The position numbers were made by a program, and so were the translations under genes. Positions 1 to 64,000 of a stretch of 64,000 nucleotides of DNA are shown piece after piece; positions within the stretch are counted from its first letter, which is position 1; each line of letters starts with the position of its first letter. The stretch covers positions 1,612,001 to 1,676,000 of the forward strand of contig CM073201.1 in the NCBI GenBank assembly GCA_037042915.1, written 5' to 3'. The notes under the pieces were generated by a model. It saw nothing but the letters and a program-made list of their open reading frames with translations. It made no database searches and was not told where the DNA came from. The stretch comes from Auricularia sp. M13 (lineage: Eukaryota > Basidiomycota > Agaricomycetes > Auriculariales > Auriculariaceae).

Positions 1-25
1 AGGCTGTGAGAAGATAGCGAGGTCG

Positions 26-1381
26 TTAGAGAGATAGCTTAGGTGAAGGCGCACGCGTGCAGTACGGGTCCATGAACGGGTTGCAGGGATCCGCAAACGG
101 GTCGTCTTCGCAGAATTTGAGTGGACGCGCAGTGGGCGGCGGGCTGGGCGCGGCGAACTGCACTCCGGTCGAGACTGTGGGCGTGAAGCTACTTGCACTC
201 GCCTCGCTAATGCGGCTGCTTCGGTCGCTGGCGGCATCGCCAATGACAAAGGACCCTTCAGCTATCTCAGCGCTGGAGCGTGGGATATGGAGCGTGCCGT
301 TCGAGTATCCTGACCAACGCGGCGCGCGACTCCTGCGCACTGAAGAGCGCAGTTTGGCGCTCAGACCGCGCTCAGGGAGAGGAGATAACTTCTCTTCGCC
401 TTCATCGAGATCTTGGTAGTGTGATTGGCCAACAAAGACGAATTGCGGCACGGGTTTGCCATGGCGCTTCTGGCGGCGACGTAGGAAGAAGATCATCCCT
501 GCAACAACCAGAACGAGTGCGACGACTAGGACGGCAACACCGGCAGCTGGCAAGCCGTCGTGCTTATGGTCGGTATTGGCGTTGCCAGGAAGGCCTGTCG
601 AAGGATCTGAAGGCGCCCCAGTCGAACCGGACCATGAAGGGTCACCCGTAGAACCAGACGCCGCCGGGTCAGCGTGGTGGTAATCGCCACCCGAACCAGA
701 GCTGTTGCTCTCATTGTCGTCGCCAGAATGTGTATCGTTATTGTCCTTCTCAGCAGTATCTTTGCCCCCGTCGTCATGTTGCTGGGCATACACCGGGTCG
801 GTCTGGGGTTTATCGCTGACATTTGTACTGCCGTGTGACATGTCGCCCTTTCCAGCAGGTTGCAACGAAGAGCTAGCAGGAGGGGGTGGAGATTGATTGG
901 AAGACGGAGGCAGCGACCCTGGGTTTGCTTGGGGTGGGCCACTGCTTCCTCCGCCGCCGGTGTTTGGGGCGTTGGGCGTCGGAGGGGGGAGGGATGTAGT
1001 TGGCGTTGTCTTCGTAGGCCGCGTTTGAGTAGAAGTCGGCTTGGAAGTGGAGGACCGCGACGCGGATGTTGATAAAGGCGGAGGGGGCTGAGACGTAGGA
1101 GGCGGGGGAGAGCCATCCGTGCTACTACCTACGTCTCCACCGCTGCCGGGGCCGTCGTTGCCAGCTGGCTCACCAGAGTTGCCAGGCGGAGGAGGACCAT
1201 CGCCAGCCTGTCCGGCGTCTGAGCCGTCGCCAGGTGCGGCAAGGTTGCTTCTGCCGGGCACGCCTTTCGCACCCTTGGAGGGCCCAGTTACGCCCTGCTG
1301 GACATTGGGAGTCTGACGCTGAGCAGGACGGGACGTAGACGGCTGTACGTCTAGAATTGACCCAAGTGTGAGCACAACGAC
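26..1381 (-). CDS. Single-pass membrane protein with Pro/Ser/Thr-rich ectodomain (5' end unresolved)
   Basis: I do not recognise a specific family. The open frame codes for about 270 residues of low-complexity Pro/Ser/Gly/Thr sequence. One clear transmembrane segment follows (AAGVAVLVVALVLVVAGMIF), then a basic stop-transfer stretch (RRRQKRH) and about 150 residues of Ser/Pro-rich tail. This is the architecture of fungal wall-stress or SKG6/Mid2-like sensors, with a presumably O-mannosylated outer part and a cytosolic tail; that role is inferred from layout alone. No in-frame ATG opens the frame. A good acceptor (pyrimidine tract and CAG at 1382-1384) suggests that the start and any signal peptide lie in one or more upstream exons that I could not place. 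Confidence 0.7.
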   Translation of the reverse strand, partial: VVVLTLGSILDVQPSTSRPAQRQTPNVQQGVTGPSKGAKGVPGRSNLAAPGDGSDAGQAGDGPPPPGNSGEPAGNDGPGSGGDVGSSTDGSPPPPTSQPPPPLSTSASRSSTSKPTSTQTRPTKTTPTTSLPPPTPNAPNTGGGGSSGPPQANPGSLPPSSNQSPPPPASSSLQPAGKGDMSHGSTNVSDKPQTDPVYAQQHDDGGKDTAEKDNNDTHSGDDNESNSSGSGGDYHHADPAASGSTGDPSWSGSTGAPSDPSTGLPGNANTDHKHDGLPAAGVAVLVVALVLVVAGMIFFLRRRQKRHGKPVPQFVFVGQSHYQDLDEGEEKLSPLPERGLSAKLRSSVRRSRAPRWSGYSNGTLHIPRSSAEIAEGSFVIGDAASDRSSRISEASASSFTPTVSTGVQFAAPSPPPTARPLKFCEDDPFADPCNPFMDPYCTRAPSPKLSL

Positions 1382-2428
1382 CTGAAAAATGGCGTCCCAC
1401 AGCCCGCACCTGGTCCTGTCTGCGACAAGGGCGCGTCGGAGACGGCGCCTGGCGCATTGGAAGGACCGGGCGACGGCGCTTGGAGGCCGCCGCGCGCGCC
1501 GGGTCCACGCTGGACGCCGCCGTCTAGCGGCGCACGGAGACGAAGGGAGGGCACAGGCATCGAGTGCTCATGCGTTCAGGACGAACGCCTGAGGAGTACA
1601 CGGAAACCTGCGTAAAGAGCGTGAGGCGCGGGGTAGCAACGGCACCGCGTTATAGACGACGAGGGTGGTGAAGGCACGGAGGATAGAGATGCTCCACTCG
1701 TACTCCACGCCCGTCCATATGACCATCGTTCAAGAGTCCTCCGCGCTTCTTTGATGGTCGACGCCGGCTTATCCGGTTGCTTTGCGCGCCGAAACAAACC
1801 CTTCAGACGCCCTTCTCCTTCGCGCTAGAATTCAGCATTTCTGACAGCTCAGCTAGCCTGCTAATTACAGCTTGAAAAATCGCGACTTACTGTTGTCTAA
1901 GGTTTTTCCAACGTTCTGTAGTTGCTAATCCTGGATGATTCTTACGGAGAATCAGTATCAACGATGACGTTGGTGTGCACGATCTTCGAGTCGGACATCC
2001 AAACTGACGTGCGATTCGCTTATTGCATCAGTTTCGCGAGTAAGCGCCCGGGACGGAGAGAACAAAACAGTCTGTTGCAATCTGCTGCAATACCTATAGA
2101 AGAGCATGCGATTGTGAGCATAGAGTATGGCACAGTAAGATTCGAGAGCTGGAGAAAACATCAATGCAAAGGGGAATATGCGATTGGCGGATGAAGGTGC
2201 GAGGACGAGAGGAAACTAGCTTGTATATGACAATTGACCGTGTAGGAAGGCCAAGGGAATCAGATTGCAGGTATGAGGGATGAGATCGTGTGGATGTGCG
2301 CGAGATCGGATATGCAAAGCAGGACGAATCAGTCAGACAACAGCGAGGACACGAAGAGGCAAATTAAGGGATAGGGTAAATGCACGGCATGCAAAAATCT
2401 AACACAACACCTGAGTCCGTCCTTCGTT
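1382..2428. other. Intergenic, possibly the 5' exon of the membrane protein
   Basis: About 1 kb between the membrane-protein frame and the stop codon of the Sec7 gene. The part nearest 1382-1600 is GC-rich and may hold the missing first exon. From about 1800 to 2428 the DNA is more AT-rich and no frame looks coding. No repeats or RNA genes seen. Confidence 0.4.
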
Positions 2429-5400
2429 CTATGTGCCCTTTAGCATCGAAATTACCCCAGGAATAGTGCTGTTTTGCTGCGCGAGGATGACGAGCTCGTG
2501 TCCGGTGTACGAGCTGCCTATGCAGGCACGCAGCGCTTCCATCGCGATGGCCTCGGACGCGCGCAACAGCGGGTCAGCGCCAACGGGTGACCGGTGCTGC
2601 TGGGCGTCCGCTGCAGTGGATATGTGGAGCGAAAGCAACGAAGTCCAATCTTGCAAAAGTTGCTGGTCGGCGACGCTAAACATGTATTTGCGCGGACCGC
2701 GCGACCCGAGGAAGGCGAGCTGGAAGACAGGGCGCATGTAGGTCCGTTCGACGGTGACGTTGCTGCTCAACGGGAGGCCGCTGTATTCTGGAGCATGGTC
2801 GCCACCTCGGAACATGATAATGCTTTTCACGCCGAGCGACGTTCCAGTGACCTTGAATGTGGCCTCCGGCGACTTGTCAAAACGCAGCTCAGGCGGGTCG
2901 AACAGCAGGTCTTTGCCCTGGAGCTGGATGTAGAACCATGGGTCTGGGTACGCAATTCTGACATGGACAGGATCCGACGTGACGCGATACGTGAGGCGGC
3001 TAGGCAGGCCCTCTGCCTTGACCAACCTGGGCGGGCCAGCGTTCATGCGAAAAGCTTGGTTGTAGGCATTTTGAAGCTGCTGCATGCTGATGGACCGATA
3101 TATGCCGGCCAGCACGTCGTCGCCGATTTGGCCAGTCGGATCCCAATTCCTACAAGCGTCGATGAAATTCCGAGCGGTTATCGACGGCGAGGGAGGAGCG
3201 TATCGCGCGTAATGCCCTAGGGACTGCGGCGGGTGCAAAGCATCATTCAGAGAGATGATTGAACGAACAAGTTGCTGCGTCATCTCTTTGCCGTAGGCAA
3301 TGGAGCCCGAGTTAACATCGAACCACCGATTGGCAAAGACACCAAGAAGCACTTCAAATGCGCCAGGATCGCCATCGGTGGGCATGGCCAGAGACAGAAG
3401 GAACACTCGAAGCGCCGTGTCGATCCGCACGCCAGCAAACCCAAAGCAGTCGATGAAAGCCTTCAGGACGCGTTTACGATCGCGGTGCGACAGGTAGTCA
3501 GCGAGCTGACCGCGATCCAGTTCAACGGTCTCGAATAGCAGCTTGCCCAAGGCGACAGGGTCATCGCCTACCCCGGCCTTGGTCTGCAATGTGTCGACGG
3601 CGCGAGTCGGATGTATGGCAAAGTCACGAATAAACTGCTGGACGTCAGGTTCGCGCAATACAACGCCCCTGCCCTCGCGCGGGAAGTCGGACCCAGTGTC
3701 GTCCCGACCAACGCACAAACGAAGTCGGTGGAGTTCAATGACGTTGCGGATCTCGTAGCGGCGGTCAAGGGCAGTCCTGGGAGCTGTGTCGTCTTCGGGC
3801 GCGGGCTGCGCGACGACGAGAATATCGTTGAACAGAAACAGAAATCTGCTCTTGACGCTGCTTGCGCTGACCACCTGCGAAACAGGGCTCATGAACAGCA
3901 ACTTGCGCAACGTCTGGTCGACTGGCTTGATAGTGCCAGCGGACAACAATGAATCGAAGCGCAGCATGGCGATACTTTGCTTCGGACTGAGGTCAAAGTC
4001 GCTCTGGGATGCATCGGAAGGCGGGCTGGCGAACGAGTCAACGGTCGAGTTGGGCGGTGCAGACTCATCCGCAGACGAATCCTAGGATCTGTCAGTCGCA
4101 AGACCGCTCAGAAGATACCAACACGCACCAGGATCACATCTGACTGCGAGGTCCTGGGGAGAACGTCGCTGCTCGAAGGGGTCTCGAGGTCCTCGCTCGC
4201 AACACGTGTCTGAGCACGACCATTGTGCATGTCCCGGTTAGGAAGTCGGTCGATCGGACCAAAACTCCCCGCTTCTTGAATATAGTGATGGGCGCCTACG
4301 GCTCTTGAAGCACCAGCGGCGGTCAGATCCATGACGGGTAGATTATGTTGCGTCGATGGCGCGTTGTGCGCGACCCCGTTCCCATTGCCGTTCACGTGTG
4401 TAGTGGAAGTATCCGACTTCTTGCTGAAGTTGAGGATGTCCGCGAGCGAGGGTTTCCGCTGTTTGCCAGGGCGCTGAGGCGGCGGGTCATCTCCTCCGGG
4501 CGATGCTGCGCGGCCCTTCATCATCCAGCGGAACTTGCTCGACTTCCCAGTGGATGCGGATTTTGATTGAGGGCTCATCGGACGGTCGACGTCCTCGAGA
4601 GACGGCACATTCTTGAGCTGGCGCGGCGCTGGACTGGGAGTCTGATAGAAACGATTGAGCAGCTTGCTGTCGGAGGCTTGATGCAGCAGACTTCGTTCAG
4701 GCCGTGGGTCATTGCCAAACTGGCCAGCAAGCGGCGAGATGGGCGTCTGGCGTCCGCTGACTGGGATCGTCACGTCAGGCGTTGAATGGGATACGGAGAG
4801 ACCGCGTTGACGCGCCATCTCGGCGAGTGCGGGGAACGGTTGCAGCTTGGAGTCGCCACCATACTTCGCGAGGTCGGCGGGCGTGACGGGAGGGATGGGA
4901 GATGGACTGCCAAACGGCGTTGGCGACGGAAGGGAAGACAGCATAGACGTGGAGTTAGTGGTGGAGGAGCTCTGCATCGGCGACTGGTAGTGCTGTGGTT
5001 GCTGTTGCTGCCATGATCCAGCGTTTGGACCATGATCGAGCGGGCCCATGCGCTCGCTATTCGAGCTCGCCATGCTGTCCGTGCTAGTTTGAGACACATG
5101 GCCACTGCGTTGCCCAGCCGTGCGACTCGCAGAGCGCGAATGACCTTGCGGACTCGACGATCCATCGCTGCGACCTATCACCCCTTTGAATTTGTCCCAT
5201 GTCGAGAGGGGTTGAGACGAGGCCGACGATGGCGCAGCATCGTGCGAGCCCAAGGGACCGCGCACAGTGATGTCGGTGTTGGGGTCGACCTCCTCCCAGT
5301 CCGCGCCAAAAGAGTCGGGACGAATTTCAGCTTGAGGCGGCGCCAACATCAACGCGTCCGGCCCAGCGTCTAGCGTCGACGACGTAGAAACCTCACTCGC

Positions 5401-7303
5401 ACGCAGGTCTCTGGAAGCCACCATATCCTCCGTTTCGGCCTCAGTTACCGGGCCGCGATCCTCGTCACGGTACGAGGTAGCGAGCATGATCTGGCCGTAA
5501 TCCTGCGTAGAGCTCGCAGAAGTAACATGATCAACGGAGAGCTCCGTAGGATCCTGAGTCAAATCTGTTGGCGACGTTACATCTTCGTCCGACTCTCCAT
5601 CGTCTGAAGTGCGGCGGTATAATTGTTCTAGAAATGCGGGTGTGAGATAGAGGCTGACCAAGCATGAGAAGGCTCCTACCTGGAAAGGTCTGCCAACTGG
5701 GAGTATTCTGCCTACTCGAACTGGACCAAGGGACGGCCAGCTCGTTCGTGTAGTCATTGGTCATATCGAGCTCGACGTCGGATGACCTGCGTTCCTTCAT
5801 CGGTGTTCCAAATGGGCTCTTCGGGAACACATCCTGCTTGTACGGAGACGGTAAACTTGGGTCAGGAAGGTATAAAGGCACGCGATCGGCCATGGAATCA
5901 GTTGACGATGTCGCGAAGCTCGGCGCATCCGACGAGTGCGGCACGCGCGAGGCAGACCCAGATGGGGGAAGAGTAATAGATGGTGTTTCTGGGGCACGAG
6001 GCGGCCCTCCGTAATTGTGCGCATAGTCTTCGTTGTAGTCGTCCTCGACGACAGGTCCGCGTCGGCGGCGTCCAGCATGCTTATCGAATTCAAAGTGGTC
6101 TTCTCCAATAAGACGAGCCAGTGCAGAATCGCGATCGCGCTCGAGCGCCTGAGTGTGACTGAGCGCTGGCGAGGCCCCTCGGTACAGATCAAGGTCTTGT
6201 TGAGGTGTGCCCGTCGGAAGCGGCCGCAACATCAGGGCCCCAGAAGGCGTCGTGGGAGCAGGGGTCGCGCTCATTTCTCTATCATCCACGATAGATGGAC
6301 CTGCACTACGTCTCCGGCCCTGAGAGGACCGTCTTCGCCGTTTCTTGGGAGAAACGGGTACAACGATCTCTTCACCCGACGTTTCACCCTCTGGGATGCC
6401 TTTGGCGCGTTCTGTGAGCTTGCGCATCATCAGTCGTCCAACCGCGACACGAGAGCCGTCTAGAACGCGAGCGCCGTCGACCGTGTTACTTCGATTGAGT
6501 GCAACCTTGGGCTCTACGACTGGCGGGGACAATGGGGCGTGCTCGACTATTTGGTCAAGTTCGACCTTGCCGCCAGTGAGCTTGTGAAGCGCATGAGATC
6601 GAGCCGCTGCGCTGGCTGAGCGTTGCAAGCTGCCAGAAACATAGTGCTTCTGAATGGTTTCGAGCGATGGAAGGGCCGGCGAAGGTAAAGCAGGCGAGGC
6701 CACGGGCGACAAAGGGCTCGCGACGCGCGGAGATGTCGCGAACGGTGTTGTAGGCGAAAGAAACGGAAACGGCGAGGCCACTGGCGAGGCCAACATGAGC
6801 GGTGGATGGTCAAAGGCAGGCAGGGATGAGGGTTGTTCATCAGGCGAGTCGTGATCCGACGTGAGCAAGGGGGGAGATCTAGGCGGCGAGACTGGGAGCG
6901 GCGTCGATACGAGTTGCTGCCTGGAGGCTGGGCGCGAGCTGTCCTTGAGACGTTGCTTTGAGCGAGAACGGGAGCGAGACCGCGCGCGGTGCCTCTTAGC
7001 AGGTGCCGCGGCCGGTGCCTGCGCGTCCGACTCTGGCTCTTCCGTAGCAGACAGGACGGCACTCGATTCGGGCTCGTTGTCGTGCAGCGCAACCGTTTCA
7101 GCTGGCGGTGTCGGCGTGAGCGCAGTGTGAGCTGGCGCGGCGTCTTCTGGCTCGTGGCTGCGGCCGCGCTCGTTCTCGCTGGCCGCTTCTCCCGCCTGGG
7201 CGACAACGGCTGGCCGTCTGCCATCCTTCATCCTTGGCAGCGACGCCGCCCGCTTAAGCTTGGCGATCGCCGTTGCACGCACATTGCCCGCGTCGTCGTC
7301 CAT
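2429..7303 (-). CDS. Sec7/PH-domain Arf guanine nucleotide exchange factor, Syt1-like
   Basis: Three exons: 7303-5680, 5627-4129 and 4081-2429, with introns of 52 and 47 nt whose phases match, giving 1,591 residues. The ATG at 7303 is the first in frame. Residues 13-30 carry a basic motif (KLKRAASLPRMKDGRRP) that I associate with fungal Syt1 proteins. About 1,000 Ser/Pro-rich residues follow. The last exon holds a PH-like stretch, a Sec7 domain (roughly 1215-1335) and a C-terminal PH domain (roughly 1410-1540). Sec7 proteins activate Arf GTPases on Golgi or endosomal membranes. The Sec7 domain is divergent: the usual glutamic finger (LPGEAQ) reads MPTDGD, and the NTDLHN motif reads NDALHP. 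Exchange activity is therefore uncertain, while the family assignment is fairly secure. Confidence 0.85.
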
Positions 7304-8238
7304 GGAAATATTCAATCCCAGTTACAGCTGCTCTGTGCAACGTCGACAGAAAATAATAGATAACCGTGTTAGCGGCATCGCGCAGGACTTTGAAAACGGA
7401 ATGGAACTTGCAATGAGCTGGCGTCTGGCGGACAGACAGACAGTGACCAGGAACTGACGGACGAACGGAGGAGATGACCTTGGAGGATCGGCTTCGACCG
7501 GTCCAATCCTGCCATTTGAGCGGAACGCACTGTGCACGCGTGGTAGACAACAGTCCGCCGTTGTCCTCGCCGTTGTCATGCCCCAACCCTTGATTCAGCC
7601 CGTACCGTCCGTCTGAAACAACAATCTGGCTGCTTCCTGATCAGCGTCTGCTCGGTCTGGTACTGCTTCTGGGCTGCTTTGCTTCCAAGCGCTTTGGCCT
7701 GTAGGCCAAGCTTGCGCGCTTCTGAACCTGCTGCATTACATCCTCGTCGTCCTCTAGATCTGAGAAATGACAGAATGCCAACATTCTCGATGCAGCTTGA
7801 CTGCTCTGTGAACGAGCGTTTGCGTATGATTGCTAACTTGCCATACTCTCCTACCCAAGGAGCGGCGTCTACTACTTCAGTTTGTCAGGCTACGCATCAA
7901 GCTCTAATAGATGATGTGCTGTGTACAGTGACTGTGATACAGGGTCTTACACGGTCCCAAACATCGAATGGTTAACTCTCTGCATTGCAGCATTCCGACA
8001 GATTTCGACCTTTGCACGATATATCAGGCACCTTTTCCTGTCACCCTATACAATTGCTCAACGAATCTCCAATGCCTGCGCCGCACGCCCGGTTTGGACT
8101 CTCTGATCACGGACACAAAATGTAAAAATATTATAAATTAGTTGGTTACAAAAGATGATAGTGCTGTATGCGATGCAAATACTCAAATGGCGTCTAAGGT
8201 ATGCGCAACTCGTTCATCGGCACAAGGAAAGTGGGCCT
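7304..8238. other. Intergenic region between Sec7-protein start and chitinase end
   Basis: About 0.9 kb holding the promoter of the Sec7 gene and the 3' flank of the chitinase. Short open frames on both strands show no coding bias or recognisable domain. No repeat noticed. Confidence 0.5.
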
Positions 8239-9888
8239 TTAGGCAGACCGCTTCTTGGCGAGGCAAGTGGGCGGCTTCGGAGCAGGCGTCGGGGTGGGCT
8301 CCGGGGCGGGCTCAGGCGTAGGCTCGGGGGCAGGAGCCTCGCCTCCGCCACCGGGGGTCTGCTCGCCAGCACCCGCAGCGCGGACGTTGTCGTAGGCAGA
8401 CTTGGGGAAGTTAATGTGGTTCGGGGTCTGGTCGAGCTTGCCAAAGAGCTCGGCAGTGATGCCAACGAGCGACTCGGCGCCGGTCTTGTCTGTGCTCAAG
8501 TCCCACCACATGGACTGTGTGATGATGGGGTTGAGAGCATTGGGGCGGGGAGGGGAAGAAAGCAAAGCGTCAGGGAAATGCCGACATCGCGGAAGCTGAA
8601 CGCGGTACTCACGCCGGCGAGACCCTTGTCTTGAATGTACTTGCCCTTGACCTTGGTGATGGCCGGAGTGTCGTACGAGCAAAGCTCCTTGGAGGCTGAG
8701 TCGTAGTGGTAGGACGCGCCGATCGTGGTGTCCTCGGTAACGCCGTCACCAGAGGCCGGGAGATCCTTGTACGCGCGGATTCCTTCGGTACCCCCAAGGC
8801 CACTGAAGGCCTTGCCCATACCGTCGGTGCCTGCGAAGCAGCGAGCGTACAGGGGCTGGCCAATGATGAGTTTCTCGGCCGGGACGACGTTCAGCCACTG
8901 CGCAACGCCGCTATCGATGGACACGCCCCCGTTTGTACCACTAGGGAACAGGTTCGCCTGGTGCTCCACGGTCTGCAACCACCCCCCTGAAAAATCATAA
9001 TCCATGAGGTTCTGCGCGCCCCTGTATGTGAGTTTCTGCGGCGAGAGTACCGGAAATTGCTCACATAGTAGTCTGATTATCACGGCAACACGTCAGTGCA
9101 TGTCCCAGCCCCTGGAATAATATACACGTACCCATGTACTGGCCAGCTTGGGCGACATACGAGCCAGGGGAGAAGCCAACGGCGGAGGTGAGAAGGTAAG
9201 GGGTCTTGTCACCCTTGTCCGAGGCGTGCTTGTCAAGCGCCTCACGAAGCTCCTTCATGAGAGACACGAAGCCGTCCGTCTGGGCGTCAGTCAAGGCCTC
9301 GTAGTCAATGTCGATGCCATCGAGACCGTAGTCCTCGATGAACTTGATAGAGTCGGCGACAAACTTGGCGCGCGAGTCGGCATTGACGACAAAGTCAAAG
9401 TGGCCGTCCTGGGAGTACGTCCAGCCACCAACCGACATGAGGACCTTGAGGTTGCGCTGCTTCTGCTTGAGCTCAAAGATCGCGCCGAGCTGACCGCCGA
9501 GAGTGCCGCTGTCTGCGCCTCCCGTGTCCGTGGCAGCGTCGGACAACTTCATCGCGCCGGACACCTTGTCGGAGTCGGCGAACGCATACAGAATGTGCGT
9601 AAGCGTCTCGATCTTGATGTCGCTCGCCTTGAAGTTCAAGGGCGCGTTCGAAGCCCAGTTGGCCTGAGCGGAAGAGCTTATTAGCATCCGCCGATCCTCG
9701 TTGAAACGTGGAAAGTATAGCAAACTCACGAAGTAGCCCATGTTGATGAGACCATCATGGGCACGACGAGTGACAGTCGTCGTGTTGTGCGCCCTGGGTG
9801 CGGTGAATTGGCCGGAGTAAGTGCCGGCCTGAACGGCGCCCGCGAGGAGCGCGAAGGAAAGAAGACTCTTGAACGAGGAAGACGCCAT
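8239..9888 (-). CDS. Secreted GH18 chitinase
   Basis: Five exons: 9888-9730, 9663-9132, 9072-9065, 9011-8613 and 8514-8239, encoding 457 residues. The start gives a clean signal peptide (MASSSFKSLLSFALLAGAVQA). GH18 landmarks are LMSVGG, the catalytic motif DGIDIDYE with acid/base Glu near residue 165, LMDYDFSGGW, and MWWDLSTD on the last strand. It should cleave beta-1,4 chitin outside the cell, in wall remodelling or nutrition. The tail is a Pro/Glu/Thr linker (PEPTPEPAPEPTP) ending in CLAKKRSA, with no carbohydrate-binding module seen. The third exon is only 8 nt; without it the YYNLMDYDF segment cannot be built in frame. The first intron is 66 nt with no stop, so its retention would keep the frame open. 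It is transcribed divergently from thymidylate synthase. Confidence 0.93.
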
Positions 9889-10734
9889 TAGAATAAATGA
9901 AGAAAAAGTCGCAAAAGCGGGCGAAAAGAAAAAGGTGGCCGCGAAGAAGAAAAAAAAAGTGAGCTGGGGAAAAGCAGAGCACCGCAGGTCGTGCCGTTAT
10001 ATATGGCCGTGCGGCGATTTTCTTCCGGTACCTGCGCAAATTCCGGTGCCAGCGTTCAGCATCATGATCGCAAGTCACTGCATGTCCATACGGCGTTCCA
10101 CGGTGCCAAGACCAAGTCCGGAGCATGGAACGGGCATCGACACCGAGCTGAGCGCTCCGTACAGCATGGACGGGCGGTGCATCACTACGACCACCAGCGC
10201 ACGCCTCCGTGGCCGTGGATGGCGATGGACTGCGTCAAACGATTTCGCCGGTGTCGTAACATCATCATTATGCGATTGCGCATCGTTTCACATTAGGACT
10301 CAGGAGGGGACTATAGGCTTGACAAGCAGGCAGGGCGACGCGGATAGAGGCAGCGGCAAAGCAGTGAGCCAGCGTTGACGGAGCAAAAGCCGAAGCCTGA
10401 CCAGAGAACTCAAGACGAGATTTGGAGAACGCGTCCAAGAGATGCTAGCAGCGCATGTTTGACAGAATAACATGAGTTTGCGATGGGAAACCTTGAGAAA
10501 AACGACAGACTGCCTAGAATGTGTGGCGACGCGGCGTGTAAGCGAGGCGAAGTGGTATATCTTGAGCGATACAAGTCATCGGATATCGTGGCCTAAACCT
10601 CGTTCGGCGTACGAGATGTCTGGAAGAGATAACATCATCTCTCTTCAAGGCCCCGGTTGTGGCACGGCAGTGGTAAGGACGGAAGGAATGTGACAACGCG
10701 TCGCGTCACACATCACGCGTCTCGTCCACCAACC
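9889..10734. promoter_or_regulatory. Shared upstream region of chitinase and thymidylate synthase
   Basis: An 846-bp divergent intergenic region. The chitinase side begins with a strongly A/G-biased stretch on the + strand (9895-9965), which is a C/T-rich tract on the chitinase coding strand just upstream of its ATG. Such tracts are common in fungal core promoters. No gene seen. Confidence 0.45.
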
Positions 10735-11692
10735 ATGACCAGCCCGACCAGCCACGAGGAAGAACAGTACCTCGAGCTCATCCGACGCGCTATCGAACAA
10801 GGTGCAATTAGGCCGGATCGCACGGGCACGGGCACACTATCGCTATTCGCTCCCAATCCTCTGCGTTTCTCGCTGGCGGACGGCAAGCTGCCGTTGCTCA
10901 CCACCAAACGCGTCTTTCTCCGCGGCATCATCGCCGAGCTGCTCTGGTTTGTCAAGGGCTCTACAGACAGTACCTTGCTCTCGGCGCAGGGCGTCAAGAT
11001 CTGGGACGGCAATGGCTCGCGCGCCTTTCTCGACAACCGCGGCCTCAACCATCGTCGAGAAGGCGATCTCGGCCCCGTGTATGGCTTCCAGTGGCGCCAT
11101 TTTGGCGCTAAATACGTAGACTGCGATACCGACTACACTGGTCAGGGCGTCGACCAGCTGCAGGAGGTCATCCGCAAGATCAAGGAGGATCCAACGGACA
11201 GACGTATCATTCTTAGTGCATGGAATCCAGCAGGTAATGGGCCCTGTTGTTCCATATAGCGGCACTAACGCTCAGCTGCCTGCAGATTTGTCGCTCATGG
11301 CGCTACCGCCGTGCCACATGTTTTGCCAGTTCTATGTGCATCTACCCGACGATTCACATCCTCGCCCACGCCTTTCGTGTCTCATGTATCAGCGCTCCGC
11401 TGACCTGGGACTCGGCATTCCATTCAATATCGCATCCTACGCGCTCCTCACCTGCATGATCGCCCATGTGACCGATACTGAACCGCACGAACTCTCAATT
11501 CAGCTGGGAGACGCGCACGTATACCGTGATCACGTCGACGCCTTACAAACACAGCTCCAGCGCACCCCTCGGCCTTTTCCCACTCTACGCATTAACCGTA
11601 GCGTGACCAGCATTGACGACTTCAAGGCGGAAGACTTTTGCGTTGAAGGTTACAAGCCGTATCCCACCATCGAGATGAAAATGAGCGTGTAA
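10735..11692 (+). CDS. Thymidylate synthase
   Basis: Two exons, 10735-11233 and 11286-11692, with a 52-nt intron of matching phase, encoding 301 residues, the usual length. It converts dUMP to dTMP using methylene-tetrahydrofolate. Diagnostic sequences are [11 protein letters not shown] near the N-terminus, the folate/dUMP-binding stretch [12 protein letters not shown], the active-site cysteine in [12 protein letters not shown] (about Cys176), [20 protein letters not shown], and GDAHVYRDH. The intron falls just before the catalytic exon. The ATG at 10735 starts at the conserved [15 protein letters not shown] region; an earlier in-frame start would add a non-conserved leader. It corresponds to yeast CDC21. 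Confidence 0.97.
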
Positions 11693-11939
11693 TATTGCGA
11701 GCGATGTACATAGGTAGCGCGCGATCTGTAGTAACATCCTGTAGTGATATGTTCCGTCACGGCCTGGCGCAATGCGAACCTGAAGCTCGCGGTCGGCGCG
11801 TGCGCAGCTTGGCGGCACCTCTGTGCAGTCGCCAACGGGTACGCTACAGCGAGTCCGGGTCGCAATGGAGGGAATGACGCGCAGGTGACGTTCTAACGCA
11901 ACGAGGTAGCTCCGTGTCCACCGAGTTCATTAACCTCTG

Positions 11940-14900
11940 TTAACCTGCTAAACGGATTCGGATTGGCTTGCTGCGAGCCTCGAGCGCTGGGCACAAAGTA
12001 TGAGCGTATTAACTTCAAGAAGCCATCGGTGCGCACCTCGTAATTCCTCGATTTCCTCTCTATGCTCATAGTCTAGCACGAGTTGCTTAAGGTGCTGCTG
12101 TTCCTCCTTGTCCTGCGCCTGGGCCGACTTGACGTGAACGGCTAAGGACGATGTTGCCGGGATGGGCAGTTGCTTGACCTGCTGCTTGTTGCCTTTCCTC
12201 GAGAGCAGTGTAAACTTCATGACGTTCTGACCCTCGTCTCCATTGACGTCGTCGCCGTCGTGGTCTCCGGCCTTCTTGCGACGCACGCCGGCAGGAAGAA
12301 CCGAGGACTCCCATAGTGCCATTGCCGTCTTCTTGTCGACTTTCCTGGACTCCGTCGTGTCTGAGACGAGCTTGGCAAGCTCCTTCGCAAATTCGGCGTC
12401 TTCATCCTCCGTGGGACCAACTGCTTCGTGTGCGGGATGCAACTGAACGATCCGCTCATCGGGAGATTCAGGCTCGCTGTCTCTTTGGTCCTCGTCGACG
12501 ACTTCTTCTTCCTCATCGTCTTCCTCGCCATCGACTGCACTCCCATCGTCACTGCCCGCGTCGTCTCCGCCGTCACTGTCTTCGGCTTCCTCGGCTTGCG
12601 CGGTGCTGCCTATTACTGCGCTGAACATTTCGTCCACTGCCACCGCAGCTTCTTCGAGTGACTTAAATAGGACAAGTTTTGGACGAATGGCCTAGCAGCT
12701 CGTCAACATCGTCGCTGAATGTAGGAAGAACTGGCGCACCTCGATGGTATCGGTCAACATAAACTCGACGTCCATAGGCAACCGATCCTTGCAGAAAATG
12801 TAATACTATGATGTCCTAATCAGCATCCCGCTTTGACGCAGAGACTCTGCGAAGTCGACGCCTACCTGGAAAAAGGTGATGAAATTATCAAGCTTGCGCT
12901 TGTGCAATCCGCGGTCAAAGCACATTCCCACAGAATCTAGCAGTGTGCAAATGAGGCGGATCCGGAAAAAGTCGTCGGGCATGTCCAACGGGCACAACTG
13001 CCTTTGTATGGGGCGTCCCTCGGCTATACGGTAATTTAATAACCGAAAGCGATCCAAGCAGTTGACTCACGATGCCCAAAAGTGACAAGGGACCAGAGCG
13101 TATCGAATACCATCGATGAGGTAACGACCCGATAGATGTAGAGCTCTCCGAAGTACTTAATGGTGGCAACGCGTCGTTGATTCCGCTTGTAGAGGTTCTG
13201 CTCCATGCCGAGACGAATGTCCTCAACAACCTGGTCCACGATGTCGACGGTAAAGGAAGGCCGGTACCGCTGCAAGTCGTAGACGAGCATCGCCATAAGA
13301 CCGATGTTGCCATACTTGATTTTCCACGGCTTCGTAAAGATGGATCGCACGATACGCAATGTCTGCAAACATTTGAGTTCTCTTTAACAGGTGATACAAA
13401 ATACGTACCTCCTGGTCCTCCCACGGCAAACGGCGCAACAAACGCAGACACTTATCGATCGTCCTTTTAGACAACAGGTCGAACATAACATGTCGCACAA
13501 AAATCTCGAGAAGCGAGCGTTCCTTCTCTTGGCGAGGGGCGCGTTCTGGGGGATTGCACTGGAGGACATCAGCCAATATGAATGATGCATATTCCAATGC
13601 ACGAACCTGGTAGAAGGCGTTCTCGAGCAAAAGCTGATATCGCATATCCAGATGATGCGCGTGTTGCTTTCGCTTCATGGCTTCAAGCTGCAACTAGTCA
13701 GTCCATCATTTGCGGACAAGTTGAAGAAACAACCATTGAAGCCATCCTCTCTTTCGTATCATCGGAACGCAGCAAGAACCGCCCGCAACCCTCAAGCAGA
13801 AGCGCTATGCATTCGATGTTGGTGCCAGCAAAATCGTCCAAAAACACCTTGAATATGTGCAAGATAACATGCGTGGGCACAATCTTGAACTTTGTAAGCA
13901 CCGCGAAGTATGTGGTGTTCTGATGGCAGAACCGTCAGCTTTGACACTGAATGCAGGTTCTGAATGCGCACACGGATGCGCGTTTCGTTCAGTTCGGCCA
14001 CACCCTTCTTTCGCTGAAGATATTTGAACTCTTCTTCAAGCTGATCAATATTGTAGTGAGCAGGCGGTCAGGTGATAGACGATGATACACACATTTGCGA
14101 CCACCTCTTTGCCAATGTCGGGCATGTATGGATTCAGAGTGGCAATCAAGCGACCATAATGGGGCAACAGGTCGATACGCTGCTTCGGTACCTGAGTAAG
14201 AAACTATCCGGCACAGTCAATAATAAGGTCACCCGTCGAAAGCACCGAGCTTACCTTGCTCAACCTCTTGCGGGCAGCTTTGGAGTTGAGCATCGCAAAG
14301 TCAATTGCGATCTGATCAATAAGCGTGCGATTGGTAGCGTCCGGCAGGCTGGCGAGCAAGGCTGTCAACATCTGTGAAGGTCCCTGAACGGCTGACAGAA
14401 TCGGAGAGGTCGGTGGGCTGGGACTACGAGGCGGAGGTGTAGCAGCTCTGCCACTGGAATATAAAGGTTTAATATTGTCGCACTGCCATAAACCCCTTTC
14501 GACATACTTTTCAATGGCAGACTCTAACTCCTCCTTGACTTCAGTAGTAGCGATGGGTTCGACAGGATCCCCCTTATCGTCGAGCCCGAGCAAGGACTTG
14601 GGAACAAAATCTTTAAATCTTGAATGTCCTCATAAAATCGGCGTTCCTCGTCGTCCTCCCATTTGCTGGTTGCGTACTGGGTAGGATCCTCTTCCGTGAC
14701 ACCAGACACACCAACGTTGGTAGACAAGCCAATGGAATCGTTGCCGCGATGCTCGTCCGTTGGAAGGTTTGGCATAGGAAGATACAATAACTCTGAAAGT
14801 CTGCTTTGCATCAGCATTATGCCAACTCCCACTGCTTGTACGACATACGTCTGACACCCAGTCAAGACCTTTTCATAAGCTTGTGTCATCTTCTCGTATG

Positions 14901-16010
14901 CCTTCTGCCGGTCCTCGAATATCTCGCCAGACCGAATGTATGCTTCATGGTTGCGCCGGTCCTGGTCACGGAGGCGCTGAAAGAGAATATAAAACTGCCA
15001 TCCACATTCCTGTAGAAACAGACGTACATTATGCTCGATGATCAACTTCTGTCCGACCTTCTCAAAATAGCCTTCGCACATACGGCGGAAGCGGTCCCGA
15101 ACTTCCTTCTCTACCATCTCCCCACTCTCGTCTGTAATCTGCGCGAGGCGGGTTTCCTGCGCTTCCCGCGAGACAGTATCCGCTAGCGTGCCCGCCTCGG
15201 CTGTTGTGCGCTGACCAGACTTGGTGGAAGCGGGAGTGAGGCCGAGGAAAGGACGCCCGTACACCTTGATGAACATGACCAAGATCGGGAGCGATGTCAA
15301 TTGCGGGTCGTTTGAAAGCTGAAGATGCAGAAATGAGGGCGTTAAGATTGCGCGTAGGTTGCATTTGTTGCGTACCAGCGCTTTGACAGTCTTCATAATC
15401 CATTCTGCGCCACTCTTGCCTGGCCCGTCCTGGATGACACGGAGGAGCGCGAGCTCGGAGCACAGGCGCAATGCAGCCTTCTGGCGGACGACACGCTCAT
15501 TGTCTTCCTTGTCGCGCTGTGGGTTACTCGCGCTGTCCTTGGGTGGGCGCGGCGGTGGCGTGAGCTGTTCTTGGACTGCAGCCACCACGGCATCCGGGAA
15601 CCGCCTGTGGATAGCGCACAGAATCTATCGGCCATATTGAATAAATATACGGAGAAGATATGCAGCGCCGCGTACCTGGAGCGCACACCATATATCCTTC
15701 TCGTTTTTGCATTTCTGCAGGCCCTCGACGAAGCCGTCCGTGAGCTCGGTAATGTACTTCTCGAGCGACAGCGAGTCGATCTCTTTGAGCACAGCGTCCA
15801 CGTTGTCGGGGCCGAACGTGCGCAGACGTGTCTTGAGGGCGAGGTGACGTTTCATAGACGAGTCGTATCCCTTGGCCGGCGCTGAAGCCACGAACTCAGC
15901 ACGATAGCCACAGGCAAGACAAGACAAGACACTGCCTACGCACGCTTCGGGGGTGTATCCAGCAGCTTGCGCAGCTCTAGGCGGCGAGCTCGTCGCGCAT
16001 TCTCCTCCAT
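11940..16010 (-). CDS. UPF2: UPF2/NMD2, nonsense-mediated mRNA decay factor (apparent -1 frameshift)
   Basis: Sixteen exons from the ATG at 16010: 16010-15944, 15881-15676, 15624-15376, 15318-14849, 14800-14508, 14453-14255, 14191-14093, 14040-13972, 13919-13734, 13687-13607, 13558-13409, 13362-13071, 13023-12866, 12805-12740, 12691-12037 and 11986-11940. The product is about 1,095 residues with three MIF4G domains and an acidic C-terminal region ending ELRALEARSKPIRIRLAG, the UPF1-binding end. UPF2 bridges UPF1 and UPF3 on mRNAs carrying premature stops. Landmarks: FYEDIQDLK, CGRFLLRS, LPWEDQE, VEDIRLGME, RIRLICTLLDSVG. Every junction phase agrees, but the total is one base short. The frame breaks at 14611-14617 (TTTAAAG), where only a -1 shift continues the conserved DLKDFVP. 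Several introns are multiples of three and lack stops. Confidence 0.92.
14555..14617 (-). other. Frame break in UPF2 at a T TTA AAG heptamer with downstream hairpin
   Basis: In the zero frame the codons are GAT TTA AAG ATT, ending 30 codons later at a stop. Re-reading the last G of AAG gives GAT TTT GTT CCC (DFVP), which continues the conserved UPF2 frame. The heptamer fits the X XXY YYZ pattern. About 23 nt downstream, a 9-bp stem with one mismatch can form (GGGCTCGAC with GTCGAACCC). One base lost from the sequence would produce the same appearance. Confidence 0.5.
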
Positions 16011-16325
16011 TTCGTCGTCTTCGGCTTAGACCTGGGAGCTGGCGTTCCGCGGCTCGGTCACGGTGGCAGGTTCGGCGCAGCCTCGTCCTCGGAGCGCGCC
16101 GCGCTGTTTGGCGCTACAACAAAGCACAACTGTCAGCGTTAGCGCACACTTCCTCGTATACTTAAAACAGTCAATAATCATCGTTGACTTTGACGATAGT
16201 ACAGTAAGGCATCGGCATTTCCTTGCATACATCAATCGGGGAAAAGACACAGGGTGCACCCGCAAGCACAAAGTCCAATGAGGCTATTTATTGTACACCG
16301 CAAGAATGGCAAACTGAGCCTGCGC
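16011..16325. other. Short intergenic region, UPF2 upstream / LRR gene 3' flank
   Basis: 315 bp containing the UPF2 promoter and the 3' end of the leucine-rich-repeat gene. No further feature seen. Confidence 0.5.
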
Positions 16326-18915
16326 TCAGTCGGCAACAGCCTTGCCAGTTCGATTGGGCCGCCCCTTTGGGTTCTGACGAGCGCCGTTGACGGGCGATTT
16401 GTGAGACCCACTTCCGGGGGCATTCGACGCACCGCGGCCGCCACTCCTTGCTTGACTCCCTGCGCCGCCCGTGCTCTTCCGGCGCCCAGCGCCATTAGCA
16501 TGTCCCATCTTGTCGCCGCCGAAAGATGATTCCGTGGTCGAGCGCCGGTGACGGCCTTGCGATGCCGGGGACTTTGGGCTGAGCGGTTCTTCTGCAGGAG
16601 ACTCCCGTGTGATCTTCAAAGGCGACAATGGTGGCGGCGAAAATGCCTTCATCGACGAGGCAGGTGTGAGAAGAAGGCCCGAAAATGCGGGAACGTCGCC
16701 ATAGCTGTCTGTCCGCGACGCCGTAGACGCCTTTCGGTTCTTCTTTGCTGGCGTGGTGACCTCCTCCCTGTCTTTCTCGGCTTGACGCTCAGCAAAATAC
16801 TCTTCTGCATGAGGGCCGGTCCACGTCTGGCCCTGCCGTACGACGGAGCCGGGTAACCATCCGCACTGCGTGGCTTGCTGCTCGAGAGTATATTGCTCGA
16901 CGAGATTTGGACTTGGGGGTGACGGTGGGAAGTGCTCGACCGTGACGTTTATGGTCGACTTTGTAGCGCCAGGTGGACGTGTAACAACCCATTTGCCTCG
17001 ACCGTTCCAGCCGTACCAATCTGAAGGACCACGTGTGAGAGTGTAGCGATCCGTTCTTGCTCTATCGCTTACCCAACTCTGTCAACGCCTGGCATCGCCG
17101 CACAAACTTCTTCACATCCCGTAGTGGCGGGAGATGCGGGTCTACATCAGTAAGGCCTGTTTTATCGTCGAGCGATGACGCCGAAGGGATGGGCGGGGAA
17201 TCCGACACACTCCCAGATGGGAGACTAGCGCTGGAAGACACGACCGGGCTCGCAGAGGGAGTCATCGGGTGCATGTAGAGCGGCAACGGCGTAGATGGCA
17301 CCAGCGGCGCATTCGACCGGGCTATGTAAACGTGCAATTGCCTGAGTCGCGGTGCAGGGGCAAAAATGGAGGTGAGACCAAGGAACTTCGCAAAGGTGTC
17401 TTCGAAGGCAATCTTGAGGACCTGAGACGATGTCAGCTTCTCTGCAGCCCGCCAAATCTGAAGTTCTTCAAGTTCTACGCACTTGTAACTTATTACAACT
17501 TTCCAAAACAATCCTCAGATCCTCGGATTTCCACGCCCACCAATCGCACTCGAGAATTTCAAGAGCAGTAGACGTTGTGAGATTCCCGGCAAAACCAGAA
17601 GGTAACCCGGAGAGCAGTGCGACGTCGTCCAACCGGCTATCGAACGGATGGAAACTCCGGGAAATGGAGAGCCTAGTCAAGGTGGCAAAAGAGACGGACG
17701 GCAGAGAGCCCATGTGATCTGCAATCCAAGAATGGTGCTGGCCAGCCTCGAAGACGCGAATCGATAGAGCCGTCAAGATGGGTGGGAGCTCGGCCTTCTC
17801 CCACAGTTTCTTGCTTAACCGGCCTTCGCATGGTCACAATGAGGCCTCGCCGAGACGAAAGATTTACTATGCATACCTTCCACTTCCAAAAATTCAAGCT
17901 CCTCTAAGCTGTCGACTCCTTCGAGCACTGCTAAGATCCCTCGATCACTGAGCTTCGTACCCTGCGTGCTCAACCGCAAATGTCTGAGCTTCTTGCTCGC
18001 CTCGACAAGCTTCTCGCACAGAGAATCATCGAGCCAAAGAAAGTCGAGCGATACGTCTTCAAGGTTGGACAGATCTCCGACTTGGAGAAGAATACTACGA
18101 GGGAGCGTGCACCAGCTTGGGATAACCGAGCCAAGTGCAGGTGCGTTATCGGCAGAGTCGCAAGCATGTGCAGAGACGGCGCATCCCAGCGAGGGGGTTC
18201 GAAGCGTGCATGGGCTGGGATCTGAGGAGAGAGCGGGACCAGAGATGCTCTGGGGGTAAAGGCGAACGTGGTGAGCTTGGGGTTGTGCGAAGCCAAGGCC
18301 TGAGACGGGTGGCATGAGAGAGATGAGAGCAAGAATAACGTCAGAGACTATGTAACAAACCTCACAGATGCCGTCGGGCGGTGGCGTGCTGCTCGACCAG
18401 ACCAGCTCGCTAAGATTAGGGCAGGCTGCCAGGAGCTCGTACAGCCTACTGCCGTCGAGCGGAGCGATGAGACCCTGCATAACGTCGTCCTCGTCGGCGC
18501 CCAGGCCGTCTGAAGCGTCGAACTGCAGTAGTGGAGGGGAGTCCTGTCTGCGCGGCAATTCGAAGTTCTCGAAGCACGACGGGTCTTGGACCCTCAATCG
18601 CCGAACCACAGGCCCGTACCGCGCAGAATTGCTGATGATGGCGGCCAGCGGCCCGAGGGTGGACGAGGGGAACGTCGAATATGACCGCATATCATCTTCA
18701 ATCACAATGTCTTCAAAGAGAACGCGCGCCGCTGACGCGTGCAACCGCGAGCCCAGTTCGGCCAAGAACGACACGCGCAACAAAGGACTAGCCAACAGCG
18801 CTCGTTGCACGATGTCTACAGGCGACAAAGCATGGATATAAGCATCGCATACTGTGCTCATGGCGTCCTTACCGTCGAGAATGCGGTCTGGGAAGCCAGC
18901 GAGCGTAAGCGCCAT
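16326..18915 (-). CDS. Leucine-rich-repeat, F-box-like protein with basic Ser-rich tail
   Basis: Exons run from about 18915 through introns at 18368-18308 (61 nt), 17876-17824, 17540-17489 and 17072-17021, ending at 16326. The middle has LRR-type sequence (ITHLHLARLSQ, LEDVSLDFLWLDD, KLRHLRLS, LEELEFLEVEG, LEELQIW). The last exon begins WYGWNGRGKW and ends in about 120 Ser/Gly/Arg-rich residues. I recall this layout from a common, uncharacterised basidiomycete family. The start is uncertain: the ATG at 18915 is the first in frame, but an upstream exon is possible. At about 18081 the frame passes from FFSK to VGDLSNLEDV only by a -1 shift, as if one G were missing. A role in substrate-receptor complexes would be inference. 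Confidence 0.7.
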
Positions 18916-19383
18916 ATCGCTCACGATGTGGCGCTCGAGCAGATGTGACTTTGGGAGGTGCGACGGCCCGTATGTATGAAACTCAACGTCTTCCCCGAGC
19001 TTGGTCAAGTGCCTGCACGGCGCGGTCTACAATGAGGTGTGGTTCGAGTCTGAGACAGCTGAGTGAACCGAGTCCCGCGGACTTAGATATCGCTGTCGTG
19101 GGCTAGAAAATCGACACTGTTTCGGTAATCCTGTTACTATTGAGAATTTATTCGCAGCGTTCTACCAAGAACCTCATTTGCTTTTCAACAACCACGGCCA
19201 GCCGCCGTCCTCCTAAACCAATCTAATCTGGCCGATGGATCATCCAGCGGAGTTCGGACCGCATACGATGCTGCAGCAACACACGAATCGATAGGATACC
19301 AATGCGAGGGAAATAGGAAATAGTTGCGTGGTGTCGAGGGTATGCAAAAATGTAAGACTAAAGGCAGAAATAAGTCCCTACAG
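18916..19383. other. Intergenic region between LRR gene and chitin synthase
   Basis: About 470 bp. The distal part may hold a first exon of the LRR gene (an open frame reaches 19008 without an ATG). The remainder is AT-richer 3' flank of chitin synthase. Nothing else seen. Confidence 0.4.
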
Positions 19384-22300
19384 CTAAAACCGTCTCCCGA
19401 CAGGCGAGAACGTATCGTCCCCTGCATCTAGCGGCCCTAATGGCCCATATCCTGCTGGCGCGGTAGACCCGCTCCGCTTCTTCGTGTGCTTGTAGTCGTG
19501 ACCCACGGACGAGTTGGTCTCGCCCTGACCCGTCGCCGACGTAGGAGAGCGGGGGTCTTGCGAGCCGCCTGTGAAGTCCCGCTGCAGAGGTACATAAGGA
19601 TCGTACCGCGCAGCGGGAGCCGCGTCCGCCAGCTGATACCGTGGCGCGTTCGACGGCACGGATGGCTGCCGGTAAGGCGACGCCGGCGATAACGGCGACA
19701 TGTGTCTGCTCTCCGGCATGGATGGCCGGTCGTCGAAGCCAACCTCGAGCATGGCCTCCAGCTCCTCCTTGCCCAACGTCTCCGCGCTGGCCACCTTGTC
19801 ATGGCCAATCGCAAGCCCAAGAGGCGGAGGCGGATACTGGGGGGCGTTTTCGTTGTATCCGCCGATCTGCACGCCCCACTGGTCCTCGTCCGTAGAAATG
19901 ATGGAGTACGTGTCCGAGCCGTCGTACATGCTCTCCATCCGCGGTGGCCGCAAGAACGAGTCGCTGTCGTGACCGGGATAGCCACCAGGATATGCGCGCT
20001 CGAGTTCCCGGCGGCGCTTCTCCTCGCGACGCAGCTTGCGCAACCGAGAACGTTCCCAATCCTCCCACCGTCGCAGAGGCACCGTCGTGTCTACAACCTC
20101 TCCTCCAGCTCCGCCATGGCCTTCATCCTTGCCCTCGCCTGCCACACGTCTGAGCGCAATGTCAGTCAACGTATTCCGCCGTGGCATCTATGCACTAACC
20201 TAGTTTCTCCCCATGAAAAGTCATCAAAGTGCCAGAAAGAATACACAGGAAGAACAAAGTTCCAGATGGGAAGAGCAGCGAGATAGATGAACATCCAAAA
20301 CACGTAGACGATCTTGCGGGTCGTGAGCAGGATTAGCACAGCAGGCAGGCCGATGACAGCGACCAGGAGCATGAGCGGGATGGCCTTCTCGAATGTATCG
20401 GGTGGGTCGAGCGCCATGTTGACTACGAGGACATAAGTTAGAGTGATTGCGACGGGAAGTACGGTAGTGCCGAGGAGATCCATGAAGACGACGAATTGCA
20501 TGCTGAAACAGAAGGTGCCGCACAGGTTGCGAACCCGCACGAGCTCCATCAGGTTATGAACGGTAGAATTAATCCAGCGGCGACGCTGGGAGAGGAGGAC
20601 CGAAAATGAGTCGGGCGCGACCGTGCGACAGCGCGCCTGCGGGCAGAACATCATCTTTCGGTTGGGGAAGGTACGGAGCAGACAAGTCGTCAGGAAACGA
20701 TCCTCGCCGAGCAGGAGCAGATTCTTCTGGTGCAGAGTCTGGACGTCGCTCTGACTGTACTCCCGGGTAATTTCGGGCTTGGTCAAGAGTGGTACCCAAT
20801 CGTCGTCCGAGGCCTTGCGGACTTTAAGCCGGTACATGGAGAAGCAGCCGGGCAAGCAAGTAACACCACCGAAGACGGACTCGAACGCTTTGGCGAGATG
20901 ATGCGAGATGAAGTACTCGTAAACCTGGATCGCGGTGACCCAGGACTGGCGTTTGTTCATGATGCGCGTCTCGCCGCAGACACCCATGATGAGCTTGTCG
21001 TGGTGCAAACAGTTGACAAGGTGGGTAATCGAGTCTTTCATCACACGCGTGTCAGCATCAACCTGTCGCGCGATTTGTCAATATTCAACGCCGACAGAGG
21101 AAGTAAGCTAGAAACAGGACGCACCATGAGGCACACCTCGAAGAAATCCGGAGTGACGCCCATGAGTACCTGCATCTTGCGGAACATGTCGAAGTCTAAA
21201 GGCGTCATCCGGTCGTTGTACGTGACACGCGAGAAAAAGTTCATGAGGATGAGCTGCGAGTCGCGCTTGCCACGGTTGCCAGGCTTTTTGTCGTGTAGCG
21301 CCTCCTTCTCAGTACCGCATTTGACAATGATGAGCATAGGCGTGCGCCGGCCAGCTACGGCTGCAACGGACAAGATGTCAGCAATGGCAATGGCAATGTT
21401 TTGTGACGAATTTAGACTGACTGTAATGTCCCGCATAAACCATTGCTCGGTTTTCCGCTTTCGCGCCCAGACCTACAGCGATGTAACCCATGGGAGTAGG
21501 GTTACCGAAGCGGGGGTCTGCGTCCAGCAGGCCGACGCAAATGTCGGGCGTGCTACGCTTCTCACCGGCACCAGTGATCATGCCATCCGCGACCACGAAC
21601 AGTAGCTTGCGCGCGTCGGAGTAGGTAGTCTGGCTGATCGAGTCCAGCGTGCCGCGAATGGACTCTTCACCCTCGGAGTAACACGTAACAAGACATACGC
21701 AAAGAGTTCGGCGCCGATCTGCGCCATGGTGATGAGGGAGCTATTGGCCGTGTCGTTGGAGACCATGGACGTTGTGACCGAGCGTGCAGAGCGCGGCGGC
21801 GGGGTGATCTTGAGGCGCTTGTTCTTTGCCCAAGGCGCAGTGCCGTTCTTGCTGTCGACAGCCACGTTAGCCCCCTCCGGCATGACGGCGGGGCTGATGA
21901 CCGTCTTGCTGAGGTTCTTCGGTGTCTGGACGAGGCGATGCGACATGAACCAGCTGAAGACACACGCCATGGCGAAACGCGCCATCACGAGGCCCATGAT
22001 GACGATGAGACTGGAGTACAGGAACAGCTGCGAGACGAAGCAGCCGGGCGTGACCTTGTCGATGTTGCCCGCGTAAAGCGTTCCCTGAGGCAGGGCATGG
22101 CGGCCTTGAGATTGGCGCGGTTGACGAAGAGACGCGTGGCATCTTTGCCGCCGCGTGCGTTCTCGATGGCAAGCAGTCCGCGGATGGCTGTGTCGACGGG
22201 ATCGTTCTTGAGTTCCTTCTCCTGTGCCTTGAGATACGGGGTGAGATTGAGGACGGCGCCATCGATGACGAGGTAGTTCTTGAGGAGGGCGACTTGGTCC

Positions 22301-23091
22301 CAGTCGTAGCCGACGGTGAGGCCGGTGGGGATGATGTTGAGCATTGCGAGCGTGTTGTTGTTGAGCGCGGGGAGCACACACTGGGTGCCCGTGCAGGAGG
22401 CATCGTTGGGGTCGCAGCAGGCGGCGAAGGTGGCTGCCCTGAAGCTGTGGCCGACGCAGGACGGGTAGTCGACGGCGGCGGAGCGGGCGAAGAGATTGGT
22501 GATGTCAAGGCCGGAGACCTTGGCGGCGAGGGCGTAGAAGTCAGCGCCGGGAACGGTCTTGGACTGCGAGATGTTGTACTGCTGGCCGCGGATGCCGAGT
22601 GTGCCCGAGGTCGAGTTGAAGTCGATGAACTTGCTCTGCGCCTGCGCGGTGTCGCCCGAGCAAAGCACCCTGTCGAGGCCCATGGTCGCAAAGCCGACGC
22701 CGCCTCCGAGCAGCAGCGCAATGAAACACAGCGCGACCTTTTCCCGCCAGGCCTGGCGTGTGGGCTGGTCGCGCATGCCGCACCAGGAGAGCACAAATGC
22801 CGGGGCCCAGAAGGTGACAATGTGCGCAAAGATGGACCAGGTGTCCCAGATCGACGACTGGGCCGGCTTGGGCGCTGCGGCCGGCCGCTGGGTCTTGGGC
22901 AGGCCCGGTGCTGGCAGGGTCGGCGCGGGCGGGTTGATGAGGGGAGCCTGCGCAACGCCGCGCTCGGGGCGGGTCAGCGTCTTCGCTCTGCGAAGGACGG
23001 AGCCATTCTGCGCCCGGCGCGTGGGTGGCGGGCGGGTCGTCGGGATGGGCACGGGCGAGCGGTCGTAAGGAGCGGAAGGTCGGTAGGACAT
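19384..23091 (-). CDS. Class IV chitin synthase (two apparent 1-nt deletions)
   Basis: Four exons: 23091-21422, 21360-21125, 21062-20200 and 20149-19384, about 1,178 residues. It makes cell-wall chitin from UDP-GlcNAc at the plasma membrane. N-terminal membrane segments follow a Pro-rich leader ([40 protein letters not shown]). The catalytic part shows [47 protein letters not shown] and the signature [12 protein letters not shown], then C-terminal membrane helices and a charged tail. The arrangement with an N-terminal domain ending [16 protein letters not shown] is that of class IV enzymes (yeast Chs3 type). Two breaks occur. At about 22075, CGC TTT ACG should read CGC TTT TAC. At about 21698, TTT GCG TAT should read TTT GCG GTA. 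Both are losses of one base from a run. It is divergent from the phosphatase gene. Confidence 0.92.
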
Positions 23092-23462
23092 GGTCAAGGA
23101 CAGTGGAGACGACGCAAGTGGGCCGGCCGGCTGTGTCCGACTGTCTGTTCATTCGAATGTTCTGCATTAGTACATTTACTTATTAGTAGACTATGTACTG
23201 TAGTAACTAGTAAGTATTACATCGGAGAATTGTATCCGGAACATCCACCAAGGGCTTAAGCTTTTCTGCTTTAAACGCTGTTTTCCCCGCCCTGGAAACC
23301 TCGTTGCGCGCACTTTTAGCCATATCCCGAGCCCTCGAGGGAGCTGAAAGGGCAACGGGTGTATTTTAATCAAAATCAGGTCCCCAATTTCGAGTCGGTA
23401 ATCTCCGCGGGGCGCCATCCGAGTCGACCTCCGAGAAGCCACTGTCTCCCCTGTCCAGCGCG
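23092..23462. promoter_or_regulatory. Divergent promoter region, chitin synthase / phosphatase
   Basis: 371 bp between two opposite start codons. The centre (23165-23230) is AT-rich with repeated TAGTA-like words. No gene seen. Confidence 0.45.
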
Positions 23463-25428
23463 ATGTCTGTAGTGCAGCTGTCGCCGGTCGTCGTCCAGCA
23501 CCAGCACCAGCATGTCGCGTACACGCCCCAGCAAAAGCTCCAGCTCGAGGCCATGCAGACCGCGCCCTGGCAGGCGGGCTACGTCTCGCAGGAGGACAAG
23601 GACAAGGCCGCCGCCGTAAGCAGCCCGCGCCCGCTGCATACATTGCGCCTACGCTGACTGCCGGCCCCAGCTCGCATACCTAGCCAGCCAGCACCACACG
23701 AGTGACTACAACCGTCTCAAATTCGGTCCAAAAGGCGAGCGTTAGCCACCCACGCGCGCCGGTCGTCGCTGACAGCATTCACTGCAGGCGCGCCATTCGC
23801 GTATATCCCCATATCCATCCAGTTCCCAGCGCACGTCGAGGAACTGCGCGTGCGCCAGGCCCAGAGCGCGCTCCGGAAGGCCTGGTGGCCGTCGGAAAGC
23901 CTCCGCATCGAGCAGACGGCCACGGTCCAGCTCGCAAACCCGTCGTTACCGGGCTCGGCCCAGCGCGCCCCTCTGCTACCAGCGCAAAATAGACTCCCGC
24001 CCAGCCTGCATCCCCCGGCGTCGGCGACCCTGCAGCACGAGCTCTCGCTGGCCATGTCGTCGCAGCTCCGCTCGCCCCAGCTCACGCCGCACGCCCAGGC
24101 ACTCCTTCCCAAAACCTCAGAGACGCATCCCATCAAGTAAGCAGACCCTGCGCCCGATGCGCTGTCAGCAGCTAACAGGCGCGAGCAGCATATCGTTGAT
24201 CGTGCCGTTCGAGTTGCTCCCCATCCTCTCGTGCAAGCTCGAACGCACCGCTGGATCCTGCCCGACCTTGTTCAATGTGCCCCACGCGTTCCGGTTAGAT
24301 CAACTCACTGGCTGCGCGGCTCCACCTCCCCCGAACCCTGTCAATTTCCCGCCTCCCACGCGAATGCATCTTGCACAGCCCGCCACAGTGGCCGTCACGA
24401 CGACTGCCCGCTCAGAGGCGTTGCCCGACAACTATCCCCCGTCCCCTACCCGCCGGTCGATGACGTCCCTCAGCCACTCCCTTCTGTCACTGAAACGCTC
24501 GAAACATCGGTCCCGGTCGCTATCGTCAAAAGCGATACCCAGCCGCGCCCGACGCTGCTGAAGTTCAACGCTGCAGAGCTTGCAAATGCCATGGACGAGT
24601 TCGGCGGTGTATCGACTCCGCCCATCGCGCGCGTGCCCACGCCTCGTGGTCCTGGTTCCGATCCTACGGGCCCTGCACCGTCCCCTGCACCATTCGTGCT
24701 GGGCAACCTCCTCCTTTCCTCGTGTCCGGGCAAGAAAGGTGAGCAGCCATTCTTCTCTCGGGACGCCTTGCGGAATCGTGCATCCTGACTATTTGCGGCA
24801 GTCCGCTTGACGGGACCGGTCAAGGGCCGGGGCGCCATCTGTCGGGACTTACGCAGCGACCTGAACCGCTATAAGGACCTCGGCGTGGGCTGCATCATCT
24901 GGTGCGTACGGGCTCGGGCAGCGAGTCGGACAGCGCATTGATGCCTGCATGTTGCAGCTGTCTCGACGATGACGAGCTCGACTTCCTGGGCGCGTCATGG
25001 ACCGAATATTCGGCACTCGCCAACTCGATTGGCCTGGACGTGCTTCGGTGCGCTCTCCGCCGGTCATGGGGTTCAGGACCGGGCATTCTGACACTTTCCT
25101 GTTTAGGCTGCCAACACCTGAGGGTCTCGCGCCTCTCGTGCCGCGCGTGGTCGACGAACATCTGGGCCGGGCCATCCGCCAATACACGGTCAATGGCGTG
25201 CCCATCCTCGTGCACTGTCGTGGCGGTGTGGGCCGGGCAGGACTGATAGCGTGCTGCTGGATGCTGAAGCTCGGGCTGTGTGGATGGGAGCGCGATAGTG
25301 TCGCGCTCGTTGAGCGCGTCATTGCTGTGGTGAGGAGGCGACGGAGCATCAAGGCGATAGAAACGTTCGAGCAGGTGCGATTTTTGGTAGATTTTGTAGA
25401 ATACCTGCGCCAAGGTCAGACGCAGTAG
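23463..25428 (+). CDS. Cysteine-based protein phosphatase (dual-specificity/CDKN3-like)
   Basis: Seven exons: 23463-23615, 23671-23725, 23788-24136, 24179-24738, 24802-24901, 24958-25047 and 25107-25428, encoding 542 residues in consistent phase. The C-terminal third has the phosphatase loop VHCRGGVGRAG (about Cys473 and Arg479), preceded by DLGVGCIICCLDDDELDFLG and LRLPTPEGLAPL. That arrangement is typical of CDKN3-like phosphatases, which remove phosphate from proteins such as cyclin-dependent kinases. The first 400 residues are Pro/Ser/Gln-rich with no domain I recognise, far longer than CDKN3 itself. The fourth intron is only 42 nt. Substrate unknown. Confidence 0.85.
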
Positions 25429-25822
25429 AGTGGGAGGGGTAGTTGGGTGCTTTGTGGCTTTGCGCGCAGGTTATTATTCGCTATGTAGCAGACACGACGA
25501 TTGTGACGACAATGTGACGGTCGACGACGCGGAGACAAAAGGACATGCATTGTATGCGAGTCACGGCGATTGCGGACCGAGATTTCTGCCCCGACTGACA
25601 GGAGCCGGCACGCATGGCACAGCCGGAAAAGAGCGACCCCCCAGCGAGTGTCTGACTGTCGACGCTTTCTTGCTCCGGCGACCAGCTGTCTCGCCCTGCC
25701 CTCGCCCTCGTCGCGCGCGCGATACACCGTCTCCCGCCCCGCCGCCGTCGGAGAGCCTGCAGGCTCAGCAAGACATTGTACAGACGATAGCCACAGCACA
25801 CGCAGCCCGACCACCGTCCCCC
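25429..25822. other. Intergenic region
   Basis: 394 bp between the phosphatase stop and the ATG of the Ala/Lys-rich gene. An open frame crosses it but has no ATG, and its codon bias is weaker than downstream, so I treat it as 5' flank. Confidence 0.45.
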
Positions 25823-26895
25823 ATGCAGCTCACCGTCCCACTCGTCAAGCGGCCGGCCAAGCGGGCCAGCGTCCACTCGCAGCAGCGTCTGCTGGCCAAG
25901 CTGAAGGCGATGGCGCCGCCCAAGCCTGTGCTCACGCTCGCCCAGCGTCGCAAGCCGTCGCGGACGTACTGCACGCCCGAGGACCCGGCCGGCTTCGTGT
26001 CGCCGGCCATGTCGAGCGCCGCCACGCCCTCGCCAGCGTCGAGCTCCGCAGACGCGGCAGAGCACGCCCTGCCGCCCATCCCGCCGCGCAGGCTGATTGC
26101 GGTGCCGCGCGCGCCGATGCCGCTCTACTCGCCGTACCCGGCGCCGACGCCCGAGCCAAGTCTGAGGGCTCGTCGACGCCCTCGACCGCGTCGAAGGTCG
26201 CGGCTGCGCGCCCCGCGGCCGTCGAGGCCGTTGTGCAGGCCGCGAAGGAGCCTGCGCGCCGGAGCTCGTCGCGCACGACCCGACGCCCCGCGGCCAGCCG
26301 GAGGAACACGGGCAGGGGCGCACGGCAGGCGAAGGAGGCCAAGGAGGACGACGGCGACGGCGGGTCCTATGCCGCGGCGGAGGCGGCCAAGGATGCTGCC
26401 GAGACGAAGCGCGCCAGCCCGCGCAAGAAGCGCGCGCCAGCCAAGCGCAAGCGCGCTGAGCCCGCCGGTGGCGACGCCGCGTACAACGGCGCCCAGCCCA
26501 GCAAGCGCGCCCGCACCTCGCGCGCCCAGGCCGCCGCCGCCCGCGCGGCAGAAGCCGACGCCGCGGCTGGAGCGGAGCACGTCACGCCGCCCGTCAAGAA
26601 CGCCGGCGCCGAGGATGAGCCGCCAGCGCCCGCCGCGTCGCATGCCTACACCACCCGCGGCACGAGGGCCGCACGCGCCGCCAGGCCCGTCGCTGGTCGC
26701 CGGCCGTCCGCGGGCTCGGCATCGCCCGTTGCGCCCGCCAGTGCGCCCGCCAGCGCACCTGCCACCGTCACTGCCGGGTCCCCCGTCAGCCAGGGCTCCG
26801 CCAAGGCCGCCAGCCCGCCCCAGACAAGGCATCGCCGCTCGCGGAGCAAGAACGACTCCGAGCCAGAGCAGACCGCAGCGGCCGCCCAGAGCTAG
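25823..26895 (+). CDS. Ala/Lys/Pro-rich basic protein, probably nuclear (apparent frameshift)
   Basis: Not recognised. From the ATG at 25823 the frame starts MQLTVPLVKRPAKRASVHSQ with strong G/C at third codon positions, through a Pro-rich segment ending YSPYPAPTPE. At 26155 the same codon bias continues only in the -1 frame (AKSEGSSTPSTASK) to the TAG at 26893-26895. One missing G (GAG GCC read as GAGCC) explains this, and there is no GT donor nearby for an intron. The second part is Ala-rich with basic clusters such as KRASPRKKRAPAKRKR and SKRARTSRA that look like nuclear localisation or chromatin-binding sequence. About 357 residues in all. Function unknown. Confidence 0.65.
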
Positions 26896-27515
26896 AAGAC
26901 AAATCGATGCTTTGTGGCTGCTCTCTCCGCTGTCGCGCTCTCGCGCTCTGTCAACGCCTGGCCCGTCCCGTCCCCCAACCATTCACGATGTATACCGCCA
27001 CTCGCCCTTGTAAATTGTATCCCGCCCAGTCCCCCGCGCCCGATCTGCCCATATCTCGTTTCTCTGGATGTCCTCTGCTTTCTTGGGTATTTTGCTGTTT
27101 TCCTCTCCCACACCCCCCATCTCCTCTGCATCGCTAATGCCGTGCCCTGGCTGCACCATTTCCATCTCCTTTGTCTTTATTCCATATACTGTGCTAGTTT
27201 GTGTTCGCGCTGACTGCTGTCTGTACCGCTGTTGTAGCGCATGTCTGTGGTGTCTCCTGTCGTATCTCCATCTGGTCTGGTCCAAATTTGTCGCTTGCGA
27301 GAGTGTAGGTACCTGCTGTAGAGCCGCCTCGCGTTCAGCGTCTGCTCGGGCCGAATTGCATCTGTCTTTGGTTTTCTCCGTTTAGACAAAATCTGGGACC
27401 TGTCACGTGGGTCGAGTCCAGGATTCCGGCGCGACGCGGGTCAGTTCCAATCTCCGCCCCCATTCCGTTCCACGGTTCTGCCATCCGCCACGCTTGTCCT
27501 ACTTCTTGCACTGCG
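26896..27515. other. Intergenic, pyrimidine-rich
   Basis: 620 bp, C/T-rich on the + strand, between two genes in the same direction. It holds the 3' flank of the Ala/Lys-rich gene and the promoter of the helicase. No open frame with coding character. Confidence 0.5.
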
Positions 27516-30040
27516 ATGCCTGGCGCGTCAGACGATGGCCCTGTTCTCTTTAGCTCTCAACCACTGCCAGGATGGGAGCCTACCCAGCGACCTACGCGCG
27601 CGCAGACTCCGGAGGAGAAGGAGGACGAGGAGTTCATACCCTGGCCGCCGTCGCCAGAGAAGCCGCCCTCTGAACTGGAGAAGAAACGTCGACTGTTGCG
27701 CGAAATTGAGGAGGCCATGCGCGAACGCGTCAAGACTAGCACCCAACTGCTCGCGGACCAGTCCTATCTTACACCAGCCCCGCCTCCCGCAGTGGGCCGC
27801 AAGCCCGCGCCAAAGCCTGCACCACGGCCCATACCAAAGCCAGCGGTCAAGCCAGCGGTCAAGTCTACGCCAGAGGAGCGTGCCCGGAGACTCAAGCTGA
27901 TAGAAGAAGCTATGGCGGCCGACGATGCGCCTCCACTTCCAGCTGCACCCCCCAAGCCGCTGTCGAGCTCGCGTGGTACAAAGCGACCATCCGACGCGTC
28001 TTTGAAGGACGAAAACGCTCAACCTTCGCGCGCGCCGGAAGAGCCCAAGCCCAAGAAGTCGCGACGCACGAATCCGTTCGCTGAACAGCAGCAAGACGCG
28101 CCTGTCGCTGTGCCCCGGGCTACACCCGCGCCGGAATTGCCGTTGACAAAGCCAGACTCCAAGTTGAACATACGACAGAAGGTCGCGCTCAGTGACGAGC
28201 AGCAGCACGTGTTGCAGCTGGTTCTCCAGGGCAAAAGTGTTTTCTTCACCGGTTCGGCAGGTGCGCTTTTAGCTCGTCCGTCTACGTCTCCAAAGCTCGC
28301 TGAACCACGTGCGTTTAGGAACCGGAAAGTCTGTTCTGTTGCGCGAGATTATACGGTCTCTGAAACTCAAATATAACAAAGCCATTGACGCTGTTGCCGT
28401 GACAGCCAGTACTGGCATTGCCGCTTGCAATGTTGGCGGTGTAACGCTGCATTCGTTCGCTGGTTTTGGTCTGGGCACGGGAACCGTCGAGCAGCTCGTC
28501 AAGTATGTAAAGCGGAACAAGAAGACCGTGCAGAAGTGGACGCGGACTAAGGTTTTAATCATTGACGAGAGTGAGCGATTTGCTTCCAGTTTTTCCTCCT
28601 ACTTGACAATCATGTGCAGTATCTATGGTAGACGGAGAGTTATTCGACAAAATCGTTCGTATAGCTCGCATCATGCGCAAGAATCCGAACGGCATGGGCG
28701 GGATGCAGGTATTCTCGTCTTTCTTCTTGCTTGGTGCCCACTCACTCACATGCATCTATCTAGCTCGTCGTCACAGGCGACTTCTTCCAGCTTCCGCCTG
28801 TTGCCAAGGGCGGGTCCAACATGGTCTTTGCTTTCGACGCGGAAACCTGGAACGAGGTCATTGATCATACATTCAACCTGACCAAAGTGTTCCGACAGAA
28901 AGACCAAAGTGCGTGGGCGCATTTTCCAGCTGACATGAAGCATTTCTCTGACCTACCCATAGCGTTCGTTACTATGCTGAATGAGATGCGCTTTGGGACG
29001 CTTTCCCCGGACAGCATCAAGCGCTTCCGAGACCTTGCACGCAAGATCGACTGGGGCGACGGCATTGAGCCCACCGAGCTGTGAGCCTGCTGCCAGGAGT
29101 TTGGTTCTCCCTTGCTGAATAGGCGCTAGCTTTCCGCTCCGGGCGAATGTTGATAACGCCAACATGCAGCGTTTACAGGCGCTCCCAGGCAACGTCGTCT
29201 TGTTTACCGCCATGGATGGCGGCTCGCTCCAAGACGCTACACAGCGCGAGAAGATGCTGGCCAATTTCATGGCGCCGAAGGAGCTCAGTCTGAAGCTCAA
29301 TTGTCAGGTGCGCTGTACCGCTTGCATTCATACGCCAATGTGCCTCATCGAGTTATAGGTTATGCTCATCAAGAACACGGATGAGACCCTCGTCAATGGG
29401 TCAATGGGTAAGGTCATCGCCTTCCGGACGCCGGCTGAGCACCACACCATCGTGACTGGCACACCGATTGAAGAGGGCGGCGATACTGCCAAGAAGAATG
29501 TAAACAAGGGAAAGGTCTATCCGCTTGTCCGTTTCAGCGTTTTCGATGCGATGCACAACAAAACGTTGTACCGCGATGTACTCGTCCAACCGGACTCATG
29601 GAAGGTCGAAGGCCCGAGCGGCGAGGTGGTTGTCTCACGCACCCAGGTACGCTTCAGTTGCCCTCGCCCCGCTGCGCGCTCATCTGCGCAGATCCCCTTG
29701 ATTCTCGCGTGGGCCATGTCCATTCACAAATCTCAAGGTCAGACACTGGATCGTGTCCGGGTCGACCTCGGCAAGGTCTTCGAGAAAGGTGCGTGCTGCT
29801 GCTGATCCTTTTTTTTTCACGTTTTGATGCTGTTGGCCATCCGCAGGTCAGGCATATGTTGCCCTGTCCCGCGCTACTAGTCTACAAGGACTGCAAGTGC
29901 AACACTTTGATCCAGCTCGAGTGGGTGCACTTGACATAGTCGCGACGATGCTTCTGACGTGCTCCTCGCATCAGGTCATGGCTCACCCCCGAGTGATCGA
30001 GTGGTCGGCCACTCTGGAGACCATGCCTGAACGAGAATGA
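27516..30040 (+). CDS. PIF1: PIF1-family DNA helicase
   Basis: Ten exons: 27516-28260, 28319-28570, 28620-28708, 28764-28908, 28963-29080, 29130-29307, 29359-29646, 29692-29788, 29847-29920 and 29975-30040, encoding 683 residues with all phases consistent. PIF1 is a 5'-3' DNA helicase acting at telomeres, G-quadruplexes, replication forks and mitochondrial DNA. Walker A is [17 protein letters not shown], split by the first intron. Further motifs are [37 protein letters not shown] (Walker B), [27 protein letters not shown] and [17 protein letters not shown]. The N-terminal 230 residues are Pro/Lys-rich with a [20 protein letters not shown] repeat and no clear domain. It is unclear whether a second start would give a mitochondrial form. 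Confidence 0.95.
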
Positions 30041-31162
30041 GTCTGTCTTGCAAACACCTTTCATCACTCACTGCTTTGACCGCCAGCAATGTATCGTTAT
30101 TAAGACCTGCACTCGTCACGCTTTCCTTGCTACTTGTTTCTGTGCAAATCTCATCCTTTTTTGGTCGCAGGTTCTAGTTCTACATCATCTCATCCTTAGG
30201 CTTTGACTGGGCGATAAACTTGGAACAAGCTGCAAACGACGTCGCGCTGAATCTGTATGTGGAAGGAAGGACATGACAGGGTGCCTATCAGTTGCCAAAA
30301 ACAGCCCCTAATTTCAACCGCAAGTGCAGCCGCAAAGCGGGTGTCAGGATGTGCGACTGCCCGGCGGCTTCGTCTCTGCGAATCCAGAAGCCATTGGACT
30401 TGCGCTCGCCGTGCAACTGGGCGAACCCGCCCTCATTTACGCCACCGTGCTTCCATCGGCATGGCTCCCGTATCGCTCGCACTGGTAGCCCCATGGCGTG
30501 GTTGGCCTTTAAAAGCTGTTTTGGCCTAAATCTGGGCACTTTCACCCGCGACTCGGGCTTTCCGCGCAGGCATCCTAGCAGGAGCTGCTCTCGTGCGCTT
30601 GCTAAGTTACTTCAGATGACTGCGGCGCGAAGATGGCATCGCGAGGCATCAACAATTATTTTGGTTCGCACAAGCGAAGATATATGGGCAACTACAAGAA
30701 GCCGTGGGGCCCTCGCTATGGTCTACTGTGAGTTCACCTGACGTCAGTGACTAGCGCTACGCTCAGCGCGCAGCGCGTGATGTTTTACTGTGACGGATGG
30801 GGAGATGGAGAACTAGGCAGACGCCCGGTACTGATTATGCATGGATACTACCCAAGAGGATCGTGCTGAACGCTCAGACCTGCCAGTAAAATATGTCTGC
30901 GGTGTTGAGGTTCAGGAACAAGCATCGCCGATCAGCTTCTAATATGAGTACAAATCGAAAAGCTTTCGCTCAAGTTCCTGGTGCGAGCCACGAAAGATCA
31001 ATGATACGGTACGACTGACGTGCTACTAGTCTGTGGGTCAGATGACCCATTCAAGGCACAGCTCTCTGTGCGTGTATCTGTGCAGTGAGGAGTGCAATAC
31101 AAGGTCAGAAGCAGAATTGAGCTGAGTCGGGAACGGTTGCAATCGGCGGTTCCTGTAGGAGT

Positions 31163-31170
31163 ACAGCCTG
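31163..31170. repeat. Target-site duplication, left copy
   Basis: ACAGCCTG lies immediately outside the left inverted repeat of the MITE. The identical 8 bases follow the right end at 31670-31677. Eight-base duplications are characteristic of hAT transposition. Confidence 0.8.
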
Positions 31171-31669
31171 CAAGGGGGCACCGGGATCAAAATCCCGGAA
31201 CCAAACCTATGTAGGTAGGTCGCAGCCCGGAGGGCTGCGAACGTAACTGGAGTCCCATATACTCGGCTTGCCGAGCCGCTCTGGACGGATTTTTTCATCA
31301 AAATGCACCTTTCTGCACTATTTTTCCTGAAAGAGAGCCTCAAAACAGGTCTATACGTCAGTCCCGGCTGTCTGAACCACATCCAGGCCCTTTCCATGAG
31401 CTGGAGTGGGTAGAGTACACTGAAAACTAATGAAAGATGTTGTATTGCAACAAAGTATATCTGTTGAGAGTGCCTTTTAAGCTTTTCAACCTGTCTTACA
31501 TTGATCACAAGGAGTTTCTTTACTGAAGTCGGAACTAGTTTGCTTCCGGCTCCGCGGAAGGCCTTCCCAAAATGGGAATATCTTCCCACGGTAGGTAGGT
31601 AGGTCGGCCTCGCCAGCTTCCCAGCGTAAACCGACCCGGTTCCGTCATTTTGCTTCCGGTGCCCCCTTG
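31171..31669. mobile_element. hAT-like MITE (non-autonomous DNA transposon), 499 bp
   Basis: The two ends form an imperfect terminal inverted repeat of 32 bp, 31171-31202 against the complement of 31638-31669, with 28 of 32 positions equal. It starts CAAGGGGGCACCGG and ends CGGAACC. Perfect 8-bp direct repeats flank it. There is no transposase, so it would need one in trans. Inside the left end are three short perfect hairpins: 31181-31198 (7-bp stem), 31221-31239 (8-bp stem) and 31262-31275 (6-bp stem). Near both ends are GTAGGTAGGT repeats in the same orientation, and TTTGCTTCCGG occurs twice near the right end. An 8-bp duplication and a CAAGG terminus point to the hAT superfamily. The open frame on the - strand across it is not believed coding. 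Confidence 0.8.
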
Positions 31670-31677
31670 ACAGCCTG
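31670..31677. repeat. Target-site duplication, right copy
   Basis: ACAGCCTG directly after the right end of the MITE, identical to 31163-31170. Confidence 0.8.
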
Positions 31678-32023
31678 AGGAGGCTAACGACTGGTTAACG
31701 GTCGAACGACATTCGCAGTCGCCGAATGGATGGATGCTGCTGGTGAAAACGCAGCAGCATGATGGACCACAGCGAGCGAAGCGAAAGCGGGATATAAGCT
31801 ACCCCAGGATTTTTCTACCCCGCACTCGTGCAAGTTATGCCGGCCTACCCCGCAGCCGGGGAATTTCGGTGGCTGTTGCTCCGATGTGCGAAGTCGTAAA
31901 TGCGTCACAACGGATTCGCTGACCACATGGCCCATCTCGCGCACGCACAAATACCCCGGCGCGTGATCGCCCTTGCCTTCCTTGCGTCCTTCCCGCCTTG
32001 AGCATCAAGCCTGCTCGCTCGCC

Positions 32024-35000
32024 ATGGCGCAGACGGGGGAAGTGTACTACCACGGGCAAGTCTCGCAGACGAGCTTCCACCCTGGGCCTGGGCAATCGAC
32101 CACCCAGCTGCGATGTGCGTCCCCGCAGCGCGCGTTTTCACGCGTCTAACGCGCTTTCTAGCCGACGCTGCCCCGGTCTCTGGCTTTGCCTCGTCGAGCC
32201 CGCCGCCGACAGCCCCTGCGCAGAAGACACCGTTCTACAAGACGCGGAAATTCATCATTTGCCAGATCGTATGCCGCTTGGGCCATCTGCGTCTCAACCG
32301 CGGCCTCACGCTGCACCATAGATCACGTTGATTCTGGGCATCGTGCTCATCTTCGTGTTGCTATACCCGGTGAGAACGCGCGTGGTACACCGAGCATGAC
32401 GCTGAATCCCGTCCCAGGTCGTCAAAGCCATAGCCCAACTGTAGGAACCGTTTCGATGTGAATTTATTCGAAGGCTGAACATCTTACAGCGTCGTGAATC
32501 GCTCAGTCCTCAATGTCGATCAAGCGAGAATCATTTCTCCGTCCAACGATTCGTGTGTTTTCCCTTCTGCCAGCTTTCAGGCCGTGTACTGACATCCATT
32601 AGATTCATCTTGAACATGACCGGTGTCGTAAGCTTGAAAGCAGAGATCACAGTCTTACTTTAGCTGATACGGTGGTGACAGGTCACACATACTGGCATTT
32701 TCTCAGCTACGATCCGCTTTACGCGCCCGATGAATGTTACTTGGATCGACGGACCTCCGGACAGTGGCACGAAACGTCCGTTGGGGTACATGTCTCTGGA
32801 ACCGTTACATGCAAAGCACAAACGGGCACAGTTGGATCAACAGAGCCAGTTCTTCGTCACCGATCAAGAGGCCTTCGGAGACTTCACAGCCGGTGTGCAT
32901 GTACAAGAAACGGTTAAACCACATTCTGACGGCCTTGCAGCGATGATTACCCGTCCAAATTTCACTTGGCTTCTCGAGAGTCATAACGTTGCTGTAAGGG
33001 CGTTGAAATTCCCAACCTGTGCGTGCATCTGTGAGGGTCTTTCCGTGTCACTTACGCACATTACCAGCTCATGGGATCAAGTTCAGGAAGGTCACGACGC
33101 TTCCAGGTGAGTTCCTCGCGTCGTTACCAGATGACTGCTCATGAATGCAGGTATCAATAACTTCAACGGCAACGTGAAGCTCGTCGACTTCCAGGTCTGT
33201 TTCTTTTGTAACCGTACTTCAAATCCTGATCCGTCGGTACAGCTCCCTGGTGACGACCCTGCGGGAGGAATCACCTTCTTAGCCACAACAGAGATGAACA
33301 ATCCCAGTCCCTTCGACGTTGCCCTTGGGACAGCCGTCTTTGACTTATCATACAAAGGCGTGGCTCTCGGAAGAGGCACATCCACGGACACCCAACTGGT
33401 GCGTCTCATGTGAGGTGGAAAAGTTAATGATGCGATTCTGGCCTAGGTCCCCGGTCCAAACAATATTACCTTGCACGGACGACTGGTTCCGCACACGGAT
33501 GAGGCTGAACTGAAGTCGATGGGAGAATTGTTCACAACGTATCTCAACGGCGATGCTGCGCCAGTCATCGCAAAGGGTGTTTCAACCAAGCAGACAGACG
33601 GCACAGATATAAGCTGGCTGTCCCAGGGACTGCAGTCGCTCGTTATCGACGTGCCTTTCAAAGCGCCTGAGGCCGTGAACCCGATTCGTTCTATCGACAT
33701 TGGTTACTTGAACTTGAACTTTACGCCCGAGGTACGCCGTTCTTATTTTCTCGCTAGGTAATTTTTTTACCAGAGAATAGACTGCATGGAGCCCGGCAAC
33801 TTCTTCGAATGCCGTGAAAGCTCAGATGGGTATGCTCGCGTATTTGTGTCTGATTGTTTATGCATGTCTCAATGAACGTCACAGTCCTGCCGTTCGGCTT
33901 TTCGGTCAACATCTCCGAGATTTCGAACCAATTCAGCATTGTGCAGGATGGAAAGGAGGTCGCGTCTTTGAAGACTGTAAGTTAGGTACTCCGACTTCGC
34001 TGTCAAGCGTTCACGCCATCTACAGCCGCCCTCGGCGTCGAAATCGAACATCAGAGTTGTCGGCCCTAAGCTGACGGAAGGTAGCATCAATCTTGTTTAA
34101 TGCGCCCTCTCTGATGTTTCAAAGGCGAAATCGACATCACCCTCGACGATAGCCCACTGCAAGTGCCCCAGAATGGCCATACCACCTTTTCGCGCTTCAG
34201 TACGTGTAGACCCTCATTTATAACAATGGCTAATGATCATCCAGACGCAGACTTGACGAGCTCAGAGTCGGTTGGAATATCAGATTAGATATCGAGTGTG
34301 ACTGACCGTGTAACAGCAAATCCGTATTCCAGCTCGTCGGCAGCGCCCGAGCAGAGGCCGCTCTTCCCATTGGTCGAATCGTTCTCGACCCTATCAAGTT
34401 CAACGTTACTTCCAACCTCAACGGCTTACAGGGGCTGAAGGATGACACCATCGTGCAAAGCGTAGATGTTCTGGGTGGAACCAGGGATCATCTGAACCTT
34501 GACCTAGATCGTGCGTGCTGTCTTGCTCTGTGTCGCAGGTGCTGATCGAACGCTCTCATAGTGTCTATTTTCAACCCGTCGAATCTGAATTTGAATACCG
34601 GCGACCTCACTCTCCAGCTTTTGAAGGTGTGTTAGTACCAGGTCGCTGTTTGCATTCTCGCGTTTACATGAATAAAGGATGGTTCGGTCATTGGGACCAC
34701 TCTGTTGGCCAACCTCGACCTCAACATGGGAAATAATTCTTTGAAAGGAGCAGGCGCCTTCACGCCAAACGCCAATACTGCCGGAAAGCAAGTATTGAAC
34801 GACTTCGTGGCCGGCAAGACAACGGAAGTCCAGGTTGCGGGTTACTCCGGCAGTACGGAGGTTGACTCTCTGCTCGAGGCCTTCCAGGGCTTGAAGTTGA
34901 GTACAAACCTCCCGGGTCTTGAATCCAACCTTCTCGAGTCGGCCTCCCTCGAAGGTGTGATCCGCGTGCGCCGTGCAAGTCGCTGCTGACAGTGAACTCA

Positions 35001-38000
35001 GTTCTTCCTACCACCGGGCACGGCAACAATATCGCACATGTGACCGTTGCCCTGAACAATCCGTTTACGGCGGGCCTTCAGATTCAGAGAATTCGCGCGA
35101 CCGTGAAGTCGCACGGCATCAACTTGGGCACGATTGACTCCGCGGCCGGATTTGCTGCGAAGGGCAAGAGCACGACGACTAGTCCAGCACAGAATCTTGA
35201 CCTTAACCTCGATCCGGCTGCCATCTTTACTGTCACGAGGGACCTGGCGTTGGATGCTGGCATGAGCACACAGCAGCTCGATGGCATTGTGCAGACGGGC
35301 GGTTACCAGTATTTGACGCCCGCCAAGGCATCGCGCGACGTCTACCGCGGGAAGCGCAACATCTACACGTCTGCACCTTCCACTCGATCTCGGCGTCCGC
35401 TAATTCTGTTCGTAGCGGGTTCGACCTTCCGTCATTCGTGGATAAAGCCTTCACACAGCTCAAGTCCGATGTGACGCTAAGCACAGATGTGCTCATCGGC
35501 GACTACGCTACGACAATCGACTTCACGCAAGAGGGTCTTCCTACCAAGACGGACGAGTCGTTGCATTTGCTTCTCCCAATACTAGCACAGCCTATCGTGC
35601 AGAAACTCGTCTCAGGCTCCAATCTGGGGTATGAATATTATACAAGATTTAGGTCGTAATTTGACTTCTTTGACAGCATAAACACGGTCATGATCAAGGA
35701 CGCCGGGGAGACTTCTTTCAGTAAGCTCATTCGCCATCTCCCCGGTCACATATTAAGAAGCGCGGTCCAGAAACCGATCTCAAAGGGAGCATTACCAACG
35801 CGGGACCTTGTGCGTTGCATTTGTATATTCCTTGGACGGTTTCTGTACTGATATAATGCGCTAGTCGATGCCGAGATCGTCTTCGAGCGAGGTCTTACTA
35901 TTTCGTGGGCAGGCAAGCCTTTGGGTCACATCGCTATGCCTCCTGTGCAGCTGGTCGGCGATGTTGGCGCGACTCTGGACTTGACCGCTACGTTCCAAGT
36001 CGCCGATGTTGCGCATCTCACTTCCTTCACCAAAACTCTCCTCACGGAAGAGTCATTTGACTGGGAGATTGCTGGCGAGAACCTTACTGTCAATGCACTC
36101 GGCATCGCGTGCGTTCCAAGTATGACAGCTGGAGTGCTCTCTCACCATTCTTCAGAGTGTCAGGTATCAACTTGCCAATGAAGAAGGTATCATTGAAGGT
36201 ACGCAGCAAACGCACAAGTCACGTATTCGCCTGCTAAATGCATTTCACTCTCAGGGAATGAACGGACTGAAGAACGGCGTGGTCATCAACAGTTTCGACT
36301 TGCCTGCCAACGACCCCGCTGGCGGCATCCACTTGACATTAAATACTACTGTGACGAACCCGGCACAGGTCGGCATCTCCCTCAACGGCATCACGTTCCA
36401 GAATTTCTACAAGTCGACCCATCTGGGGCCCGCATCCTCCACAGGCGATTTTAACCTCTTACCACAGGCTGCATTCGAACTCGCGCTTGTTGGCCGTCTT
36501 ATTCCACAGGAGGCGTCATCCGGTCTTGAAGATGTTTCCCAAATCTTCACCGACTTTATCCACGGCAAATCCAGCGATGTTCTTGTTCGTGGAGACAGCG
36601 CGCAGCCAGGCGTCTCTTGGCTTAACGAAGGTCTCAAATCGCTCAACATCGCCACCGTCCTGCCTTCCCAGGGCCCGCTTGAAGTTCTAACAAGCATCGA
36701 CTTGCACGAGTTGACGCTGCGCTTTACCCCCGAGACGGCATTTGCACCGATCTCCAGCAGCAAGTCTACGACGGCCTCGTTTCAACTACCTTTTGCATTC
36801 CCCCTCGACATCGTTGCCGTCCAACAGAACATTCACGTCGGCTTTGGTGGCAACAAAGACATGGCCATCCTCCGTATTCCGAAGACAGCCACGAAAACGG
36901 ACGTCGAAGCTCGCGTCCTGTCTTTGTCGTTCTCCAACGTCGCTTTCTCCGTGAACGGTGGCCAGCAGGCCAATTTCGAGCAGTTCCTCGCTTCGACCAC
37001 TATGTCCAAAACGCAGACGTTCGGCTTGTCTGGGGAGGTTACCACGACTGACGCATTGACTGGTGTTGGTCTCTTGAGCCTGAAGAATATACCATTTGAC
37101 GTCACCACATCGTTCGTACACTCACAACCCAGTTTTCTAACTGTTGATTGACATCTTTCTCTTTGCAATTAGGATTGCGGGTCTGCAAGGCCTCAACGCC
37201 GAACCTGCAGTTGTTTCTAATCTCGATGTCAACCACGGCTTCCGCGACTACCTACTGATCAAAGAGGACACGGAACTGATCAATCCCAGGTAGGTACATG
37301 ATTCGTTGAGCTATCATCGTTTCATTGCTTTTGCAGTAACGTGACAATCGCGAGCGGCGATGTATCGTTCGCTCTGCAGTTCAAGTATGCTTTAAATTCG
37401 TCTGTCACGAAGTCCCATTCACATTCCTCAGTCAGCACACAATCGGGACAGCCGACATCAGCAACCTCGTCCTCGTTCCTGGTAGTACCAATTACAGCAC
37501 CGATGTGCACTATTCTCCGCAGGGGGACAACGTTCCATCGGGCCGCTTGCTTCTGGAGAACTTCATTCAGGGCGTAACATCGCTGGCGACCATCCAAGGA
37601 TCAACAAGCGCTACGAATGTCGAGTCATTGAAGTTGGCATTTTCGAAGATCGTGCTGAAGGCAGAAATTCCAGCACTGCAGCAGAACCTCATACTTCTGC
37701 TTCTCTCGTTTTCCCCGAGAACATCGTGGAAACCGCCGTCGCCGAGACCACATTCGACCTAGATAACCCGTTTACAGCTTCTATCAACCTCCTGGTCATC
37801 GGGGCCAAGGCAACATACAAGGGCATCTTCCTTGGGGAGATCGAACATGTTGACCGGTATGTCGACGCGAAGACGCTTATTTTATACGCTCATGGATATT
37901 CCAGGCATGGAAATCCTGTGACCGCCAAGGGACACACGAAGATTACGTCGCCGACTCTTCCCCTGCACTTCAATCTCGACCCAGTATCCATCATCAAGTT

Positions 38001-41000
38001 GTTGTCCCTGCGCTCAGCAGAGACTGGCACCAGTTTAGGCCCACTGCCAGCACTGTTCCAGACAGTATTGGACAATCCGCACACGGACCTTCCTGTATGT
38101 CTGCCTTTATATTGCGTTAGCCTACCTCACTGTTCATAGATCACATCGTCTGTCGCCGATGGCGCGGCGACATGCAACAGGTATTAACAAAAGTCAGCTG
38201 AAAGGGCACAGAGATCTGATCTATTCGCGACAGCGGCCGCCAGTTCGACGTCAACTCGGCGATTCTCACTTCGCTCAAGGGTATGAAGGTTCAGCTTGAC
38301 GTGGACTCGACTGTGGGGCTGGATGAGTGTGCGTTCGGTTTGGTGACTTGTCCTAGAATCTAATTTCCGCAGATGTGACCGATCTTGCGTTCGTTCAGCA
38401 CGAAGTTCCGGCTATTGTAAGCTTTACTGCCCTCCTCGAGTTTCGTTTGTTGACGCGTTTAAGACGGATGAAACCGCCTTGCGCCTGATCGGAGCTGTCG
38501 CTCCTCCCATCGTGCAGACCCTCGTGGATGGCGCCGAGCTGAAGTTTTCAACGGCAAATATCACGAACATAGCGAATGATGGCTTTGATCTTGGTTTGGT
38601 TCGTAGGAAATATTGCCCGCACCATTAAGGCTCATCTCCACCCAGGTCGGGTCGCTGACTGGCACTGGACCTCTTGATGCCCTCATCACCTTTGTCGATC
38701 CGGTCGAGTGCGTATCGTTTTTGCAGCAGACCACACCCATTGATCACCGCGTTCAGCGTTACATGGCAAGGGCGCAAGATCGCTACAATCGATCTTCCGC
38801 CAGTCTGCGCTGCCGCCGATGTCGGTGTGCCAGACTATCGCACGTAGGTGTCGTCTACTTAGCAGTCGCTTTTGCTGACCTTTTTTTTAGTTCCGGACGC
38901 CTCACGATCACGGACCAGGCCGCGTAGGTCCAACTTGTCTTAACGAGAGATGCATGTTCACACGGCGTAGGTTTACGGAGTTTGCGACATTCCTCTTGCA
39001 CAACGAAGCTTTTACGTGGGATATCTCGACTCCCAAGCTTCGCGTGACCGCGCTTGGCTCGAATTTCGATAATGTCGTGCTAAAGAAAGGTGTCACACTT
39101 CGTGCCTTTAACGGTTTGCCTGGTGTCACGATCAGCAACTTCGAGCTCCCTGGCGATGATCCTGCAGGTGGCATAACGATCTCTACGGACTCTGTAATAC
39201 CCTCTCCAGCTCAGCTCAGCATCGACCTCGGGACGGTGACCTTCAATTCATTCTTCGAAGGGACGCTTGTCGGACGTGAGCGATATCCTAGACAATTGCG
39301 TGCCTGCGTCTCAATGCCCTGTAGCTTTATCCGCGTCGGGTTTGGCCCTCGAGGCCGAGTCGACTGCGACGACGCATCTTGCAGGACGCATCCTGCCACA
39401 GAGCGGCGATGATCTTCAGAACATTGGCAAGCTATTCAGCGACTTTTTGGCAGGCAAGAATCAGACCCTCAGCGTCACCGGGGCTTCCGTGGACCCTTGC
39501 AATTGCGGAAAAGAAGTGACCTGGCTCAGTACCGCCTTCAAGACATTGACCCTGCAAGTTATTTTACCCGGAGAGATATTCGAAGTGAGTAGTTCACGCA
39601 CTCGTGGAGGTACTAGTTTTGACTCACGTTTATTGCCTGAATAGATTATCGAGTCAATCGAAATCAACGATCTCGAAATCATCATGACGGAACCAGATCA
39701 AGCATTTGCACCATTGTCTAGTTCTCACCAGACGATAGCATCTACTCAAATCCATTTGGCTTCTCCTTACAAGTCATTGAGAGCGCTCAAACGCTCAAAA
39801 TCTCTGCACACGGTGTCGACGCCGCCCAGGTATTTTCTTGTTATGTTCGAGATGCCTGTGATCTAACTTTTCTTCAGCTTGTCATCCCGATGAGCGCCGT
39901 CGAAGCAGGAGTGTCGACTGGCAACTCGGCTCCGCTTGTGATCACTTTCGACAAATTGCCCCTGCGGTCTTTGAACAGTGCCGCGTTCGCTGCATTCTTC
40001 GCATTGGTCACCGATACGGCATCCGTGGTAGCGGAGCTTTCTGGGACCGCAAATGTCATCGCCCGTACAGGTACGCGCATTATCCGTCGCACGTTAGGCT
40101 CGCTGCTTTATGCTCTACCAGCTATCGGCCAAGTCCCCATATCGGGCATCCCATTCGACGTCGACTCCACGATTAAGGGGATCAACTCCTTCGGTCACAC
40201 CGTGGGCATATCAAACGTATCTGTTGCTGGCTCGGGCGGAGCAGGAGGCAACCAGTGGATCACTATTCCGTTAACGGTCCGCATGCATATCCTGCCACTC
40301 TTCGAATTTCCAGCTAAATGCGAGTTCAGACGGAATTGCAGAACCCGGCGAACATCTCGCTTGACACCAGGGACTTGAATCTTCCGGTCTACTACAAAGA
40401 TGTCTTCGTGGGTTGCTCTCGCCTTAGCGGATACATCACGCGGAACTGACAACATTACCGAAGGTTGGCAGGACGCTCATCAAGGTCAGTGGAGCTCGTT
40501 GAAGATGAATTCATGGCCTGACTTGATCAGGACTTTGACCTTACCCCGGGTTCCAACTCGGTACCGGCAGAATTCCACTACATGCCCGAAGACAAGAACG
40601 ATACAATTGCACAGTCGTTTCTCACTGCGTATCTTCAAACTGCAGATGATATCCCCATTTCCATCAAGGGTGACTCTGCCAGCACGCCGTTTGCCTCTCT
40701 CGGCCCTGCATTATCTGGCGTCACACTGGACGGGTCTGTTAAAGGTCAGCTTGTCTCCGCATCATCCAGCGAATCTGAGGCCGAGGATTTGCAGGCATTC
40801 AGGGCATGATCATCAAGCACATTGAGGTCCTTATCAGCCTTGACGAGGTGTTGATCACAAACGAGTATGTGGGCATTGTCTGACTGGAGTTTTCCCATCT
40901 GAGAATTACGCAGAGTAACCGTAAATTTTGATGTCGAAAATCCATGTACGTGGCGCTTTTGCTCGATAGTAACTCATGCTCATCCATTCGTTCATTTCAA

Positions 41001-41757
41001 GTCGATACCGAGCTTCGTATCACCTTCCTCCAAGTCGACTCGAAGGTAGCCGGTACCACCTATGCCCAATTTGACTGGGCCTTCGATTCGTTTGTCATTC
41101 CTCCTCATGGCATCGAAAATAGTGGAAACGTCCCCCATGTTGTCTTGCCTCTTGGTAAGTTGAACATAGCTTAGTGAGCGCACTCTCATGCGTCACAAAT
41201 CAGGCGCTATCGTGACTCTCGGGATCATACCGCTCGGCATGCTGGACATTTCACTCGCTTCGACTACTGTGATTGGACCCAACGGCTACACGGTCCCATG
41301 GCTTCAGTTGAGCGAACATGCTGTGTCTGTGCACCACTAACTCCCACATATAGCTATCAACAAGATGGTGTCCCTACTACGTACGTAGTCAAATGCCACC
41401 CCTTCCGTACCATCGCTAACGATGTCATATAGGTACAACCTCAATCTCTTCGGTTCACTGTTGAAGACTTCGGATCCCCAGGTGCTGAAGAGCGCCCTTC
41501 AGTCTGCCATGCAGCGCAACGCGACGACTGCATCTAGCTCGGAGACCACGACATCGACGGGCACCCTCAGTATCTCATCCTTTGAATCGGCATCGACCAC
41601 GCCAAAGCCCCAGGATACCGAGTCCACCCAACCTACCGATGAGCTCACTAGCGAAGCTAGCAAGCCAGCTGCAGCGACCGCGCCTGATTTCGATGACCAT
41701 GCGACCTTTGCGCCTACCAGTGCCATACCCACGACTTCTCGAACCACTACCCAGTAA
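32024..41757 (+). CDS. Giant DUF3712-repeat vacuolar-type membrane protein (Tag1-like)
   Basis: About 9.7 kb with several dozen exons, roughly 2,400-2,600 residues; I traced most but not all junctions. The start is ATG 32024 (first exon to 32114). A short cytosolic head (KTPFYKTRKFIICQI) precedes one membrane anchor, ITLILGIVLIFVLLYP, so the bulk is luminal. The unit DDPAGGI with a preceding (S/N)xFxLPG and following NPSP/NPAQ occurs three times (about 33250, 36310, 39150). Other segments are also duplicated, for example LPGLESNLLESASL against IPALQQNLI/TSASL. This is the DUF3712 family, whose yeast member Tag1 is a vacuolar membrane protein ending autophagy; transferring that role here is inference. 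At about 37692 the frame continues only after a -1 shift (AA read as A). The C-terminus is Ser/Thr-rich. Confidence 0.8.
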
Positions 41758-42046
41758 TGACTCCCACTGCGTCGGCAAACGCGACGTATCATATCCTTGA
41801 ATGCGCACAGCGCAATGCACGAACTTCCTTGTTTTAATGACGAAACCGACGCGAGACTGGTATGACTCTGTCTGGCTTATTCGTAGTTATTTCGTATTTT
41901 GACATTCAGTGTATATCTCTTGTCACACCCAGTCTGCATTCACTTTCGTGTAGCAAATCGTCATGCAACATGATGTTGTGGAAGAGTATGATTATGAGTG
42001 GAGAGTCTAAGCGCCTATGGAACAGCCGTGCAAGTACTTTAGTCTA

Positions 42047-43423
42047 TCAAACATCTGTTGCCTCCCTTATAGCGACAGACAATGCCGAAGCGTTGGTCGT
42101 GCGCGCAACCCATGACTCGAGCTTCATCCGCAATTGGAGCGCGGTCATTCCAGTCGGCACGCTAGATATGTTAGTCGGGTGTTATTCAAGGCAGGGTTCG
42201 GACTCACATTCCACGTTCAGATACAGCTTGCCATAGGTGCTCTTCCCCCATATGCGCCAGAGACTGAGATGCGATCATCTCTCTTGCAAGAAGCTTATCG
42301 TCCTCTGCAAGGTATTGAAGGTGCGACTGAAGCCGACGACGACGAAGTATATTTGGACCAAAGCGAGACAATGCGAACAAGCTGTAATAGAGGGGATGAG
42401 CACAGGTGGGTTCAACAGACAGACGCTACGCACCCGCATAATGTAGACAGGCTCTTGGTGTCTAGCGTCTGTAAGCTCACTGAAGAATCCTGAACCGACA
42501 GGCGCAAGCCCTCGCGACCGTTTTCGAGGGCTTCCAGTTGTCGTTGAGCCCGCTTTTTGTCCATGCGGTGCCTCTGCGACGGAAGCACACACGTCGAAGG
42601 CAACAGCGATGGGACATATATGACGAGCAGAGGTAAAGCCTCCTCCAGCAAAAGCAGGACGAGTACGAAGGGCACAAGTCGTTTGATATCGTCGACGCTG
42701 GTGCGCGTAAGTTGCCATTCCGCACGCGTGAGCGGCGGGCCGCCTTGTCGTACGCGCTTCTTCAATGCGCGGGCGGTGTTGGCGTTCGTGACGATGAGCT
42801 TTGCGCCTCGAAAATAGAACTTGACCAGCTCTTTGCCGCGGTGCCAGAACTTTTTGAGGCGTGACGCGTCCTCTGGAGGAGGTGTTATGATTCCCAGCCG
42901 CTCTGCAGACGCAAAATCTTCCTGAATGGTCTGTGTAAAGCTTGTGGACGTGATATCCGTCTCGGCTTTCGAGGACGATGCGGGTTTTGCGGTTGAGTTG
43001 GGTGGAAGAATCCGCGCGCTGGTGGGGGAGACAGAGGCCTCAGAGCTTATGCTCTGGGTAGGACGCGGCGCTGGACGAAGCTCAACACGCGACTTTCGTG
43101 TGGCAGTGGTCGAGGCGACAGTTATTGCGTCCTCTTTTGCGATGACCGTGACGGAGTCGTCTCGAGGTGAGACTGGCGTCGAGTATAGTCGATTCCTGGC
43201 CTTTACGATTTGTACGCCGCGGAATACACTCCATGCGGGACCACAGGGTGCCTCTGAGTATCGCGAGACGACGCGGTTTGAGTTCTCCCGGGTCTGGTAG
43301 AGCGTAGACCGAGGTGTATAGCGGAGGGATTTCGATCTAAGCGTTGCAGACGTCAATTGTATGAAATATGCCTATACATTCTCAGCACCTCTCTATGGCA
43401 GCTCTGCGACTTGCTGACAGCAT
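42047..43423 (-). CDS. Mitochondrial LETM1-domain protein (Mdm38-like)
   Basis: Four exons: 43423-43389, 43336-42434, 42381-42208 and 42161-42047, encoding 408 residues with consistent phase. The first exon gives a basic, Ser-rich presequence (MLSASRRAAIERSKSLRY) fitting import into mitochondria. The LETM1 region shows LKKFWHRGKELVKFYFRGAKLI, one membrane segment (LVPFVLVLLLLEEALPLLVIY), then the ribosome-binding-like part RRLQSHLQYLAEDDKLLARE, AVSERGM and LQLRMKLESWV. LETM1/Mdm38 proteins sit in the inner membrane, act in K+/H+ exchange and help insert mitochondrially made proteins. The 11-codon first exon would be missed by simple gene calling because the main frame has no ATG of its own. 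Confidence 0.9.
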
Positions 43424-43689
43424 GTTGCGAACAGAAAGGTCTTTGCGCGAGAGTCGCGCTTGCTATGGGTCGGGTGAAGGTCACGGTTCGATCTCCGTTC
43501 GCCAGTACATGATCACTTGCCAGCGCGACGTGTACAACAAAAAATATCGGGTATTCGATTTCATGTCAAGACTACGGACGAGAGGATGAACGCGTGACGG
43601 GCGCAAGGACATGGCGTTTATAAGTAGTAGCACAGGTAACAGTCCGAACTCTTCTGTTCCAAGGAGCGCTCTGAGCGCTGAAAGCGCGT

Positions 43690-44567
43690 TTACTTCGATA
43701 GCATCATCTTCATAGGACGTCAGCAAAGCAATTCTTCCTGAATAGATGCTCCCGCCAACCTTGACAAACTCTGCGATGAAGATTGTCAAAAATGCAATCT
43801 GCTTTGATTAGAGGATACTCACCTTCGTAGTTGATCTGGCCGTCGCCGTCAACATCAGCTTCACGAATCATCTCGTCCACCTCGGTGTCCGTGAGCTTCT
43901 CGCCTGATGATATGCATTAGCAGCTTGAGCTATGTCTCTGAAATTCTAGACGTACCCAGGTTGGTCATGACGTGCCTAAGCTCCGCCGCAGAGATGTAGC
44001 CGTTGCCGTCCTTGTCGAAGACCTTGAACGCCTCCTTTATCTCCTCCTCGCTATCCGTGTCCTTCATCTTTCTTGCCATCATGGTGAGGAACTCGGGGAA
44101 GTCAATAGTGCCATTGCCATCGGCATCAACCTCGTTGATCTAACGCCGACGTCAGCGAGAGCGATGACGCCCGCTACCTCCGTACCATGTCTTGCAGCTC
44201 GGCCTCGGTTGGGTTCTGACCAAGCGAGCGCATAACGGTGCCGAGCTCCTTCGTGGTGATCGTGCCGTCGCCATCTACGTAGGGGTGGTTGAGATGGTAT
44301 GGCTCAGGATAGACGCATAGTGCCATACCCTTATCGAACAGCGAGAACGCCTCCTTGAACTCTGGGAGCGAAATCGCAGTGTATGAGTGCCCTGCAAAGG
44401 AGAACAGGGATGCGGCAACGTACCAGAGATTTGCTCTATGGCCCAAGACGAGAGAGATGAGATGGGTGCGATCACAGGCGATGAGGAGGCTCACCCTCAG
44501 ACTGTAGGGAGGGTCAGAACTGTGTCAATGCAGTGTATTGTACGGCTCGTACCAGCTGGTCGGCCAT
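43690..44567 (-). CDS. Calmodulin, gene with three internal micro-exons
   Basis: Nine coding exons: 44567-44553 (15 nt), 44501-44495 (7), 44436-44425 (12), 44361-44329 (33), 44274-44186, 44139-43956, 43903-43823, 43770-43760 (11) and 43707-43690 (18). They total exactly 149 residues in consistent phase, the calmodulin length. The product starts [20 protein letters not shown] and ends EEFVKMMLSK. It has four EF-hands ([48 protein letters not shown]) with all Ca2+-coordinating positions present. Calmodulin relays Ca2+ signals to kinases, calcineurin and cytoskeletal proteins. Introns are 46-63 nt. Residues 6-12 are encoded by the two consecutive exons of 7 and 12 nt, and EEFVK by the 11-nt exon. 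Confidence 0.97.
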
Positions 44568-45191
44568 AGTGTGCGCGGTGCGTAGATGGAATGAGGAGTT
44601 AGTTGGATGGAGAGGAGAGTTGCGGTTCTTAGCGGCGATCGGACTCAAACGGCCCCATCAGCGCCGCACAGCTTCTATGTATGGAGAAAGGACCGAGCAT
44701 GGATAGCACAATAAAATCCTTGTCCGCAACGTACTGTGTCCAGCGCTGGTATCCTTTGGAAGTGTGATCAAAGGCAATGGATATATATGGTCAATGCGTA
44801 TACATTTGTTGCTTTCGGGCAAAGCTCTACACAACGATTTAAACAACATCGACGACTGCCATGACTATACGCTCAGTATGTCACCCTGAGCGTTCTCAGT
44901 GTGTTGCGCGAACAACCGCTGCGCTTCCAACCTCGAATGGCATAACTCAAGTACCTAAGTCCAAACTGACGAACCTCGAGGTACGCGGGTTTAGGTGAAA
45001 GTCAATCTCGATCTATCTGTGGTCGTTTTGATCATGGGCCATTCGCACCTTCCCTCACGTGTAAATGGAATATGGTCGCAAGATCCATAGGCACTAGTCA
45101 TGAACAATTGCCGCCGCCCGCAGAGGCTCCAAGAGTCGGTGTGGCTTGACCGAGTCGGCATCTGCCTGTTTGTAGCGGGTGCTTTACTCTC
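44568..45191. promoter_or_regulatory. Divergent intergenic region, calmodulin / Med27-like
   Basis: 624 bp between opposite start codons. No coding frame or repeat noticed beyond short AT-rich patches. Confidence 0.45.
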
Positions 45192-46370
45192 ATGGCTTTG
45201 TCGCCACCCAAGTTATCAGGACCTGCAGGCAGTGATGCCAGCGGCTCCATCCTACACCGCGATGCTTCCAGCGATGCTGCGCTGGCTATACTGCAGAATC
45301 AGGCTTTTGTGCTCGAGAATTTGTTGCGGAGCGTGCAAAGACTCAGAGACACCCCTGCTCGCGTTCTTTCCAGCGCAATGTCGCAGCTTAACTCTGCTGG
45401 AGCTGGCTCGCTTCCCGCCCTTCCCGTGCAGGCCTTGGGCTCCGATATAAGCATGCACGCCGCCAATGCGTTCGCAAGCTTGCGCTCCGTTGAAAACCAG
45501 CTTCGGGACGAGGCAGTACAATCCGCGCTAGCAGCCGCAAAGGGCCACAGCGTCTCTGGCCAAAACTTGCGCTCATTGAAAAGAGGGTGCGTACTCGTGG
45601 CGTGTCGCATTCCCATACTGAGCGACGGCCACAGTCGCGACGCCGATGATCAAATGCACACGCCCGTGCGCCCTGCCCCGCCGCGCACACACCTGGAGCC
45701 AGCAACTGCTGATATTGGTGGTCCTCCTCCAGAAGATTCTGACCGCATTCGGATTACGCAGGCCACTCTCCCGTCGTTTCTCCGCGAACATAACCACACT
45801 CACCCGGACCTCAAACTGCACATATGGTCCGCTGACCGCCGCGAACAAAGGCGAAGGGCAGCTACTACCGTAGTCATCAGAGTGTCCATCCCCGCCGTGC
45901 TGGTCGCCTACGTGACTTTTGAAGACGTCGGCACCGAGCTGGTGGCCGAGGCTGTGGCTGTTTTCGGGCCCAAGGAGAAGGTTGGCCCAGTGGGCAATGC
46001 CTGAATCGGTGGCTCACCACGTATCTAGAAACCGCTCTATTCTCAAAGCGACTACGCAGTATTTCAAAAGGTGGCGGATGCCTTTTTACCTGTCAACTTG
46101 CTCACCACGCATAGATATCCCAACACATTCTCAGCATTGTGAGGAGGGCGGGCGACGTCAGCCTACAGCGGATTATAGTGCGAAATTTATATGATATTCC
46201 ATCTCCCGCAGTTTCTCATAATCGTGCAGGTCATTTTCCGTGCTTACAGCAAGGTCTTCGAAGCTCATTGTACGCGCTGCACCCGGGTCGTGTCCGAGAC
46301 GGACCATCTGCCTGCAGTAGAAATTTCATGGCGAGCCGGGAACGAGTTGCGCTTTCACGGCACTTGTTAG
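45192..46370 (+). CDS. Probable Mediator subunit Med27
   Basis: The first exon (45192-45980) gives MALSPPKLSG..., a helical segment AALAILQNQAFVLENLLRSVQ, and RVSIPAVLVAYVTFEDVG. After a 48-nt intron, the second exon reads KPLYSQSDYAVFQKVADAFLP and HRYPNTFSAL. The last exon contains KVFEAHCTRCTRVV, the paired-cysteine end seen in Med27. Mediator links activators to RNA polymerase II. The last junction is uncertain. A 111-nt intron (46139-46249) keeps the frame; a shorter intron that keeps QFLIIVQVIFRAYSKVF would need one extra base. A 36-nt in-frame intron near 45585 is also possible. The assignment is from pattern only. Confidence 0.6.
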
Positions 46371-46615
46371 TATAATATAATGGTACATTTCCCGTTACAG
46401 CGCAATTATCTCAGAGCTCATGACTTAATCACCAACCTAGTTGTTCCAGCGGCGGAGTGGTGCAAGACGGAACCAATTCGCACCGTGACCAGTGACAGGG
46501 GAAACCCCGGCGGATCCGCCACGATCGAATAACCTCCCGCTCGGCCATGAGCTTAAATAATAAATACCGCGGTCCTTGTCTAGCTTCCTCCGACGTGCAC
46601 CCTTTTCGTTTTATC

Positions 46616-48729
46616 ATGTCTTCGACGCCGTCCCAACCTCCCGAGCCTTCACTCATCGTTTCTCGCCCTTTCATAGACAATGGGGACGACAGCCAGCCGC
46701 GTACCTTCGAAATGCCCGTCGTCGTTTTCAACCCCCTACGCCGCCAAATCGTCCTCCGCGTTTGCCTTGGTAGCGCGGCTTGGCCGACGACAGTCCGCAC
46801 TCTACACGACGCGCAAGACATGTCTGGAACACCTACGTTTCTGCTGGGCCTGCAGCTAAACGCATCATATGGCGCGAACCCCAACAACATCGTCCTTCTC
46901 GTGCATGCACAGGAGCCCCAGCCATATCCTGCTCCCGTCCCGACCTCAGACAGGAGGCTTCCCATGTTCATCGAGATGTTCGAGAAGCCTGGCGACAACT
47001 ACATTCGCACAATACCGTTGGGCTTCTCACTCTTCCCCATGACGCGTGCGTAAGGTGTAATGTACTTGTGTCTCACTCAATTCTCCTGCAGGAATTCCGT
47101 CGGCACCTTGCTTAGCATCGGCGCCCCCGCATTCACAGACTACGACCGATGCGCTCGAGCTGCCTGTTCCTTCTCCGCCGGAGTTGATGCTGTCGTCGTC
47201 GTCGTCGAGCGCGACGAGTTCGGAGTCAGCATCGCCGCCTGATTTCGCGGCACTCGAACCTCCATTCACCCCCGACGTTGTCCCTCGCACCATTACCCCA
47301 GGAAATGCCGGCGCCCACAATTTGGAGGAAGACATGTCCTTCATCCGCACGACCCTCGTCCCTACGAAAGCCTACCACCTCCCCGCCGTTCTTCATCTCA
47401 AGGGCGAGCTCTTGGACATGACGCGCGGATGGAACGATGAAGAGCTTGCCGCCAGTCGGCGCTTGGTGCGCTTCGATTCTCGCTTACAGGGACCTGAGGT
47501 GCATGTAAGCTTCTGGGCGATTTCCCAATCGGACTATGCTGCTGTTCCCAGCATTAAAGGAACAGGAACGACCGTCATCAGCTGCATACACGACGAAGAC
47601 CGCGACGATTATGTCGTCACCTCCGTGGACATCTTGCACCTCCTGGAAGTCGTGCTCTTCGCCGAGTTCGGGATCGACGAGAGGAACCGCATTCGCCGCA
47701 ACTTGGAAGGCTTGCGTCCGAAGTCCATCTCCAAGAGTCAGCCAGATACGGAGAGCTTGTTCTCGCTCATCATGGAGTTCCCCTATCCCAAACCGCGCTC
47801 TATCGAGAAATCGCTCGTGGGTCCAGGTTGCTTCCTCTGCGCAGTTTGCTCACTCTCGCGCAGAAAGTCTTCCGCTGGTCAACACTGTCTAGTGCACTGA
47901 ACAAGATCATAGACAAATTCGTGCGGTTTTCGAATTTGATTTCAATCCAGCTCTTACTGACCCTCCCTCGCAGTCCGCGGTTGATCTATCCGGTCCGCGC
48001 TCTACGCCAGCTCGGTCCCCCCGTCCCACCCGTGCTGGCGAAGGCGCTGTTGGTCCATATCCTGCCCGCTCATCGAGTAAGCTTCCGACATCGCGCACCT
48101 CACGCCGGAACGCGCGGAGCCCGCACTTCGTCCATATCCCCTCGCCTTCCGCGGAGTCGCCTACTCCGCCGAGCGATGAGCACGATCAACAGCGAGCAGG
48201 TCCAAGCCTTTTCGGACAACAAGGCTCTATCACAGACGGTGGACAGCCTATTTTTCCTGACCACGTAATGCCGGAAGCTCGTGCTCCAATCCTCGTCCAG
48301 TGTTACGACGACGACGACGGCCGGTCTCGTATTCCTTCGGTCAGCCTTCCTTTGCCGCTGCAGGGCTCGCCTCCGTTGCCTCAGCAAGATGACGCTGCTC
48401 TTGCGATACCCATGGGCGAGCGACCGCGAAATGCTTCTCTGGACCAGGACATGCTCATGCCACTCCCTGCGTTCGTGCACGACCCGGTGACACAAATGTC
48501 ATTGACGTATGATCTCGACGAGCACAGCAGCATCATCGAAGCATCCACAACCGCATCCGCGTCTGCTCCGATGGACACTATGGGGCTCAGTCTGCATGCA
48601 CCGCGTATTACCAGCGATCTGTGGCGGTCTTTGTCTTGGTCCAGCGATGGTAGTCACGACGGTTCGAATAACTCGAACTATGCTTCGAGTACACTCGCGA
48701 ATGCGTTGAGTGTGACGCCCGCGTGTTAA
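46616..48729 (+). CDS. Medusa (MedA)-like developmental regulator, DUF7082
   Basis: Four exons: 46616-47045, 47092-47816, 47864-47920 and 47974-48729, encoding 655 residues with consistent phase. The core matches the DUF7082 family as I recall it: LVRFDSRLQGPEVHVSF, TVISCIHDEDRDDYVVTSVD, LLEVVLFAEFGIDERNRIRR, NLEGLRPKSISK, EFPYPKPRSIEKSLKVFRW. Family members include Medusa of Aspergillus, a transcriptional regulator of conidiophore development; in a basidiomycete the target process is unknown. Low-complexity Ser runs precede the core and an acidic, Ser-rich region follows, as in transcription factors. An upstream in-frame ATG (46547) would add 23 residues; I prefer 46616, which opens MSSTPSQPPEPS. 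Confidence 0.85.
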
Positions 48730-50960
48730 GCGACCTACTTCCCTCATTCCTTGTCTCCGGGATCGCGGACTGGTGTGTAGCTGCATGTATTTTTACCATA
48801 GCGTCTGCTTTCGTTTCATGTGTATTTTTTGCCCTGTGTCCATGACTTGTTTTGCTGCGCCGGCTTGCGCGATGGCTGTATAATAGTGTCCGGGTCCTGA
48901 TAGACGAGTACCTGATGTGTGACCTGACACGTAACGACAGATACTTACACGGTCGTCGGAATTGGCTGCCCAAGTCCGTTCTTCTTTCGCATGTGGAATG
49001 GGTGTCTTCTTGTGGATCAGTGAGGTCCGATGATGCCGTGCGCATTGTGCAAGGCACAGAACACTGTTGCTCGCATGTACCGCGGCGCGTGCTGGATGCA
49101 GGTTGTTTCGCTCAATGGGGCAAAATCCTAGCATTCCGCGGCTGGCAGGGCTTCTCCCATTCAGATGTCAAAGACGCCAAACAACGGCTCTTCTTCGTGC
49201 GGAATGCAATGCTTGGTGAATCGAGATACTTACGTATCCCGTTGGTGGCGGTGCTGCACACTCGCCGGCGGCCGGCCCACCGGCGTTTGCTTCGGAGATG
49301 TCGTGGGATCTGCTGCGAGAAATGGATCACCGCCGGCGTCTGGGTAAGCGCACTCGGCTACGTAGGAGCGCCGGCTGCAACCTGGCGGACGCAGAGCATC
49401 AACAATCTCCGCCGTGCTTTGACCCTTGCCCTTACAGACCCCAATTTTTGTGCCCTGCAGCAACTTGTCCTCTCAGTCACAAAAATCAGCTTGCTGATTA
49501 CAGCCGTGGGTTGCCCTTGCCCTTGCATTTGCAGCGCGTGCAAAGCGGATAGATAGCCTAGAACAATGTCACTTTTATATTGAAAGTACTAACATTGGCA
49601 TTATACTGAACGAGATTGTTTATCGCCGCCTAGTGATTCGTTACAGGAGAGCCACGGTATAACTGGAGGTCGTAAAATCCGGGGCGCGGAGGCGCAAACG
49701 AACAACCCAGAGGGGCGTTGATCACGAACTGTTCTGGCAACGATGACCACCCGTTGCGCCCTCATGGCTTTAAGTATATCAATGCTCTCACGTAAATCTC
49801 CTCAAGATGCTCTTCCGAACACTTGCATTGTGCGGTCCAATCGCACAATGGAAGGGTAGAGATCACGCAGAACCGCTCTACGCGACCGAGAGTATCTGTA
49901 TATGAAGGATTTTCTCCCAGCACATGAATTCTCGACATGGATATGCACGCTGGGGATTGATCGCAGGACATTGCACTGCAGTGAGAGGCATTGGTCCAAG
50001 CCTCGGATCACCTGCTCTGCGCGACCAAATCAAGCTCTGAGGGAGCCTTACTGTACTCTCTTTGCGCACACCACGGAGCTTGAGCACCTGACAGAGAGCG
50101 AAGCCCCCTAAATGCTAGCGGAATAGTCTAACGGGAACCGGCCTCTTGGACTTGGTGCGTTCCTCGGGGGCTGTGCACTCGGCTGCGCGCCGCGGACTGT
50201 ATTGTCCTGCTAGGGCGCCTATTAGTGGCTCGACCCTGATAAGCTCCCTCACGCTGTCACGCTTCTTGTTTGCCACCCACTGGGATAGTCAGGCATACCA
50301 CGCACTAGAAATTCCAGGTCGCCCTCCGGCGAGTCGGCGAATTTCCTAGCGAGAAAACGATCGTCAAATTATGGACACTCAGTTTTGTGCCTCGCCAGTG
50401 CTTCAGAGCTTCAGCTGCGGCGAGGATAAATTCCCTTATATTCAGGATCTCCACCGTCGCCCATTACCAACAGGGATCATGAGCGAGTGGAGTTTGGTGT
50501 GGAGTTCCGATGCTTCGTCGACTGGAGGCGACCCCTAACGCACCTCACGAGCCAGATTTCCTATGAGTCAACGGCTGCAATCCAAAGTGAAGGCCAGGTC
50601 TATCTTTGCGGTCAACGCCATGGGCCATTCGGCTCAGCACAAGCAGACCAGATGAATACTATCTACCCACCCCGGCCCGACGGCTATGGAAGTACTCTCA
50701 GTTTTACCCGACAGATCTGGGTTCCCCCATATACGGTAAAGACAGGTCGCTCTTTGAATCCTAGACGGCCAGAATCACTTGCCTATCTGCGCATTGTCCG
50801 TTCGAACAACATAATAGCCGCCGTCCGTCTTCAAGTCAGAGGCGGCAAGTACAACGCTCCAGCCGCACATGCGGGTAGACCACGGCCATCGCATACACGG
50901 CTAAACTCATTCGCCACGAAACAGACATGTTGTAGATATTGAGTTCGGAAGCCTGGCAGT
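48730..50960. other. 2.2-kb region without a confident gene
   Basis: Most frames here look accidental. Around 49165-49560 on the + strand there are segments with mild coding character (SPAAGPPAFASEMSWDLLREMDHRRRL) and a plausible intron (donor near 49344, acceptor near 49438) leading to PNFCALQQLVLSVTKISLLITA. A small spliced gene is possible but I cannot fix its start or end. From 49560 to 50960 I see nothing convincing. Confidence 0.4.
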
Positions 50961-52045
50961 TCACGGTCCTGTTCGCCAAACATTAATCGTGCCGTCCGCA
51001 CTTGCAGACACCATTTGGTTGGGATCATTTGGACGCTGCTCCAACCAAGTTACCACCTTGGAGTGTACCTTTGGCGGGGGATCTGGCGCGATTGGCGTTG
51101 CCTACTCTGCATATGAGCCGTGGTGGCAAAAGTACCTCCCTCGAACGTACGTCTACAAGGTCCCATGCCCATATTCGTCCGTCCTCATCCCCAGACAATA
51201 CAGACGCCTCTGCGTGGCCGAAGCATGCTCGTGTGCGGTACGCACCGTTGACGTGGCCGGCAAAGGTGTTCAGCACACGCCCGTCTGCGCGATCGAGCAA
51301 ACGTATGCGTGCGTCAAGAGTTGAAATAAGAAGAGTTTGACCGTCCATCGTCGGCGTGATGCTGGTCACAGGGTCTGTGGGCCGTGAGATGAAGAATGGG
51401 GAACAGCGCGAGTGGCTACTCACGACCAAGGAAGTCGGATCGTAACTCGCCCATCCGAAGATCGTACGTCCGCACGTGTCCATCGACTGAGCCAGATACT
51501 ATTTCCGTTGGCCCGACGTAAAGACATTGTATGGCGTCTCGAGCCTCCTTAAGTTCTTGGATGGCCTGGCGCGACTGGGATTTCAAGTCCCATATGCGCA
51601 CTGTCGCATCGAATGAACCTGTCGACACCTCAGCATGTGACCACTGTGAACAAGGTTAAGGAAACTCGCCACTAACAACGACAGACGCGTCCTGGTTGAG
51701 CTCAACGGCGTTGATCTTGCCCATGTGGCCGGGAATGCGTCGCGTAGTATTGCCCGTAGTAACATCCCAAATAAAAACGGTACGATCTCCGCCTGAGGAG
51801 GCGAAGGAGGCATTATCGTGCGCGATGGACAGAGAGAGCACTTCGTAGCCGTGCGCTTTGAATGTCTTGATCTCCGTGCCAGAGACTGGGTTCCAGAGAC
51901 GGATGCTGCGGTCTTGGCCGCCGCTCATGACATAGGTGGCCGCCCCTTTACTGTAGCGCGCAACATGAACAGCGCCTGTGTGGCCTGTGAGCGTATTGAG
52001 CAGTGTTCGTGGCACTGGGTGGGGACCCTTCGATGCTGAGGCCAT
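50961..52045 (-). CDS. WD40-repeat protein, WDR83/MORG1 homologue
   Basis: Four exons: 52045-51670, 51618-51424, 51374-51151 and 51101-50961, encoding 311 residues, the size of WDR83. It is a seven-bladed propeller: LTGHTGAVHVARYS, SGGQDRSIRLWN, FKAHGYEVLSLSIAHD, SSGGDRTVFIWD, VSGSFDATVRIWDLKS, VSGSVDGHVRTYDLRMG, STLDARIRLLDR, LSGDEDGRIWAWDL and SASADGTINVW. Human WDR83 is a MAPK scaffold and a spliceosome-associated protein; the role here is inferred. The first intron (51619-51669) appears to use a GC donor (GTG|GCGAGT). The alternative GT donor three bases upstream drops one residue from the conserved SGSFD. The next junction gives FLGHPVTS. It is divergent from the GGT gene, with 248 bp between starts. 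Confidence 0.93.
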
Positions 52046-52293
52046 GGCTGAGGACAGCGGAGTTCAGACGCGCGTAACCTGCGGCAGTCGTGCTGCCAGT
52101 GGTCGCAAGTTCAGAGTTTTCAAGCATTCAGGCTGGGCATGGGTCGCTCAGAGTCCGCGTATATAATACCCTGCCAGTTCACCGGTGTAAGCGTGAATAC
52201 ATTCCGGACCTGCTATCGCGTCTGCTCGATGATTGGTCACTGCGTGGTTATCCGGGAGCGGCAGCGCGTCGCTTATCCTCAGCCTTGACCGCC

Positions 52294-55012
52294 ATGGCCG
52301 ACGTCGAGAACGTGCCTCTCCTGGAGCCGGGAGAGGGCGTGGACACCACCCACCCAATTCAGCCATTTCCCAAGTCTGCCATGAAGGACCACGCGGTCTG
52401 CCTGCCGTTGCATGTGCAAGATGCTTGCGAACACTGCCGACCTCAGCTGCAAACTCGGCGGGCCCGTATCTCGACGGGACTCACAGCACTAGTGTTGGCT
52501 ATATGCTTCACGCTGTTCCTCTGGCCTTCCTCGTTGCCAGCTGCCCGAGTCATCTGTGCGTAATAACTGGCTATGTCGCGTGGTTGTCCGAGACGCCGAC
52601 CATCCACAGCCGTTCCCAGTGGAACAAATAACCCAGCATTCCTCGTGAAAGCCCCCAATGGCGCAGTTTCGACAGGTCTGTGAGAGCATATACTACGACT
52701 ATACATCTGCTGAAACGTCGCAGAGAATCAGAACTGCTCAAGTGCGCTCTGTGCCAGTGGTAATTCCGGTAAATCCTGACGTCAACGCCTGACCCTAGAC
52801 ATCGGCGTCGACGTCCTCAGAGACGGTGGCAACGCGGTCGACGCCGCAGTAGCATCGACATTATGCGTGGGAGTTGCGTCCATGTTCAGTTCTGGCATTG
52901 GCGGCGGCGGCTTTCTCACAGTACGCGTGCCCGGTGACGGCGTATACACCATCGACTTCCGCGAAGTGGCGCCGAACAAGGCCAACAAGACCATGTTCGG
53001 TGAGCGCTGAACACACTGCAGCTTGCAGCACTAATTCGAAGCACATATACATAGGTAAAGATCCCCTGAGCTCACTTTTCGGAGGCCTTTCCGTTGGCGT
53101 TCCCGGGGAATTGCGAGGCCTTCAGGAGATGCATACGCGCTGGGGCAAACTCCCATGGAGTAGGCTTGTCACACCCTCTGCCAAGCTTGCGGAGGGTTGG
53201 TACGTCGGACCAGAGCTGGCCCGTCGCCTGAACGTAAGCCCCTCGTCCGTTACAGTGCAGTTTTTGTTCTCATTCCCGCGCAGATGTTCAAAGAGTTTAT
53301 GGAGAGTGATCCTGACTGGGCATCGACGTTCGCACCTCGTGGACAAATTCTACGCGAAGGCGAATGGATTTCGCGAGCAAATCTATCGCGCACTCTCTAT
53401 ACGATCGCGGAGCAAGGACCCGACGCCTTCTACTCTGTCTGTTTCTTATTTACATCTTCTTCTGCCCCGCATCTCAACGCGCCACGCAGGGGTCCATCGC
53501 CGAGTCTCTTGTTAACAAGATCCGCGAGACGGGCGGTATCATGACGCTCGACGATTTTTCCAGTTACAAAGTGCACACGGACAAAGCCTTTGAAGGCTCC
53601 TTTCGCGGCCGCAAGATTTTTACGACGCATCCTCCGTCGAGCGGAATTGTTCTTCTCCACGTACTGAATTTGCTGGAGCGATACAACTTTCCTGAAGAGG
53701 GATTCACTGGACTAAACTTCCACCGATTTGTCGAGGCGCTGAAATGTAAGCAAGCTCCCCTCCTTTGGTGGCGCGCCATTCACGACAATATCATAGTCGG
53801 CTCTGCAGCCAGGTCGGTGCATCTTTTCAGCAAGTCTACCGCATCTTATGGCTTGTAGAACGCGTCTAGGCGACCCAGCATTCATCCAGGACCATAAGCT
53901 TATACATGAAATCCCAACGCAGAAATTCGCCGAGGCCGTCGCTGCGAACATTACTGACGTACGTCGCCTCGTACAACAACAATTATAGCTTCCTCAAATC
54001 TTTGTTCAGGACACAACACACACATACGAATATTATAATCCTGTGTTCGACGTTCCCGAGGATCACGGCACGGTTAGTCGGAAGGCTTCTGGATGTATGC
54101 TGCTGGCATTTATCTGTGTGCTTTCAGATGCATTTGTCTGTCGTCGACAAGAACCATATGGCCGTGGCAGTCACGTCAACCGTGAACCTGGTCTTCGGTT
54201 CGCGCGTACTGGACACGAACACGGGCATTATCTTGAATGACGAGCTCGATGACTTCAGCCGACCTGGTCAGTCTTCCCCGAAGTATAACCACCTAGTAAT
54301 AATGCTTGAATTGCACAGGGATCCCCAAGTATGTGTGCAACATTCGTTCTGCCCCGCACTCGCTGATTTGCATTCAATAGCTACTTCGGGTTGTACCCTA
54401 GCCCATGTATGCTTCCAGAGCTTATATTATTTCTGGTTACTGACGGAATACTGTGGTAGATAACTACCCTGAAGCATCCAAACGGCCGCTCTCATCCACA
54501 TGCCCGACAATAATTGAAAACACGGATGGGACGCTTTACGCCGTGCTCGGCGCGTCAGGTGGTACGTGTTTGCTCCGCATCGCACATGAGCATTCCAACT
54601 CACTAGTAATGTAGGCTCACGCATCTACCCTGCCGTTGCACAAGTCATTGCCTACCTGGACATAGGGCGCTCGATTAGCGAAGCTATAGAGGGCCCCCGC
54701 GCGCACGACCAGCTTCTTCCACCTCGCGTAGACTTGGACTCGACGTTCTCCGAGGACATGAAACAGGCTCTCGTGGAGAGGCATCACAATGTAACAGGTG
54801 TGTGACTAAACCGAGTTGGCATACATATGCTTAACCTGGCCTACAGTAGCCGACGTGAATGGCATCAAGGCAGTGGTGCAAGGTATTGTCGTCCAGGATG
54901 GATTCATTTGGGGTGAGTGCCCGTCTTCTTGGGCTGACGTTCACAGTTTGCTAAACATGCGCACACAGCTGCCGCTGACTCGCGCAAGAATGGGATTGCG
55001 GCGGGTTATTAG
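52294..55012 (+). CDS. Gamma-glutamyltransferase (glutathione hydrolase), membrane-anchored
   Basis: A gene of a dozen or so exons. The first (52294-52555) encodes a cytosolic head and one membrane anchor (ISTGLTALVLAICFTLFLW), as in vacuolar or surface GGTs. Then follow GGNAVDAAVASTLCVG, MFSSGIGGGGFLTVR, SVGVPGELRGLQEMH, HPPSSGIVLLHVLNLLERYN, and the processing and catalytic site DHGTMHLSVVDKNHMAV, whose Thr is the autocatalytic nucleophile and lies at an exon end. STVNLVFGSRV, GIILNDELDDF and GASGGSRIYPAVAQV complete the fold, and the end is NGIAAGY. It breaks gamma-glutamyl bonds of glutathione and its conjugates. One internal exon (53797-53812) is only 16 nt and supplies FGSAAR. Not every junction was checked. 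Confidence 0.92.
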
Positions 55013-55240
55013 TTTGCGCACATACTGTATCTCTTGAGGCAAACGAATCGATCAGAGGAATAGAAAGCGAACAAAGCAAAGACAGCGTATGTATATGGCA
55101 CACGTGCGATACTGGTACATTGGAGATCGATAAGCTACACGTCGCAACGTCAAGTGCTAGCAGCCAGTAGAAATGGACGAGAGTAGATGAGTTGAAAGGT
55201 CAGTAATCAAGGGAGCAATGAGTGCGAGAGAATGTCGCAT

Positions 55241-57119
55241 TTAGCGACCATGCGCGACCTCCGTGCGCTCATCCTCGTCCTCGTCCAGGATGGTCCCGTC
55301 GAGGCTGTCAATCGACGGTCGTGGCGTATGCGACCCTGTTCCTAGAAGACCGAGCCCGTACGGCTGCGGCGGAGCCAATGTGGCTTCAGGGCTCTTGATG
55401 CCCTTCAGGAAGCTCAGCCCGCGCTCACTGCGTTCCGAGTGGTGGTGGTGATACGGGAACGCCGGCGCATTGCGCGGTGTCGGTGCACCGTCGTCATAGT
55501 CGTCATAATCATCGTCCGAACCGTCGTCGTCCGGGTACGGCCCGCGATCGATGCTCGGACGGCCGCGCCGCTCGCGCACCGCGGTTGCGGATAGGAAAGA
55601 AGGATGACGTGCAAGACGTAACGACGATGCGAGATGTGCGGCAGTTGCAGCAGGCGGAGCGAGGGTCGACATGGCCGGAGAATGAGTTGTAGATGTGGAT
55701 GTTGACGTGTAGCCTGATGGGGACGCGGAGGGCGGCGGAGCGCGGACGAGGCGGAGGAGATGGGAGATGGCAGCTTCGGCTGGTTCAGCGACACCGACGC
55801 CTAGGGAATGTTTGGCTGTAGACTGGAGTACCAGCAACCTGTGCGATGTCAGTTATGGATACAAACTGAATAAAGATACGAAACGCACATCTGCTGCAAG
55901 CGAGGCCTGTCATAGTCGGGTGGCTCCGCAAAGGGGTCTTTCGCATAGGCGGTAAGACGAGTGGCAAGGCGGGGGTAGATGGGGAAGATGATGGAGTCGC
56001 GGAATGCTCGGAGAGTAATCTCGCGGACGTCGATGCGCGCTCCGGGCGCGGGCAGAGTCGATCCAGAGAGGCCCGCCTTGCGTGAAGGCGAGCTGGTCCG
56101 CTGTTTGGGCGCTTTCCCAAGAGAGAGAAGGATAGGTTCGGTTTGGAAGGGCATGAAGACCTGTCGAGCAGCAAAAACTTAGCAAAAGCAATAGGTGCCT
56201 AATGACTGATGAGGCGTACAGCTTCCAGATAGGTTAGTATTCGCTCCCAGAAAATGCTCCAAAGCGTGATGACACCAGGCAGGATATCGTGATCGTCCAA
56301 ACCGGCAAGCTTAGAATTCAGTGTTAGCATGCCATTGCCGATGAGATCCTTGAGGTCTGTTCCCAGGGTGGCGATGGCACGCGAGGGTCGTTTCACTACG
56401 ACGTCGTTAACGTGCAGCTTGACGAGCGCGTTCAGATCTTCACTGCGGAAAAAATATGGCTGAGCCTGCTGAAGCGCAGGATGACGCGCTGGCTTACATC
56501 GGTAATCGCAGAGCCTCACGATTGAATAAAGGGAGAACATGCATGTGCAGGGAGCCCCAGGAATCGCGTTCTGAGAGCACAGTGGCCGAGGTGGACTGCG
56601 CAGAGGAAGACGCCGGCAGAGAGAGCGCTGAGGCTGATGCTGATACTGCGAGCGTCTGTGGGTTGACGCCGGGCGTGAGATGGGCCATCTGGCCGAGCCT
56701 GTGCATTTCGCGCGAGACGAGCTTGGAGTCGTAGGTGCGGACGGAATGGGATGCCTGGGGCACAGGAGTCTTAGCTAAGACTGGGAGCTGCGAGCTGGTC
56801 ATCAAAAGGAAGGTACCTTGGATGGTGATATCTGTGCGCGTGCGGCGACGGATGCCGGGATGGACAGCACGCTGTGGCTTGCAGATGCCAGCACGTTGTT
56901 CGACTCCTGCCGCGTGTGCGCCCTGCTGGGCGGCAGCACGGCGTTGACGGGCGTCGGTCGCTTGTCATGCATGCGCTTTGCGAACGTCGACTGCGGCGAC
57001 GTCGAGTACGGTTTGGGCGTCGAGTCCGACGACGACCGCTTGCGGTTGGGGTCGTATGGTGCCGGGGACGTCGCTCGCTCGTCTGCGAACTGGGGCGACA
57101 GCGCGCGCGTGGTGGCCAT
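55241..57119 (-). CDS. HbrB-domain protein, TORC2 subunit (Bit61/Protor-like)
   Basis: Five exons: 57119-56817, 56769-56498, 56442-56220, 56160-55889 and 55838-55241, encoding 555 residues in phase. The HbrB region includes YDSKLVSREMHRLGQMAHL, LPIEDLNALVKLHV, DDHDILPGVITLWSIFWERI, YLEAVFMPFQTEPIL and REITLRAFRDSIIFPIYPRL. Family members (yeast Bit61/Bit2, human PRR5) bind TOR complex 2, which controls the actin cytoskeleton and membrane stress responses. The N-terminus is Ser/Pro-rich and the C-terminus acidic with a short His run (PYHHHHSER). The first intron is taken as 47 nt, ending CTAAG; a 29-nt alternative also keeps the frame but seems too short. The start codon is 84 bp from that of QRI7 on the other strand. 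Confidence 0.88.
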
Positions 57120-57203
57120 GGCTGCCAGTGCGGTCGGCGTCGAACGTTGAAACAAGGCTAAATAGAGCTGCGCCGCTCAGGCAGCCACTCATTGTATGCA
57201 GCC
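57120..57203. promoter_or_regulatory. 84-bp head-to-head promoter, HbrB / QRI7
   Basis: Only 84 bp separate the two start codons, so both 5' leaders and core promoters must overlap here. No TATA-like element is evident. Confidence 0.6.
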
Positions 57204-58841
57204 ATGCTCAGGCGCATTTCGCAGCAACTGCCGCGCACATTCCATCGCTCTCGCCGACTATTCACTGTGCTCGCGTTCGAGAGCTCGGCAGACGACAGCT
57301 GCGTCGCCATTGTCAACTCGGACCGAGAAATTCTCGCCAATGTCGTTATTGAACAAGACGGCCTGTATGGTGCCCCCCTTCACCCCATATCGCCCAGTTC
57401 TGAGCACCTATGATGTCCACAGGAATGCCAGTTTTGGCGGCATCCAGCCCTTGGTTGCGCGTGCGTCCGTTGGCAGCAGCACACACAAGACCTCGTAGTT
57501 GACACCATACCCGCCCAGTCGACGCGCACCAACAGCGTATGGTGCGTCTCTTTGTATGGCCTCGCCTTGAAGTCTTTCTGAACGCGTTACGTGCTAGCCG
57601 GTGGCCCTGCAAAGAGCCCTGAACGACGCAAAAATGTCCGTGGAGGACGTCGATGGCATTGCTTTCACGCGGGGTCCAGGTACGCGTTTTCACTCCTACA
57701 AGACCCTGTTCCTCAATGCATGGTTCCTCCAGGCATGAGCGGCTGCCTGAGCGTCGGCATGAATGCTGCCAAAATCCTCGCGGCAGCCTACAACAAACCG
57801 TTTGTCGGCGTGCACCATATGGTCCGCCGCCTCTTCCTTCTCAACCTCAGATGCTCGTAGCTGACACTACGAATGCAAGGAAGCGCACGCTCTGACCCCA
57901 CTCCTTACCCAGCCCGCCGACGCCATCCCGAGATTTCCGTTCCTCTCGCTGCTCGCCACTGGTGGACACACCCTGCTTGTACTTGTGCGCTCCCACACCG
58001 ATTTCAAGACCATAGCGACGACTGGAGACGAGAGCATCGGTAGGGGCCTGGACAAGGTTGCTCGTTCGCTGGGACTACCACCCCGAGGTGCCGCGCTCGA
58101 GGCTTTCTGCGCCGAGGCCGACGATCCGAGTGTGAACACGGACGACATCGACATTGGGCGGCCGCTGTCGAATCCCCTGCCGAAGCAACTCGCCTTCTCA
58201 TTCTCCGGCATCCGCTCGCAGTTCGACCGCAATGTCGAGCTCGTAGAACAGCGTTTTGGTGCGCAAAAGCCAACGTTCAACCCGGTGGTAGGCTTCCCAG
58301 GTCCGCATGCCCCCCTGCCGCCACGGCAAGGTGGACCGCTGGAGGACGGATCTTTAACGCCAGAGCATCTCGCCGCCCGCCGCAAACTGGGTCGGGCATA
58401 CCAAGATGCCGCGTTTGCGCACGTGGCAGACAAAGTTCGGCTCGGGCTCAAGTTGTGTCAGATGAACGGCGAGTTCATACATGCATTGGTTGTGTCGGGT
58501 GGTGTTGGTAGCAATATGGCGTTGCGTGAACGGTTTGTTGCCTTGTTGACAGTGCTATCCGCATCCTGACCCTATATTCAGCCTGCGTTCCGCACTGCAG
58601 GATTACGGTTCGCCGATTCCACTGCTGTGTCCGCCTCCACGTTTGTGTACGGGTGCGTCATTTGCCTTAGGGAGATGGACATGGTCCTCATGAATTTTCA
58701 GACAACGCGGCGATGATTGCGTGGGCATCCATGTATCGCTTCCGCGCAGGCGACCACGACGACTTCAGCATCAGATTAAAACCTCAATGGCCATTCGACG
58801 TGCTTACCCCTGGCCAAGTCAGCCAGGCATGGCCAGAATGA
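57204..58841 (+). CDS. QRI7: Mitochondrial tRNA threonylcarbamoyladenosine synthase subunit, Qri7/OSGEPL1
   Basis: Eight exons: 57204-57364, 57423-57460, 57519-57541 (23 nt), 57598-57679, 57733-57821, 57880-58532, 58582-58652 and 58702-58841, encoding 418 residues with consistent phase. Qri7 transfers the threonylcarbamoyl group to A37 of tRNAs reading ANN codons, in mitochondria. The basic leader MLRRISQQLPRTFHRSRRLF fits import. Family motifs: LAFESSADDSC, FGGIQPLVA, GIAFTRGPGMSGCLSVGMN, the metal-binding HHMEAHALTPLL, LSLLATGGHTLLV, GRGLDKVARSLGLP, FSFSGIRS, VSGGVGSN and CTDNAAMIAWA. A C-terminal extension follows. Confidence 0.94.
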
Positions 58842-59147
58842 ACATATATTTCTAGTAATATCAGGATTAAAACATGCGGGAGCCATCATCGACACACTAC
58901 TCAGCACTTCAATGTACAACGTCCAGACCATAATCGAGTAAGCCATTGTTCCGCATTTGCGAGGCCTCAGGCCCGACGAAGCGTATGACCCGCGACATCT
59001 AGTGACTGATTTAAATATGAGACAAAACCGCGAACAACGCCTGTGCACACGTGCAAGTGATGATACGATAGATACATGTAAGGTATGCGTTTTGAGTCGC
59101 TCTGTTCTATGCTCTGCCTGGCGGGAGATGTACGCCATGCAGAGAAG

Positions 59148-60134
59148 TCATGGCAGATTGTGGAAGTAGGACAAAGGAGGTTTTGCAAAGCGGAAATTCT
59201 GGGGAATAGAACAGCCTCTGTCCCAGAAGTCCGATGCGCCGTCATTCTGAGTCCTCGAGCACCACCAGCGCATATGCCAATCGCAGGGGATGGTGTCAAA
59301 GTCCATCCGCACGCGTGTGTCTGAATCGCAGGCATCTCCCAACGCCTCGGCATAGATGTCGGCATTCGCGAACTGCGGCTCATCACCGTTGTCCATGAGG
59401 ATGAGCAATAAGCGCTGCAGCAACGGCAGACTGTCCAGAACATCCTCGGTAAGACAGAAGATGAAGTCCGCGGCGTGCTCCGCAAAAAGCGCGTCTTGCT
59501 CGTGAAGAACACTGACAGCGACATGCGTCAACGTCTTGCAATCCAACAGCGCGTCGGGCCAGCAGTCCACGGGGAAGTTTCGCACCAGAAGATGCGTGAG
59601 GTTTCGATACGGCAGCCGCATATTGATCGTCTGCCCCCGGCAGCTGTGGTCGTAGATGATCATGAGCTCTTCCAGAACATCCCCGTCGTGGATGTCCCCA
59701 AAGTTGGCCACAACGCCCGCGTTAAGCGCCAGGACTGAGACCTTGAGCTTGGTGGGGTTATCGCGGAACCATTCAAGACAACGGAACACCTCCAGCAGCT
59801 CTCGCACAGATATCTGTCGATGAGACCAGTCCCACCACAGCGCTCTGACGTTGTTCGCGAAAAATTGTCGGCCGTGGCGCGTGATCAGCTCGTCAATGGA
59901 ATTCCAATGTCGAGGCTCTCGCCAACGCAATACGCGAAACCGTTGCTTATCGACTTCAGCGTAAATTGCACGGCATACAAGCGCAAGGTTCCGCGCGCAG
60001 GAGGGGCTGGATTCTACGGCCAAGTGCACAATTCCCAGGACGAGCTCGACGGGGAGTGTAACTTTCGTCGACTGGATCCTCCGCACGCGGAACAGCGGCG
60101 CCAGCGCGCCGTCGTGGCTTCCGACGCGCCCCAT
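59148..60134 (-). CDS. F-box-like protein of unknown target
   Basis: A single-exon frame from the ATG at 60134 (the first in frame; the frame itself stays open to 60245) gives 328 residues. An F-box-like start, VTLPVELVLGIVHLAVESS...ARNLALVCRAIYAEV, lies near residues 23-60. It is followed by repeats of the kind found in basidiomycete F-box proteins (LEELMIIYD, LTHLLVRNFP, LTHVAVSVLH, LPLLQRLLLILMD). Such proteins recruit substrates to SCF ubiquitin ligases and occur in large lineage-specific sets in these fungi. No further specificity can be read. The neighbouring genes are unrelated. Confidence 0.75.
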   Translation of the reverse strand: MGRVGSHDGALAPLFRVRRIQSTKVTLPVELVLGIVHLAVESSPSCARNLALVCRAIYAEVDKQRFRVLRWREPRHWNSIDELITRHGRQFFANNVRALWWDWSHRQISVRELLEVFRCLEWFRDNPTKLKVSVLALNAGVVANFGDIHDGDVLEELMIIYDHSCRGQTINMRLPYRNLTHLLVRNFPVDCWPDALLDCKTLTHVAVSVLHEQDALFAEHAADFIFCLTEDVLDSLPLLQRLLLILMDNGDEPQFANADIYAEALGDACDSDTRVRMDFDTIPCDWHMRWWCSRTQNDGASDFWDRGCSIPQNFRFAKPPLSYFHNLP

Positions 60135-60389
60135 TTGAAGAGGTTGAGCGCGCAGGTAAAGATGCGGCAGAAACGGCGACAGCGTGAGGATGCGTAGTAG
60201 CCACACGCTGCCAGCTTGCGGCGGTTGTTGCCGATGAGCAGCCAAGAAATTGCAGGAGCATAGTCAGTTCGATCCTGCTATGCAGATGGCGCGAGGACCT
60301 TGAATACTCCATTACGTCTCACATCCACTGGTGAGGCACTTTCAACTCTGTTCTATTATACAGGCCAGAGGTATAGGTGGCTGAAACGC

Positions 60390-62444
60390 TCAATGCGAAG
60401 GACCGGACAGGCCTGCAGCGATTTGCCTGGCCTTCGCCAGTTCGGTCTCGATGGCCTGAATATCCTTTTCTCGCCTCTCGGCACCTTCTAACATGCGGTC
60501 GCACAGGCGCTGAGGCACAACGAAGACGCTCTCGTTCAGACATCGCAAAAAGTCGCGCTGGTGACATCACATGAGCACTCCTCAAGGAGACCAGAACAGG
60601 ATGCAGATGCCGCACCTGCACGTCGCGCGCAAGACCCTCCCCTACACGTCTCCAATCAGCCCACCACGCTTTCTGCGCCTTCTCCCATCTTCCGATGGCC
60701 CAGCGGAGAACGGACACTGCGACAAGCGCCGCGATGCCAACGGCGGTGGCGCCGTCGACGTAATGCGCGGCCCAGGCAACATAAGAGCTTGCTACGCCGC
60801 CAGCAGAGAACGCGAGTGCGTTGCGCACGAGCTGCTGTGCGCGACGGTGCAGTACAGCGGTCGGTGCGCCGATAAGTTCGCGCCGCGAGATGATGGGGCC
60901 GGTCAGAGTGTCGCGCGTAATCAATGCGGCTGGAAGAGCCTTGAGCTGCTCTAGCTCATTGAGCAGGATTGTCGAGCGGTGTGGGGGCGGAAGTGACGCG
61001 AGCAAGGTGTCTGTCCTGTCCTCGAAGCGTGTCTTGGACGCTTGGAGAAGGCCGGCGTGGAATGCCAGCTATATCGTCAAGCGAATCAGCATATACTACA
61101 CAGGCGGCGTAATGACGCACCCTTTTCTCCAGCTCAGCACACCATGAACCGTCCACTGCGTTCTTGACGATATAACCAAGGTCGTCGACGTTCAGTGGGA
61201 CCTGCCACCACCGCAGACCGTCCATGACCGCGGCAACACCCTCTTCGGCTTTCTTCACCTGAGTTGCAACAGTGCCGGGTTCATCGCCATCTTTCCCAGC
61301 ACGCGCTCTACCAAGAGAAACTTCTCCCGGTCGATGGCGAATTGCAGGGCCTCAGCGTCCTTCCGCAGAGCTTCGACCTCCGCCCGTGCGTTCGTTGCGG
61401 CTGTGTCACATTCAGCTACAGCTGCCTGCGAGACGAAGATGGCAATGTGGGCCAGGCGATCTCGTGGAGCAACAGACATTTCTGTCTCGATTGCGTCGAG
61501 AAGCGGGGAGATGTGGGAGTCCATGTAAAGCTCCTGGAAACTTTGCACGGCGCGCGGATTACGTGTATCGCGTATGACGTCCAGAGCGCGACTTGCACTC
61601 TCCGAGTCAACGAGGTGTACTCTGCCGTTGGCGGCGGCGACGTCCAGCCTCAAGTGTTCGCGCAGACCAGCTGTAAGCAAAGCGCGGCCGCGAGCAGATG
61701 TGCACATGGGATTGTTGATCACTATGCGCGCCGTTGGATGTAGCCTTAGAGTGTCGAGAAGAGGGAAGGAATGGAGTTGCAGGCCGGAGAGGACGATGAG
61801 CGGGATGTCGCTTTGGAGCAAATCGAGCACCGCAGCGTCGTCTTTGCGCGCTATCTCGAGCACCTCGCTGTTCAATCGTCGCAGCCATGAGACATCCAAC
61901 CTCAGCTCCGATGTGTCCAGTCCGTGCTGCGTGCCATGTCTGTATTCCCAGCGGTCTCAATGACAGATTAAATAGAGAAGGTATGGGCGCACACACCGTA
62001 TGAACAGGCGGCCGTTGCCAGCCTGCGAGTCCCAGCGCTCCTTCAGGGTTTGTCTTGCTTGCTCGTCGGATGAGAGGGGGTCGTCCAGGAGCGCGGTGAC
62101 GAGCTCCTTAGCGCGAGCGGCGTCGTCCCACTCGAGCACTGCGACCTTTGAAACTCTATGCCAGCCGGGGAGGCAACGCAAAGCAACGCACCACCAATGC
62201 GTGCCGTCTGCCGCTTGGCCCCATGCTCGACTATCGCCAAGGCCTCGTTCGTGCTCCAGCGCGTGAGCGTGTCCCAGCGCTGCGCGAGACTGGAGCCCGG
62301 CGGCAGCGTCCGCGAGACTAGGGACTGCACATCGTTCAGCACGGGGATGGCGCGCGCGAGCAGGTCTGCATGGGAGTGTGCGGCGCGTGCGGGCACTAAG
62401 GAGCGTGTGTGGGCGCGGCTGACGGCGCGTCTGACGAAGTTCAT
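60390..62444 (-). CDS. Mitochondrial membrane protein, possibly Mmc1-like (apparent frameshift)
   Basis: Exons were assembled from the ATG at 62444 (MNFVRRAVSRAHTRSLVPARAA, a likely mitochondrial presequence) to the TGA at 60390. Central region: LIVLSGLQLHSFPLLDTLRL, PRAVQSFQELYMDSHISPLL, and a coiled-coil-like stretch ARAEVEALRKDAEALQFAI. C-terminal part: TILLNELEQLKALP, the membrane segment TAVGIAALVAVSVLRWAIG, then RRVGEGLARDVQ and a charged tail. The gene layout resembles fungal Mmc1 proteins as I remember them; the identification is tentative. At about 61264 the frame goes from NPALLQ to TQVKKAEEGVAAV only by a -1 shift (AAA read as AA). At about 62154 either a 32-nt intron or another missing G is needed. 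The first exon faces CUS2, 50 bp away. Confidence 0.7.
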
Positions 62445-62494
62445 GCCAGCGCCGGAACTCCGATGGCCGCTCATTCCACCTCGCTTCACTCGCA
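62445..62494. promoter_or_regulatory. 50-bp head-to-head intergenic region
   Basis: Only 50 bp separate the start codons of the Mmc1-like gene (-) and the CUS2 gene (+). Transcription of one or both must start inside the other gene's 5' region, unless leaders are nearly absent or start codons lie further downstream. Confidence 0.55.
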
Positions 62495-63913
62495 ATGTCG
62501 GCACCCGCGCCTCCGCCGGGCCCGGGGTCGGTGAACGGGATGCCGTTCGACGTCGACGACCCGCATATCCATTTCTCGAGAGAGACCGGCCGGTGGGAGT
62601 ACGAGGACGAGGACGGCAACACGCTCGAATGGGACATGGTCAAGAGCGCCTGGCTGCCCGTCGTACGTACTCAGTTACAGCATTCAATGGCACTGAACAC
62701 TCGCAGGTCGACGACGAGCTGCTGAAGAAACAGCAGGCCGCATATTCCGTGGCGGGCGTGGACGAAGAGGCACGTCGACCGCTAGCTGCAACTCCCTTAT
62801 GCTCACCTGCTCGCGACTCACAGGCGCCCGCCCTCGAGCCGCGTGCCAAAAAGCGCAAAAAGGAGGACGACCCGGACGCGCCGGTCAACATCAAGCGCAA
62901 GAAGGGCGCCGCGGCAGCGCCCAAGCCACAGGTCTCGAAGAACACGGCGGTCTACGTGACGCGCCTCCCGCCCGACGCGACCAAGGACGAAATTGTCGAG
63001 CGCTTCTCCAAGTTCGGCGTCATCATGGAGGACGACCAGGGCGAGCCCAAGGTCAAGATGTATGCGCGCGAGGACGGCACCTTCAACGGCGAGGCGCTCG
63101 TCGTATATTTCAAGGAGGAGTCCGTCTCGCTGGCCGTTACTATGCTCGACGACGCCGAGTTGCGGCTCGGCGACGACAAGACGCGTATGGGCGTGCAGAA
63201 GGCCGACTTTACGCACAAGCAGCCGCACCAGGCAGAAGTCAAGGACACCGCACCACGCGTCGTGGACAAGAAGAAGGCGACAAAACGGATCGGGAAAATG
63301 CAAAGGTACGCCTCAACTTCTCTTGATATCCTAACTTTGACCTCTGAATGTTTCACCTGAGTAGAAAGATAGATGAATGGGGTTCCGACGACGACTTTGG
63401 ACCGATGAAAGAAGCCCCGAAGAAAGCTGGTCCGGAGAGCACTTCACGCGTAGTTGTGCTCAAACATATGTTCTCTCTTGCCGAGCTGGACGAGGACGCC
63501 TCGCTTCTCCTCGACCTCAAGGAGGACGTTCGAGAAGAGTGTTCCAACCTCGGCGATGTCACAAACGTTGTCTTATACGACGTGCGTCTCCACTCTACAA
63601 ACGGGCGCATTGACTGACTCATTCGACGAGTAGAAAGAGCCCGATGGGATCATGACCGTGAAGTTTCGAGATCCCGTCAGCGCCCAGGCTTGTGTCATAG
63701 TCTGTCGTTCTTCTAGCTAGCTTCACGCGCGGAACTAATAAGCAGTTGCAGAAAATGAACGGCCGTTTCTTTGGCGGGCGACGCATCGAAGCATGGGTAT
63801 ATGACGGCAAGCAGCGGTACCGTCGAACAGGAGACCGCAACGCGGAAGACGGAGAAGAGGATGAGAAGGCGCGTCTGGATGCTTTCTCCGAGTGGCTCAT
63901 GCAGGGCGAGTGA
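62495..63913 (+). CDS. CUS2: Splicing factor CUS2/Tat-SF1 (U2 snRNP-associated)
   Basis: Six exons: 62495-62662, 62707-62769, 62824-63305, 63365-63581, 63634-63699 and 63752-63913, encoding 385 residues in phase. Two RRM domains are seen. The first is TAVYVTRLPPDATKDEIVERF...GEALVVYFKEESVSLAVTMLDDAEL...MGVQKADF. The second is a UHM-type one, RVVVLKHMFSLAEL...GDVTNVVLYDKEPDGIMTVKF...ACVIKMNGRFFGGRRIEAWVYDG. The N-terminus has FSRETGRWEYEDEDGNTLEWD, a feature of Tat-SF1. The protein helps U2 snRNA/SF3 function in prespliceosome formation. The intron 62770-62823 would use a GC donor (GAG|GCACGT); it is 54 nt without a stop, so the unspliced form also reads through, adding 18 residues. Confidence 0.93.
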
Positions 63914-64000
63914 TATGCTCTGGGGTATGTTTTGCATAACAATGTACAAGTTGGGTGAACAAGTGAAATATAATCGATCGCAGCAGCTGCACAACTCTGC
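63914..64000. other. 3' flank of CUS2
   Basis: 87 bp to the window edge, AT-richer than the coding part. No feature beyond the probable 3' UTR. Confidence 0.5.

What the first reader, a model, noticed from the sequence alone, without database searches (positions are those of the whole stretch)
31163..31677. A 499-bp hAT-like MITE with a perfect 8-bp target duplication
The 32-bp inverted ends match at 28 of 32 positions, and ACAGCCTG flanks both sides exactly at the ends. Eight-base duplications and a CAAGG terminus are hAT features. The element has no transposase, three short perfect hairpins near its left end and repeated subterminal words, so it looks like an undescribed non-autonomous family. 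The intact duplication suggests a fairly recent insertion.
Basis: partly seen in the sequence, partly recalled or inferred. Interest (0 to 1): 0.7.

Follow-up and report, generated by a model that had tools for sequence, protein, structure and literature searches.

The report
P-element-type MITE, not hAT
This 499-base stretch is a short, gene-less jumping DNA with sixteen copies in what looks like a fungal genome, and its likely engine is a relative of the fruit-fly P element rather than the hAT family first suggested.

The parts
31163..31170 (.). left copy of the 8-bp target site duplication ACAGCCTG
   Evidence: exact match to 31670-31677
31171..31669 (+). 499-bp P-type MITE (on this strand its left end matches the end upstream of the transposase gene in the 5,873-bp partner)
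   Evidence: 16 copies in the genome; ends shared with C11:1932034-1937906
31171..31202 (+). left terminal inverted repeat, 32 bp, CAAGGGGGCACCGG...
   Evidence: 28/32 to the right end
31638..31669 (-). right terminal inverted repeat, 32 bp
31171..31221 (+). left 51 bp shared (94%) with the transposase-bearing element
31589..31669 (+). right 81 bp shared (88%) with the transposase-bearing element
31181..31198 (+). hairpin CCGGGAT-4-ATCCCGG inside the left end, present at the same place in the partner
31220..31240 (+). hairpin, 9-bp stem
31262..31275 (+). hairpin, 5-bp stem CTCGG-4-CCGAG
   Evidence: read
31670..31677 (.). right copy of the 8-bp target site duplication

Best explanation
The 499 bp is a miniature inverted-repeat element of the P superfamily, moved in trans by a P-element-type transposase. 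Proposed working: the transposase (made by the 5,873-bp element at C11:1932034-1937906 or by a close relative not seen in this assembly) recognises the CAAGGGGGCACCGG inverted ends plus the adjacent 50-80 bp, cuts the element out and joins it to two target positions 8 bp apart; repair leaves the 8-bp duplication. Shown here from sequence: copies, ends, duplications, one empty site, one transposase-bearing element with the same ends, and its predicted fold. Inferred: that this protein is expressed, binds these ends and moved these copies; GTP use only by analogy with Drosophila P.
Against: PF21787 scores lie below the curated cut-off (12-18 bits against 24.6). No THAP domain was found by Pfam in the ORFs scanned. 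The first two catalytic aspartates are further apart than in animal P (119 and 134 against 70-73). Models are of middling confidence (mean pLDDT 69.8 and 61.2); the better one is of a relative, and the partner's own ORF stretch holds only the second half of the catalytic domain. One of six transposase elements with both ends seen (C9:1183059-1188035) has no matching duplication, and six of the fifteen loci were not delimited at all.
Confidence: 0.9

Rival explanations
1. hAT MITE: a hAT transposase of this genome moves it.
For: 8-bp duplications and a CAAGG terminus are compatible with hAT; hAT domains exist here (21 hits); one MITE copy (L004) begins 199 bp after a hAT domain fragment.
Against: The exact terminal 14-mer was found only on the MITEs, a broken relative and the 5,873-bp P-type element (copies of the end with mismatches were not sought). 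The partner's ORFs lack any hAT match; Hermes is far below P in fold (7.0 against 21.3). The hAT target bias recalled from memory (T second, A seventh) is absent: 15 of 62 for each, 31 duplications counted in both orientations.
Confidence: 0.02
2. The MITE is P-type but was not mobilised by the 5,873-bp element seen today; a lost or different P-type transposase (cross-mobilisation) did it.
For: Only one element with this exact terminus was found and the MITE differs from it by 6-12% at the ends; the MITE has two subfamilies; other P-type elements and MITEs with CAAGGGG ends exist.
Against: Of the transposase elements seen, only the 5,873-bp one shares the full 14-bp terminus.
Confidence: 0.3
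3. A sister superfamily near P (or KDZ/Zisupton, which also makes 8-bp duplications) rather than P proper.
For: Similarity to the P profile is below cut-off; no THAP found; Zisupton makes 8-bp duplications (PMC12730594, passages).
Against: The fold match aligns 401 of 442 residues of the P structure, over a range that spans its insertion domain; no KDZ Pfam match at E up to 10 in 21 pieces; P elements are already reported in basidiomycete rusts (PMC3164196, section 8 read).
Confidence: 0.08

Closest known systems
P-MITEs of Anopheles gambiae (PMC1562414; abstract and part 1 of Results read)
   Same: Ends shared with a P master over 114-198 bp in all, unrelated interior, perfect 8-bp duplications, 205-2450 bp; masters 4178-7545 bp
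   Different: Host here is probably a fungus; ends CAAGGGGGCACCGG; partner shows no THAP domain by Pfam; about 134 bp shared
P elements of rust fungi: P-1_PSt, P-1_MLP, P-2_MLP and non-autonomous P-N1_MLP, P-N2_MLP (PMC3164196; section 8 read)
   Same: Fungal P elements with 8-bp duplications and non-autonomous forms
   Different: Their sequences are not held here, so relatedness is untested
Drosophila P element (PMC7776569 and PMC8230255, passages; structure 6p5a)
   Same: 8-bp duplication, 31-bp inverted ends, split RNase H with insertion domain, DDE plus D(2)H
   Different: 12% identity in the structural alignment; no THAP found; extra C-terminal barrel and, by eye, a cysteine-rich region
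hAT MITEs
   Same: 8-bp duplications, short inverted ends, non-coding
   Different: No hAT transposase was found with these ends

Membership tests
MITE (non-autonomous DNA transposon) | Short, non-coding, inverted ends, target duplication, several copies of uniform length | tested here: met
   16 copies: 14 of 499 bp, one of 498, one of 453 (L009 becomes 498); 16 of 16 with perfect 8-bp duplications
P superfamily | 8-bp target site duplication | tested here: met
   16 of 16 MITE copies; 5 of 6 transposase-bearing relatives with both ends seen, the partner included
P superfamily | Partner transposase with P-type fold (split RNase H plus helical insertion domain) | tested here: met
   [not shown]
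P superfamily | DDE triad with D(2)H motif after the second D | tested here: met
   M-x-D, D-G, D-x-K-H, D-R-L-E in the alignment; spacings in two relatives; first spacing longer than in animals
P superfamily | Match to the Pfam P-type (TNP-like) RNase H profile | tested here: inconclusive
   7 of 21 pieces, all below cut-off, best E 0.012; 3 genome hits, all in these transposases, none over cut-off
P superfamily (animal lineage) | N-terminal THAP domain | tested here: inconclusive
   None in the ORFs scanned or in the genome, but the control rang nowhere and the N-terminal exons are uncertain; THAP is stated not to occur in fungi (PMC7776569, passage)
P superfamily | GTP as cofactor | not testable with these tools
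   biochemical
P-MITE | Ends derived from a P master, interior unrelated | tested here: met
   51 and 81-83 bp shared; no interior match at E up to 1
hAT superfamily | hAT transposase (Dimer_Tnp_hAT) in an element with the same ends | tested here: not met
   no hAT match in the partner's ORFs or in 21 aligned pieces of its family; 33 exact terminal sites all lie on other things; 21 hAT hits elsewhere
hAT superfamily | 8-bp duplication | tested here: met
   shared with P, so not diagnostic
KDZ (Zisupton) | KDZ transposase domain | tested here: inconclusive
   no KDZ Pfam match at E up to 10 in 21 pieces

The most novel reading that the evidence does not exclude
This genome carries a large, diversified branch of P elements that lacks the animal THAP DNA-binding domain and instead ends in a Tudor/chromo-barrel/BAH-like fold plus a cysteine-rich region. 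If that barrel reads histone marks, these P transposases, and the MITEs they move, would be guided to chromatin states, a targeting mode that I do not know of for P elements (recall, not searched).
Probability: 0.2. Interest if true: 0.6.

Novelty: new member of a known kind. Interest (0 to 1): 0.36.

Why it matters
It shows that an 8-bp duplication and a CAAGG end can mislead: the family is P, not hAT, so short elements with this signature that are filed as hAT deserve a second look. It gives a natural set (a candidate master, two MITE subfamilies, a paralogous empty site and other delimited relatives with differing ends) in which master-MITE pairing in the P superfamily can be tested outside animals, and a lead that some P transposases may have other DNA- or chromatin-binding domains in place of THAP.

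Tried and rejected
hAT origin: rejected (see rivals). Chance origin of ends and duplication: rejected. Sequence searches for a solved relative found nothing useful: phmmer 0 hits; profile search 1 hit, a lipase at E 2.8. The master of the second MITE family was sought at C8:1172717-1178949, which turned out to be a MITE copy with a long retrotransposon-like frame inside, not a master. Nine paper searches were made; I opened parts of seven papers (PMC12730594, PMC7776569, PMC8230255, PMC6416283, PMC1562414, PMC3164196, PMC3942097), and among these only PMC3164196 reports P elements in a fungus. Most hits were not opened and Repbase cannot be searched here, so this very family may already be catalogued. 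The host was not identified; 'probably a fungus, perhaps a basidiomycete' is inference from gene style and recall, not a test. No related strain was available for an orthologous empty site. Pairs of ends with mismatches to the 14-mer were not searched genome-wide.

Full report
What was checked. A scan of the window for identical 8-mers 108-2000 bp apart enclosing 32-bp inverted ends (24 or more matches) finds only this one, and 20 block-shuffled windows give none. It sits between the 3' part of a PIF1-type helicase gene and a stretch coding for a DUF3712 domain.

Copies. The window lies in a 52.1-Mb genome of 14 contigs. The DNA search lists 33 matches, of which 16 are full or nearly full copies; by the script 14 are 499 bp, one 498 and one 453, and L009 has itself lost its terminal base. 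Fifteen show a perfect 8-bp duplication directly, the sixteenth once the lost G is allowed for; all differ. L001-L008 are 97.8-100% identical, with three more diverged members (L009, L010, L011; the lowest pair 89.8%); L012-L016 are 98.8-99.4% identical; the two groups are 84-86% alike. L003 and L004 are identical yet lie at different places with different duplications, which speaks for recent movement. Changes of the C-to-T or G-to-A kind against the group majority are 31 of 81 in the first ten copies and 6 of 13 in L012-L016, so there is no flood of them.

Empty site. Copy L006 lies in a dispersed repeat. Another copy of that repeat, beside L013, aligns through the junction with one GGACGGCC and only a single-base gap nearby; keeping both duplication copies forces a 7-bp gap and lowers the score from 344 to 332. 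This is a paralogous empty site, not an orthologous one.

Partner. Left- and right-end matches on C11 lie 5.87 kb apart in the same orientation; together they are the ends of a 5,873-bp element, C11:1932034-1937906, flanked by GGTTGATC on both sides. It shares 51 bp at 94% and 81-83 bp at 88% with the MITE; the interior has no match at E up to 1. The hairpin inside the left end is the same. The 33 exact CAAGGGGGCACCGG sites found in the genome are accounted for by the 16 MITEs (30 sites), this element (2) and a broken relative (1); the reversed control has none. Ends with mismatches were not searched for. The element has long open frames on one strand with GTAAGT...AG and GTATGT...AG intron signals between them.

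Which superfamily. Pfam gives no transposase family in the four main ORFs at E up to 1. Own-genome searches give at least 15 loci of the same transposase family plus a fragment (the tool calls its counts lower bounds). For six of these both ends were seen: all begin CAAGGGG; five have perfect 8-bp duplications and one does not. For three more one CAAGGGG end was seen; six were not delimited. Scanning 21 aligned pieces, PF21787, the N-terminal RNase H of P transposases, is the only family hit by more than one, in 7; scores seen are below cut-off, and run against the whole genome it finds three places, all in these transposases and none over cut-off. The hAT dimerisation domain rings 21 times, at other places.

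Target preference. Over 33 duplications (16 from this MITE, 10 from a second MITE family, 1 from a third, 5 from transposase-bearing elements, 1 from a nested copy), G at the first or C at the last position occurs in 33 of 66 ends against 17.9 expected from flanking DNA. That the Drosophila P target also begins with G and ends with C is recalled, not looked up; the paper on it is not held.

Reading. The element is a P-superfamily MITE. Its layout (P-derived ends, unrelated interior, 8-bp duplications) is that described for Anopheles P-MITEs (PMC1562414). P elements with non-autonomous forms are already reported from rust fungi (PMC3164196), so this is a new family of a known kind. Movement in trans by the 5,873-bp element is inferred; a closer master not seen in this assembly is a fair alternative.

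Noticed in passing
L021-L030 (e.g. L024:1039-1540); genome-wide: A second MITE family of 494-514 bp with ends CAAGGGGACCCA / CAAGGGGACACC and 8-bp duplications in 10 of 10 of these loci (L020, a weaker match, had none by the script). A genome search lists 17 matches over the full query at 70-100% identity. Its master was not found.
   Followed up: partly
L031:1066-1570 (C11:1931065-1931569): A third, 505-bp MITE-like element with CAAGGGGTGTCC ends and duplication CCTTATAC, 464 bp from the 5,873-bp P element; its ends resemble those of the P-type element at C9:117587-123812.
   Followed up: partly
L080:118-6350 (C8:1172717-1178949): A copy of the second MITE family (duplication CCGCGCGT) with an insert bearing one uninterrupted 1543-aa frame that looks like a Copia-type retrotransposon by eye; no family search was made.
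   Followed up: no
L005 flanks (C10:1444381-1444879): By eye this MITE copy lies inside the terminal region of another CAAGGG-ended element: nested elements.
   Followed up: partly
C11:23753-28729, C11 copy with one end at 2426012, C9:1183059-1188035: Three copies of a P-type element, 99.4-99.9% identical where compared, with a 932-aa open frame and inverted ends of about 130 bp; the C9 copy has no matching target duplication.
   Followed up: partly
[not shown]
   Followed up: partly
L006 and L013 flanks: A dispersed repeat rich in GACGGCCGTC-like words, target of one MITE insertion.
   Followed up: no
window 28309-30040: PIF1-like helicase gene upstream of the MITE (PF05970 E 8.5e-17 on 28309-28878); the gene's extent is read by eye.
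   Followed up: no
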